A DNA stretch of 49,239 bases. Source: Bacteroides sp. Its GTDB lineage: Bacteria; Bacteroidota; Bacteroidia; Bacteroidales; Muribaculaceae. This document shows positions 1-49,239 of this stretch, in pieces. Numbering within the stretch: position 1 is the first letter of the stretch; each line of letters begins with the position of its first letter. The DNA lies in NCBI GenBank assembly GCA_014802015.1, contig JAAVDB010000031.1:1-49239 (forward strand), in the 5' to 3' direction. Position numbers and translations under genes: made by a program. Below the pieces are notes generated by a model. The model was not told where the DNA came from. It searched no databases and worked only from the letters and a program-made list of their open reading frames with translations.

Positions 1-1
1 G

Positions 2-184
2 CTTATGTATGACGAATTGCCTCCCGAGCTATACAGCTATCTTCAGTCGACCGAGCAACAGAATGGTGTATATGAATTAAAGAGGGATAAGTATTACTAT
101 AAACTCACCATGCTCGATACGGTGCTTACGTATGACATCGCTACCGGCAAGGTGACATATCCGGGCTCATCATCGACCGAATAA
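2..184 (+). CDS. C-terminal end of an unrecognised protein (5' truncated)
   Basis: An open frame runs from the window edge to a TAA at 182-184 and gives about 60 residues ending in PGSSSTE. The tail is rich in Tyr, Leu and Asp and alternates hydrophobic and polar residues (for example KRDKYYYKLTMLDTVLTYD), which reads like beta-strand structure. No domain can be named from this fragment. The gene converges on the sodium symporter and the last 15 bases overlap its 3' end, so the two stop codons lie inside each other's coding sequence. Confidence 0.55.
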   Translation, partial: LMYDELPPELYSYLQSTEQQNGVYELKRDKYYYKLTMLDTVLTYDIATGKVTYPGSSSTE

Positions 185-1534
185 CTGCCACAGCAGTATC
201 ACAGCTATAAGTACCGGGGCTATCCATTTTACTATGAAATAGATGGCTCCGGTCACACGTGTGTGTAGGGTGCCGTTATTGGTGAGTTCGTTGTGGAAAA
301 ATTCTTTAGGTGCGATCCAACCCATGTATACGCACAACAGTATGCCTCCCAAGGGGAGCATGAAGTTGGTGGTAATGGTGTCGAGAAAGTCAAAGATGGT
401 GAAGCCGGCTATCGTAAATCCGCTCCATTGTCCGACTGAGAGTGAACATATAGGGCTGAGGACGAGCAGGGGGAGCATTACTGAAAGTACGGCTTTGGTG
501 CGGGACAGTCCGATGCGGTTCTGCATGAATGAGACCGACACCTCCGAGAGTGATATTGTGGATGTGAACGCGGCTACGGTCAGTATCAGGAAAAACAGTG
601 ATGACCAGATGCGTGTGCCACCCATCTGCGCGAATATCTCCGGTAGCGTCACGAATACAAGTGCCGAGCCGGCAAGATTGCTGCCCTGGAGTCCGAATGT
701 CATTACGGCCGGAAAGATTATTATGCCCATGAGCAATGCCACGACCAGATCGAGGAGTGATACGGTGACTGCCGTGCGGGTGAGGCGGGCGTCGGAGGGG
801 AAATAGCTCGCGTAAGTTATAAGTATGCCCATCGCGAGGCTGAGAGAGAAAAATGACTGTCCGAGCGCGTTGATGACTGTGGTGGGGGTGAGGGCGCTGA
901 AATCGGGACGGAGGAAGAACTCAAGACCTTCGCGGGCCTTGTCAAGCGACAGTGATACGCCACAGAATATGAGCAGAAGCAGAAAGAGTATGGGCATCAT
1001 GATGTTGGACATCTTCTCGATTCCTTTCTGAACGCCGCGTATCAATACGAAAATATTGCCTAAGATCATTATCACCGTTACAATGATGGGACGGAACGAA
1101 TCGGTGATAAAACTGCCCATACGGTCGCGGAATACTTCCTCGCTATCGCCGAGGCCGGATGAGTAGAGGCCTCCGGTGATTGACTGGATGAGGTATTCGA
1201 ATGTCCAGCCTGACACGACCATGTAGAATGACAGGATGAGGTAGGAGGATATGATGGCAAGAAGTCCGGCAAGTCTCCAGGACTTGCGGCGCGGTGTGAC
1301 ATGTGAAAAGACTCCGACGGCATCCGACTCTCCTCCACGGCCGAGCGCGAACTCTGCGGTCATAACGGGAATGCCGAAAAGGAATATACAGCATACATAT
1401 ATCAGCAGGAAGACGGCTCCTCCGTTGGATTGTACTTCTGCGGGAAAACGCCATACGTTGCCGAGTCCTACCGCCGAGCCGACAGTGGCGGCTATCATGC
1501 CTAACTTAGAGGCAAATTTTATGTTGTGTGCCAT
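170..1534 (-). CDS. Sodium-dependent transporter, neurotransmitter:sodium symporter (NSS/SNF) family
   Basis: This 454-residue polytopic membrane protein should couple Na+ entry to uptake of an amino acid or related solute across the inner membrane. The family signature GSAVGLGNVWRFP is at residues 19-31, in the unwound first helix that forms the Na+ and substrate site. About 11 hydrophobic segments follow, and the length fits the short bacterial members of the family (LeuT/MhsT-like). The substrate cannot be read from the sequence. It lies 53 bases downstream of the Crp/Fnr gene on the same strand, so cotranscription is possible; a small GC hairpin (1567-1581) sits between them. Confidence 0.93.
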   Translation of the reverse strand: MAHNIKFASKLGMIAATVGSAVGLGNVWRFPAEVQSNGGAVFLLIYVCCIFLFGIPVMTAEFALGRGGESDAVGVFSHVTPRRKSWRLAGLLAIISSYLILSFYMVVSGWTFEYLIQSITGGLYSSGLGDSEEVFRDRMGSFITDSFRPIIVTVIMILGNIFVLIRGVQKGIEKMSNIMMPILFLLLLIFCGVSLSLDKAREGLEFFLRPDFSALTPTTVINALGQSFFSLSLAMGILITYASYFPSDARLTRTAVTVSLLDLVVALLMGIIIFPAVMTFGLQGSNLAGSALVFVTLPEIFAQMGGTRIWSSLFFLILTVAAFTSTISLSEVSVSFMQNRIGLSRTKAVLSVMLPLLVLSPICSLSVGQWSGFTIAGFTIFDFLDTITTNFMLPLGGILLCVYMGWIAPKEFFHNELTNNGTLHTRVTGAIYFIVKWIAPVLIAVILLWQLFGR

Positions 1535-1587
1535 ATATCTTTAGTGTTTATCCGAGTGCTGTAAGTGTGCCGTCACGGCACGGGGCG

Positions 1588-2289
1588 TTAACCGTACTTT
1601 GAGATCTTGCGGAGCTGGGACTCGTTAAGAATCTTGATCTTACGTCCGTCCACCACGATCAGGCGCTCTTTGACGAACTGTGTGAGTGTACGGATGGCAT
1701 TGGACGTAGTCATGTTTGAGAGGTTTGCCAGATCCTCGCGACCGAGATATATCTTCAGCGTCATATTGTCATCCTCCTCCACTCCGTAATTGTCAAACAG
1801 CACGATGAGGGCTTCGGCGAGACGACCGCGTATGTGTTTCTGTGTGAGGTTGACTATCTTGGTGTCAGATGAGCCGAGGTTGCGCGACAGTTCGTGGATG
1901 AAGAACATGGCGAGCTTGTTGTTGTTGATAATGAGGTCCTCGACAATCGACATGGGGATTGTGGCAAGTGTCGAAGGCTCAAGTGTCGTGGCACTTGACA
2001 CGTACGGTTCACGGGCAAAGTAGGCACGATAACCGAAGTATTCGACCGGTTTGATGAGACGGATTATCTGACTGCGTCCTCCTATGCCGTCTTTGGTCTT
2101 CTTGACCATGCCTTCCATGAGACACCACAGAAATTCAGGTTTGTCTCTTTCCGCATAAACCGTCTGATTTTTCTTGAAGTGATGAATGGTGAAGTTATCA
2201 ACGATGAGGCGTTTCTCTTCGCCGCTCAAAAGACTCCATATTTCGGCAAAGTCATCGGTCAAAAGTTGTTCGATTGTACTTTTAATCAT
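1588..2289 (-). CDS. Crp/Fnr-family transcriptional regulator
   Basis: The protein has 233 residues. The N-terminal two thirds match a cyclic-nucleotide-binding-type beta roll (about residues 25-130), followed by a dimer helix and a C-terminal winged helix-turn-helix (about 180-225, with LGREDLANLSNMTTSNAIRTL carrying the turn and recognition helix). The N-terminal cysteine cluster of oxygen-sensing FNR is absent; the only clear cysteine in that half is in LWCLMEG. The effector is therefore unknown, with cAMP, haem or no ligand all possible. A -7-like TAAATTTG on the minus strand (complement of 2323-2330) lies about 33 bases upstream of the ATG. The recognition helix lacks the E-x-x-S-R arrangement of E. 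coli FNR, so its site cannot be predicted by analogy. Confidence 0.9.
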   Translation of the reverse strand: MIKSTIEQLLTDDFAEIWSLLSGEEKRLIVDNFTIHHFKKNQTVYAERDKPEFLWCLMEGMVKKTKDGIGGRSQIIRLIKPVEYFGYRAYFAREPYVSSATTLEPSTLATIPMSIVEDLIINNNKLAMFFIHELSRNLGSSDTKIVNLTQKHIRGRLAEALIVLFDNYGVEEDDNMTLKIYLGREDLANLSNMTTSNAIRTLTQFVKERLIVVDGRKIKILNESQLRKISKYG

Positions 2290-2506
2290 GAATCGTGCTA
2301 TGAAACTATGTTATAAAACACGCAAATTTAACAATTATTGAAAGATTAATGTAAAAATCTATTGTTAAAAAACTTTAATTCGCTATTCTGGCAGGCTGTA
2401 ATGCTATATGTCATTTCGTATGTCATGTAGCTGTATGTCAGCAGTGAATGTTATGATTGTTACATGCCGATCGAAGATTTATCACGGATTGTGTAAGGGG
2501 CTGTCA
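2290..2506. other. Intergenic region between the Crp/Fnr gene and the tRNA promoter
   Basis: No coding potential is seen. Directly upstream of the Crp/Fnr ATG the region is AT-rich and contains the minus-strand -7-like box TAAATTTG (complement of 2323-2330), without a clear TTG at the expected upstream distance. The remainder shows only short repeats of a TATGTCAT-type word around 2408-2440, with no assignable role. Confidence 0.4.
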
Positions 2507-2538
2507 TTTGCAGATTTGTTGAATAATGAGTAAATTTG
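2507..2538 (+). promoter_or_regulatory. Bacteroidetes-type promoter for tRNA-Arg
   Basis: The -33 element TTTG (2507-2510) is separated by exactly 20 bases from a -7 element TAAATTTG (2531-2538). This is the known TTTG/TAnnTTTG form used by the Bacteroidetes primary sigma factor. The tRNA begins 26 bases after the -7 box. Confidence 0.8.
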
Positions 2539-2563
2539 CACTGCATTCATGCGGACATGTTCA

Positions 2564-2635
2564 GCCTTGGTAGTTCAATGGATAGAATGGGAAATTCCTA
2601 ATTTTCAGATAGGGGTTCGATTCCCCTCCGAGGTA
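2564..2635 (+). tRNA. tRNA-Arg (anticodon CCT)
   Basis: A full cloverleaf can be folded by hand. The acceptor stem is GCCTTGG with CCGAGGT (with G-U pairs), and the D stem is GTTC/GAAT-type. The anticodon stem GGAAA/TTTTC carries loop TTCCTAA, giving anticodon CCT, which reads AGG. The T arm is AGGGG-TTCGATT-CCCCT and the discriminator base is A. The CCA end is not encoded. The gene has its own promoter upstream and a T-tract terminator downstream. Confidence 0.93.
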
Positions 2636-2673
2636 CTAAGAATTATTTGTTCGTTCATTTTTTGTTTGTTAGG

Positions 2674-2709
2674 CCGTCGGTCACAGTGGTTGTGGCTGGC
2701 GGTTTTTTT
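2674..2709 (+). terminator. Rho-independent terminator after tRNA-Arg
   Basis: A 12-bp stem (2674-2685 with 2691-2702, including three G-U pairs) closes a 5-base loop and is followed by seven T residues (2703-2709). Confidence 0.8.
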
Positions 2710-2788
2710 ACAAAAAAATCGCTCCCGTACGATACTTATTGCGTTTGATTTGTTTATTTTATATAAACGATAATAAAAAAGTATTATT

Positions 2789-2998
2789 ATGAATGTACCT
2801 TTATTTACATGGAGCTGCATAGTCGGCCTTTTCATAGCGATACTTATATTGCGGACAGTGCATGTGTACGGTTACTGCTCGCACCGTCAGCATCGTGTCA
2901 TAGAGATGGGCGATGAGCGTGAAGAACTGTTCGCGCCGGGTGACCGTCAGGCTTATCAGGATGAGAATGACGACTATGACTGCGGAAAGGATTATTGA
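2789..2998 (+). CDS. Possible small membrane protein upstream of the threonine/serine exporter
   Basis: This 69-codon frame starts with ATG and encodes an N-terminal hydrophobic stretch (about residues 4-24, FTWSCIVGLFIAILIL) followed by an acidic Asp/Glu-rich tail. Such a layout fits a single-pass small membrane protein. It overlaps the likely start of the exporter gene by about 32 bases, so it could act by translational coupling or could be a chance frame. I do not recognise the sequence, and no convincing promoter is seen in 2710-2788. Confidence 0.35.
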   Translation: MNVPLFTWSCIVGLFIAILILRTVHVYGYCSHRQHRVIEMGDEREELFAPGDRQAYQDENDDYDCGKDY

Positions 2999-3782
2999 TG
3001 TCCGCACGGACTGTGAATCTCCGTCGGTCGAGGAGCTTTGCATGTTTCTGTCAGAGTACAGTGCGCGGTTGCTCGGCGCCGGCGCTACGTGCATACGTCT
3101 GGAGAAAAATGTGACCCGAATAGCTGAAAGGTTTGATAAACGTGCCGAGTTGACAATAATGCCGCGACATGTCCATCTGTCGGTGTGGGCAAAGGATAAG
3201 TCCGAGACAGCCACGGCGATAGCTTCGGTCGGAGCGGGGTGCATCAGTTTTAATGTCAATACCCGTCTGAGCGAACTGAGCTGGGAGCTGGCTGACCGCA
3301 AGATCTCTTATCGGGAGGCTAAACGCCGGTATGAGGAGATTGTGTCGGATGACCGCCAGAGCAAATGGCTGGTGCTTGTCCTCGTGGCACTCGCCAACGC
3401 GTCGTTCTGCCGTCTGTTCGGAGGTGATGCAGTGGCGATGGGTATTGTCGGCATGGCCACGATGGCCGGTTATTATCTCAAGCAGTTGCTTGTAGGGATG
3501 AAGGTAGATATTCGTGTCGTCGTCATGGTGTGTGCGTTCGTGTCAGCCGTACTCGGTGCCACTGACATTTTGTTTTCGATAGGTAGCACTCCGACTGTAG
3601 CCCTCGGCACGAGCGTGCTCTATCTCGTGCCCGGTATTCCTTTCCTTAATTCATTCAGTGACATGCTCTACCGTCATTATATATGCGCTTTCAGCCGTTT
3701 TGTTGACGCAGTTGTCCTGACATGCTGTCTCTCCATCGGATTGTGTGCAGCCATGATGCTTATGAATGTGGGTATGTTTTGA
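2967..3782 (+). CDS. Threonine/serine exporter, ThrE N-terminal-type subunit (DUF1212)
   Basis: The N-terminal soluble domain (about residues 1-120) contains the family-type region LSEYSARLLGAGATCIRLEKN and is followed by about five membrane segments, ending in a Gly/Pro-rich LVPGIPFLNSF motif typical of the family. Together with the next gene it should form the two-piece version of ThrE, which exports Thr/Ser using the proton gradient. In-frame ATG codons occur at 2913, 2961, 2967 and 2976. I favour 2967 (271 aa) because residues encoded upstream of it are Arg-rich and unlike the family; the exact start is uncertain. Confidence 0.85.
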   Translation: MTTMTAERIIDVRTDCESPSVEELCMFLSEYSARLLGAGATCIRLEKNVTRIAERFDKRAELTIMPRHVHLSVWAKDKSETATAIASVGAGCISFNVNTRLSELSWELADRKISYREAKRRYEEIVSDDRQSKWLVLVLVALANASFCRLFGGDAVAMGIVGMATMAGYYLKQLLVGMKVDIRVVVMVCAFVSAVLGATDILFSIGSTPTVALGTSVLYLVPGIPFLNSFSDMLYRHYICAFSRFVDAVVLTCCLSIGLCAAMMLMNVGMF

Positions 3783-3807
3783 TAAATAAACGATAGAATT
3801 ACTGATT

Positions 3808-4305
3808 ATGCTGTTGCAGATTTTACAGGATGCTTTGTTTGCCGCAATTGCTGCGACCGGTTTTGCTGCCATAAGCCGGCCGCCACGCAGGGCATACCTA
3901 TATTGTGCGCTTATCGCTGCCATAGGACATTCAATCCGCTTTGTGCTTATGAATGTCGGACCGATGCATCTTCACATCATTGCGGCCACTCTTATAGCGT
4001 CATTTGTCGTGGGGGCTTTAGCGGTATTCCTGTCACCCATTGCACGCACTCCGGCCGAGACGTGTCTGTTTCCGGCTCTGTTACCGATGATCCCCGGCAT
4101 TTATGCGTATAAGGCCTTTGGCGGACTTGCCATGTGTATTGTGAGGGACGGTCAGCAGATGTTTGACTATTATTTTTATCTTTTCGCACACAATGCGATA
4201 ACATGCGGGGCCATACTGATGTGTATGGTCATCGGTGCGACGATACCTATATTTATATTTAAAAACGTGTCGTTTCAGGCAACGCGACGCGGATCTGACC
4301 TGTAG
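3808..4305 (+). CDS. Threonine/serine exporter, small membrane subunit (ThrE_2 / DUF3815)
   Basis: This 165-residue protein is almost entirely hydrophobic, with about five transmembrane segments. It includes the loop FPALLPMIPGIYAYKAF, which mirrors the LVPGIPFLNSF motif of the partner gene. It follows 25 bases after the partner on the same strand, the usual arrangement of split ThrE systems in Bacteroidales. Its stop is only 7 bases from the stop of the convergent neuB-like gene. Confidence 0.87.
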   Translation: MLLQILQDALFAAIAATGFAAISRPPRRAYLYCALIAAIGHSIRFVLMNVGPMHLHIIAATLIASFVVGALAVFLSPIARTPAETCLFPALLPMIPGIYAYKAFGGLAMCIVRDGQQMFDYYFYLFAHNAITCGAILMCMVIGATIPIFIFKNVSFQATRRGSDL

Positions 4306-4312
4306 GTTGCGA

Positions 4313-5323
4313 TCAGATCTCGATCTGCTCGTCGCGACGGAATTCGCGGATGGCTTGCGTGCCTGTGACAGTGTCCCACAACATCGGGTTCAATCCCGTG
4401 CCGGGGCGTTTGGTTGTCAAATTGTCGTCTGACAGAATCTCACCTTTCTTTATGTCACGCGATGCCACGATGCTTTTGCGTGCTACGGCTATGTTGGGAC
4501 GTTCGGAGTCGGTGACGACCTTATGTCCGGACCCGAGGGCGATTTCGGTGTCACGTATAGCCGTTGTCATGTCTTTGAGCTCTTTCGGCTCAAGGGATGC
4601 CTTATGGTCAGGACCCTCCATCGTGCGGTCGAGTGTGAAATGTTTTTCGATGATTACCGCACCGCATGCTACGGCTGCGATAGGGATAGTTATGCCCTGA
4701 GTGTGGTCGCTATAACCCACACCTGCGCAATTAAGCGATTCGAGCGCATTCATGGCAAGCAGATTGACCGATGATAACGGTGCAGGATATTGGGTGGTGC
4801 AATGCAGCAGATATATGTCTTTATTATCAATACCTCCGTCACTGAGTGTGCTGACAGCTGCTTTGACTTCATCAAGTGTGGACATTCCTGTCGACAGTAT
4901 GATTCTACCCCCCTTTGATGCGATCCGTCGCAGGTAGGGCAGGTTGGTGATCTCGCCTGATGGTATTTTCCAATAATCCATATCGAGAGTGGCAAGAAAG
5001 TCGATCGACTGCATGTCAAACGGTGTGCTCATGAATCCGATGCCACAACGGCGGCATTCCTCCGCCAGACGAATGAAATCACTTTCGCTTAGTTCGAGCT
5101 GCCTTAGCATGGTGAGCTGTGTGCCGTCGCCGCCACAGTTTTCTTTTTGATATGCTGCTTGCGGAGCGTAGGCCGAGACGAGGCTTTCGGCACGGAAGGT
5201 CTGGAACTTCACATAATCGACGCCGGCATCGGCTGCCCGGTGGATCATTTCTATTGCCGTATCTACCGAACCGTTGTGATTGACACCGGCCTCGGCTATA
5301 ATAATGGTGTGGGGTGAGGGCAT
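4313..5323 (-). CDS. neuB: N-acetylneuraminate synthase family protein (NeuB-like)
   Basis: The product (336 aa) condenses phosphoenolpyruvate with a hexosamine-derived sugar to make a nonulosonic acid. The TIM-barrel part shows IIIAEAGVNHNGS near the N terminus, KFQTF, the STGMSTLDEV strand and GYSDHTQG with downstream EKHFTLDRTMEGPDH, all typical of the family. The last 60 or so residues (SIVASRDIKKGEILSDDNL) are an antifreeze-like SAF domain. Whether the product is Neu5Ac, legionaminic or pseudaminic acid cannot be decided here. The neighbouring neuD-like gene lies 36 bases upstream, but no CMP-sugar synthetase (neuA) lies in the window. Confidence 0.9.
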   Translation of the reverse strand: MPSPHTIIIAEAGVNHNGSVDTAIEMIHRAADAGVDYVKFQTFRAESLVSAYAPQAAYQKENCGGDGTQLTMLRQLELSESDFIRLAEECRRCGIGFMSTPFDMQSIDFLATLDMDYWKIPSGEITNLPYLRRIASKGGRIILSTGMSTLDEVKAAVSTLSDGGIDNKDIYLLHCTTQYPAPLSSVNLLAMNALESLNCAGVGYSDHTQGITIPIAAVACGAVIIEKHFTLDRTMEGPDHKASLEPKELKDMTTAIRDTEIALGSGHKVVTDSERPNIAVARKSIVASRDIKKGEILSDDNLTTKRPGTGLNPMLWDTVTGTQAIREFRRDEQIEI

Positions 5324-5359
5324 TGCTGTCAGGGTGATGATGTTATGGGAAACAGGCTA

Positions 5360-5983
5360 TTACTTTATGCGTCTGGCGGGGACACCGACGTACGTACACG
5401 GCTGTGAAAGATTTTTGACCACTGTTGCTCCGGCTCCTGTGACACAGCCGTCGCATATCCGGGTCCCGGGTATTATAATGGTTCCGGCGCTGATGTATGA
5501 ATTGTCTCCGATTCGGACACCTCCGCAGATTATGGCTCCGGGGCCGATGAAGACGTTGTCGCCTATATGACAATCATGTTCGATGATGGCTCCGGTGTTG
5601 ATGACGCAATGACGGCCTATGGAGGTTCCGGCGTTAACTACAGCACGGTGGAATACTGCTGTGCCGCCTCCGATGGTGGAGGAGGGGGAGGTTATGGCTG
5701 AAGTTGCTATTACAGCGGGAGCGCCGAAATGTCTGTAGCTTTCGATGATGCGCCGGCGTCCTGCAAGCTCACAGGAGGGTCCGCTCACAAACGTGACCAT
5801 TATCTCCCATTCATCTGGAGAGAATGATTCGATGAATGTTTTATCATCGCAGAGATAGGGGACAGGCATCTCAGGCTTTGCTGTAAAATCAACATATCCC
5901 GCCGCCATAAGTGGCGACGGGAGAATGTCGAGCAGCGAGAGGGCGTGACCGCCCCCGCCTATTAGTGCAAGTTTTTTGGACAT
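5360..5983 (-). CDS. NeuD/PglD-family sugar O- or N-acyltransferase
   Basis: This is a 207-residue protein. The N-terminal part (MSKKLALIGGGGHALSLLD) is a Rossmann-like nucleotide-sugar-binding fold. From about residue 90 onward come hexapeptide repeats of the left-handed beta helix (for example IGRHCVINTGAIIEHDCHIG, ISAGTIIIPG), the acetyl-CoA-binding part of the PglD/NeuD family. A His in EHDCHIG sits where the catalytic base of the family is found. Its position upstream of the neuB-like gene on the same strand suggests acetylation of the same nonulosonic acid or of its precursor. Confidence 0.88.
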   Translation of the reverse strand: MSKKLALIGGGGHALSLLDILPSPLMAAGYVDFTAKPEMPVPYLCDDKTFIESFSPDEWEIMVTFVSGPSCELAGRRRIIESYRHFGAPAVIATSAITSPSSTIGGGTAVFHRAVVNAGTSIGRHCVINTGAIIEHDCHIGDNVFIGPGAIICGGVRIGDNSYISAGTIIIPGTRICDGCVTGAGATVVKNLSQPCTYVGVPARRIK

Positions 5984-5989
5984 TTAGGA

Positions 5990-6598
5990 TTAAAAGAGGT
6001 ATGCTACAGATACTGTCCAGTAGCGGTTCTTACCCTGGATGCCGGCCTTGCCATCCATGTCGGTGAAGGCATTGACGGCTTTGGTGAGGCCGAGTCCGTA
6101 GCGAGCGCTGACATCAATGTGATTGATGAGCTGAACACCGATGCCGAAATTGAGTGCCCAGTCAACAGACTTGTTGCGGAAGTCCTCGAAAGATTTGCGG
6201 CTTGTAAGCACTGATACGCTCGGGCCGACTGCGAGATAGGGGGTGAGGACTTTACCTACGACGGGGAGACCGAAGTTGTAACGGATGTTGAGGGGGATCT
6301 CGATGTAATCGCGATTGTTCTTGTCGCTGATTCCATTTTGATCGAGGAATCGGGTGTTGCGACGGACATACATGGCTGAGAGATCGGCGCCGATGCCGAT
6401 TACGGGGACGCGGAACTCTGTCATAAGACCTGCGGTCCAGCCGGCTTTATTGTCGGAGTCGAGGAGCTTGTTGTTGAAATGCATTTCGTTTACGGTAAGA
6501 CCTACCTTGGGACCGAACTTGAAGAGACCGCCGGCCTGAGCTGCGGATGCGCCCATGAGGATTGCGAAAAGGGCGAGGATGAGTTTGATCTGTTTCAT
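5990..6598 (-). CDS. Outer-membrane beta-barrel protein (PorT/OmpW-like small barrel)
   Basis: I place the start at 6598, giving 202 residues, because it yields a clean signal peptide (MKQIKLILALFAILMGASAAQA) with cleavage after AQA. An upstream in-frame extension to 6835 lacks this logic and overlaps mltG. The mature part has alternating amphipathic strands, Gly/aromatic periodicity (KFGPKVGLTVNEMHF, MYVRRNTRF, NIRYNFGLPV, SARYGLGL) and ends in an aromatic C terminus (WTVSVAYLF), the outer-membrane sorting pattern. The function is unknown, probably structural or transport. It sits between mltG and the neuD-like gene; the 85-base gap on the mltG side leaves room for its own promoter. Confidence 0.85.
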   Translation of the reverse strand: MKQIKLILALFAILMGASAAQAGGLFKFGPKVGLTVNEMHFNNKLLDSDNKAGWTAGLMTEFRVPVIGIGADLSAMYVRRNTRFLDQNGISDKNNRDYIEIPLNIRYNFGLPVVGKVLTPYLAVGPSVSVLTSRKSFEDFRNKSVDWALNFGIGVQLINHIDVSARYGLGLTKAVNAFTDMDGKAGIQGKNRYWTVSVAYLF

Positions 6599-6683
6599 AA
6601 ATAGTGGATAGTTGATAAGTAATATGGTTTTGTGGCGCAAAGTTAATGAAAAATCGGTGATATGATATAAAATTCCCTGCGGA

Positions 6684-7757
6684 TTATCTGATATTTCTGC
6701 GGTTGAGTTCCTGCTGGTATCTTCGTGCGTTTGCCAGATGAGTCGAGTAGTCGACTGCGAAGTTATGATAGCCGGAGAAATCTTCCTTGGCACACATATA
6801 TATATAATTGTGTGCCGGAGCGTTGAGCACGTCATCCATAGCAGAGGCTGTGGGGACGCGGATAGGACCGGGGGGCAGGCCGTTTACCATATATGTATTA
6901 TAAGGTGACACTTTCTTCAGATGCTCTCCCTTGATGCGACGGAGTGAAAAATCTCCGACCGCAAACTTGACCGTCGGATCTGCCTGGAGACGCATCCCTT
7001 TGTGCAGACGGTTGAGGTACAGGCTTGCCACCATGGGGCGTTCATCCTTCTTGGCTGTTTCCTCCTCGATGATGGATGCTACTGTAGCCACTTCGACTTT
7101 GCTTAGGCCGAGAGCTTTGGCTTTGGCCACACGGTCATCGTTCCAGAATTTGTCCCTATAGTCAAGCAGGCGTCTCACGACATTCTCGGGTGAAGCGCTC
7201 CAGTAAAATTCGTACGTATCGGGAATAAATGCGGCCGGAAATGTCGCTTCAGAGAAACCTCGGTCGGGGAGCACTTCGCGGCATGCGTCCATGAATTGCT
7301 CAGGTGAGCATTGCAGTTGCGACGCAATCCTCTCGGCTAGCATCGGCATCGTGCGAGTGCCGTTGAATGTGACCTGGACAGGGGTCTGGCGTCCTGTCGA
7401 CATCCGTCGTGCGATACTCAGAGCCGATTGGCCGGCATTGATGCGGTAAGCGCCCTCGGTGCGCTGGGGCGAACTGCCCATGAGTTTCCACAATATATAT
7501 ACGCGGTTGCCCATGGATGATCCTAACGATGTGCGCAGGCTGTCATGCACTTGTGGCGGAGTGGCACCATGCGGCACATACACCCAGTCGCCTCCGTCCT
7601 CGTGACCGCCGGTGTATGGGATGAAGGCGAATGATAGCAGTGCTATAAAGGCTGCCACGACGGCGATCACCGCTGTCATGACACCTAATGAGTGGCGTCT
7701 GAGCCATGTGTCCTGTTGTTTCTTCTTCCTGACGGGTTTCTTTTTTGTCTCAGCCAT
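6684..7757 (-). CDS. mltG: Endolytic transglycosylase MltG (YceG family)
   Basis: This 357-residue inner-membrane protein cuts nascent glycan strands and so sets peptidoglycan chain length. It has a Lys/Arg-rich cytoplasmic tail (residues 1-22), one transmembrane helix (about 24-47) and a periplasmic YceG domain. The catalytic region ASIIEEETAKKDERP contains Glu231, which matches the essential Glu of E. coli MltG by alignment of ASIVEKETA. The following NRLHKGMRLQADPTVKF and NGLPPGPI segments are family hallmarks. The length is normal. It begins 3 bases after the merR stop, so the two are cotranscribed. Confidence 0.95.
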   Translation of the reverse strand: MAETKKKPVRKKKQQDTWLRRHSLGVMTAVIAVVAAFIALLSFAFIPYTGGHEDGGDWVYVPHGATPPQVHDSLRTSLGSSMGNRVYILWKLMGSSPQRTEGAYRINAGQSALSIARRMSTGRQTPVQVTFNGTRTMPMLAERIASQLQCSPEQFMDACREVLPDRGFSEATFPAAFIPDTYEFYWSASPENVVRRLLDYRDKFWNDDRVAKAKALGLSKVEVATVASIIEEETAKKDERPMVASLYLNRLHKGMRLQADPTVKFAVGDFSLRRIKGEHLKKVSPYNTYMVNGLPPGPIRVPTASAMDDVLNAPAHNYIYMCAKEDFSGYHNFAVDYSTHLANARRYQQELNRRNIR

Positions 7758-7760
7758 GAT

Positions 7761-8099
7761 TCAGCGCAGTTTGTGTAGTGAGTCGATTAGTTCCTGAATG
7801 CGGTCGCGTACGATGCCGAGTCGGCGCAGTGCATCGGCTTTGCGCTTCACACCGTCGCGGTTGATGCGCATCTCTTCCTTGGCGGCTTCGATTTTGAGAC
7901 CTTTGTCATGTACAAGATATTTGATGATCCTTACCGTCTCGATGTCATCGGGTGTGTAAAAGCGCGTCCCCTTGTCGTTGCGGTGTGGCGAGAGTATGGG
8001 AAACTGACTCTCCCAAAAACGTAGTGTCGATGATACGACGCCGGTCATGTCGGACACTTCGCTTATCTTATAATACCGTTTGCTTGTTGTTTCTCTCAT
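7761..8099 (-). CDS. MerR-family transcriptional regulator
   Basis: From the ATG at 8099 the protein has 112 residues. It begins with KRYYKISEVSDMTGVVSSTLRFWESQFP, the MerR winged helix-turn-helix, and continues with DDIETVRIIKYLVHDKGLKIEAAKEEM, the helix pair of the family, then a short coiled coil. It lacks a C-terminal ligand domain, like the short MerR proteins common in Bacteroidetes. A farther start at 8138 is possible, but the added residues are not MerR-like. A -7-like TACCTTTG (complement of 8108-8115) lies only 8 bases from this ATG, so the transcript could be nearly leaderless. Confidence 0.9.
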   Translation of the reverse strand: MRETTSKRYYKISEVSDMTGVVSSTLRFWESQFPILSPHRNDKGTRFYTPDDIETVRIIKYLVHDKGLKIEAAKEEMRINRDGVKRKADALRRLGIVRDRIQELIDSLHKLR

Positions 8100-8237
8100 A
8101 GCTATTGCAAAGGTAATAAGAATGTGCCAAATTTCCATCCCGATGATGGTTCTTGTTAAAATTCGGGTGATGATTTTACGAAAATTTGTATATTTTCACA
8201 AAAAATCCGCATTTCGCTCAAAAAAACCTAAAAAAAG

Positions 8238-8268
8238 TTTGGTATGTCGTTTTTTTGTCTTAACTTTG
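8238..8268 (+). promoter_or_regulatory. Bacteroidetes-type promoter of the small lipoprotein gene
   Basis: TTTG (8238-8241) is followed by a 19-base T-rich spacer and TAACTTTG (8261-8268). The ATG is 51 bases downstream. The strict -7 box, together with a paired terminator after this small gene, suggests a strongly expressed monocistronic unit. Confidence 0.75.
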
Positions 8269-8319
8269 CGCTGTTTTTGAAGCTTAAATATTGTTCAATA
8301 ATTTAACGAGAAAAAAGAA

Positions 8320-8520
8320 ATGAAAAAGTTAGTACTTGTTGCCGCTGTTGCTTTCAGCGCATCTCTGTTCTCTTGCGGTTCTTCTGAGAAGGCTGCTGAG
8401 GCTCCCGCAGATTCTGTTGCAGTTGAGGTTGTTGAGGAAGAAGTTGCTGTTGTTGACAGCGTAGCTGCTCCCGCAGACTCTGTTGCTGCTGATTCAGTTG
8501 CTGCTCCTGTTGCTGAATAA
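8320..8520 (+). CDS. Small Ala/Val/Asp-rich lipoprotein of low complexity
   Basis: This 66-residue protein has a lipoprotein signal (MKKLVLVAAVAFSASLFSC, lipobox LFSC) with the lipidated Cys at residue 19. After the GSSEK linker the mature chain consists almost only of Ala, Val, Asp, Ser, Glu and Pro, with four DSVA units and APADSVA repeats. It is acidic and probably extended or disordered, anchored in the outer or inner membrane. I know no function for it. Its own promoter (8238-8268) and downstream hairpins (8541-8621) indicate a deliberate short transcript. Confidence 0.85.
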   Translation: MKKLVLVAAVAFSASLFSCGSSEKAAEAPADSVAVEVVEEEVAVVDSVAAPADSVAADSVAAPVAE

Positions 8521-8540
8521 TTAGCGCACATCTAACGTTG

Positions 8541-8574
8541 AAAACGCCGGGTTTGGTTAACCACCGAGCGTTTT
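8541..8574 (+). terminator. Long hairpin after the lipoprotein gene
   Basis: AAAACGC (8541-8547) pairs with GCGTTTT (8568-8574), and the interior holds a further CGG/CCG pair and the self-complementary TGGTTAACCA. It ends in only four T residues. It could be a first terminator or an mRNA-stabilising 3' structure ahead of the stronger hairpin at 8584. Confidence 0.5.
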
Positions 8575-8583
8575 ACAAAGTCT

Positions 8584-8621
8584 AAGCTGATTGCCCGTTA
8601 CACGTGCGACCAGCTTTTTTT
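8584..8621 (+). terminator. Rho-independent terminator after the lipoprotein gene
   Basis: AAGCTG (8584-8589) pairs with CAGCTT, and a TTGC/GCGA inner stem extends it. The stem runs into a tract of seven T residues. It separates the lipoprotein gene from the Ca2+-ATPase gene, which starts 25 bases later. Confidence 0.75.
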
Positions 8622-8645
8622 ATTGTAGAAATCTGACTCCCCATA

Positions 8646-11348
8646 ATGAGTAATTCTAACAGATATACAGGGCTTGATGATGCCAAGGTGGCTCAAAGCC
8701 GAGAAGAATACGGGATAAATATACTCACTCCTCCCGAGCGGGAACCGTTATGGCGAAAATTTTTGGCCAAATTCACTGACCCGCTTATTATTATCCTTAT
8801 GATTGCCGGCGTGCTGTCGGTGGGTATTTCAATATATGAATACACGGCTCTTGATGAGGGTGCGGCTGTGTTTTTCGAACCGGCCGGCATCTTTATCGCC
8901 ATTATGCTCGCTACAGGATTGGCATTCTATTATGAGGAGAAGGCAGACAAGGAGTTTGCCATACTGAGTCAGGTGAATGACGAAGTGCCCGTGCAGGTGG
9001 TCCGTAACGGTCATGTAACAGAGATCCCCAAAAAGGATGTCGTAGTAGGGGATATAGTCCTGCTTAATACAGGCGAGGAGATTCCGGCGGACGGACATTT
9101 GCTTGAAGCAGTGACGCTCAATGTTGACGAGTCCACTCTGACAGGTGAGCCTGTCGCGCACAAGACCACGGATCCTGAGGCTTTTGATCCTGAGGCGACA
9201 TTCCCATCCGACCACGTGATGCGTGGCACTAAGGTGATGGAAGGGCACGGTGTGATGGAGGTGCTGGCTGTAGGTGACAGGACTGAGAACGGTAAGGTAT
9301 TCGTTGCCTCGCAGATTGACGACGGTGTGAGAACACCGCTTGATGAACAGCTTGACGGACTTGGTGCCCTGATCTCTAAATTCAGCTATGCCATAGCGGT
9401 GCTGATAGTGATAGGTCGCGTGATTATGTATTTTATCAACCCTTCGATCGAGTTTGAATGGGTGCGTTTCGTGTCATATTTCCTACAGACTCTGATGATT
9501 GCCGTGACACTGATTGTTGTGTCCGTACCCGAGGGGCTGCCTATGGCAGTGACGCTTTCGCTGGCCTACTCGATGAGGCGTATGCTCAAGGCCAATAATC
9601 TGGTGCGCAAAATGCATGCGTGTGAGACAATGGGAGCTACGACCGTCATCTGTACCGACAAGACGGGTACGCTCACCCGTAATCAGATGCAGGTGCACGA
9701 TGCCTGTTTCTATGGACTTGATCCGGGTGGATTAAATGACTCCGCCCTCGGTCATATCGTTACCGAGGGCATGGCTGTCAACAGTACGGCCCAGCTGGAT
9801 CTGACGGACCCTTCACATCCTGTTGCGATGGGTAATCCTACTGAAGGTGCGCTTCTGCTCTGGCTAAATTCCAACGGATTGGACTACCGTTCTCTGAAAG
9901 ATGCCGTATCAGTGATTGATGAGCTGCCCTTCACGACCGAACGGAAATATATGGCAACACTTGTACGTGATGCCGAGGGGAGGACGCTGCTATATATAAA
10001 AGGTGCCCCGGAGATTGTTGCATCGCTGTGTGGCGTGATGCCGGACGGTGTGACCCGTGAGTCGGTCGACAGCAGACTAATTGAATATCAGAGTCAGGCC
10101 ATGCGTACTCTCGGCTTTGCCTATGCCGTTATCCCCGATGGCGTAAGCGTAGATCTTAATAATGTCGCTGAATACAAGTCGTATATACACTTTCTCGGCG
10201 TTGTAGCCATTGCCGACCCTGTCAGACCGGATGTACCGGCTGCGGTGGCCGGAGTGCGCGGTGCGGGAATCAAGGTCAAGATTGTGACGGGTGACACTCC
10301 TGCTACGGCGCGTGAGATCGGCCGCCAGATCGGACTATGGGAAGATGGCGATGGTGATCGCAACATCATTACGGGCGCAGAAATGGCCGAGCTATCGGAT
10401 GACGAACTCAAGGAGCGTATTTCCGACCTTAAGATAATAGCGCGTGCCCGCCCGATGGATAAGAAACGTCTTGTCGAGACACTTCAGGAGCTGGGAGAGG
10501 TGGTAGCTGTGACCGGCGACGGCACAAATGATGCACCGGCGCTGAAGGCCGCCCATGTCGGCCTGTCGATGGGTGACGGTACGTCAGTAGCCAAGGAGGC
10601 TTCGGATATAACGATTATCGACAACTCGTTCACATCTATCGGCAAAGCCGTGATGTGGGGGCGATCGCTATACCGTAATATACAGCGCTTTATACTCTTC
10701 CAGTTGACGGTTAATGTCGTGGCCTCGCTTATAGTCCTTGCCGGCGCATTTATGGGCATGCAGTCTCCGCTGACTGTCACTCAGATGCTGTGGGTCAATC
10801 TCATTATGGACACATTTGCCGCCATAGCGCTCGCTACACTTCCTCCGTCGGACGATGTGATGCTCGATAAGCCACGCCGGCGCACGGCGTTTATCATAAC
10901 CCCGGCGATGGGATGGTTTATTGTCACTGTTGGCGGTCTGTTTTTTGTCGCGCTTTTCTGTCTGATGTGGTATTTCCGACACACGGATCTTGATTCGCTG
11001 ACACAGATATGTCATACACCGTATATAAGTGCCGATAAAGGGTTGTCTCCTTACGAGCTCTCTTTATTCTTTACCATATTTGTGTTTATCCAGTTCTGGA
11101 ATCTATTCAATGCCAAGGCATTCGCCTCAGGTCGTTCAGCTCTGCATTTCAGAGGCTGTTCGGAGTTTGTGACAATCGCTCTGTTTATATTCTTCGGACA
11201 GATAGCGATTGTCGAGCTCGGACGACAGTTCTTCAATGTAGTTCCGATCGGTGTGACGGACTGGATTATTATAATATGTGGGACTTCAGTCGTGCTCTGG
11301 GTCGGGGAATTGTTCCGTCTCTTTGGTCGAAAAAGAAAAAATGTGTAA
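8646..11348 (+). CDS. P-type ATPase, calcium-translocating (PMCA/SERCA-like P2)
   Basis: This 900-residue ion pump of the inner membrane exports Ca2+ at the cost of ATP. Parts in order: the cation ATPase N-terminal region, two transmembrane segments (about 40-95), an actuator domain with VDESTLTGEPVAHK, and the ion-binding helix with VPEGLPMAVTLSLAYSMRRM. Then come the phosphorylation site CTDKTGTLTRNQ (phospho-acceptor Asp338), the nucleotide-binding domain, the hinge TGDGTNDAPALKAAHVGLSMG and the C-terminal six-helix cation ATPase domain. The PEGLP helix and overall length point to Ca2+ rather than heavy metals or K+. Its TAA stop lies inside the alaS promoter. Confidence 0.93.
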   Translation: MSNSNRYTGLDDAKVAQSREEYGINILTPPEREPLWRKFLAKFTDPLIIILMIAGVLSVGISIYEYTALDEGAAVFFEPAGIFIAIMLATGLAFYYEEKADKEFAILSQVNDEVPVQVVRNGHVTEIPKKDVVVGDIVLLNTGEEIPADGHLLEAVTLNVDESTLTGEPVAHKTTDPEAFDPEATFPSDHVMRGTKVMEGHGVMEVLAVGDRTENGKVFVASQIDDGVRTPLDEQLDGLGALISKFSYAIAVLIVIGRVIMYFINPSIEFEWVRFVSYFLQTLMIAVTLIVVSVPEGLPMAVTLSLAYSMRRMLKANNLVRKMHACETMGATTVICTDKTGTLTRNQMQVHDACFYGLDPGGLNDSALGHIVTEGMAVNSTAQLDLTDPSHPVAMGNPTEGALLLWLNSNGLDYRSLKDAVSVIDELPFTTERKYMATLVRDAEGRTLLYIKGAPEIVASLCGVMPDGVTRESVDSRLIEYQSQAMRTLGFAYAVIPDGVSVDLNNVAEYKSYIHFLGVVAIADPVRPDVPAAVAGVRGAGIKVKIVTGDTPATAREIGRQIGLWEDGDGDRNIITGAEMAELSDDELKERISDLKIIARARPMDKKRLVETLQELGEVVAVTGDGTNDAPALKAAHVGLSMGDGTSVAKEASDITIIDNSFTSIGKAVMWGRSLYRNIQRFILFQLTVNVVASLIVLAGAFMGMQSPLTVTQMLWVNLIMDTFAAIALATLPPSDDVMLDKPRRRTAFIITPAMGWFIVTVGGLFFVALFCLMWYFRHTDLDSLTQICHTPYISADKGLSPYELSLFFTIFVFIQFWNLFNAKAFASGRSALHFRGCSEFVTIALFIFFGQIAIVELGRQFFNVVPIGVTDWIIIICGTSVVLWVGELFRLFGRKRKNV

Positions 11349-11353
11349 CTTTG
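11322..11353 (+). promoter_or_regulatory. alaS promoter overlapping the end of the Ca2+-ATPase gene
   Basis: TTTG (11322-11325) is followed by 20 bases and TAACTTTG (11346-11353). The first three bases of the -7 box are the stop codon of the ATPase gene, so most of the promoter lies in coding sequence. The alaS ATG is 50 bases downstream. Confidence 0.8.
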
Positions 11354-11402
11354 TGACTGAAATTTCCAACATTTTGAAAAATAAAATAGAAATCATATAA
11401 TT

Positions 11403-14027
11403 ATGTTGACAGCAAAGGAAATACGCGAATCTTTCAAGGAATTTTTCCGTTCCAAAGGTCACCACATCGTGCCCTCGGCCCCGATGGTGATCAAGGATGA
11501 CCCTACGTTGATGTTCACCAACGCCGGTATGAATCAGTTTAAGGATATTATTCTTGGCAATGTGGCGGCGAAATATCAGCGGGTGGCCGATTCGCAGAAG
11601 TGCCTGCGTGTGTCCGGCAAGCATAACGACCTCGAAGAGGTAGGCATGGATACATATCATCATACGATGTTCGAGATGCTCGGCAACTGGAGTTTTGGCG
11701 ACTATTTCAAGAAGGAGGCTATCGACTGGGCATGGGAATATCTTGTTGATGTGCTCAAGCTCAATCCCGACCGTCTGTATGCGACTGTCTTCGAAGGCTC
11801 GCCCGAAGAGGGCCTTGAGCGCGATGACGAAGCTGCATCCTACTGGGAGAAGCATCTACCCGCATCGCATATCATCAACGGTAACAAGCATGACAACTTC
11901 TGGGAGATGGGTGATACCGGTCCCTGCGGTCCCTGCTCGGAAATACATATCGACCTCCGCTCGGATGAGGAGCGTGCGCAGGTAGACGGCGCAACGCTCG
12001 TCAACCACGATAATCCTCTGGTGATCGAGATCTGGAACCTCGTCTTCATGCAGTACAACCGTAAGGCTGACGGCTCGCTCGAACCGCTCCCTGCCAAGGT
12101 GATTGATACAGGTATGGGTTTTGAGCGTCTCTGTATGGCACTTCAGGGTAAGAAATCCAACTATGATACTGACGTATTCACACCCCTTATCGATACTATC
12201 GCCCGTCTGTCAGGCAAGAAGTATGGCGAGGATCGTCAGGTAGACATCGCTATGCGTGTCATCGCTGACCATGTCCGCACAATATCGTTCTCGATCGCAG
12301 ACTCACAGCTGCCGGGTAACGCCAAGGCCGGATATGTGATCCGTCGAATCCTGCGCCGTGCCGTGCGTTATGCTTACACTTTCCTCGATCAGAAGCAGGC
12401 GTTCATGTACAAGCTCGTCAACACGCTCATTGACTCGATGGGCGAGGCTTATCCCGAGATTGCCGCACAGCGCGAGCTGATTATGAAGGTTATCAAAGAG
12501 GAGGAGGACGCATTCCTCCGCACACTTGATAAGGGTATGGTGATTCTTGATAATGCCATACGTGCCGCACGTCAGGAGGGTAAGACAGAAATCTCCGGCA
12601 AGGATGCGTTTGTGCTTTATGACACTTACGGATTCCCTCTCGACCTGACAGAGCTTATTCTCAAAGAGAATGACATGACGCTTGACAAGGCAGAGTTTGA
12701 CAAAGAGATGGATGCCCAGAAGACCCGTGCGCGCAACGCTGCTGCGGTCGAGGCTACCGACTGGGTTGTGCTCGGCGAGGGTGAGACCGAATTTGTAGGC
12801 TATGACTCGACGTCGGCGCTCACACGTATACTCCGCTACCGCAATGTCAAGCAGAAAGGCAAGGACTTCTATCAGATAGTTCTCTCCGTCACTCCGTTCT
12901 ATGCCGAGATGGGTGGACAGGTAGGCGACAGCGGCTGGCTCATCAATGGTGACGAGAAGATCGAAATTTACGACACCAAGCGTGAGAACGGTCAGGCCGT
13001 GCATCTCAGCAAGAAACTTCCTGCCGATCTGAATGCCGAGTTTGAGGCCCGTATCAATGAGGAGGCCCGTCGGGCTACTGAGTGTAACCACTCGGCCACC
13101 CACCTGCTCCACGCCGCTTTGCGACAGGTACTCGGAACGCACGTTGAACAGAAGGGTTCGTTCGTGTCACCCAATTTGCTCCGTTTTGACTTCAGCCATT
13201 TCCAGAAGCTTACACCTGAGGAGATCCGTCAGGTCGAGCACATAGCAAATGCCAATGTGCGTAAGGCTATCCCCCTTGACGAGCATCGCTCAATGCCTAT
13301 AGCCGAGGCTCGCGCTATGGGTGCTATGGCTCTTTTCGGCGAGAAGTACGGCGACGAGGTGCGCGTTATCAAGTATGGTGACTCAGTCGAGCTGTGTGGT
13401 GGAACACATGTGCCCAATACCGGTAATATCGGTATGATACGTATCGTGTCTGAGTCAAGTATCGCTGCCGGTATCCGTCGTATCGAGGCTATCACGGGTG
13501 CAGCCACCGAGGCCGCTATCGATCAGCTCTCGGATAATCTCCGTGCTATCAGTGAAATGTTCCATAATGCACCCGATGTTACTCAGGCTATACGTAAGGC
13601 TATCGAAGAGAATGCCGGCTTGCGTAAGGAGATCGAAGAGGTTGTCAAGGAGCGTACCCGTAATCTTGCAAATGAAATACTTGGCAAGGCTGAGATGTCA
13701 GGCGATGTCAAGGTGGTTTCACTGACAGGAGTCCGTGTGCCTGAAGTCGTTAAAAATGTAGCGTTCATGGTGCGCCAGATGTCACCGACCAATACAGTAT
13801 TTATCGCGGCTACAGCTGATATGGCCGGTAAACCGCTGCTTACTGCCGCGCTTACCGATGATGTCGTTGCCAAGGGTGCTAACGCGTCGGCTATCGTCCG
13901 CGAGGCTGCCAAGGCCATCAAGGGCGGAGGTGGCGGCCAGCCCGGATTCGCTCAGGCCGGTGGTAAGGATGCCAATGGTCTGTCGGTAGCATTTGCATCT
14001 ATGCGTGATGCGGTGAAAGCTTTATAA
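11403..14027 (+). CDS. alaS: Alanyl-tRNA synthetase
   Basis: This 874-residue class II synthetase charges tRNA-Ala. The N-terminal catalytic core begins with [17 protein letters not shown] and contains [11 protein letters not shown], the motif 2 region and [13 protein letters not shown]. The editing domain has the zinc-ligand motif [13 protein letters not shown] and [13 protein letters not shown] (Cys665). The C-terminal C-Ala domain ends with [20 protein letters not shown], the glycine-rich signature seen near the end of nearly all AlaS. Length and domain order are normal. It has its own promoter and is followed 29 bases later by a Dabb gene that probably shares the transcript. Confidence 0.98.
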
Positions 14028-14056
14028 TACAATATATATAAAACGATCGCACATTT

Positions 14057-14350
14057 ATGGTAAAACATATAGTGACATTCAAGCTGTCAGGCTCACCTGA
14101 AGAGCGTCGTGAGGTGGCTGAAAAGTTTCGCGATGCGCTGCTGGCGCTTCCCGCTCAGATAGATGTCCTTGAGTCGATGGAGGTAGGTATCAATGAAAAT
14201 CCTGCCGAGGACTGGGATGTGGTGCTTGTGGCTGTCGTTCCCGACATGGCGTCGGTGGATGTGTATGCGAAGCATCCTGCACATGTGGCAGCAGCCGGTC
14301 TGCTTGCCGGGCATAAGGAATCCAGAGCTTGCGTAGATTATAATTTCTGA
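14057..14350 (+). CDS. Dabb-family (stress-responsive alpha/beta barrel) protein
   Basis: This 97-residue single-domain protein starts with MVKHIVTFKLSGSPEERRE, the typical first strand and helix of the dimeric A/B barrel domain, and has the central DWDVVLVAVVPDMASVDVYAKHPAHVAA with the conserved Y-x-x-HP-x-H pattern. Members form ferredoxin-like dimers; enzymatic roles are known for only a few, so no reaction is assigned. It sits directly downstream of alaS and is closed by a strong terminator at 14377-14415. Confidence 0.88.
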   Translation: MVKHIVTFKLSGSPEERREVAEKFRDALLALPAQIDVLESMEVGINENPAEDWDVVLVAVVPDMASVDVYAKHPAHVAAAGLLAGHKESRACVDYNF

Positions 14351-14376
14351 TAACTTATATTGTCGGAAAGTTGAAT

Positions 14377-14415
14377 AAAACGGCAAATCGGGCTGTGTGC
14401 ACGGTTTGCCGTTTT
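14377..14415 (+). terminator. Rho-independent terminator after alaS-Dabb
   Basis: AAAACGGCAAA (14377-14387) is perfectly complementary to TTTGCCGTTTT (14405-14415), with a 17-base loop. The symmetrical A and T tracts would let it work in both directions. Confidence 0.85.
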
Positions 14416-14553
14416 GTGTAACTTGTAATTGCGTGAGAGTCTGAAAGTTATCCAAATCTACACAATAATATATTGAAAATCAAAGCGTTGCATATTTTCG
14501 TATTGTCTAAAGTTTTCCAAAATGAAAATTTTAGGCAAATTTTTAATGAATAA

Positions 14554-14585
14554 TTTGGAAAGTTTGGCTGGTCGGTGTAACTTTG
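14554..14585 (+). promoter_or_regulatory. nrdDG promoter
   Basis: TTTG (14554-14557) is followed by a 20-base spacer and TAACTTTG (14578-14585). The chosen nrdD ATG is 37 bases downstream. The 140 bases upstream are AT-rich and could hold regulator sites; I could not identify any specific operator there. Confidence 0.8.
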
Positions 14586-14621
14586 CATCAAAATAAATCC
14601 CCCCAATATTTATACCTTGAA

Positions 14622-16829
14622 ATGATACATACAGTGGTCAAGCGCGACGGTCGTATCGTCGGCTATAACGAAGAAAAAATTAAGGCTGCTATCCGTAAGG
14701 CAATGCTTACGACCGAGATGGGTGAAGATGAATCACTCATAGCTCGCATAGCTGACATTATCACCATGACAGGAGGCGAGCAGATGACGGTTGAGCAGAT
14801 CCAGGACCGTGTAGAACTTGAACTCATGAACTCTCCACGCAAGGAGGTCGCAAAGCGCTACATTGCCTACCGTGACCAGCGCTCAATAGCACGTCGTGCC
14901 AAGACTCGCGATATGTTCCTTGAGATTATCGAGGCCAAGAACAATGACATCACTCGCGAAAACGCAAACATGAATACCGACTCACCGGCCGGTATGATGA
15001 TGAAGTTTGCGAGCGAGACTACAAAACCTTTTGTTGACGACTATCTGCTCTCACCTCAGGTGCGCGAAGCCGTCAACAACGGATACATTCATATCCATGA
15101 CAAGGATTACTATCCTACCAAGAGTCTGACGTGTGTACAGCATCCGCTTGACCGTATCTTGAAATACGGATTCGTTGCAGGTCATGGCGAGTCACGTCCG
15201 GCCAAACGTATCGAGACCGCAAGTATCATCGGATGTATCTCGCTTGAAACTGCACAGAATGAGATGCACGGCGGTCAGGCCATCCCGGCATTTGACTTCT
15301 ATCTCGCACCATACGTGCGTTATTCATACATAGAGGAGATCAAGACCCTCGAACGTCTCACCGGGTCAGACCTCTCACATCTGTATGACATCGAGATCAA
15401 GGATTACCTCAAGGCTGACATCGAATCCCTCACAGGCGAGGAGCGTTACAAGCAGCACGCCATCAATCAGACCGTCGCACGTGTTCATCAATCGATGGAG
15501 GCATTTATCCATAACATGAACACAATCCACTCGCGCGGTGGCAATCAGGTGGTGTTCAGCTCCATCAATTATGGTACCGACACTTCGGCTGAGGGTCGTT
15601 GCATCATCCGCGAGCTGCTGTACACTACTTACGAAGGTGTCGGCAATGGCGCTACAGCCATCTTCCCCATTCAGATATGGAAGAAGAAACGTGGAGTCAG
15701 CTATCTGCCCGAGGATCCAAACTATGACCTCTATCAGTTGGCATGCAAGGTGACTGCCCGCCGTTTCTTCCCTAACTTCGTAAATCTTGATGCCACATTC
15801 AATCAGCACGAGAAGTGGGATGCCAACGATCCCGAGCGTTATAAATACGAGGTGGCTACAATGGGTTGCCGTACACGTGTGTTCGAAAACCGTTTCGGTG
15901 AAAAGACATCGATCGGCCGCGGCAATATCAGTTTCACCACCATTAATATAGTACGCCTGGCCATTGAGTGCATGAGCATCATCGATCAGGAGGAACGTAT
16001 CGGTCGATTTTTCCGTAAGCTTGACGAAGTGCTGGAGATCACCGCAACACAGCTATGCGAGCGTTTTGAATTTCAGAAAACAGCGATGGCCAAGCAGTTC
16101 CCTCTGCTCATGTCACGACTGTGGAACGGTGCCGAGAATCTCGCACCTACCGACACTATCGAGAGTGTTATCAACCAGGGCACACTCGGCATAGGATTCA
16201 TCGGTCTCGCAGAGTGTCTGATCGCGCTTACAGGCAAGCATCACGGTGAAAGCGAAGAGGCTCAGAAACTCGGCCTTCGCATCGTGTCGCACATGCGTTC
16301 GCGTGTCAATGATTTCTCGGAACGTTACAAGCACAATTTCTCGGTTCTCGCCACTCCGGCCGAAGGTCTCTCGGGCAAATTCACCTCACGTGACCGCCGT
16401 TCGTTCGGTGTGATACCCGGTATCACCGACAAGATATATTACACCAACTCAAATCACGTCCCCGTCTACTATAAATGTTCGCCCAAACATAAAGCTCAGG
16501 TTGAGGCGCCTTATCACGAACTGACAGGCGGCGGCCATATCTTCTATGTCGAGATTGACGGCGATGCCACTCACAATCCCAAGGCTATCAGCGATATTGT
16601 TGACCTTATGGATAAGTATAATATCGGTTACGGCTCGGTCAACCACAACCGCAACCGCTGTATGGAATGCGGATATGAGGATGCTCAGGAGAATCTGACC
16701 GAATGCCCGAAGTGTCACAGCCATAACATTGACAACATACAGCGTATCACAGGCTATCTCGTAGGTACTACTGACCGATGGAACAATGCCAAACTTGCTG
16801 AACTCAAGGATCGCGTAGTGCATAAGTAA
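14622..16829 (+). CDS. nrdD: Anaerobic ribonucleoside-triphosphate reductase, glycyl-radical catalytic subunit
   Basis: The protein reduces NTPs to dNTPs under anoxia. From the ATG at 14622 it has 735 residues; an in-frame TTG 39 bases upstream would lie on the promoter, so I reject it. An N-terminal ATP-cone (IHTVVKRDGRIVGYNEEKI) for allosteric control is followed by the ten-stranded barrel with CISLETAQNEMHGGQAIPAFDFYL. Near the C terminus four cysteines (680, 683, 695, 698) form the zinc site, and TGYLVGT contains the likely radical-carrying Gly711. It is followed without a gap by nrdG. Confidence 0.97.
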   Translation: MIHTVVKRDGRIVGYNEEKIKAAIRKAMLTTEMGEDESLIARIADIITMTGGEQMTVEQIQDRVELELMNSPRKEVAKRYIAYRDQRSIARRAKTRDMFLEIIEAKNNDITRENANMNTDSPAGMMMKFASETTKPFVDDYLLSPQVREAVNNGYIHIHDKDYYPTKSLTCVQHPLDRILKYGFVAGHGESRPAKRIETASIIGCISLETAQNEMHGGQAIPAFDFYLAPYVRYSYIEEIKTLERLTGSDLSHLYDIEIKDYLKADIESLTGEERYKQHAINQTVARVHQSMEAFIHNMNTIHSRGGNQVVFSSINYGTDTSAEGRCIIRELLYTTYEGVGNGATAIFPIQIWKKKRGVSYLPEDPNYDLYQLACKVTARRFFPNFVNLDATFNQHEKWDANDPERYKYEVATMGCRTRVFENRFGEKTSIGRGNISFTTINIVRLAIECMSIIDQEERIGRFFRKLDEVLEITATQLCERFEFQKTAMAKQFPLLMSRLWNGAENLAPTDTIESVINQGTLGIGFIGLAECLIALTGKHHGESEEAQKLGLRIVSHMRSRVNDFSERYKHNFSVLATPAEGLSGKFTSRDRRSFGVIPGITDKIYYTNSNHVPVYYKCSPKHKAQVEAPYHELTGGGHIFYVEIDGDATHNPKAISDIVDLMDKYNIGYGSVNHNRNRCMECGYEDAQENLTECPKCHSHNIDNIQRITGYLVGTTDRWNNAKLAELKDRVVHK

Positions 16830-17327
16830 ATGAGAGTTCTTGATATTATCCCGGGGACATCGGTCGATGGCCCCGGGCTTCGTACTGCCATATATTTTGC
16901 CGGATGTACTCATCAATGTCCCGGATGTCACAATCCTCAGTCATGGGATGCTGACGGTGGACGTGAGATGTCTGTGCAGGAGATAGTAGACGTTGTGGAG
17001 GAGAACGGATTTGACGTGACATTCACCGGGGGTGATCCATTGTTTCAGGCCGAGGCTTTGTTGCCGCTTGCCCGTGAGTTGAAGCAACGCGGCTACGGAT
17101 TGTGGTGCTATACAGGTTATCTGTATGAATCGGTGGCAGGACGTGAGGATATTGCACCTCTGCTTGATGAGATAGACGTGCTCGTCGACGGACCGTTTGT
17201 CAATGATTTGCGTGACGTGCATCTGAGGTTTCGCGGGTCCTCCAACCAACGGCTGGTCGATCTGCGCAAATCCACACCTGCTTGTGTTGTCGAATGGCAG
17301 GATAATTCCGAACTATTTTGCCTTTGA
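16830..17327 (+). CDS. nrdG: Anaerobic ribonucleotide reductase activating protein (radical SAM)
   Basis: This 165-residue activase makes the glycyl radical on NrdD. The CX3CX2C cluster motif is at Cys26, Cys30 and Cys33 (GCTHQCPGC), which binds the SAM-coordinated 4Fe-4S cluster, followed by the SAM-binding TGGDPLFQAE. Its ATG directly follows the TAA of nrdD (zero spacing), consistent with coupled translation. The length is normal for short activases without extra ferredoxin domains. Confidence 0.96.
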   Translation: MRVLDIIPGTSVDGPGLRTAIYFAGCTHQCPGCHNPQSWDADGGREMSVQEIVDVVEENGFDVTFTGGDPLFQAEALLPLARELKQRGYGLWCYTGYLYESVAGREDIAPLLDEIDVLVDGPFVNDLRDVHLRFRGSSNQRLVDLRKSTPACVVEWQDNSELFCL

Positions 17328-17363
17328 GTTTGTTTTAGAATAAAATCTAAAATAATCTCATTT

Positions 17364-18362
17364 ATGGAATTTTTAAGTGACGAGAAACTTGTGATTGTCG
17401 GCGCGGCCGGCATGATCGGTTCTAATATGGCACAGACAGCGGCAATGATGCGTCTGACGCCTAACATCTGTCTTTTTGATACCTACGCGCCCGGATTGGA
17501 AGGCGTGGCTGAAGAGATGCGTCAGTGCGGATTCAGCGGCATAAACTTTACCGCTACTTCTGATGTCGCTGAGGCGTTCAAGGGTGCGTCATACATCGTA
17601 TCGTCAGGCGGTGCGGCCCGTAAGGCCGGCATGACCCGCGAGGATCTGCTCAGAGGCAATGCTCAGATAGCCGAACAGCTCGGCAAGGATATAAAGACAT
17701 ATTGCCCGGATGTCAAGCATGTAGTGGTTATCTTCAATCCCGCTGACATTACGGGTCTTGTCACACTTATATATTCCGGACTGAAACCTTCGCAGGTTTC
17801 GACTCTTGCCGCTCTTGACAGTACACGACTGCGCAACGAGCTTGCCAAATATTTCCATATCCCGGCCGACGAGGTTGTCAACTCCCGCACCTATGGTGGC
17901 CACGGTGAGCAGATGGCGGTGTTCGCTTCGACCACCACAGTAGCCGGTCAGCCACTGTCGCAGATTATCGGTACTAAAGCTCTGCCCGAACAGGAATGGG
18001 AGGAGATGAAGCAGCGCGTCATTCAGGGCGGTAAGAATATTATCGACCTCCGCGGTCGTTCATCGTTCCAGAGTCCTGCATATCTGTCGATCGAGATGAT
18101 TGCCGCCGCGATGGGCGGTAAGCCATTCACATGGCCTGTCGGCACGTATGTTGACAACGGTACAAACAATCATATAATGATGGCTATGGAGACGACCGTA
18201 GACAAGAATGGTGTCCGGCTAAAGCCTGTCGAGGGTACACCTGAGGAAAAGAAGGAACTTGATCAGAGCTATCACCACCTCTGTACGTTGCGTGATGAGG
18301 TGATCTCGCTCGGGATCATTCCTCCCATCAGCAAATGGTCAGAATTGAATCCTAACCTTTGA
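17364..18362 (+). CDS. mdh: Malate dehydrogenase (NAD-dependent, LDH/MDH superfamily)
   Basis: This 332-residue enzyme interconverts malate and oxaloacetate. A Rossmann dinucleotide motif VGAAGMIGSNM is at residues 12-22. The substrate-binding and catalytic region includes DSTRLRNELA and RTYGGHGEQM with the active-site His. It is a little longer than the common 310-residue bacterial MDH and has a C-terminal extension rich in Glu and Lys. With fumarase (21854-23503) in the same window it fits the reductive branch of the citric acid cycle used for succinate production, although the two genes are on opposite strands. It lies 36 bases after nrdG, so readthrough is possible. Confidence 0.88.
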   Translation: MEFLSDEKLVIVGAAGMIGSNMAQTAAMMRLTPNICLFDTYAPGLEGVAEEMRQCGFSGINFTATSDVAEAFKGASYIVSSGGAARKAGMTREDLLRGNAQIAEQLGKDIKTYCPDVKHVVVIFNPADITGLVTLIYSGLKPSQVSTLAALDSTRLRNELAKYFHIPADEVVNSRTYGGHGEQMAVFASTTTVAGQPLSQIIGTKALPEQEWEEMKQRVIQGGKNIIDLRGRSSFQSPAYLSIEMIAAAMGGKPFTWPVGTYVDNGTNNHIMMAMETTVDKNGVRLKPVEGTPEEKKELDQSYHHLCTLRDEVISLGIIPPISKWSELNPNL

Positions 18363-18422
18363 CTTTTTATATAATCCTGTTTACTCATTCTTCTCTCTCT
18401 CCTGAATTTTGAGTACAGACTC

Positions 18423-18454
18423 AGGGCCGCGCTATCTGTGTGTAGCGTGGCCCT
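18423..18454. terminator. Putative bidirectional terminator between mdh and comF
   Basis: AGGGCC (18423-18428) pairs with GGCCCT (18449-18454), and an inner CGCTA/TAGCG stem extends it around a short loop. It lies between two convergent genes. The flanking T tract is weak on both sides. Confidence 0.55.
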
Positions 18455-18459
18455 TGCTG

Positions 18460-19176
18460 TTATCTTAATTTGGCAAGTGCGAGGGAGTAGGCGCTGAGAC
18501 GAGTATCCGGCGAGGCTGCATGTATGGCTTCAAGGCCGGCGAGGATTGTCGAACCGGTGGTGATCACGTCATCGACTACGAGTACATGACGCGATGTCAG
18601 GTCATCCGTGTCAACCGCGCGAAATGAGCCGATGGAATTGGCTCTGCGTTCGGAGGCTCTTTTTCTGGTCTGGGTGGAGTGGGGGCGTGTGGCTATGAGA
18701 TTGTTTCCGACCGGAATGCCAGTAACATCACTCAGGCCGAGAGCGATCTCGCGAGACTGATTGTATCCTCGCATCCATTCTTTTGTGAAATGCAGCGGTA
18801 TCGGGATTATGAGATCTATATCGTCGAAAAATCCTGTATGCTCCATTTCACGAGCGTGCGTGCGGGCGAGTTTGCGTCCGATGACAGGACGGCGGTTATA
18901 CTTGGCATCGTGAATCAGGCTGACATATTCCGTATCGGGAATATGATAATAAAGAGAGGTAGCGCGCTCAATAGGTGCATGCAATGATGCGAGTCTGCGT
19001 GTGAGTTCGTTCTCACGATAGTCTGAAAATCCTACACGTGGCAGTCCGAGCATGCATTTCAGGCACATTATGTCCTCGCCCTCCACAAGAGTAGTGTGAC
19101 ACACGGTGCAAACACGTGGAAACAATACATCAGTCAGATTATGACTCCATCTTCGTAATGCGGACAGCATGCTCAA
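18460..19176 (-). CDS. comF: ComF-family phosphoribosyltransferase-like protein
   Basis: This 238-residue protein starts with a four-cysteine zinc-binding site (Cys23, Cys26, Cys38, Cys41), followed by a phosphoribosyltransferase fold whose PRPP-type loop is HVLVVDDVITTGSTI near residues 198-212. ComF proteins are associated with DNA uptake or processing in competent bacteria, but most homologues outside Firmicutes are untested. It overlaps the 3' end of recX by 4 bases, completing the leftward unit kinase - prmC - recX - comF. Confidence 0.9.
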   Translation of the reverse strand: MSMLSALRRWSHNLTDVLFPRVCTVCHTTLVEGEDIMCLKCMLGLPRVGFSDYRENELTRRLASLHAPIERATSLYYHIPDTEYVSLIHDAKYNRRPVIGRKLARTHAREMEHTGFFDDIDLIIPIPLHFTKEWMRGYNQSREIALGLSDVTGIPVGNNLIATRPHSTQTRKRASERRANSIGSFRAVDTDDLTSRHVLVVDDVITTGSTILAGLEAIHAASPDTRLSAYSLALAKLR

Positions 19177-19664
19177 TCCTCCTCCTCTCCACGGGCTATT
19201 TCATTGATGATGCGTCCGGCAAGACGGGTCTCGAAACCACGTTGTGCAGCATAGCGTAGTATCTTCATCTTGGATTCGTATGTCGAGATACCGTCCTTTG
19301 ACATCCTGATTTTTGATTTTATCACACGTCGGCACACAGATTCGTATTCCTCATCCTCAATATCGTCCATTGACGCATCGATATATTCACGGTCGATACG
19401 TTTAGCCCATAGTCCCTGAATGATTTTGTTTCGGCCCCAGCCGGAGTACATGAGTTTGTCGAGTGCGTATGCGCGTGCAAATCTTGCATCATCGACATAA
19501 TTCATCTGCTCCAATTGTCGGATGATTTTGTCAACATCGGCCTGAAACACTCCCCACGAGGCAAGTTTTTTACGCAAGTCAGGGGTGCATTGTTCGCACC
19601 TGTCGCACAGTTCGGCCGCACGCGAGAGTGCTTCGTCAGGAGTGAGTATGCGCTTGCTTTTCAT
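19173..19664 (-). CDS. recX: Regulatory protein RecX
   Basis: RecX binds RecA filaments and limits RecA activity. I choose the ATG at 19664 (163 aa) because it overlaps the prmC stop by 4 bases (ATGA arrangement) and begins with KRILTPDEALSRAAELCDR. A longer frame to 19730 adds residues that belong to the prmC coding region. Three-helix RecX repeats are visible: LTPDEALSRAAELC; FARAYALDKLMYSGWGRNKI with the typical GWGR turn; and the C-terminal KMKILRYAAQRGFE. Confidence 0.9.
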   Translation of the reverse strand: MKSKRILTPDEALSRAAELCDRCEQCTPDLRKKLASWGVFQADVDKIIRQLEQMNYVDDARFARAYALDKLMYSGWGRNKIIQGLWAKRIDREYIDASMDDIEDEEYESVCRRVIKSKIRMSKDGISTYESKMKILRYAAQRGFETRLAGRIINEIARGEEED

Positions 19665-20509
19665 GGATGGAGTGCTGAGATAAAACGGTTTTTGCCGTGA
19701 ATATCCTTGATGACGGTAACATCCGTCCATCCGTCACGTTCGAGCATCCCGGCCAGCCTGGAGGAATATATGGGATTGATCTCATAGTAGAGTATGCCAC
19801 CGGATTTCAATAGCCTCATTGCATCAGCCGATATGGCGGAGTAAAACCTCAACGGATCATCGTCAGGTACGAAAAGAGCTGAGTGCGGTTCATATTCAAG
19901 CACATTCGGTGACATAAGTTTGTCCTCGCTCTGTGCGATGTAGGGTGGATTGGACACTATTATGTCAAAACTGTCGGACGGAAGTGGTAACGGCTTGAGC
20001 GCATCGCACTGAATATACTTGACATTGACTTTGCATGAAGCGGCATTCTGTCGGGCAACATCAAGCGCGTCCGGTGAAATATCGATGGCGGAGACATTAG
20101 CGAACGGCAATGTCCGAGCCAATGCGATGGCAATACATCCTGATCCTGTGCAGATGTCAAGTACGTTCAGATCGTTACCCCTATTGTTGTCTGCGATGAT
20201 GTCAATGAGTTCGGATGTCTCTTCACGCGGGATCAGTACGGCCGGGGTGACTTTAAGATTCAAACCATGCCAATAGGTCTCGCCGAGTATATACTGTATC
20301 GGCTCATGCTTCAGAAGCCGCCCGATTATAGGCTCGATAAGTTCACTAAGGGTCGTATCAATCTCGCTGTCGCTTTTCATCAGGATGTCAGTCTGTGACC
20401 ATCCTCTGAGATGTTCGAGTATGATGCGCATGAGCCATCGTCCTTCGCTCGGTGTGTACATCGGTGCGAGGCGCGCGATGGAGTCGTTGATATACTGTCT
20501 GAGTGTCAT
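19661..20509 (-). CDS. prmC: Peptide chain release factor N5-glutamine methyltransferase
   Basis: PrmC methylates the Gln of the GGQ motif in release factors RF1 and RF2. The 282-residue protein has an N-terminal helical domain, PREET at 94-98, SAM motif I DICTGSGCIAIA (about 118-129) and the catalytic NPPY motif at residues 187-190. Length and order match the family. It overlaps the upstream kinase gene and the downstream recX gene by 4 bases each, so translation is probably coupled through the whole unit. Confidence 0.95.
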   Translation of the reverse strand: MTLRQYINDSIARLAPMYTPSEGRWLMRIILEHLRGWSQTDILMKSDSEIDTTLSELIEPIIGRLLKHEPIQYILGETYWHGLNLKVTPAVLIPREETSELIDIIADNNRGNDLNVLDICTGSGCIAIALARTLPFANVSAIDISPDALDVARQNAASCKVNVKYIQCDALKPLPLPSDSFDIIVSNPPYIAQSEDKLMSPNVLEYEPHSALFVPDDDPLRFYSAISADAMRLLKSGGILYYEINPIYSSRLAGMLERDGWTDVTVIKDIHGKNRFISALHP

Positions 20510-21732
20510 TTTGTCTGTCCGTCGTTTGTGGCTAAAGGTATCTCGATGGTGAATGTTGTGCCTACACCTAATTCAGACTGTTTGACGTATATGCGTCCGT
20601 TATGATACTCCTCGATGATACGTCTTGCCAGTGTGAGTCCGAGTCCCCAGCCGCGTGTTTTGGTCGTGAATCCCGGGTTGAATATTGTCTTCTGATGCTT
20701 GCGCGATATGCCTTTGCCGGTGTCGGATATGTCCACCACGGCATTCGTTTTGTCGCGATAGATGTTTACGGAAATAGACCCGCTTCCTTCCATTGCATCG
20801 ACAGCGTTCTTGATAAGATTCTCCATCACCCATTCGGTAAGTGGGGCCGACATCCTGACCGGCAGAGGCGTCTGTGACGGGGTGATGGTGAGAGATATAC
20901 GTCTGGATATGCGTGTGGCCATGTACTCGGCGGATCGGATGGCGACCTCGTTGAGGTCCTCATCTTCCATCGATGGCCGTGAGCCGATCTTTGAGAAACG
21001 TGACGCTATGGTGGCCAGACGTTTCACATCTTTATTCATTTCACCGACGGTCTCCTTGTCCACACCCATACCCTCAAGAAGTTCCATCCATGCGAGTAGT
21101 GATGATATAGGTGTGCCGAGCTGGTGCGCGGTCTCTTTTGACAGTCCGACCCAGACTTTATTTTGCTCCGCACGTTGGGTCGATGACACTGCATAATATA
21201 CGATCAGTATGAATGCCATGAGCACTATTACCTGAATATACGGATAATAGCTTAATGCCTTGAGCAGACGTGAATCTTCGTAATACAGATACTGACTGCC
21301 GGCATCGCCCATGTCAATAGCTATGACATTAGGGGTCTGGCGCATTTTCGACAACTTTCCGCGTAAAAAATCGAGATTGCGTTCGCTTATGTAGAGCGGA
21401 GCCGCCGAGTCAATCGGTTCGGGCAACCTGAAGTTACGGTGCATCAGTATCGACCCGGCGTCATCAGTCAGAAGTACCGGGATATTGCTGTTGCCCTCGA
21501 TAATCGAGAGGAGAAAGTCCATTGACGAGACGGCGTTGTCACCCTCTTCGGACGAAGTGCGCACGATCTCGCGTGTGGCGTCGGCCCATATCTGCATTCG
21601 CGAGCGTTCCTGCTCCGAAAGGTCGCGGACAAGTGAGTCGGAATAATATAGGAATATTCCGACGACTATGAACGACACCACCATAAACAAGATGATGCCG
21701 TAACGGCGTATTTCGTATATATTATGCGCCAT
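20506..21732 (-). CDS. Membrane sensor histidine kinase
   Basis: The protein has 408 residues. Transmembrane helices lie at about 12-30 and 164-182 and enclose a 130-residue periplasmic sensor with no domain I recognise. The dimerisation helix carries the phospho-acceptor His203 in SKETAHQLGTPISSLLAWME. The ATPase domain has the N box ENLIKNAVDAM, DTGKGI, and GWGLGLTLARRII. There is no HAMP domain and no response regulator adjacent, so it is an orphan. It is the first gene of a unit with prmC, recX and comF, overlapping prmC by 4 bases. The H-box form with TAHQLGTP is common in Bacteroidetes kinases. Confidence 0.93.
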   Translation of the reverse strand: MAHNIYEIRRYGIILFMVVSFIVVGIFLYYSDSLVRDLSEQERSRMQIWADATREIVRTSSEEGDNAVSSMDFLLSIIEGNSNIPVLLTDDAGSILMHRNFRLPEPIDSAAPLYISERNLDFLRGKLSKMRQTPNVIAIDMGDAGSQYLYYEDSRLLKALSYYPYIQVIVLMAFILIVYYAVSSTQRAEQNKVWVGLSKETAHQLGTPISSLLAWMELLEGMGVDKETVGEMNKDVKRLATIASRFSKIGSRPSMEDEDLNEVAIRSAEYMATRISRRISLTITPSQTPLPVRMSAPLTEWVMENLIKNAVDAMEGSGSISVNIYRDKTNAVVDISDTGKGISRKHQKTIFNPGFTTKTRGWGLGLTLARRIIEEYHNGRIYVKQSELGVGTTFTIEIPLATNDGQTK

Positions 21733-21759
21733 CGGTATCGGTCGAGATTGATGAATAGC

Positions 21760-21828
21760 AAAAGGACAAAAGCCGTCGTAGCAAGAAATTTTCTAACGGG
21801 TTTCTTTTCCTGTGGCTTTTGTCCTTTT
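21760..21828 (-). terminator. Terminator after the fumarase gene
   Basis: A perfect 15-bp stem (AAAAGGACAAAAGCC at 21760-21774 with its complement at 21814-21828) encloses a 39-base loop. It sits directly downstream of the leftward fumarase gene and upstream of the sensor kinase gene. The A/T tracts are part of the stem, so it could act on both strands. No promoter was recognised for the kinase gene in the remaining spacer. Confidence 0.8.
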
Positions 21829-21853
21829 GTTTCAGCCCTTGACGGGGCGGATG

Positions 21854-23503
21854 TTATTTAGTCAAGGCGCATCCCTTGCACTTTTCAGCGATTTCGGTGA
21901 AGAAGTCGTTGCCCTTATCATCCACGAGGATGAATGCAGGGAAATCCTCAACCTCAATCTTCCAGATGGCTTCCATGCCCAGCTCGGGATATTCGAGCAG
22001 TTCTACCTTTTTGATGCTGTTCTGAGCGAGGATAGCAGCCGGACCACCGATTGAGCCGAGATAGAAACCTCCGTGTTTGTGACATGCGTCTGTCACCTGC
22101 TTGCTACGGTTACCCTTGGCGATCATTACCATCGAGCCACCGGCAGCCTGGAACTGGTCGACGTACGAGTCCATACGTCCGGCCGTCGTGGGACCGAACG
22201 AGCCTGAGGGCATTCCTGCGGGAGTCTTGGCCGGGCCGGCGTAATAGATGGGGTGATCTTTGAGATACTGGGGCATGGGTTCACCCTTGTCAAGGCGCTC
22301 TTTAATCTTGGCATGTGCGATGTCGCGGCCTACGATGATGGTGCCGTTGAGTGACAGGCGTGTCGAGACGGGATACTTTGTCAGTTCCTGAAGTATCTCT
22401 TCCATCGGACGGTTGAGATCGATTTTCACTACCTCACCTTCGCCCTGCTTGCGATATTCTTCTGGGATGAGTTCTCCGGGGTTAGAGTCGAGTTTCTCTA
22501 CCCACAGGCCCTCGCGGTTGATCTTAGCCTTGATGTTGCGGTCGGCCGAGCATGATACGCCGATACCTACAGGGCAGGATGCTCCGTGGCGGGGGAGACG
22601 TATCACTCGGATGTCATGGGCGAAATATTTGCCGCCGAACTGTGCGCCGAGGCCGAGTTTCTCTGCTTCGATCTTGAGCTGTTTTTCAAGTTCGCGGTCA
22701 CGGAATGCATGGCCAAGTTCATTACCGTGGTCGGGGAGTGTATCGAGATACTTAACCGATGCCTTCTTGACAACCTCAAGATTCTTTTCAGCCGAAGTAC
22801 CGCCTACGACGATAGCGATGTGATAGGGGGGGCATGCAGCTGTACCGAGGCTCTTCATCTTCTCTACGAGGAAGGGGATGAGTGTCGCCGGATTGAGGAT
22901 GGCCTTTGTCTCCTGATACAGATATGTCTTGTTGGCCGAGCCACCACCCTTAGCCACGAAGAGGAATTTGTATTCGTCACCTTCGGTAGCGTGGATATCA
23001 ATCTGGGCGGGTAGATTACAACCGGTGTTGACCTCGTCATACATGGTGAGGGGTGCGTTCTGAGAATAACGCAGATTGTCGGTGGTGTATGTAAGGTATA
23101 CACCCTCCGAGATACGCTCCTCATCGTTGCAACCGGTGTAGACGTTCTGGCCTTTCTCGCCGTGACATATAGCGGTGCCGGTGTCCTGACAGAAGGGGAG
23201 CTGACCCTTGGCTGCCACCTCGGCATTGCGGAGCATGGTCAGCGCTACAAACTTGTCGTTCTCGGAAGCCTCGGGGTCGCTCAGGATTTTTGCAACCATC
23301 TCATTGTGCTCGCGACGCAGCATGAATGCATTGTCGTGAGTACATGCACGGGCCAGTACGGTGAGAGCTTCGGGCTCGACTACGAGAAATTCGTGTCCTC
23401 CCCAGTTCTCGACCTTGACATAGTCGGAAGTGAGCTTGTAATACTCGGTGGTATCAGGGCCCAGAGGGAACATCTCCTGATATTTGAACGGTTTTGTAGC
23501 CAT
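21854..23503 (-). CDS. Fumarate hydratase, class I
   Basis: The enzyme (549 aa) hydrates fumarate to malate using an oxygen-sensitive 4Fe-4S cluster. The N-terminal alpha domain includes [15 protein letters not shown] and [18 protein letters not shown]. The C-terminal beta domain has [20 protein letters not shown] followed by [12 protein letters not shown], typical of the fused single-chain class I enzyme. The length is normal. It has a well-formed promoter upstream (23574-23604) and a terminator downstream, so it is transcribed alone. In this setting it most likely works in the reductive direction toward succinate. Confidence 0.96.
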
Positions 23504-23573
23504 ATTGGATTGTTATTGTAGGATAATTATTGTGAGTCGTTGATGATTACCGCAGGTGCGGATTTGAGTGTCA

Positions 23574-23604
23574 CAAATGTACGAAACATTTTTGTTTATT
23601 GCAA
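23574..23604 (-). promoter_or_regulatory. Fumarase promoter overlapping the end of mutS2
   Basis: Read on the minus strand, TTG (23604-23602) is followed by 20 bases and TACATTTG (23581-23574). The -33 element falls within the penultimate codon of mutS2. The fumarase ATG is about 70 bases downstream. Confidence 0.75.
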
Positions 23605-26070
23605 CTCTACGACAGTTATGCCGGCGCCTCCGAAACGTACATCCTCGTCACGGGCTGAGATAACACCGGGCACTGTCGACAGATAGTCGCGTATCACCTG
23701 ACGTAACACCCCTGTGCCTGTGCCGTGGATTATGCGTACGCGCGGAGCGTTGAAGCGTATGGCGTCATCTATAAAATAGGTGACCGCCTGTATGGCTTCG
23801 TCAGCCCTGAATCCGCGCACATCAATTTCCTGCTTGAAGTTGAGCTGACGTTTGTGACCTGCGTCGATTGTAGCCATGCTTATGGTTGCGGTCTTAGGTT
23901 CTTTAGGCTTGGCATCGGTGCGGGTGAGGCGGTCGATCTTGACTGTGGTTTTCAGATTTCCGAACGCCACGATCGCATTCTTTCCGTTCAGTTCGAGCAC
24001 GGTGCCGACAGTGCCCTGACCGTCAAGGCGCACGTTGCACCCCGGCTCGATGGGACGCGTTGTGGTGCCCGCAGGGCCTGAAGCGGAGGCGACAGTCTGT
24101 TGATGCTTGCCTTTTTTCTTTTTAGGTGCGCGTGCCAGTAACGAATGCTCCTTGCCGTCACCGTTGCCGGCCTCGATGGCGTTGCGTTCCTCCTTGAGGC
24201 GACGGCGGGCCTCAAGAGTCATCTCGCGCTCGGCATTGGCTTTCTTGATTTCCGAAATGGTACGTTCGATGGCTGCGTTGGATGATTCAAGTATCTTTTT
24301 AGCCTCCGCGCGGGCCTCGTCGATAATCTCACGGCGATGTGCACGCAGTGTTTCGGCATCATCGGTGTAGCGTTGCAGTTTTTCGTCGAGTTGCTTCTCC
24401 TTCTTGCGTATGTCGGCACGCTTGTTTTCCCAGTAACGTTTATCACGGGTGATGTCAAGCAGATATTTGTCAAGATTGATATAATCACTGCCCACAATCT
24501 GCTCGGCGGCATCAATTATCTCGCGCGGCAGACCGATCTTACGGGCGATCTCCACAGCAAACGAACTGCCCGGATTGCCGATGGACAACTTGAACAGCGG
24601 CTGCATCATCTGGCGGTCGTAAAGCATTGAACCGTTGATGAGTCCCGGAGTGTCATCGGCCATCTGCTTGAGATTCTGATAGTGGGTGGTGACGATGCCC
24701 CACATCCCCTCGGCATTCATCTGTGCAAGAATAGCCTGAGCGAGCGCACCGCCTATCTGAGGTTCTGTTCCCGAACCCATCTCGTCAATCAGAAACAGCG
24801 AGCCACGACGTCCGCGTTGCAGCATGAACTTCATGTTGCGCAGATGCGAGCTGTAAGTCGACAGGTCATCTTCGAGCGACTGATCATCGCCTATGTCTAC
24901 GAATATGTCTTTGAATATGCCGAAGTGCGAGTTTTCGTACACAGGTGGAAGGATACCGCACTGAGTCATATACTGTAGCGTTCCGACGGTCTTGAGACAC
25001 ACCGATTTACCGCCGGCGTTAGGGCCGGAAATAACCAGAATGCGACGCTCGGGGGTAAGAGTCACGTCGATGGGCACGATCTCGCGTCCGTGTTTTTCGA
25101 GTGATAGTTTCAGTCCCGGATGGCATGCATGATACCACTCCAGCTCCTCGCGGTTATGAAGGTGTGGCATCAACCCACCAACAGCATCGGCATACAGTGC
25201 CTTGGCCTGGATAAAGTCAAAATGATATATGATGCCGGCGGCCTCGACGATAGCCGGTATCGACGGGCGCAGGGAGTCGGCGATGGTGGTGAGGATGCGT
25301 ATTATCTCACGGTGCTCCTCCATCTGCAATTCGCGTGTCAGGTTGTTAGCCTCGACCACTTCGGCCGGTTCGATGAATACGGTCTTGCCGGATGCGGATT
25401 CGTCATGCACGATGCCTTGTATCTGACGTTTGTGCATGGGGGGAACAGGTATTACCAGGCGCCCTTCACGCATGGATGGCACGGTGTCAGGTTCGAGCAA
25501 TCCCTGTGATATGGCGTTTGACAATACGCGGCGCAGTATTGAGTTGACGCGTCCCGACATGCTGCGCAGTCGTGAGCGTATCTCGGCAAGAGCGGGTGAG
25601 GCACTGTCCTTGACGGTCGAAGTGGTCTCGTCGACGGCTTTGTCGATTGACACAGCTATGGCGGGTGAAATTTCACCGAGCGGCTCGGCGAGCTGTGAGA
25701 GACGGGGGTAGGGGGTGCGACCGTTTTCAGTCCTGTTGCGGCTGAAGTATGATGATACGGCCACGAAGCATTGAAGCATCCTGCGCACCTTTACCAGCTC
25801 CTTGATCTCAAGAAATGTGCCGGGAATGCGTATCAGTGACAGCGGTGCGTCAATGTCGTGCAGACCGCTCAACGGCACGGCCTCGTCGGAATGAATCGAT
25901 GCATTCATCTCAGCCGTAGCCTCCAGGGCCGAACGTATGGCCTCGAAGTCTGTCATATATGTCATGTCGGCGCAGCGATCAAGCGCACCCTGACAGTGAC
26001 AGCGCTTGGCTATCTGTGTCCTTACGCCGTCAAACCCAATTTTTTCTTCTATCTTTTCAGGAAAAATCAT
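23596..26070 (-). CDS. mutS2: MutS2-family ATPase with C-terminal Smr domain
   Basis: This 824-residue protein has the MutS2 layout: a core and clamp without the mismatch-binding domain, an ABC-type ATPase with Walker A GPNAGGKSV (starting at residue 349) and Walker B LFLIDEMGSGTEP, a long charged coiled coil (about 520-640), a KOW-like linker, and a C-terminal Smr nuclease domain with IDVRGFRADEAIQ and the HGTGTGVLR motif. Known roles in other bacteria are suppression of homologous recombination and rescue of collided ribosomes; which applies here is not visible. It follows the DUF488 gene by 9 bases on the same strand. Confidence 0.95.
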   Translation of the reverse strand: MIFPEKIEEKIGFDGVRTQIAKRCHCQGALDRCADMTYMTDFEAIRSALEATAEMNASIHSDEAVPLSGLHDIDAPLSLIRIPGTFLEIKELVKVRRMLQCFVAVSSYFSRNRTENGRTPYPRLSQLAEPLGEISPAIAVSIDKAVDETTSTVKDSASPALAEIRSRLRSMSGRVNSILRRVLSNAISQGLLEPDTVPSMREGRLVIPVPPMHKRQIQGIVHDESASGKTVFIEPAEVVEANNLTRELQMEEHREIIRILTTIADSLRPSIPAIVEAAGIIYHFDFIQAKALYADAVGGLMPHLHNREELEWYHACHPGLKLSLEKHGREIVPIDVTLTPERRILVISGPNAGGKSVCLKTVGTLQYMTQCGILPPVYENSHFGIFKDIFVDIGDDQSLEDDLSTYSSHLRNMKFMLQRGRRGSLFLIDEMGSGTEPQIGGALAQAILAQMNAEGMWGIVTTHYQNLKQMADDTPGLINGSMLYDRQMMQPLFKLSIGNPGSSFAVEIARKIGLPREIIDAAEQIVGSDYINLDKYLLDITRDKRYWENKRADIRKKEKQLDEKLQRYTDDAETLRAHRREIIDEARAEAKKILESSNAAIERTISEIKKANAEREMTLEARRRLKEERNAIEAGNGDGKEHSLLARAPKKKKGKHQQTVASASGPAGTTTRPIEPGCNVRLDGQGTVGTVLELNGKNAIVAFGNLKTTVKIDRLTRTDAKPKEPKTATISMATIDAGHKRQLNFKQEIDVRGFRADEAIQAVTYFIDDAIRFNAPRVRIIHGTGTGVLRQVIRDYLSTVPGVISARDEDVRFGGAGITVVELQ

Positions 26071-26079
26071 GATGCAAAG

Positions 26080-26439
26080 TTACTGATTTTTCTGAAGAAT
26101 ATTTCTTACAATTACAGCATTATTATGTTCGTGGTCGTGAGAAGAGTAGAGGAGGGTGATTTTTGGACGGCCGGATATGTCTTGTCTTAATGTCTGAAAG
26201 GCTGGATTGGATTGTAGTTCCGCCGAGTAGCGTTCCACAAATCCCTCCCAGTTCTCGTCGGGATTCTGATGAAACCATTCTCTAAGCCCGGTAGAGGGTG
26301 CGATCTCCTTGTCCCAAAGATCATAATGAAATGTCTCGTGCGAGAGTCCGCGCGGCCACAGACGGTCGATATAGATTCTGTAACCGTCGTCGGGCGATGC
26401 CGCATCGTATGCCCGCTTGATCTGAATAGTCCGATCCAT
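26080..26439 (-). CDS. DUF488-family protein
   Basis: This 119-residue protein begins IQIKRAYDAASPDDGYRIYIDRLWPRGLSHE, with the conserved R-x-Y-D and IDRLWPRG segments of the DUF488 family, and includes LREWFHQNPDENWEGFVERY and the C-terminal ITLLYSSHDHEHNNAVI. The biochemical role is unknown. It is directly upstream of mutS2 in the same direction and likely cotranscribed. Confidence 0.88.
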   Translation of the reverse strand: MDRTIQIKRAYDAASPDDGYRIYIDRLWPRGLSHETFHYDLWDKEIAPSTGLREWFHQNPDENWEGFVERYSAELQSNPAFQTLRQDISGRPKITLLYSSHDHEHNNAVIVRNILQKNQ

Positions 26440-26613
26440 AAAATATTGTCTTTTTCATAGAAACATATCCGAGGATAAATTAGTTTATGAAATTCAAGTT
26501 GTGATATTTCAGGTGGATAGGTTAGAGCCGGTTCGATTAATATCCATTGTCGACCCTGCTCCAAGGTTTTAGGATTCGTTACGAACAATAACAGAGTAAG
26601 CCGTGTTAAACTA
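26440..26613. other. Divergent intergenic region between DUF488 and the nitrosative-stress genes
   Basis: No credible gene is seen; a 133-codon minus-strand frame overlapping this region lacks protein-like character. The region must hold the start signals of both neighbours, but no full TTG-N20-TAnnTTTG promoter was found, which would fit regulator-dependent transcription. The palindrome at 26614 marks its right end. Confidence 0.4.
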
Positions 26614-26628
26614 TTGACTTCATGTCAA
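26614..26628. promoter_or_regulatory. TTGAC-N5-GTCAA palindrome upstream of the cupin-hcp genes
   Basis: TTGAC (26614-26618) and GTCAA (26624-26628) form a perfect inverted repeat around TTCAT, 44 bases before the cupin ATG. This has the shape of sites bound by Crp/Fnr-superfamily dimers. Control of hcp genes by Crp/Fnr-type HcpR through TTGAC/GTCAA-like sites is established in other anaerobes. That it serves here is inference from position. Confidence 0.6.
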
Positions 26629-26672
26629 GACAATATCTTACCTGATATAAATACATAAAAAACAATACTATT

Positions 26673-27002
26673 ATGCTTAAAACCGATTTTAAATTCGGAG
26701 AGGTCAATAACCTTTCCGCACAGATTGAATCTGATTCTGACCATGTAAAGGTTAGAAATATCTTTAATAATGAGAATGGCGGTATCACACTGCTGGCACT
26801 TAAACATGGTCAGAAACTTGATGAGCACCTGGCACCTGCGGAACTCATGGTGACAGTGCTGGAGGGCGAGATAGTATTCACGATGATTGACAGACCGCAT
26901 GTCATCCGCGCCGGCGAGTTCATGCTTGTGGGGCAGAACGTGCTTCACAGCGTTGTCGCAAATGCCGATTCAAAAGTAATGCTCGTTAAAATTAAAGCCT
27001 GA
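26673..27002 (+). CDS. Small cupin-domain protein
   Basis: This 109-residue single cupin has [31 protein letters not shown], covering the first metal-binding motif (G-x5-H-x-H-like, here with a reduced set of His), and [21 protein letters not shown] for the second motif. It lies 4 bases ahead of hcp in the same direction. Small cupins of this type often accompany Hcp in anaerobes; a role in redox or nitric-oxide stress is inferred from context only. Confidence 0.85.
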
Positions 27003-27006
27003 CAAG

Positions 27007-28668
27007 ATGGAAAACCAGCCAAAAATGTTCTGTTATCAGTGTCAGGAGACGGCACGCGGCAAGGGATGTATACTGCAGGGTGTTTGTGGTAAGCATTATG
27101 AGACTTCCGCGAAGATGGATATGCTTCTCTATGTCGTACGCGGCATTTCAATTGTAAACCGTGCCCTCCGCGATAAAGGTCTTGCTTCACGCGAAGCAAG
27201 CCATGAGGTGATAGATGATCTGTTTACCACCATAACAAATGCTAATTTCGATGATTCCTCGCTTGTCGGATATATCCGTCGCGCCCTTGATGTCAAATAC
27301 ATCCTTCAGGCGACAGCAAGAGACAATGACATAGATTTGCCCGACCTACCTGAAATATTCTTTACGGGAGATCCGGATAATGCCGATAAATATGAAAGTC
27401 TGACAGGTGTTCTGGCGGAAAAAGACGAGGACAAACGCGGACTCAAACAGCTTGCCATCTATGGTTGTAAAGGTATGGCTGCATACGCACGCCATGCCTT
27501 AAATCTCGGTTATGAGAGCGAAGATGTGTATGCCGCTATCGAGAACGCTATGGCAGAGACCGCACGTACAGATGTTACTGTAGACGAGCTGCTTGCGCTC
27601 GTGCTCAAGGTCGGAGAGGCTGGTGTCAGCGCGATGGCCCTTCTCGACAAGGCCAATACCGAGTCGTATGGCAATCCCGAGATTACCAAGGTTGATATAG
27701 GTGTACGTAATCGCCCCGGCATTCTTATAAGTGGCCATGATCTGAAGGATCTGGAGGATTTGCTTGAACAAACCAAGGACAAGGGGGTGGACGTATATAC
27801 ACACTCCGAGATGCTCCCCGGACAGTATTATCCTGCATTTAAGAAATATCCGCATTTTGCCGGAAATTACGGTAACGCATGGTGGAAGCAGACCGATGAG
27901 TTCGAGAAGTTCAACGGTGTATTCCTATTTACCTCCAACTGTATTGTGCCACCGCGCCGTAACTGTACATATCTCGATCGTGTCTATACAACAGGAGTTG
28001 TCGGTATGCCCGGCACACATCACATCGAGCCAGGAAGAAACGGTGAGCCAACCGATTTTTCCGAGTTGATAGCACACGCACGGAAATGCATGCCGCCTAC
28101 GGAAATAGAGCATGGTGAGATAGTGGGAGGATTTGCTCACCATCAGGTGATAGAGCTGGCTCCAAAAATAATAGATCTGATCAATCGTGGTAAAATTCGC
28201 AAATTCGTAGTTATGGCAGGATGTGACGGACGTTTTCCATCCCGCGACTATTATACTAAATTTGCTGAGGCCTTACCTGAAGATTGTGTCATCCTAACCG
28301 CCGGTTGCGCAAAATATCGCTACAATAAGCTGTCATTAGGAGACATCGAAGGTGTACCCCGCGTACTTGATGCCGGACAGTGTAATGATTCTTATTCACT
28401 TGTGCGTATAGCGCTCGCACTAAAAGATGCACTGAAGGTGGACAGTATCAATGATCTGCCGCTTGTATTTAATATAGCATGGTACGAACAGAAGGCTGTA
28501 ATCGTACTTCTCGCGCTCCTTTCGCTCGGGGTGCAGAATATTCATACCGGCCCTACGCTCCCTGCATTTTTCACGCCGGACATTCTGAAGGTGCTTCAGG
28601 ATAAATTCAACATCGGCACCATCTCGACCGTCGAAAATGATATAGACACACTGATTAATAAGAGCTGA
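27007..28668 (+). CDS. hcp: Hydroxylamine reductase / hybrid cluster protein
   Basis: This 553-residue cytoplasmic redox protein is known as an NO and hydroxylamine reductase in other bacteria. The N-terminal cysteines 9, 12, 21 and 27 (CX2C-X8-C-X5-C) bind the 4Fe-4S cluster with the spacing of class I enzymes from strict anaerobes. Hybrid-cluster ligands are expected in [31 protein letters not shown] and [12 protein letters not shown], which are all present. It is co-oriented with the cupin gene and preceded by a palindromic operator-like site. A hairpin terminator follows. Confidence 0.97.
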
Positions 28669-28676
28669 ATAACTGA

Positions 28677-28710
28677 CCGCTCCGATTGTCCGACCGGACA
28701 GCCGGAGCGG
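28677..28710 (+). terminator. Terminator between hcp and the convergent ygbA-like gene
   Basis: CCGCTCCG (28677-28684) pairs with CGGAGCGG (28703-28710), with an inner TGTCC/GGACA stem. On the plus strand it is followed by the T-rich TTATATTT. It abuts the stop codon of the convergent gene and may serve both. Confidence 0.75.
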
Positions 28711-29013
28711 TTATATTTCGTCCCAAAGATGACGGATTGCGGCCAAGGGGTTGATGAACAGCATACGGGGCCCCATGCAACGCATTACCTCCCTGATCCG
28801 CGCACGATAGGCCGGGGCGTAGCAATGGATGTCACATTTCCGGCAACTTGTCTTAGATATTCCTCTTGGACAATGATTCAGGCGGGTGAGGGCGTAGATT
28901 GTCAAGTCTTTACAATCAGGACACAGGCTCGTTCTGTCCGTTCTATGGTGGTAACGGCAGTATGCTGAGATCATAATGGATACCACTCTCTTTTCACGAT
29001 CAATCCGATTCAT
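28711..29013 (-). CDS. Nitrous-oxide-stimulated promoter family protein (YgbA-like)
   Basis: This 100-residue cysteine-rich protein begins NRIDREKRVVSIMISAYCRYHH and has CPDCKDLTIYALTRLNHCP and KTSCRKCDIHCYAPAYRARIREVMR, the pattern of the YgbA family. The E. coli member is induced under nitrosative stress by NsrR control, and the cysteine pairs suggest metal binding. Its placement beside hcp and the cupin supports a shared role in nitrosative-stress defence. No standard promoter was seen upstream on the minus strand. Confidence 0.85.
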   Translation of the reverse strand: MNRIDREKRVVSIMISAYCRYHHRTDRTSLCPDCKDLTIYALTRLNHCPRGISKTSCRKCDIHCYAPAYRARIREVMRCMGPRMLFINPLAAIRHLWDEI

Positions 29014-29083
29014 CGTTGGCTTGTTTTGGCTAATTGTGTTATGAATTTTTAACGGATTGCAACCCGAAAAAATTGCAATAAAA

Positions 29084-29115
29084 GTTGCTATATATATATA
29101 TATATATTAACTTTG
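29084..29115 (+). promoter_or_regulatory. Promoter of the glycan (capsule/EPS) operon
   Basis: GTTG (29084-29087) is followed by 20 bases and TAACTTTG (29108-29115). The spacer is a run of alternating AT (about 29090-29107), which is flexible or easily melted DNA. Two ATTGCAA direct repeats (29056-29062 and 29072-29078) lie just upstream. No inverted repeats marking an invertible promoter were found around it. Confidence 0.8.
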
Positions 29116-29272
29116 TAGTTAAACTTGAACCCTATTCAAGGGGAGCAGTTGTTATGCGAACATAAATCAGTTCGTGAAGTTTTCGGAAGTTTGATAAGTC
29201 ATTGTGTTAATGATTTGTATGTCAGGTGCATGTACTTATTAAGCTCACATAAAGAGTGCCCATTTACCTACG
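29116..29272 (+). promoter_or_regulatory. Long untranslated leader with two hairpins ahead of the antiterminator gene
   Basis: About 150 bases separate the expected start of transcription from the ATG at 29273. CTTGAA/TTCAAG (29124-29129 with 29135-29140, 5-base loop) lies at the very 5' end of the predicted RNA, and CGAAC/GTTCG (29157-29161 with 29170-29174) follows. UpxY-type antiterminators are known to act through the 5' leader of their own operon, so these hairpins are candidate recognition elements. Confidence 0.5.
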
Positions 29273-30292
29273 ATGTCATCTGAACGCGACTTACTGTCCC
29301 GGCCCGCATGGTTTGTTCTTAATCATATAGGAGGTGCCTATAATAACTCCGCGCGGCAGGCTGTGGACCGCTACAACAGTGCGTATGGTAAGCGTATCGA
29401 GTTGTTCGCTCCTACGTATGTGATAAGGGAGGACAGAAATGGTGAGATAAAGTTTCGAACCGCCAGTCTGACGTTTCATTACGTTTTCGTGCGGGGTACG
29501 TTGACTGATGTAAAACAACTCTGCGCCCTGTCGTCCAACAATTTTTCTTTTGTGCTTGATCTCAGCAGTAAAAATCGATATGCGGTGATCGATGACATGC
29601 GTATGATTCAGTTCATGAATCTGGCCAAGGTGTACAAGAACTGTCTGCCATGCTTCCCGGTAGAAGATATTGACCTCGAAGACGGCGATCGCGTCGAGGT
29701 TATGAATGGCATGTTTCAGGGTATCACAGGCCGGTATATGGCAAAGCCCAAAAGTAACACCGGAAACATCGTGCTATGCGTCTGTGATAAGTTGATGACC
29801 ATAGCCTACGATGTAAAGGCTATTGATGTCAGAGTGCTTGAGTTTTCCGACAGGTTCACGCGTGCCAATGATCAGATAGATGCCATAGTCCCGCATGTGT
29901 TCAAAGCATTGCGCTACTATCATCGGAGTGAGGTGCTGTCCACATCGCTTGTGGCAAAACTGTCGGTGTTCAGCGCACGCATGGATGTTGTCCATCTGAA
30001 CAACCGAAAGCTTGATGCCAAGCTGCAGGCAATCCTATATTGCGCAAATACAATCATCGGAAACATCGGGAGTGCAGCCATGCATAGGGCACGATATGAG
30101 AAAATCAAGGATTCGATAACGAATGTCTGGACAGGAGGTCTGATAACACTCATGCTTTCGGTCATTGAAAATGACCTGTCGCTTATGAATCACGAATATG
30201 AGAAACTCCTGTCCCGTGGAGCTACATCACGTACTCACAATATGATAATGGGTGAGTACGGCTACTATCTCTCCCTGACCGATAAGGTATAG
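29273..30292 (+). CDS. NusG-like transcription antiterminator (UpxY-type) with extra C-terminal domain
   Basis: The protein has 339 residues. The N-terminal NGN-like domain (about 10-120) begins RPAWFVLNHIGG and includes FAPTYVIRED and LTFHYVFVRG. A KOW motif follows at about 137-160 (LEDGDRVEVMNGMFQGITGRY). UpxY proteins are first genes of Bacteroides capsule operons and let RNA polymerase read through the long operon. Those are about 170-190 residues; this one carries about 150 more residues of mainly helical sequence (190-339) with no domain I recognise. The spacing to the flippase gene is short, so it belongs to the operon. Confidence 0.8.
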   Translation: MSSERDLLSRPAWFVLNHIGGAYNNSARQAVDRYNSAYGKRIELFAPTYVIREDRNGEIKFRTASLTFHYVFVRGTLTDVKQLCALSSNNFSFVLDLSSKNRYAVIDDMRMIQFMNLAKVYKNCLPCFPVEDIDLEDGDRVEVMNGMFQGITGRYMAKPKSNTGNIVLCVCDKLMTIAYDVKAIDVRVLEFSDRFTRANDQIDAIVPHVFKALRYYHRSEVLSTSLVAKLSVFSARMDVVHLNNRKLDAKLQAILYCANTIIGNIGSAAMHRARYEKIKDSITNVWTGGLITLMLSVIENDLSLMNHEYEKLLSRGATSRTHNMIMGEYGYYLSLTDKV

Positions 30293-30312
30293 CATTGTCG
30301 ACCCGACACAAA

Positions 30313-31851
30313 ATGCCCGAACCCTCAGTGCACAGTTCCGGTCTTATAGCCAGAAACACTCTGATGCTCTATATCAGAATGCTCCTGGTCATGGGTGTGT
30401 CGCTCTACACGTCGCGTATCGTTCTCGACCGGCTCGGAGTGGTGGACTACGGCATATTCAATGTCGTGGGTGGTGTGGTCGTAATGTTGTCGTTTCTCAA
30501 CGGAGCCATGGGGCAGTCATCACAAAGGTTCCTGTCATACGAACTTGGACGTAAAGATATAGATAAACTTACCAGAACATTCAGCACATCGGTCACTATC
30601 CATCTGCTTATCGCGGTAGTGATACTTGTGTTGGCTGAAACCGTCGGGCTATGGTTTCTCAACCGTGAGATGACGATACCCCGATCACAGATGTCAGGCG
30701 CCAACTGGGTATATCAATGTGCGGTTGTATCGTTAATCATATCGATTGTCCAAGTGCCGTATACCGCAGCGATAATCGCGAGGGAGAGGATGAAGATATA
30801 TGCCTATATCGGCATTCTCGAAGTGTGTATGAAGCTGGGTGTGGCATTCTCATTGTCACTGTTTCCGGGTGATAAGCTTAAATTTTACGCTCTGCTGATA
30901 CTGCTGTCCGTCGTTGTATCCAATCTTGTGAACATCCTCTATTGCAGAAGGTATTTTGACGAATGCGGATGTGTACGTGTGCAGTTTGATAAAGAGTTAT
31001 TCAGACCGATGGTCAGATTTGCGTCTTGGAGCATGTACGGAGCACTGGCATGGGTCGGTAGGTCGCAGGGATGTAATTTGATTCTCAATCTGTTTTTCGG
31101 TCCGGTGGTTAATGCGGCATACGGTATATCCGGTCAGGTGAATGAGGCTGTAAACAGATTTGTCCGTAGCTTTGCTACAGCAGTCAATCCGCAGATCGTG
31201 AAGACATATTCGGCCGGAGAGTATGACAGTATGCAATCGTTGATGACGTATGGCGCTAAACTATCATTTTTTCTGCTACTGATACTCTCGTTCCCGGTCC
31301 TCCTCGTCACGGATAAACTGCTGAATATATGGCTCGTCGACGTGCCGGAATATGCGGTGATTTTTACCAGGCTGATAATTCTGAACTCACTGGTCGAGTC
31401 CTTTTCGTACAGTATGAGTGTCGGTATACAGTCAACAGGCAAGATAAAAAGATACCAGATTCTGGTCGGGAGTACGGTGTTGCTGAATATGCCTGTGTCA
31501 TACATATTGCTGAGATTCGGCTATGCGCCGACTGTAGTGTTTATCACGAATATATGCCTTTCATGTGTGACTGTTATCGAACGATTGTCACTGATGAAGA
31601 GGCTGATACCCGAGTTCTCAGTGTGGAGTTTCGTCAGAGTCGTATTTATACCGTCACTGATAGTCGGTATGGTCTGCATCGGACTTTATATACTCTATAA
31701 TATCCTCGGCCTGACTGATAGGATCAATATATTTGTGACAATGATATTGTCACTGGTCACGGCCATACTAATAGAGTTTTCGTTAGGTCTCGACTCGGGT
31801 GAGAGACGATTGGTATGCGATTGGATACGTTCAAAAATATTACGCGTTTAG
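30313..31851 (+). CDS. Lipid-linked oligosaccharide flippase (Wzx / MOP superfamily)
   Basis: From the ATG at 30313 the protein has 512 residues with about 14 transmembrane segments. The N-terminal RNTLMLYIRMLLVMGVSLYTSRIVLDRLG and DYGIFNVVGGVVVMLSFLNG resemble the start of polysaccharide-type MOP flippases. It should move undecaprenyl-linked glycan units across the inner membrane. A TTG at 30295 would add six residues and start 3 bases after the previous stop; either start is possible. Its 3' end overlaps the next gene by 37 bases. Confidence 0.9.
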   Translation: MPEPSVHSSGLIARNTLMLYIRMLLVMGVSLYTSRIVLDRLGVVDYGIFNVVGGVVVMLSFLNGAMGQSSQRFLSYELGRKDIDKLTRTFSTSVTIHLLIAVVILVLAETVGLWFLNREMTIPRSQMSGANWVYQCAVVSLIISIVQVPYTAAIIARERMKIYAYIGILEVCMKLGVAFSLSLFPGDKLKFYALLILLSVVVSNLVNILYCRRYFDECGCVRVQFDKELFRPMVRFASWSMYGALAWVGRSQGCNLILNLFFGPVVNAAYGISGQVNEAVNRFVRSFATAVNPQIVKTYSAGEYDSMQSLMTYGAKLSFFLLLILSFPVLLVTDKLLNIWLVDVPEYAVIFTRLIILNSLVESFSYSMSVGIQSTGKIKRYQILVGSTVLLNMPVSYILLRFGYAPTVVFITNICLSCVTVIERLSLMKRLIPEFSVWSFVRVVFIPSLIVGMVCIGLYILYNILGLTDRINIFVTMILSLVTAILIEFSLGLDSGERRLVCDWIRSKILRV

Positions 31852-32720
31852 CAGTCTGTTGTCTCGTCGTAGCCCTGTTGTGTGGCATCGGGCTATACAT
31901 CCGGGATTATTACTCAGCTCCTCCGAAGTCTGAATCAGCGGTCAAAGTCGCTCATCTCAGCATCGATGATGTCATGGCTTTTGATGATCTGATAAATAAC
32001 GGCGACAGTTACGAGTCGTTGTTCGATCATCCTCTGTTTGCATTCCTCTATGACTTGCATCGTCGTTACGGCGCTGTATTCACACTCTATACTTACGAGA
32101 CGTTTGGTAATAACGGGAGTAATATAGCCTCTGTGCCGTTGAAATTCCGTGACGACTTCCGGCGTGCCGCTCCGTGGCTCAGGATCGGATTTCATTGGGT
32201 TGCTACCGAGTTTAATGCAGATATATCGGTGCAGGATTTCCAATCAGCATACGGCAATGTCAATCGCTCAGTATGTAAATTTGCCGATTCGACGATGATG
32301 GCTGACGTGTTAAGGCTACATGATTTCTATAGCGCTGATTCGTTGACGGGAGTATTGGACGGAACGCGTGTCCTGCTCTGTGCCGATAGGCCGGGGCGTC
32401 GGTCATATACACTTGACGATAACGAATGTCAATATGTCAGCGACGGGCATCAGCTCGTTAAGGATGGCATCAGGTATCTGAGGACCGATCTGCGTACGGA
32501 GTATAGATATGATATTGACATGGCGTTGCGTCACATTCAGGATCGCGACACATTGGTAATCTTTACACACGAATGGGCCTTGACTCCTCAGTCGGTTACC
32601 GATATATTAGGACGTATGTGGCATAAACGAAAGTTGCGCGTCAATTCACTCAGCCGGCGCAATCTGGAGACCACGGTGAAATGGCTGAACGATAATGGCT
32701 ATCGGTTTTCATTCCTTTGA
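31815..32720 (+). CDS. Membrane-anchored polysaccharide-deacetylase-like protein
   Basis: This 301-residue protein has an N-terminal membrane anchor (about 10-28) and an extracytoplasmic domain. HLSIDDVMAF resembles the first NodB motif (metal-binding D-D), GFHWVATEF stands where the H-x3-H-type motif would be, and VIFTHEWAL is a likely last strand motif. The second His of the usual metal triad is not obvious, so activity is uncertain. It may remove acetyl groups from the glycan during export. It overlaps the flippase gene by 37 bases. Confidence 0.6.
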   Translation: MRLDTFKNITRLAVCCLVVALLCGIGLYIRDYYSAPPKSESAVKVAHLSIDDVMAFDDLINNGDSYESLFDHPLFAFLYDLHRRYGAVFTLYTYETFGNNGSNIASVPLKFRDDFRRAAPWLRIGFHWVATEFNADISVQDFQSAYGNVNRSVCKFADSTMMADVLRLHDFYSADSLTGVLDGTRVLLCADRPGRRSYTLDDNECQYVSDGHQLVKDGIRYLRTDLRTEYRYDIDMALRHIQDRDTLVIFTHEWALTPQSVTDILGRMWHKRKLRVNSLSRRNLETTVKWLNDNGYRFSFL

Positions 32721-32738
32721 CTTAGAGTCGGTTTGACA

Positions 32739-33830
32739 ATGAAGAGATTTATTGAGATATCCGTGCCGGTGACAACGTGCAATCTGCGATGTCATTACTG
32801 CTACATCTCCCAGCAGCGGTTGTTTTCATCCGGCATTACACCTTTGCCTTACAGCATATCCCATATAAGGCGGGCGCTCTCCAGAGAGCGGCTCGGAGGG
32901 GTGTGCCTTCTCAATCTGTGTGGCGGTGGCGAGACTCTGCTTCCCGATTATATGTTCGATCTGGTGCATGCTTTGCTTGAGGAGGGGCATTATGTTATGA
33001 TTGTCACCAACGGCACCGTCACCAAGAGAATCCGTGAGATGGTGGGCATGTATCCCGCCGAACTGAAAAGCAGGTTGATATTCAAATTCTCGTTCCACTA
33101 TCTTGAGCTCAAAAAGCGGGGACTTTTGAATCTGTATTTTGACAATGTAAGGACCGTTAGAGATGGCGGCTGCTCATTCTCGGTGGAGATCGCTCCTTCC
33201 GACGAACTTATCCCACACATCGATGATGTCAAGCGTGAATGTATGGAGCACCTTGGAGCGTTATGTCATGTCACGGTGGCGCGTGATGAGCGGCGGAAAG
33301 AGTTTCCGATCCTCACCTCGCTGACACGCGAGGATTACATCAGGACTTGGAGTCAGTTTGACTCCCCGATGTTTGACTACAAGATCAGAGTGTTTGGAGA
33401 GAAGCGACGCGAGTTTTGCTATAGCGGTCTGTGGGGCGGAATCCTTAATCTCGCAACGGGGGAGTATAGCGCCTGTTACAGATCTTCTGATAGACAGAAT
33501 ATTATGGATGATCCTGACAGGCCGATAGAAATTAGGCCCGTCGGGCGTTGCAACTGCGCTCATTGTTTTAATGCACATGCAAGGCTGGCCCTCGGCATGA
33601 TTCCCGAATTGGAGGCACCTGTTTATGCCGATATGAGAGACCGTGTGGACCGCGAGGGTCGTCATTGGTTGCAACCTGCGATGAGAGCCTTTCTCAGTCA
33701 GCGTCTCGACACCGATAACGCACTGCTTTCCGACGAAGAGAAGCGCCGCATCAGCCGGCATGCATCGGTCCGTAATCTCGTATATAAGGTCCGTGCATTC
33801 GCGGCGGGAATCTACCACAGAATCCGTTGA
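32739..33830 (+). CDS. Radical SAM protein of the glycan locus
   Basis: From the ATG at 32739 there are 363 residues. The cluster motif CX3CX2C is at Cys14, Cys18 and Cys21 (CNLRCHYCYIS), followed by NLCGGGETLLPDYM, the glycine-rich SAM contact. Further cysteines (CYSGLWGG, YSACYRSS and the group RCNCAHCFN near residue 265) could bind auxiliary Fe-S clusters in a SPASM-like way. No peptide precursor gene is visible nearby, so the substrate may be a sugar or a lipid-linked intermediate. It lies between the deacetylase-like and pyruvyltransferase genes with 6-18 base spacing. Confidence 0.85.
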   Translation: MKRFIEISVPVTTCNLRCHYCYISQQRLFSSGITPLPYSISHIRRALSRERLGGVCLLNLCGGGETLLPDYMFDLVHALLEEGHYVMIVTNGTVTKRIREMVGMYPAELKSRLIFKFSFHYLELKKRGLLNLYFDNVRTVRDGGCSFSVEIAPSDELIPHIDDVKRECMEHLGALCHVTVARDERRKEFPILTSLTREDYIRTWSQFDSPMFDYKIRVFGEKRREFCYSGLWGGILNLATGEYSACYRSSDRQNIMDDPDRPIEIRPVGRCNCAHCFNAHARLALGMIPELEAPVYADMRDRVDREGRHWLQPAMRAFLSQRLDTDNALLSDEEKRRISRHASVRNLVYKVRAFAAGIYHRIR

Positions 33831-33836
33831 AGGCAG

Positions 33837-34799
33837 ATGGATTACGCAGAAAAGATCAAGCAACTGAACCGTTACGCCGAAGCTGCGTTCGGGCCCTTGG
33901 TAGGTAACCGGGTCATCATCCCTGACGCACCTTACTATAATAATGTAGGTGACATACTGATATGGCAGGGTATGGTGGATTTTCTAAAGCATACGGGCCG
34001 ACAGTTGATCTCTGTGTCAAATGGAACAACGTTTCAATACCAACGGCTTGATGAGAATGTGACAATCCTGCTGACAGGTGGTGGCAATTTTGGCGATCTG
34101 TGGCGCAGATTCCAAAATGACAGATTGAAAATCATATCCCGCTATCCTCACAACAGGATTGTGATGTGTCCACAGTCGGTGTGGTATGAAGACGCGAGCC
34201 TTATCCGGGCGGACGCAGACGTTTTTGCCCGGCATCCAGACCTGCACCTTTGCGCCCGTGACCGTTGGAGCTATGAGTTTTTAAAGAAACATTTTGGCCG
34301 TAATCACGTCTGTCTTGTACCCGATATGGCATTCTGCATAGCAGACGGCCGTCTTACACGATACAGAGGTAAAGACACATGCCGAAGGTTATTCCTGCGC
34401 CGTTTTGATAAGGAACTTACAGCGTCCACCCCGGCGTCTCTCACCGATGGAAGTGATATTTGCGATTGGCCTACGTTAGAGCTTCGTCCCGGCTATCTGG
34501 AGCTGTTTGACAAGGCCTTTGGAATCTCAAGACGGTTAAAGAGATCCCACATCCCGGCCCGCTTGTTTAACAAAGGGATCGATCTGTTTGCAGAAAGATT
34601 TATACGGGAGGCATTTTTTGAAGCTGGTTGTGAATTTCTCAGTCCGTACGCACACGTCACCACTACACGTCTTCATGCGATGATTCTTGCCATCCTTCTG
34701 CATAAGCCGGTGCAATACATTGATAACTCCACAGGCAAACTGTCGGCATTTGTTGATACGTGGTTGACAGATCTTTCACATTTGAAAGTCTATGAGTAA
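33837..34799 (+). CDS. Polysaccharide pyruvyltransferase family protein
   Basis: This 320-residue cytoplasmic enzyme would transfer a pyruvyl ketal from phosphoenolpyruvate to a sugar. Family features visible are DAPYYNNVGDILIWQGM near residue 30, ILLTGGGNFGDLW, PHNRIVMCPQSVWYE, LHLCARDRWSYEFLKKHF, LVPDMAF and the C-terminal SPYAHVTTTRLHAMILAILLHKPVQYIDN with the conserved TRLHA-x-I segment. It overlaps the next glycosyltransferase gene by 8 bases. It adds a negative charge to the product if active. Confidence 0.9.
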   Translation: MDYAEKIKQLNRYAEAAFGPLVGNRVIIPDAPYYNNVGDILIWQGMVDFLKHTGRQLISVSNGTTFQYQRLDENVTILLTGGGNFGDLWRRFQNDRLKIISRYPHNRIVMCPQSVWYEDASLIRADADVFARHPDLHLCARDRWSYEFLKKHFGRNHVCLVPDMAFCIADGRLTRYRGKDTCRRLFLRRFDKELTASTPASLTDGSDICDWPTLELRPGYLELFDKAFGISRRLKRSHIPARLFNKGIDLFAERFIREAFFEAGCEFLSPYAHVTTTRLHAMILAILLHKPVQYIDNSTGKLSAFVDTWLTDLSHLKVYE

Positions 34800-35754
34800 C
34801 GTTAAGGTCTCGGTATTGGTCCCTGTCTACGGCGTGGAACACTACATCGAGCGCTGTGCGCGTTCGCTTTTCGGGCAGACAATGACTGAGGGTATTGAGT
34901 TTATCTTCACCGACGATGCCACTCCTGACCGCAGTATTGAGATCCTTCTCGAAACGCTCGAAGATTATCCCGAACGTAAGTCGCAGGTCACTATTCTGCG
35001 TCACGAACATAACAGGGGACTTGGAGCCACCCGCAAAACCGGTTTCCGTGCCGCCCGCGGAGAATACATAATCCATTGTGACAGTGATGACTGGGTTGAG
35101 CCTCAGATGTATGAACTGATGTATGCCGAGGCAAAGCGCATCGATGCCGATATGGTAGGGTGTCACTATATCGATGAGCTAAAAAATATTTCAATAAAAA
35201 GACAACCTCAGTTTGAACAGTCATCTTTGCAGCGACTGAAGATAGCATTATTTAATAACAGAGCGAATGCTGTTATGACATTGCTCTGGATGATTATGTT
35301 CCGTAAGTCTTTTTATAAAAAAGTAGGAGTTGATATACCGGAAATAAATTATGGCGAGGATATAATTATCACAATTCCTGCGCATGCCTTGGCCCGGTCC
35401 ATAGGCGTCGTCCCTCAGGCTTTGTATCATTATGACAGGTCCAATCCGGATTCCATTACCAATACGAGGCTATCGGAACAATCCTTGGACGACTTGATTA
35501 TTGCAGGGAACTTTCTCGTAGATTTCATTTATGAAAATTATGATGATAAGGATATAGAACGTGCCCTATGTCAGAGAATCTGGGGTATAAAGAGACACCT
35601 GGTCAGAGATCGATGTCATTATAATCCTGATCGATTCAGGGAATTATGGAAAGAGATACCTGTAGAGAAATATATTTCGTTTAAGAGTAGAATTATATTG
35701 TTTCTCGCCCGAATTAAATTTGATAGTTTTTTGAAATTGCTGTCGAATCATTGA
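34792..35754 (+). CDS. Glycosyltransferase family 2
   Basis: This 320-residue GT-A fold enzyme starts VKVSVLVPVYGVEHYIERCARSLFGQT, the family 2 N terminus. FTDDATPD follows, and the metal-binding DSDD in IIHCDSDDWVEP. A second acidic motif (NYGEDIIITIPAHA) fits the catalytic ED. Base composition changes within the gene: the first 370 bases are like the upstream genes, and from about 35165 the sequence is clearly AT-richer, as in the next two genes. This suggests that a recombination junction made the present gene. Confidence 0.92.
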   Translation: MSNVKVSVLVPVYGVEHYIERCARSLFGQTMTEGIEFIFTDDATPDRSIEILLETLEDYPERKSQVTILRHEHNRGLGATRKTGFRAARGEYIIHCDSDDWVEPQMYELMYAEAKRIDADMVGCHYIDELKNISIKRQPQFEQSSLQRLKIALFNNRANAVMTLLWMIMFRKSFYKKVGVDIPEINYGEDIIITIPAHALARSIGVVPQALYHYDRSNPDSITNTRLSEQSLDDLIIAGNFLVDFIYENYDDKDIERALCQRIWGIKRHLVRDRCHYNPDRFRELWKEIPVEKYISFKSRIILFLARIKFDSFLKLLSNH

Positions 35755-35795
35755 CTCCGGCAAACTGAGTGACGTTTAATTTTTAAGAGTTACTT

Positions 35796-36722
35796 ATGAA
35801 TTTATTTAATAGGATAATTCGCAGATTACATGCTTCTATCATATCGGAATACGAACTGAGACGTGAATTGAATACAGTAAAATTTTATTGTCGCAGAATT
35901 GCTCTCGAAGATAAGATTTTGAATAGTACCGAGATTGGAATTGTCCCTGTAAAGCAGGGGGATGTCCCGGTGGTAGTATCGTTAACTACTCATGGAAAAA
36001 GAATCAATGATGTATGCTTTACGATTGAGTCATTGATGCAGCAGACTGTCAAAGCTAATAAAATCGTACTATGGCTCGATGACAGGCTGAAAGACTCTCC
36101 GTTGCCACAATCGTTGGTTCGCCAGCAGGCCAGAGGTCTTGAAGTCAGTTACACCAAGGATATAAGATCGTACACCAAGCTTATTCCGGCTCTTAGGGAA
36201 TATCCGGATTCAACAATTATAACGGTAGACGATGATGTGGCATACGACTTTGATCTGATTGAGAAACTTACAAATGCGTATAGATCAGAGCCGGAATGCA
36301 TACATGCATGCCGCGTTCTGACGATGGCATTTAATCGTGGAGGAGATCTGAAGCCGTATAATGCCTGGAGATATGATGAGTCAATTCCGGCACTTCATTT
36401 CCTCACCGGAATCGGAGGAGTTCTCTATCCGCCACACTCGTTGCACAAGGAGGTGATGAATGAGGAGGTGTTTACATCTATATGCCCTAAAGGTGATGAT
36501 ATATGGTTTACCGCAATGGCAAAACTTAATCATACCCCTATAAAGAAAGTAGTCACTCGCGATCCTATGGGGGATGAATTTGTCAATAACGACAAGGTTC
36601 AGGACATTGCACTTGAATGGGTAAATTGCAGTGAAAAATTTAATGATACTCAGATAAAAGCCATTTTTTCCGAGTATGGCATATATGATCTGATTAGGAA
36701 ACAACAGATGTCAGGTGAGTAG
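35796..36722 (+). CDS. Putative glycosyltransferase (GT-A-like)
   Basis: This is a 308-residue protein. VPVVVSLTTHGKRINDVCFTIESLMQQT resembles the first strand and helix of GT-A enzymes, and TIITVDDDVAYDFDL holds a DDD metal-binding motif at residues 145-147. A later segment CPKGDDIWFTAMAKL gives a second acidic pair. The donor and acceptor are unknown. The gene is AT-rich compared with the start of the operon. Its TAG stop shares one base with the GTG start of the next gene. Confidence 0.78.
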   Translation: MNLFNRIIRRLHASIISEYELRRELNTVKFYCRRIALEDKILNSTEIGIVPVKQGDVPVVVSLTTHGKRINDVCFTIESLMQQTVKANKIVLWLDDRLKDSPLPQSLVRQQARGLEVSYTKDIRSYTKLIPALREYPDSTIITVDDDVAYDFDLIEKLTNAYRSEPECIHACRVLTMAFNRGGDLKPYNAWRYDESIPALHFLTGIGGVLYPPHSLHKEVMNEEVFTSICPKGDDIWFTAMAKLNHTPIKKVVTRDPMGDEFVNNDKVQDIALEWVNCSEKFNDTQIKAIFSEYGIYDLIRKQQMSGE

Positions 36723-37648
36723 TGTTTTTTTCAGTAATCATACCGTTATATAACAAAGAGCAGTTTATTGGCTGCACAATTAAATCGATTTTGGCACAGA
36801 CATTTGCCGATTTCGAGATTATTGTCGTGAATGATGGTTCGACTGATGCCGGAGCAGAAATTGTTGCCGCCATTGCGGATAGCAGAATCAGACTTTTCAA
36901 TAAAGAGAACGCAGGAGTGTCAAATGCAAGAAATTACGGGATAGCCAATGCCTCCGGCAGATATATTGCTCTCATGGATGCCGATGATCGGTGGGATGCA
37001 AAGTATCTTGAACGGATGCATGAGGTGATACTGTCTCATCCTGAGGGGCGGATATTCGCATGTTGCAATGCTGAGGTGTCTAAGTCCGGAAAATTAAAGA
37101 TAAATCCTGTGAAGAATCTTCTGTCAGACTCTATATCGGTTCTTGATTATGATTCAGCTTTCTTGAATACGTTGGAGTCACCGATTCATACTTCTGCGGT
37201 AATATTTGATAAAGATTTGTTTGATTCATACCGATTTGATGAAGACATTAGAATAGGACAGGATTTATACTTATGGCTGACCATGTCACGTAATCATAAG
37301 GTAATTATGAGCAATGAAGTGCTGTCATACTACGATCGGTCTGACATTAACGCAGCAACAGCCCGTCTTGCACCTCTGCATGTAACGTTAATTCCCAGAT
37401 TGGCTGAAATGCTGCTGAGTGAGAATGATGATGTGAGGCGTAAGTTGCTCACGCGTCTGATACTCAACAGGATCAAACGTTATTACCTATTTAAAAACAA
37501 TGCACTTACACGTGAGATAATCAGTCGTTGTAACTTCACTGATGCCTTGTGGCAGCAGCGCCTGTTCTTCGCACTGCCCAAGTGGATGATGCGGCTTGCA
37601 TATAGGTTTGTAAAAAAACTTCCCGATGCGGATTCTTCTGATGAATGA
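36722..37648 (+). CDS. Glycosyltransferase family 2
   Basis: The protein (308 aa) begins at a GTG that overlaps the previous stop by one base and reads FFSVIIPLYNKEQFIG, a canonical family 2 start. VVNDGSTD, NAGVSNARNYGI and the metal site DADD in ALMDADDRWD follow. The C-terminal part is AT-rich and has SPIHTSAVIFDKDLF and a likely IGQDLYLWLTM catalytic acidic motif. The 3' end overlaps the next gene by 23 bases. Confidence 0.93.
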   Translation: MFFSVIIPLYNKEQFIGCTIKSILAQTFADFEIIVVNDGSTDAGAEIVAAIADSRIRLFNKENAGVSNARNYGIANASGRYIALMDADDRWDAKYLERMHEVILSHPEGRIFACCNAEVSKSGKLKINPVKNLLSDSISVLDYDSAFLNTLESPIHTSAVIFDKDLFDSYRFDEDIRIGQDLYLWLTMSRNHKVIMSNEVLSYYDRSDINAATARLAPLHVTLIPRLAEMLLSENDDVRRKLLTRLILNRIKRYYLFKNNALTREIISRCNFTDALWQQRLFFALPKWMMRLAYRFVKKLPDADSSDE

Positions 37649-38768
37649 TTTTCTTTACGCCGGAGGTGCTGAGGTAGTCTTCCGTAGGATGGAATCAGCA
37701 CTTAGAGACTTAGGCAATGAGGTCGATATGTTCTATTGGAGGGACCGCAAATGCATGGCGGACAATCCGTTGGATTACGTCTATAATTTCAAGTCAGCCT
37801 CCGCTCTTGAGCATCGGTTACTTGGGCATCGTTATTCTCTTATTATTGTATTCAATTACACATCCGCATTGTCTCCCTCTGTGCTCGGAGTCCTGAAGAA
37901 ATACAAGAAGTCCCAGCACTTTAAGGTCATATATAATTCGCATGACGCACACCTGATCTGTCCCAACAGCGGTCTTAACTTTTTCAGTCACGGTCGGCCT
38001 CAGCTGTTTGATGAATACACCGGTTGCCGAGGCTTTATGTTCAAGTGTCTTGATCACCGGGGCCGGATTTACAGCTGTCTTAAAAAGATTCAATGGCTGT
38101 TGGCCTATAGGGTTTTGCATCTGCATAAAGTGATTGATAAAGTGATCTCACCGAGTCACGCGTTGCTTGGTCGGATTCGGAAATTTTATCCCGATCTTGA
38201 AGGGTGCGTGATCCGGAATCCATGCTTGGAATCTGTAGATGTGCAAGATCGAGGCAAGTCTGGGAATAAATCTCTGAAACTGATATTCATAGGCCGACTG
38301 TCAGATGAAAAAGGATTACTTCCGTTGATTGATGCACTTGCCGGAACCGATAGCCCGTATGTATTGGATATATTCGGGTCAGGTCCGCAGGAACAAGAGA
38401 TAAGGACCGCAATCAGTCAAAACGGACTGGATGGTAAAGTAAATCTGAACGGTCATAAATCTCATAAAGAAATAATGGAACTCCTCGGGCATTACGACGC
38501 CCTTATACTTCCTTCAGTCATGTCGGAAACGGCTCCGATGAGCATAGTCGAAGCCGCATCCAAACAACTGTTTGTACTCACCATGGATTATGGCGGTATG
38601 AAGGAAATGGCTGAGAGAGTCGGTAATTATGTATTCATAAATCCGATCTCTGCACGGGCATTGGATGAGGCATTCGAGACAATCCGACATAAGGAGTTCT
38701 CGCACACAGACCTTACAGATTTTACCTATGAATCATACAAGGATGCACTCAGACGTGAATTAATGTAA
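37626..38768 (+). CDS. Glycosyltransferase family 4
   Basis: This 380-residue GT-B enzyme has a nucleotide-sugar domain. The N-terminal acceptor part begins MRILLMNDFLYAGGAEVVF. The C-terminal part carries LKLIFIGRLSDEKGLLPLIDAL, YVLDIFGSGPQEQEI and the EX7E-type motif in SETAPMSIVEAASKQL. A stretch of Cys (CPNSG, GCRGFMFKC, SCLKK) in the N-terminal half is typical of some capsule GT4 enzymes. The start overlaps the previous gene by 23 bases; a start within the spacer does not exist. Confidence 0.93.
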   Translation: MRILLMNDFLYAGGAEVVFRRMESALRDLGNEVDMFYWRDRKCMADNPLDYVYNFKSASALEHRLLGHRYSLIIVFNYTSALSPSVLGVLKKYKKSQHFKVIYNSHDAHLICPNSGLNFFSHGRPQLFDEYTGCRGFMFKCLDHRGRIYSCLKKIQWLLAYRVLHLHKVIDKVISPSHALLGRIRKFYPDLEGCVIRNPCLESVDVQDRGKSGNKSLKLIFIGRLSDEKGLLPLIDALAGTDSPYVLDIFGSGPQEQEIRTAISQNGLDGKVNLNGHKSHKEIMELLGHYDALILPSVMSETAPMSIVEAASKQLFVLTMDYGGMKEMAERVGNYVFINPISARALDEAFETIRHKEFSHTDLTDFTYESYKDALRRELM

Positions 38769-38813
38769 ACTCATAGACTCTACAACAATAGCGAAAACAT
38801 TCAAATATATAGT

Positions 38814-39932
38814 ATGAAGATTCTTCATATAGGAAAGTATTATCCTCCATTCGTTGGAGGAGTGGAATCGATCACACATTTTGTGATTGAATCACTCCCG
38901 GATGCAAAGCATACAGTTGTCTCGTTCAATCGCTCGGCTGAGACGGTGACCGAAAGTTCGGGTGATATTGTAATCATTCGTGCCGGCGTGTCGGGTACAT
39001 TTGCGAGTCAGCCGGTTTCATTCAGATATTTCAATGAGATAAGACGAGTTATACGGACTGTAAAACCTGATATTGTTCATTTCCATTATCCTAATCCGTT
39101 AGGTGCCCTGTATATCCTTCTGCTCAGGAAAAAATTTAAACTTGTTGTTCACTGGCACTCCGACATCATTGCTCAGAGATTCATGTCAAAATTTGTGAGG
39201 CCGATCGAGCGGAGGATTCTTGATAGGGCCGATGCCATCATTGTGACAAGTCCCGGATATAAGGAGTTTGCATTTCATTCGCAACTTTATCGGATTAAAT
39301 TGACCATGATTCCTTGTTCGATAAACGAACGATCGTTTGAACTTGTTGACAGCGACAAAGCGAAAGTAAATGTGATCAGACAGCGTTATGGCGGTAAGAA
39401 GATTGTATTGTTTCTCGGCCGTCATGTACGGTACAAAGGACTGAGGTATCTGCTTGAAGCTGAAAAACTGGTTAAGGAGGACTGTGTATTTCTGATAGGT
39501 GGAGATGGACCGCTGACTGAATCGTTGAAACGAGAATTCGTATCAGAACGTATTCATTGGTTGGGACAACTGTCAGATCACGACCGCAAACTTTATTATT
39601 CAGCGTCTGATATATATGCATTTCCATCAGTCACACGCAACGAGGCGTTTGGTGTAGCACTGCTCGAAGCGATGTATTGCGGATGTCCGCCCGTGACGTT
39701 CACGATCCCCCGATCGGGAGTCAACTGGGTTTCGATCAATAATCATACGGGATTGGAGGTTGAAAACCGTAATGTCGTGGAGTATGCCTACACACTTGAC
39801 CGTTTGCTTAAGGATGATGAATTACGGGCACGACTGGCAGACAATGCGAGACAACGCGTCAGACAATTCTTTATCAAAGATGTCGTATCACGACAATATA
39901 AGGATCTGTATAAGCGACTGTCAGACGAATAA
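38814..39932 (+). CDS. Glycosyltransferase family 4
   Basis: This 372-residue GT-B enzyme opens MKILHIGKYYPPFVGGVES, with the glycine-rich loop, then IVHFHYPNPLGALYIL and VVHWHSDI. The donor domain has IVLFLGRHVRYKGLRYLLEA, FLIGGDGPL, and the EX7E motif in TRNEAFGVALLEAMYCG. It is the last gene of the operon and is followed 22 bases later by a strong terminator. Confidence 0.94.
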   Translation: MKILHIGKYYPPFVGGVESITHFVIESLPDAKHTVVSFNRSAETVTESSGDIVIIRAGVSGTFASQPVSFRYFNEIRRVIRTVKPDIVHFHYPNPLGALYILLLRKKFKLVVHWHSDIIAQRFMSKFVRPIERRILDRADAIIVTSPGYKEFAFHSQLYRIKLTMIPCSINERSFELVDSDKAKVNVIRQRYGGKKIVLFLGRHVRYKGLRYLLEAEKLVKEDCVFLIGGDGPLTESLKREFVSERIHWLGQLSDHDRKLYYSASDIYAFPSVTRNEAFGVALLEAMYCGCPPVTFTIPRSGVNWVSINNHTGLEVENRNVVEYAYTLDRLLKDDELRARLADNARQRVRQFFIKDVVSRQYKDLYKRLSDE

Positions 39933-39954
39933 ATTCGTAACGATAGAAAACTAG

Positions 39955-39998
39955 AAAACGGTGTGCAATCGATTGGATTACACACCGTTTTTTTTAGT
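39955..39998 (+). terminator. Terminator of the glycan operon
   Basis: AAAACGGTGTG (39955-39965) pairs with CACACCGTTTT, with an inner AATC/GATT stem and one mismatch, followed by a run of eight T residues in all. It marks the end of the operon that starts at 29084. Confidence 0.88.
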
Positions 39999-40212
39999 TC
40001 CAAGCCCCAACTGGAGCTGATTATATTACTTCACTTCCTCAAACTTATATGTAGTTTAGTGGCATACATATCATGACTCTTATAAAATATTGTTTACCTT
40101 GAAAAATTCCACATCCTGTATCGTACTTTGATACATCACTATTCTACCTTTGCATCGAACAATCGCTTTAGCGCTTTGCCAAAGCAATGAAACATTATAA
40201 ACACCCAAAGAT
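39999..40212. other. Intergenic region after the glycan operon
   Basis: No gene is seen. A -7-like TACCTTTG lies at 40145-40152, but no TTG occurs 20 bases upstream of it. A small GCTTT-gcc-AAAGC hairpin precedes the start of the Trp-repeat gene. Composition is AT-rich, as in the genes that follow. Confidence 0.4.
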
Positions 40213-40728
40213 ATGGAACCTATTACAAGTAATGATTTCCTTAACTCAGTTCTTGAAACTGAGGCGTGGAAAGAAGTTTCTCAAAGCGGGAGACTCAGTA
40301 TGACCATGATTGAGAAGTATGCCGACAAACTTGACTGGGAAGAGGTCAGTGGCAACAGTAACGTCATCTGGACGGTTGAAGGCATCAACAAGTTTGCCAA
40401 CAGAATCCATTGGGATGAATTTTCTCGTTCATGCCCGGAAAACCTCCTCTCGGAGACCACGCTTCTGAAGTTTGCGTCCAAGTGGGATTGGAAGGCTCTC
40501 TCCAACCGTGACGACATCTACAACAACTGGCGTCTGCTCGAAAAGTTTGCCGACAAGGTAAACTGGGGCGAAGTCATCACCAACTGGAATATTGAGAAGC
40601 CGCTTGAATTCTTCTCACGTTTCCAGCAGTACATTCCCATGTCCAAACTTCAGGACTCCCGTCTGTGGAATGCAATGGTCGAAGCTCGCGCCAAGCATCT
40701 GATCCAAGAAGCCATCGGCATAGAATAA
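40213..40728 (+). CDS. Protein of about 25-residue Trp-containing repeats, function unknown
   Basis: The 171-residue protein consists mainly of a repeated unit of the form (I/L)-x-KFAxKxxWxEVS. Clear copies start near residues 32, 57, 84 and 108, with a partial copy at 14-23 and a degenerate one near 131. The key tryptophans W19, W42, W67, W93 and W118 are spaced 23-26 apart. There is no signal peptide or membrane segment. The pattern suggests a small solenoid of paired helices acting as a binding surface. I do not recognise a named family. It stands alone between the glycan operon and the DUF262 pair and could be cargo of the same accessory region. Confidence 0.75.
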   Translation: MEPITSNDFLNSVLETEAWKEVSQSGRLSMTMIEKYADKLDWEEVSGNSNVIWTVEGINKFANRIHWDEFSRSCPENLLSETTLLKFASKWDWKALSNRDDIYNNWRLLEKFADKVNWGEVITNWNIEKPLEFFSRFQQYIPMSKLQDSRLWNAMVEARAKHLIQEAIGIE

Positions 40729-40827
40729 AAATCTCGGGTACGCAAATAGACTGCGTAGCAATGTTGTAATTTTGCGCCCGGATTTCAGATGCCAGTTGGC
40801 TGTTTGCTGTAATCGACTTAATGTCGA
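40729..40827. other. Spacer before the DUF262 promoter
   Basis: A TAATTTTG -7-like box (40767-40774) is present without a TTG at the proper distance. Nothing else is recognised. Confidence 0.35.
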
Positions 40828-40858
40828 TTGGTTATACCAAGAAAATCAAGTAACTTTG
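40828..40858 (+). promoter_or_regulatory. Promoter of the leader ORF and DUF262 pair
   Basis: TTG (40828-40830) is followed by exactly 20 bases and TAACTTTG (40851-40858). The first DUF262 gene starts 226 bases downstream, so the transcript has a long leader that includes a 48-codon ORF. Confidence 0.75.
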
Positions 40859-40892
40859 CACTCGTTTTCGAGCGCATATTATTCCGAAAACA

Positions 40893-41039
40893 ATGCAGAC
40901 AACGCAACTCAACATATCGTCCACGATGCTTCGCCGTAGCTATCGCAGCTTCTACAGCAGTCTCTATTGCATCAGTTATAGAGGCTACCGAAGTGTGCCC
41001 GTTGGATTACTCCGACGATATAATCATGTCTTTTATTGA
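40893..41039 (+). CDS. Tyr/Ser/Arg-rich 48-codon leader ORF
   Basis: The frame begins at ATG 40893, about 30 bases after the expected transcription start, and ends at TGA 41037-41039. It encodes MQTTQLNISSTMLRRSYRSF and continues with more Tyr, Ser and Arg; about half of all residues are of these three kinds. There is no membrane segment. It may be a regulatory leader peptide, a tiny protein, or a chance frame; a 71-codon frame overlaps it and looks less natural. No attenuator hairpin with a T tract was found between it and the next gene. Confidence 0.4.
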   Translation: MQTTQLNISSTMLRRSYRSFYSSLYCISYRGYRSVPVGLLRRYNHVFY

Positions 41040-41083
41040 GTAAATGAATAAATCAATGAAGACCTATTTCAAAATCTATTCTC

Positions 41084-43084
41084 ATGGAACTTCAAACTAA
41101 TCAAGAAGATCGGAATCTTGAACCTCGCACTATTGGTTCGCTCAATGGCTTACATTTTCGTATACCTTCTTATCAAAGGGGGTACCGCTGGGAGCGATTG
41201 CAAGTGCAACAACTCTTGAACGATTTGGCAGAAGCTGATGATTCTGTGCCATATTATCTTCAACCGATAGTCGTGGCTCCAATGTCTGAAACCGAAGAAA
41301 GCAGAGAGGCTGCAAACGTCGGTAAATATTTCGACATCATAGATGGCCAGCAACGCCTCACCACCATATATCTGATTCTGCAGGCGTTCACCAAGCTTAC
41401 ACAACCTTTGTCGGGAAAAGACGAAGAGTCGTTGACTGAAGAAGAAAAGGGAAAAAGGTACGCATTTAAATATGCTCTTGGTCGGGTAGACACCTCGGCA
41501 AACTTCAGCCTATCGTATCAAACGCGTACTGACAGTGAAGCGTTTCTTCAAGGAATCAACAGAATTGACGAGTCTGATAAAAGCATCCGCGAAACACCAG
41601 ATCACTTGTATATGTGGCATGCTTTTCAATGCGTCATTGAATGGTTGGGCACACAAAAGATAGAAACGGTGAGCAAGGTTGCCGGAATGTTGAAGAGCAA
41701 AGTGAAAGTTATCTGGTATCAATTGTCAGAAACGATAACCGACTGGAAAAAATTCACCGACCTCAACATAGGCAAAATCCCATTGACCAATTCTGAGCTA
41801 ATAAAAGCACTGTTTTTACGGACTACAAATTTCTGTACACCAGAAGAGAAAGACGGAGAGGAATATCTGAAGCAGACACTTGTCGCACAATGGGACCAAA
41901 TCGAGCGGGAACTTTCGTCTAATGCTTTCTGGGGATTTCTTTCCAGGGACAAGAAGAGCGATTATCCCACAAAGATTGATCTATTGTTCGACCTTATCTC
42001 TCAAAAGAAAAATTCTAAAAACCAGGATGCGCTATACACCTTCAGCTATTTCGTAAAATTATTTGCCAGCAACAAGGCTACAGGTCTGAAGATGTGGGAA
42101 GACATCTATCTAAAATACCAGCGTCTGAAAGACTGGTATGAAGATCGTGATATGTATCATATGTTGGGCTATCTGATAGCCATAGACTATCCGGCAAATG
42201 CTTTGGAACGGATTTTCAAATTTGCGCATCCCGAGAATCGTTGCTACCGTTCAACTGATAGAATCAAAAATGTACTTGCAAGGCTTGTGAGCATGTCATT
42301 GCGAATACCGGACGGAAGTAAGTTTGAGGGCGTGAAGTCGTTTGAAGACCTGAGATATAACATATCGGATGATCCTGACCGCACTGTCGACACCTCCCAT
42401 CATTACATGATAAAACGATATCTCACCCTCTACAATATTCTAGTTACAGAGGACGCCGGTAAAAAACTGCGCTATCCTTTTGATTTCCACAACACCATTG
42501 ACGGAGGTTGGAGCCTTGAGCATATTCATGCACAGAACTCCCAGACCCTTAACAAGGGATGGCAATGGGAAGAATGGATAAACAATCATGCTGACTCTCT
42601 GAAACGACTCGTAAAGTCGCTGGACGAAGGGAACGAATTGCGGCCGAGGATAGACAACCTCATTTCCCGTATGGCCTCATTTCCCAAGCAATCCAATAGA
42701 GACGAGTTCGACAAGATCGCTGATGATTTCAGAGAGATTATGGAAAGTCTCCCCGGTGCTAAAAGGTTGTATCAGGATGAAATGGCCAATATGGCATTAT
42801 TGGGCAAATACAACAACTCCACACTTAACAATTCAACCTTTGACGTCAAGCGCCAGAAAGTGATCAGATTGCTCGGCACTAACTTTGTGCCGTTGGCAAC
42901 CGAACGTGTGTTCCTCAAAGCCATTACCGGAGAGATGACCGTTGTCAATGAGGACGAAACCGTTTCTAAATCGCTGTATAGTTGTGACACCGAGCACCTT
43001 TTCTTTTGGGGAAAAGAAGATCGTATGGCATACATTGACGATATGAAAACCAAACTTAAAAAATATCTTAACCGCTATGAGTGA
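41084..43084 (+). CDS. DUF262/DUF1524 protein, GmrSD-type nuclease
   Basis: This 666-residue protein has an N-terminal DUF262 domain with FRIPSYQRGYRW (27-36) and the invariant DGQQRLTT (from 87), a ParB-like nucleotide-binding and hydrolysing fold. Its C-terminal DUF1524-type region has LEHIHAQN (His480, His482) and later MALLGKYNNSTLNNSTF, consistent with an HNH-like nuclease site. In the type IV enzyme GmrSD these two domains act together to cut glucosylated hydroxymethylcytosine phage DNA. The target here is unknown. It overlaps the second DUF262 gene by 8 bases. Confidence 0.9.
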   Translation: MELQTNQEDRNLEPRTIGSLNGLHFRIPSYQRGYRWERLQVQQLLNDLAEADDSVPYYLQPIVVAPMSETEESREAANVGKYFDIIDGQQRLTTIYLILQAFTKLTQPLSGKDEESLTEEEKGKRYAFKYALGRVDTSANFSLSYQTRTDSEAFLQGINRIDESDKSIRETPDHLYMWHAFQCVIEWLGTQKIETVSKVAGMLKSKVKVIWYQLSETITDWKKFTDLNIGKIPLTNSELIKALFLRTTNFCTPEEKDGEEYLKQTLVAQWDQIERELSSNAFWGFLSRDKKSDYPTKIDLLFDLISQKKNSKNQDALYTFSYFVKLFASNKATGLKMWEDIYLKYQRLKDWYEDRDMYHMLGYLIAIDYPANALERIFKFAHPENRCYRSTDRIKNVLARLVSMSLRIPDGSKFEGVKSFEDLRYNISDDPDRTVDTSHHYMIKRYLTLYNILVTEDAGKKLRYPFDFHNTIDGGWSLEHIHAQNSQTLNKGWQWEEWINNHADSLKRLVKSLDEGNELRPRIDNLISRMASFPKQSNRDEFDKIADDFREIMESLPGAKRLYQDEMANMALLGKYNNSTLNNSTFDVKRQKVIRLLGTNFVPLATERVFLKAITGEMTVVNEDETVSKSLYSCDTEHLFFWGKEDRMAYIDDMKTKLKKYLNRYE

Positions 43085-45431
43085 CGTGTTAAAGTCTGAC
43101 TATGGCAAACTCATTTCGCTCTACAACATGCTCACGAGTGAGAATGAGGTAATCCACAAAATATTAATCCCTAAAATCCAGCGGGATTATGCCCAGGGAC
43201 GCGAGGGAATGGAGAGTGTGCGTGGCAGATTCCTGGAAAGTATCTTTGAGGTGATAGATAAGAAGACGCCGAAAAAACTTATGCTGGACTTCGTGTTCGG
43301 GCAGAAAGAAATCTCCACGCGCAACATATTTTATCCCGTTGATGGCCAGCAACGCCTCACAACCCTGTATCTGCTGCATCTTTATGTAGGCAAACGCGCT
43401 GGAAAAACAACCGAATTCTTGAGGAAATTCAGTTATGAAACTCGCATAAGCAGCAAGCAATTCTGTGAGCGTCTAAATGAAATCGAAGCAGAGAAGTTCT
43501 CCGGAATCGGCGGTTTTATAGAGTCTCAATGGTGGTATACTGGAGTGTGGCGTACAGATCCTACAATTTCTGCAATGATCAATATGCTAAAAGATATTGA
43601 TAGCCATTATCAGCTTTTGGGCTATGTAAAAGATGATTTCAAAATTGTATGGGTACAGCTCAAAAATAATGTTGAGTTTTGGCGCCTTTATCTGTCAGAC
43701 CTCGAAACAACGGATGAGCTATACATAAAAATGAATTCGCGTGGCAAATTGCTGACCGATTTCGAGCATCTTAAGGCAATGCTCGACAACTATGCTCATT
43801 ACAATGGAAAGCTTTCAGCCAAGATTGACACATCCTGGACTAATTTGCTTTGGCAATATCGGGATAACTCAAAAGATCTTGATCCTGAATATTACGTAAA
43901 CAATGGCCTCGATATGTGTTTTGAAAACTTGCTCACATTCTATCTCAATGTGGAGGGTGCCAAAAGAGGTTTGACAGACCTCCAGTCACCCATAACCGAC
44001 CTGATTGAATTGGCTGACAAGGTGCTTGGTTACCATCCCACTAACACAGAAGAAGAGGAAGAAATAAGAAACAAAGATTGCTCACGGCTCAGAAAGGCCG
44101 TTGAGGCTCGACATATAATGCGCAGGTTTGAGCGCATCCTCGATTTCTTCAGCGAAACCGACAACAAAGGCAACTTGGTTAATGATCCCAAGCAGTTCTT
44201 TTCCCGCTTTATCCAAATTGATTACGATGAATGGCCCAATGCCGAGGCCAGACCTGACGACGTGAAGAATACGCCAAAAGTATTCATAGGCAAAAGGAGC
44301 AATGCAGACCTGTTCAGGGAGATATGCCATACAGCCTTATTGAAGAACGGATCCTTTTTATATGGACTCACATTGTATGCCGAGGCCTTCTTCCAGTATG
44401 CAGCCTTGGGCACCCAGAATTTTGAAGACCGGCTCAGGAGGCTGCGTAACCTGTTGGAAAATTCCGAGCTCCATGCACGCGATGCCCAGAACACGCTTCC
44501 AGTAGTGGATGAACTCATAGCCAACGGCAACGACTCAATAGACAGCGTGGACGATGAGCTTAACAAAAAACAGAAAAGTCAGGAAGCGTTCAAACTGAAT
44601 TGGATGGCGGCTCATCCAACCTATTCAAACCTTCTAAAAAAATTGGAAAATCATTGGCTTCTGTTGGGTAACCTCAATATGCTTATAGTCGAAGACAATG
44701 ACGGTAAGCCAATCGATATCGATATAAGTTCGGTGCACAAGTTCGGCGCATTATTTAATTCTTCTTGCGATTATATGCTGGTGGAAAGGGCTTTGTTGGC
44801 TACTGGAGATTATTCGCCTACTCCTGCTCCAGGGAAAGTGAAAGCATATGCAGGTGATAATTGGAGGCTTTGGAAAGATTTGACACAGTCCTTCAATCGG
44901 ATGACGCCCCAAGTTCTTCAAAAGTTCTTCCACAATCATAACGTTCTCAGTGCCGTAGAATTGGAGGACGTGGCCTCTAAGTATCCTTCGGTCAAGGGTG
45001 AGTATACCTGGAAAGATTACCTTCGCAAATATCAGTCAATATACTCTGCTCCAAAGGGGAAATACAGATATCGAGAAATGCATTACAGTTACTATAAACT
45101 GAATGCTAATGGCGGAGGAGGTCCCGAGTACTTTTGGAACCCATACAATCTTGCGGTTGAAAGTCTGTTAAAGCCACTCTTTGAATGCTCTACTGACTGT
45201 TACGGCGGAGCCTTGTTATTTAAAGAATCGGGCATAACTGCCGATATACAAGAACATGAGATAATATTTGTATATCCCGACGGCTACCGATTCAGCCACA
45301 GAATACCCTTCAGCCCAATTACAGGACTCGATACTGTGGATCGTATAGTTTACGCCGGAGGAGCATGTAAACGAATTGTAGGTTCATATAATGCTCGAAA
45401 TGAAGGAATAGATTTAAATGCCGGAAATTAA
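43077..45431 (+). CDS. Second DUF262 protein lacking a visible HNH motif
   Basis: This 784-residue protein opens with a DUF262 domain: IPKIQRDYAQGRE at 31-43 and VDGQQRLTTLYLLHLY from 88. It shows SRGKLLTDFEHLKAML, another family feature. Unlike its neighbour I find no EHI-x-x-QN or other HNH-like motif; the C-terminal 200 residues are Tyr-rich and end in beta-type sequence (HEIIFVYPDGYRFSHRI). It may be the nucleotide-sensing partner of the first protein or have a different effector domain. The ATG lies inside the end of the previous gene, so the two are translationally coupled. Confidence 0.87.
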   Translation: MSDVLKSDYGKLISLYNMLTSENEVIHKILIPKIQRDYAQGREGMESVRGRFLESIFEVIDKKTPKKLMLDFVFGQKEISTRNIFYPVDGQQRLTTLYLLHLYVGKRAGKTTEFLRKFSYETRISSKQFCERLNEIEAEKFSGIGGFIESQWWYTGVWRTDPTISAMINMLKDIDSHYQLLGYVKDDFKIVWVQLKNNVEFWRLYLSDLETTDELYIKMNSRGKLLTDFEHLKAMLDNYAHYNGKLSAKIDTSWTNLLWQYRDNSKDLDPEYYVNNGLDMCFENLLTFYLNVEGAKRGLTDLQSPITDLIELADKVLGYHPTNTEEEEEIRNKDCSRLRKAVEARHIMRRFERILDFFSETDNKGNLVNDPKQFFSRFIQIDYDEWPNAEARPDDVKNTPKVFIGKRSNADLFREICHTALLKNGSFLYGLTLYAEAFFQYAALGTQNFEDRLRRLRNLLENSELHARDAQNTLPVVDELIANGNDSIDSVDDELNKKQKSQEAFKLNWMAAHPTYSNLLKKLENHWLLLGNLNMLIVEDNDGKPIDIDISSVHKFGALFNSSCDYMLVERALLATGDYSPTPAPGKVKAYAGDNWRLWKDLTQSFNRMTPQVLQKFFHNHNVLSAVELEDVASKYPSVKGEYTWKDYLRKYQSIYSAPKGKYRYREMHYSYYKLNANGGGGPEYFWNPYNLAVESLLKPLFECSTDCYGGALLFKESGITADIQEHEIIFVYPDGYRFSHRIPFSPITGLDTVDRIVYAGGACKRIVGSYNARNEGIDLNAGN

Positions 45432-45447
45432 TGACTTTAAAAAGTCA
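45432..45447. terminator. Possible short bidirectional hairpin between convergent genes
   Basis: TGACTTT (45432-45438) is complementary to AAAGTCA (45441-45447) directly after the stop of the second DUF262 gene and before the stop of the convergent PLD gene. There is no T tract, so function as a terminator is uncertain. Confidence 0.35.
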
Positions 45448-45456
45448 CCCCTAATT

Positions 45457-45972
45457 CTACTTGATTGGGTCGGTGCAGTATTGGCGACGGCCACAGCGGT
45501 GGCAGTGTTCTCCACGCCATACGCTGTCGAATTGCTCACAGGCCGCATCAATCAGAGGTGCTTCATCGGTTAGTATTCCGGCCTCGAAGTTGCGGCGGTT
45601 GCTGCTCTTCATGCCTATGCCTGCACCAGTCATATTGGCAGAGCCAATGTAGGCTGCCTCGAAATCAAATATAAGCATCTTGAAATGGACACGCGGGCAC
45701 AGCATCCGTTCCAGTCCGGTTTTTAGAATCGGGTATCGGTCAAAATCCTCACGGAAAGCCGGACCCGGTTCTTTTGCATGGATGAGCCTGACCTCTACAC
45801 CTCGTTTGAGCAATTTGGCAAGTACAGCGAGAAACGGCTCAGAAGAATTGCCGGCTTTAACGTGAAGGTCTTTAATGTCGGCTGTACCAATCCAGAGCGA
45901 CTTCCTCACAGAAGCCACTCTCTCGACGACCTTATCATAATGGTCTTTGTCTGAGATAAATTCAACTGCCAT
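45457..45972 (-). CDS. Single-HKD phospholipase-D-type protein (nuclease-like)
   Basis: This 171-residue protein has one H-x-K-x4-D motif (His96, Lys98, Asp103 in HFKMLIFD), followed by AAYIGSANMTGAGI, the continuing PLD signature. With only one HKD it should form a homodimer to make an active site, as in Nuc and related nucleases. The C terminus has C157, C160 and C166 (CHRCGRRQYC), a possible zinc site. There is no signal peptide, so it acts in the cytoplasm. It is the last gene of the leftward ravA-viaA-ygjP set, 9 bases after the broken metallohydrolase gene. Confidence 0.88.
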   Translation of the reverse strand: MAVEFISDKDHYDKVVERVASVRKSLWIGTADIKDLHVKAGNSSEPFLAVLAKLLKRGVEVRLIHAKEPGPAFREDFDRYPILKTGLERMLCPRVHFKMLIFDFEAAYIGSANMTGAGIGMKSSNRRNFEAGILTDEAPLIDAACEQFDSVWRGEHCHRCGRRQYCTDPIK

Positions 45973-45981
45973 ACTGCAAAG

Positions 45982-46607
45982 TTACTTATTTTTCGTGAGA
46001 TAGAGGTAGTAATTATAGTATGGAGACATCGCTATATCATCTTTTGCTTTTACCATCTTAGAATCCTCGCCTATGAGTGTGGAAAGAAAGTTCCAGAATG
46101 ATTTGCGATGATGCTTGTACTTGTAATGCGCTATTTCATGTAGTATTACACCGTCAGTCCATTCCTGTTTAATATGACGAGGAACGGTTACAATGCAATA
46201 TGATTGTTGAACGTGCAATAGCCGAGAACATTCTTCCGAAGACGCTTAACTGTAACGCCGGAGCCATGCGGCCCCTTTATATTCTCCCAATACTTTACTC
46301 TGCCAGGGAGCACAACTTTAGCAATCCGGAGTATGGTTTCGCTCATAAGTTCGCGTAGCCATTTCTGTATCTTTCGATTCTCAAAGTCAGTGGAGCCATG
46401 GTAAATCATATCCAAGATGTCATCGTGATATTGAACCTGTAGCTCAACACTGTTCTTATCCTGATATACGAAACGGTCGGGTATCGTCAAAGCAGCTTCG
46501 CACTCTAACGTGAATTTATCGACACGATGCCAAACCACCGACAGGTGTTTTGTCGTGAGTCGGAATCGAGGGTTTATCTTAAATGTCGGTTCTTTTATAC
46601 CTCCCAT
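45982..46607 (-). pseudogene. YgjP-like HExxH metallohydrolase interrupted by a frameshift
   Basis: Two frames together form one YgjP/DUF45-type protein. The first (46607-46188) holds the N-terminal strands and the RKNVLGYCTFNNHIAL segment that corresponds to the WGSC-x-x-x-x-NI-x-LN motif, then stops at TAA. The second (46218-45982) continues with IVTVPRHIKQEW and the metal site HEIAHYKYKHHRKSFW (HExxH plus downstream His). The switch falls near 46188-46215 and would be healed by one added base. It could be a real inactivating mutation, an assembly error or a recoding event; no classical slippery heptamer is visible. The first part overlaps the viaA-like gene by 13 bases. Confidence 0.75.
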
Positions 46608-47929
46608 ATTTCATCCATTATAAGTTTATAGCCTCTTACTCCGTAATGACCTATCTTCAACCCATAGAAGCGAGTGCCAAGGGCCTTTTCCTTATCTATT
46701 TTCTCCATTGTAGAGGAGTTGGGAACAGGAAACTCGAAGTCTGAAACAATAAGAACATCAGCCATCTCGTATGTGCCTTTTTGCAGAACGCGAATGGCCT
46801 CGGCAAGCATCTGTTCGCCATCAGTACCTCCACTATAACTATGCTCCAAAAATTTGTCAATCATACGCCAATTGCGCGGTTTGGCAAGGTCAATAGATTT
46901 TACCCTGACAGAGAAACTGATTAGATAGCAAGGTCTTTTCTGTTTCTTTGCCATCCGAAACAACTGTTTGAGCAACGAGAAAGCAATCCTTTGAGGTTGC
47001 CCCGACATTGAGCCACTGGTATCAATGCTTACGATAATGGGGCCTTTTGTCAGTCGTGGATCTTTACGATGTTCTTCAATTTTTTTCGGTTTGTCCTTAC
47101 CGGGACTTGAAAACTGCTGAAGTTCTTTGGTAGCATATCTCTTGAAGAATAGATCTTCCGGCATGGATAATTCCACTGGAAGGACACGCTCCAGATTATC
47201 GCCTGACTCTACTCTGTCAATCTCTTCAACTGAACTGTTTTTAGCCACAGTGGTGGGCAGGAAACGATACACTACAGTATCCTTCTCTTCTTTCGATGAA
47301 TCCTTATCGCGCCCAATCACATCGACAATCTCTTTCAATTGCAGATAACGATGAACATAGTTCTCTACCTTCTTTTTATCTTCATAATCCCTTGTGCCGG
47401 CCTCTCGACTGAGTTGTTCAAACTGCATTTTCGCACGGTTCAACATCTGACGCTCTTTCCGGTCGAGCTTTGCCTTACAAGCATTCTCCCAATCGCCGGT
47501 CAAAGCCGAAAAAACAGCGTCCTTGTCGTCGGTCTTGAACTGTGCAGTGTATCCGGCAAGATTAACATCGTATTTTGAGTATGCCGCTTCAATGATGCTG
47601 CAAACCTCCGTCCACATCATACGCTTTTTTTCAATAGATGCTTCGTTGAACTTAGCGATCAGGTCAAGTTCTTTCATTGCCTCAATTTGCATTGCACGGA
47701 ACTGTTCCAGCAAAGCAGTGAAGAATAAAATCAGGCCTTCTTTCAGCACTTCGACCCATGTCTCGTCGGAGCCGTCTATCTGAGGGTTATTGTCAATGAC
47801 TTCCTGCATATAGCCGGCTAGGCAATCATCAGGTGGCATGGATGGAGGCATCTCTCCACATTCCATATAGAAGTCAAATGCCTCGCTATATTCCTCCAAC
47901 TTGGCGTCAACGTCGGTATAGTCAATCAT
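46595..47929 (-). CDS. ViaA-like protein with von Willebrand factor A domain
   Basis: This 444-residue protein has a long helical N-terminal part (about 1-295, rich in Lys/Glu) and a C-terminal VWA domain. The metal-ion-dependent adhesion motif is complete: DTSGS at 303-307 (IVSIDTSGSMSGQPQ), the Thr in SGGTDGEQML, and the Asp in VLIVSDFEFPVP. The arrangement matches ViaA, the partner of the RavA ATPase in E. coli, where the pair acts as a chaperone-like complex and changes aminoglycoside sensitivity. It overlaps the upstream ATPase gene by 4 bases and the downstream metallohydrolase by 13. Confidence 0.88.
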   Translation of the reverse strand: MIDYTDVDAKLEEYSEAFDFYMECGEMPPSMPPDDCLAGYMQEVIDNNPQIDGSDETWVEVLKEGLILFFTALLEQFRAMQIEAMKELDLIAKFNEASIEKKRMMWTEVCSIIEAAYSKYDVNLAGYTAQFKTDDKDAVFSALTGDWENACKAKLDRKERQMLNRAKMQFEQLSREAGTRDYEDKKKVENYVHRYLQLKEIVDVIGRDKDSSKEEKDTVVYRFLPTTVAKNSSVEEIDRVESGDNLERVLPVELSMPEDLFFKRYATKELQQFSSPGKDKPKKIEEHRKDPRLTKGPIIVSIDTSGSMSGQPQRIAFSLLKQLFRMAKKQKRPCYLISFSVRVKSIDLAKPRNWRMIDKFLEHSYSGGTDGEQMLAEAIRVLQKGTYEMADVLIVSDFEFPVPNSSTMEKIDKEKALGTRFYGLKIGHYGVRGYKLIMDEIWEV

Positions 47930-49239
47930 TTTATCAGCATAACTACGTTATTGAGTTTTACCTCAATGGTCTTTATCTGTTCGCTCACATCCTTCAGCAT
48001 CTTATTGACCAGTGCAAGATCGTTGGGAGAAAGGAAGATATTATCACAATCGGTCCAGTTTGACGATACCGACTTCTCCCACTCTTCAACACAAATTCTG
48101 AATAAGTCCTGAATCAAATAGACACGCTGATATACCGGCAAAGTCTGTAAAGATTCAGAACTTGTTACTGATTGAGCAGCCTTCCTGCGGAAAGCGTATG
48201 GCGTACCGTCTATAATCGCTCCATTCTGGCATCTCTGAATCTTGACTTTTGTCAGATTCGAGGCATTTTGCGATTTGGCATCAAAAGGTCTTCCCGGGAC
48301 AATGGTGTGAATGATGATTTTCTTGCGCTTACTGTCATAATATCTTACTCCATCACGCGTCTGATTGGACAATGTGGCGTAATCCCATTTTGAGAAATAG
48401 GTGTCTCCAGCCGGATAATTCTCCACGAGGTAGTAGAAATAATCATACTCGGCAAAATCATTTCCGTCTGTATTTAATCGTGACGTCGTCGATTGCCGTG
48501 CGGTCTGTTGTTGTGGAGTCATAATCTGTCGAATTGACTTGTCAATTTTCGTCAGTCCTTTCAGTACAGTATCAGAGATACTTGAAGTAAAAGCATTAAG
48601 CACATTCGGAATACACTCCACATCATTCCAGAAACTATGTATCAGCAATAGATAGTCAGAAAGATTTATTTCGCTGCGTCCATTCAGATATGCCGAGGTC
48701 TGCATGAGCCTGTACGCCTTTCGCCACCGACGGTCAGAGATATAATATCTGAGCTGATTGCCATCCTCTTTCTCCAAAGCGGCAAGACTCTTACGAATGT
48801 TTTTTATGGCATTAACGACCGAATCCTGAATGCCAACGGCCTTTGATTCATTCTGCCATAAGGAATACAATTCATCAGTAATAAATAAAGACTCCGACAA
48901 TTCCGACAGCTCAATCCCGACACCCTTTATCATTTTGAAGAAGGAGGTATCGCTCTCAATGCAGTTTGAAACCATCCGCACAAGAAAGCGGTCCCACAAC
49001 GCTTCGAGACCCTCATCCTTAGCAGGGAGTTCGTTAGAGGCAGCAATAAGCACTTTCATAGGCGTGCGAATTATCTGTCCTCCATTATGGAAGATATGCT
49101 CGTTTATTACCGTCAGAAGGGTGTTCTGGATAGACGGCCCGGCTTTCCATATTTCATCGAGGAACACAACATCAGCCTCCGGCAAATATCCGGTGGTCAG
49201 TCGTTCATAACGGTCATCGTTCTTTAATCGGGAAATTGA
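47926..49239 (-). CDS. RavA-type MoxR AAA+ ATPase (5' end beyond the window)
   Basis: The frame is open to the right edge; 437 residues are visible and the Walker A region is missing. Walker B is in GYLPEADVVFLDEIWKAGPS, sensor 1 in MKVLIAASNELPAKDEG and the arginine finger in ALWDRFLVRMV. Downstream, YYISDRRWRKAYRLMQTSAYLNGRS matches the RavA-specific segment with the SDRRW-K-A-RL pattern. The C-terminal LARA-like and coiled-coil part (NDLALVNKMLKDVSEQIKTIE) also matches RavA in style. RavA forms hexamers and works with ViaA, whose gene directly follows with a 4-base overlap. Confidence 0.92.
   Translation of the reverse strand, partial: SISRLKNDDRYERLTTGYLPEADVVFLDEIWKAGPSIQNTLLTVINEHIFHNGGQIIRTPMKVLIAASNELPAKDEGLEALWDRFLVRMVSNCIESDTSFFKMIKGVGIELSELSESLFITDELYSLWQNESKAVGIQDSVVNAIKNIRKSLAALEKEDGNQLRYYISDRRWRKAYRLMQTSAYLNGRSEINLSDYLLLIHSFWNDVECIPNVLNAFTSSISDTVLKGLTKIDKSIRQIMTPQQQTARQSTTSRLNTDGNDFAEYDYFYYLVENYPAGDTYFSKWDYATLSNQTRDGVRYYDSKRKKIIIHTIVPGRPFDAKSQNASNLTKVKIQRCQNGAIIDGTPYAFRRKAAQSVTSSESLQTLPVYQRVYLIQDLFRICVEEWEKSVSSNWTDCDNIFLSPNDLALVNKMLKDVSEQIKTIEVKLNNVVMLIK

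Follow-up and report, generated by a model that had tools for sequence, protein, structure and literature searches.

RavA and ViaA of Escherichia coli, a MoxR AAA+ ATPase and a VWA protein, have long been studied, the partners given for them being respiratory complexes and LdcI. In strain K-12 viaA and ravA stand alone, as the original prediction for the locus described here had stated; the pair sits there between asnA and kup. MoxR-vWA machines with peptidases are already known: excerpts of PMC7159879 and PMC12839542 describe MoxR, vWA and peptidase components in VMAP/iSTAND ternary conflict systems, and a jumbo-phage system has the metallopeptidase fused to the vWA protein, with a role in virion assembly proposed (PMC7824862, in part). 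In yeast, the small zinc protease Wss1 works with the AAA+ ATPase Cdc48 and the adaptor Doa1 (PMC4559962, in part).

We analysed a stretch of 49,239 nucleotides from Bacteroides sp. (Muribaculaceae), hereafter the window, which is the entire contig C31. Towards its end lie the following features:

41084..43084, plus strand: GmrSD-type (DUF262) protein 1, convergent to the unit (GmrSD_N 6.4e-29, GmrSD_C 3.7e-05)
43077..45431, plus strand: GmrSD-type (DUF262) protein 2 (GmrSD_N 2.3e-21)
45457..45972, minus strand: single-HKD phospholipase-D-superfamily (PLD) protein, 171 aa, with a Cys-rich C-terminus (PLDc_2 3.3e-13, PLDc 3.3e-06)
45982..46218, minus strand: YgjP-like C-terminal piece, 78 aa, in another frame, with HExxH and third His (PF01863 7.5e-07)
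46188..46607, minus strand: YgjP-like metallopeptidase, N-terminal piece, 139 aa (gene interrupted in the window genome)
46595..47929, minus strand: viaA-like protein, 444 aa, with a C-terminal VWA and full MIDAS motif (NCBIfam PRK10997 6.8e-41)
47926..49239, minus strand: ravA-like MoxR AAA+ ATPase, C-terminal 437 aa (N-terminal ~126 codons on contig C29, L016)

Rechecking of the coordinates bore out the predicted packing of four minus-strand genes, with overlaps of 4 b between ravA and viaA and 13 b between viaA and the YgjP-like gene and a gap of 9 b before the PLD gene; GmrSD-type genes adjoin the unit, as had been stated. Profile matches likewise support the family names RavA, ViaA, YgjP-like and PLD, but the YgjP-like gene is not the single reading frame it was taken for: over 45982-46607 it falls into two pieces in two frames, with a stop inside the first stretch. 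The ravA gene runs off the end of the contig. The last 95 b of contig C29 are identical to the end of the window, and moving upstream from the start of ravA this contig carries a small ORF, a degenerate FtsZ-like gene, a DEDDh exonuclease, a WYL regulator and RtcB.

Window RavA matches the bpMoxR (PF20030), AAA_5, AAA_lid_8 and NCBIfam RavA profiles. RavA has a MoxR AAA+ core with Walker A and B motifs, whose residues are invariant in 10 aligned sequences, and a RavA-type lid. The full-length protein has the RavA architecture, an AAA+ domain and a helical domain split by a beta domain. The RavA of L066 matches 3nbx over residues 13-306 (phmmer 1.9e-87) and a RavA profile gives 1.3e-115; the sequence alignment ends at E. 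coli RavA residue 334, and the middle domain is unrecognisable by sequence. VIA-align applied to a RavA model found the fold common to E. coli RavA along the chain; the model contains a beta domain, which may or may not answer to the LdcI-binding LARA domain. Rows pointing to MCM or Mg-chelatase were taken as the common AAA+ fold only and rejected as kinship. In L053 and L055, RavA is fused to a DnaA_N domain.

ViaA has its C-terminal VWA with a complete MIDAS and its gene adjoins ravA; D303, S305, S307 and D397 are invariant and T369 nearly so among 14 sequences, and a VWA_CoxE match to the window protein is below cut-off. Relatives carry an intact YgjP of ~208 aa, scoring 59.8 (L048) and 70.6 bits (L094) against the PF01863 gathering cut-off of 26, with HExxH and a third His, and H153, E154, H157 and H163 are invariant in 14 relatives. 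The YgjP profile weakly matches proabylysin (6e-05) and Wss1p (E 0.026); a WLM match is below cut-off, and a structure model of YgjP (pLDDT 40) was left out of the argument for its low confidence. Because the protease gene is broken in the window genome, the window copy of the machine may be failing; the gene is also broken in L074.

Like the E. coli pair, the window unit has a MoxR AAA+ and a VWA protein in the same order, their genes overlapping by 7 b in E. coli and by 4 b in the window. Unlike that pair, it is followed in the window lineage by a YgjP protease, and its proteins score below the NCBIfam equivalog cut-offs (RavA, NF010054, 220.5 bits on the truncated window protein against 681; ViaA, NF008230, 141 against 500). 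It shares the MoxR, vWA and peptidase combination, and the bpMoxR match, with the VMAP/iSTAND systems; however, its peptidase is a separate zincin gene of YgjP type and its MoxR is RavA-type, and those systems have a third component of their own, a sensor (VMAP or iSTAND), no gene for which was noticed among the annotated neighbours of the unit. The jumbo-phage system also unites MoxR, vWA and metallopeptidase, whereas the unit described here is cellular and made of three separate genes. Wss1-Cdc48-Doa1 resembles it in joining zinc protease, AAA+ and adaptor, with marginal homology between YgjP and Wss1, but uses another AAA+ family and adaptor and is SUMO-based and eukaryotic. In the literature searched we found no description of a RavA-ViaA-YgjP triad, although Burroughs and Aravind's 2016 review of RNA repair might cover parts of the surrounding island.

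Among 397 genomes of the same family, the YgjP subfamily lies directly after ViaA at 16 of its 17 places, and at the 17th the contig ends within the gene. YgjP stands beside RavA-ViaA in 3 of 4 cases in a second family, and the triad is also carried by the two plasmid records in which YgjP matches at over 100 bits. An accidental neighbourhood is ruled out for YgjP by these counts; the association of RavA, ViaA and YgjP is real and beyond chance. Recurrence of YgjP and PLD beside ravA-viaA elsewhere was the check set for the original prediction; it is strongly borne out for YgjP and partly so for PLD. YgjP fragments scoring 40-56 bits (two pieces in G252, one each in G515 and G443) were uncounted and none is near a ViaA place, and none of 15 distant YgjP homologues lies beside RavA or ViaA. 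At L248, in the other family, the proteins share 24-68% identity and the order RavA-ViaA-YgjP-PLD-GmrSD-GmrSD is maintained, although an additional gene stands between RavA and ViaA and PLD is split over two reading frames. G1025 (L249) differs: its partial YgjP ORF, of 137 aa, does not follow ViaA but is located ~2 kb upstream of RavA, which counts against the three-part reading below. The unit occurs in some gut bacteria.

We propose, with a probability of roughly 50%, that RavA, ViaA and YgjP are a dedicated three-part machine in which a protease is fed by an AAA+ remodeller and a VWA adaptor. We infer a physical complex, in which RavA would be a hexameric remodeller that loosens proteins, ViaA would grip substrates through its MIDAS metal site and YgjP, a presumed soluble zinc protease, would cleave what the motor has loosened. 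It is possible, if doubtful, that YgjP is instead a client which RavA-ViaA matures or activates, by metal loading or conformation, and which then acts alone. A MoxR/VWA pair, NorQ/NorD, matures a metalloenzyme in the case of nitric oxide reductase (PMC9976466, in part), and YgjP, itself predicted to be a metalloenzyme, nearly always has RavA-ViaA next to it; yet close relatives retain RavA-ViaA without an intact YgjP, which is unexpected for a dedicated activator. Since the pair thus persists where the protease has been lost, the same observation also counts against the three-part machine. This is the state of 10 of the 27 loci in the groups 'triad' and 'close, no YgjP', among them L052, with a truncated, fused YgjP, and L049 and L056, with stubs of 20-22 residues. 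Eight repeat loci (L058, L059, L060, L061, L063, L064, L069, L070) are excluded from the counts, and ViaA fragments below 380 aa (L056, L057) and L247-L249 from the tree, where the truncated YgjP of L052 was scored absent.

The original prediction was of one four-part defence machine, with RavA-ViaA loading two effectors, YgjP and PLD; this now appears improbable. The PLD protein has one HKD and belongs to the PLD superfamily (PF13091, 50.1 bits; PF00614, 27.3 bits), falling short of DISARM DrmC (NF038319, 33.3 against 133 bits). The window order of four genes recurs in L048, L051, L062 and L068 and, with the extra gene noted above, in L248. Eight PLD places lie within 10 kb of ViaA on the same contig, against 0.18 expected (45 of 46 ViaA rows counted, the second row of the split G452 ViaA being omitted), and the only record with PLD in a tblastn search of 72,556 plasmid records, from Segatella, has it ~0.9 kb from ravA on the opposite strand. 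PLD and ViaA distances also co-vary (0.79 over 13 loci, 0 of 5000; in one set of nine loci, 0.88 for ViaA-PLD against 0.96 for ViaA-YgjP). Covariation may reflect shared descent, and its presence in PLD as well as YgjP counts against the three-part machine. However, PLD occupies 80 places in 72 of the 397 genomes, and 72 of those 80 are more than 10 kb from ViaA or on other contigs, a count in which contig ends may hide a few neighbours. In the 40 of these 72 that were retrieved, mostly the better-scoring, clustering recovered a PLD ORF in 36; PLD follows other cassettes and sits in other gene neighbourhoods. Among triad loci, PLD is present in the retrieved flanks of 9 of 17 and absent from those of 8; in L046 and L057 YgjP and PLD are separated by other genes, and L094, L074 and L072 have PLD on the upstream side of ravA, at 1.7-6 kb. 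That PLD is an obligate fourth subunit was rejected on its many places away from ViaA and in other neighbourhoods.

PLD is a member of a modular RtcB-WYL-exonuclease-PLD-GmrSD island, not a fixed subunit. The island comprises RtcB RNA ligase, a WYL regulator, a DEDDh exonuclease, PLD, a GmrSD pair and an FtsZ-like gene; the GmrSD genes are recurrent neighbours, and GmrSD 1 is arranged in L062 as in the window. The triad is embedded in this island in the window and in many relatives. SAK-type HAD proteins are present in some loci. Island content is shuffled between genomes, and none of WYL, exonuclease, RtcB and PLD is seen at 6 of the 17 triad loci (L073, L075, L076, L077, L080, L082; contig ends cut the flanks of L073 and L080 close), which further counts against a single four-part machine and would fit a triad operon and unrelated island genes sharing a recombination-prone site without functional coupling. 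Such a coincidence is quite improbable, given that island genes accompany 11 of the 17 triad loci, from two families, and the triad on both plasmids (GmrSD and FtsZ-like on L198, PLD and WYL on L199) but at 0 of 17 other RavA-ViaA loci, and that order is conserved across families. Within the three-part machine that we favour, PLD would be an island partner, often at the operon end, and the trio seems able to act alone in some genomes.

The restriction- and RNA-repair-like neighbourhood makes an anti-phage or conflict role plausible; in the island, the machine would probably clear proteins that are stalled or foreign when nucleic acids are damaged or phages attack. PADLOC identified no known system covering the four-gene unit: window RavA matches an RtcR/PspF-type AAA model (3e-05), PLD matches MkoB (1.1e-07) and DrmC (4.3e-07) through its PLD domain, the C-terminal YgjP piece weakly matches the candidate set PDC-S02 (0.0026), and ViaA and the N-terminal YgjP piece had no match. 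In the viral_contigs collection, the YgjP alignment gave 103 pattern matches, none confirmed as a relative, and the ViaA alignment 24 loci, 19 with a RavA match and 0 with YgjP. ViaA matches occur in 11 records of the phages collection, and a single one of them spans most of the protein (L200, an unverified 6.6-kb faecal contig with RavA-ViaA, YgjP not being found in the sequence present). A phage-borne triad was rejected on these scans of the two collections.

Tdp1 belongs to the PLD superfamily. By analogy, the locus could be a bacterial counterpart of Wss1-Cdc48-Doa1 (plus Tdp1) crosslink clearing, which we regard as a long shot. RavA would be the motor and ViaA the adaptor; YgjP, the protease, would shave proteins stuck on nucleic acid, PLD would remove the remaining phosphodiester adduct, and mending of the ends would fall to RtcB and the exonuclease, joined in some loci by the SAK-type HAD proteins. 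The trigger would be protein-blocked DNA or RNA left by restriction, toxin attack or phage replication proteins, and the DnaA_N-fused RavA might be a version tethered to replication complexes. To our knowledge, repair of this kind is understood mainly in eukaryotes.

Overall, RavA-ViaA-YgjP looks like an ATP-powered protein-clearing machine. The position of YgjP, in this lineage almost always right behind RavA-ViaA, provides the pair with a defined partner and with ATP-dependent cleavage as an output that can be tested. It connects MoxR machines of RavA type with the MoxR-vWA conflict systems that bear peptidases, as well as with the shuffled RtcB-WYL-exonuclease-PLD-GmrSD island of the Bacteroidales. 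The crosslink-clearing reading, if true, would name a bacterial system for that repair task.

The four genes that the original prediction joined into one unit are present on the minus strand, with the overlaps of 4 and 13 bases and the 9-base gap it reported:

47926-49239 (-), ravA, encoding a MoxR AAA+ ATPase, truncated at the window end
46595-47929 (-), viaA, encoding a VWA protein
45982-46607 (-), YgjP-like gene (predicted zinc metallopeptidase), two pieces in different frames
45457-45972 (-), PLD-type gene (single-HKD phospholipase-D-superfamily protein)

The predicted HExxH hydrolase gene exists, but not as a single intact gene: its 139 and 78 residues lie in different frames and the first stretch contains a stop, while intact YgjP in relatives has ~208 residues. 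The protease gene is broken in the window's own copy of the unit. The window spans all of contig C31; the start of ravA lies at the end of contig C29 of the same genome, whose last 95 bases are the window end, and the order towards it is RtcB, WYL regulator, DEDDh exonuclease, FtsZ-like gene, small ORF, ravA. Overall, the association of the four genes is real, stronger for YgjP than could be known from the window and weaker for PLD.

In E. coli K-12 the pair stands alone, as predicted, in the order asnA-viaA-ravA-kup. ViaA-like matches, weak VWA matches included, occur in 38 of the 397 genomes from the same family and in 7 of 198 from the same order, both sets containing the window's genome. 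The close YgjP subfamily (>100 bits; the window's two pieces counted as one place) occupies 17 places in the 397 genomes, and ViaA directly precedes it at 16; at the 17th (G264) the contig ends within YgjP and ViaA was not found there. In one of the 16 (G550, L052) YgjP is reduced to its first ~70 residues, which are joined in frame to a GmrSD_N region (L052:10660-12102). Among 150 genomes of a second family (f41), ViaA adjoins YgjP at three of four places (G151, G936, G959), and in G1025 a partial YgjP ORF lies ~2 kb upstream of RavA with an AAA gene in between. YgjP matches were found in five of 72,556 plasmid records; the two above 100 bits, from Prevotella sp. E2-28 and Segatella hominis, carry RavA-ViaA-YgjP in order, and the other three (55-67 bits) were absent from the 30 listed of 44 ViaA plasmid records. 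More distant YgjP genes from other genomes, in a 296-genome phylum sample, had a RavA or ViaA match in 0 of 15 cases within 1.5-kb flanks, one flank being cut by a contig start, and a by-eye comparison of the lists put none of the 24 weak matches (<40 bits) in the 397 genomes on a contig that also has a ViaA place. The expected recurrence of a YgjP-like gene beside ravA-viaA is thus borne out in both families and on both higher-scoring plasmids.

Pairwise distances are correlated between YgjP and ViaA (0.87, 18 loci; 0/5000 permutations as high), RavA and YgjP (0.92, 17 loci) and PLD and ViaA (0.79, 13 loci; 0/5000); on a common set of nine loci, ViaA-YgjP reaches 0.96 versus 0.88 for ViaA-PLD. 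Shared descent explains part of all these correlations. On a ViaA tree of 48 rows, the 19 rows with YgjP require 9 changes (shuffled mean 15.2, 0/500 as low) and are spread over several deep branches. An ancient association followed by repeated losses would give this pattern, and the 20-22-residue YgjP stubs in L049 and L056 are consistent with it. At L071:7942-11471, identity to the window is 75% for RavA, only 52% for ViaA and 83% for PLD, a sign of exchange within the cassette. A 607-residue RavA with an N-terminal DnaA_N domain (L053:6143-7966, 39.9 bits; L055:8181-10004, 45.2 bits; cut-off 24.6) suggests tethering to replication complexes; YgjP and PLD were not found at these two loci.

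Recurrence of the PLD gene beside ravA-viaA held in part. Counting fragments, it was located at 80 places, spread over 72 of the 397 genomes. ViaA and PLD are at most 10 kb apart in eight pairs, six of them at most 2 kb apart; with PLD placed at random in the genome that carries it (size assumed to be 2.6 Mb), 0.18 pairs within 10 kb would be expected. The link is therefore real, yet the majority of PLD genes are elsewhere. Among 40 fetched PLD loci without RavA, WYL, exonuclease or RtcB occurs in 21, each of two GmrSD families in 6, the FtsZ-like gene in 3, and a RecA/KaiC-like ATPase and its partner protein in 6 and 7; PLD immediately follows exonuclease, WYL or RtcB in several loci (L172, L181, L183, L162, L176). 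YgjP remnants of 18-34 residues adjoin PLD in L161, L163 and L184, which would fit earlier loss of a RavA-ViaA-YgjP cassette from this slot. We read PLD as an island gene whose favoured place is after this triad. L248, from another family, has RtcB, RavA, a 277-residue gene, ViaA, YgjP, PLD (split over two frames), GmrSD and GmrSD in that order, with identities to the window set of 60% for RtcB, 38-63% for RavA, 39% for ViaA, 38-47% for YgjP, 64-68% for PLD and 24-27% for GmrSD. The 277-residue gene (L248:11615-12445) resembles an ADP-ribosylglycohydrolase by eye.

Only this kind of RavA-ViaA is associated with the island: WYL, exonuclease, RtcB or PLD occurs in the fetched flanks of 11 of 17 triad loci, several flanks ending at contig ends, and of 6 of the 10 close relatives that lack an intact YgjP, but none of the 17 RavA-ViaA loci of other kinds shows any of these genes. 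Six triads lack these four genes in their flanks (L073, L075, L076, L077, L080, L082), and the neighbours in L075 and L077 resemble, by eye, ordinary thyA/dfrA-type genes; the triad can therefore probably live without the island. Across L158-L197 the island is modular: RtcB, WYL or exonuclease frequently marks one end and PLD the opposite one, and the intervening slot variously holds GmrSD, a RecA/KaiC-like ATPase with a ~359-residue uncharacterised protein, PDDEXK, the FtsZ-like gene or nothing. The degenerate FtsZ-like protein, its first half shortened (C29, L016:6800-7537, upstream of ravA), is also encoded upstream of either ravA or PLD in L046, L050, L052, L065, L068, L158, L161 and L163; a small hydrophobic ORF accompanies it at some loci, and a ZapA-like gene lies near it on Prevotella plasmid L198. 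Near its far end, C29 carries a further FtsZ/tubulin GTPase-like gene, distinct from the first (L016:452-1003, minus strand; PF00091, 39.4 bits). Small proteins with repeated W-containing units also recur in these islands; the window member (40213-40728, plus strand) had no Pfam match, and a protein right after YgjP (L247:8281-8817) resembles the family by eye.

In the likeliest reading, RavA would be the driving motor, the VWA domain of ViaA would insert in its ring with the MIDAS site recruiting, and YgjP would be the cutting protease. The second step follows PMC9976466, which models VWA insertion and MIDAS recruitment for NorQ/NorD and proposes the same for RavA/ViaA. The MoxR-vWA-peptidase theme is already published: descriptions exist of a vWA-fused metallopeptidase in a MoxR-vWA unit of jumbo phages (PMC7824862), of metallopeptidases as rare effectors of VMAP systems (PMC7159879) and of peptidase effectors fused to vWA with an iSTAND sensor (PMC12839542). 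Yeast Wss1-Cdc48-Doa1 shows that one complex can unite a small zinc protease with an AAA+ motor and an adaptor (PMC4559962). These systems support the logic of a RavA-ViaA-YgjP machine, not the claim itself. The unit is a new version within MoxR-vWA machines. Its island families (HAD_SAK_2, PDDEXK_4, RNase_T, WYL, RtcB and GmrSD) point to a role in nucleic-acid damage or conflict, and phage defence, which the original prediction favoured, is a fair guess as a candidate role.
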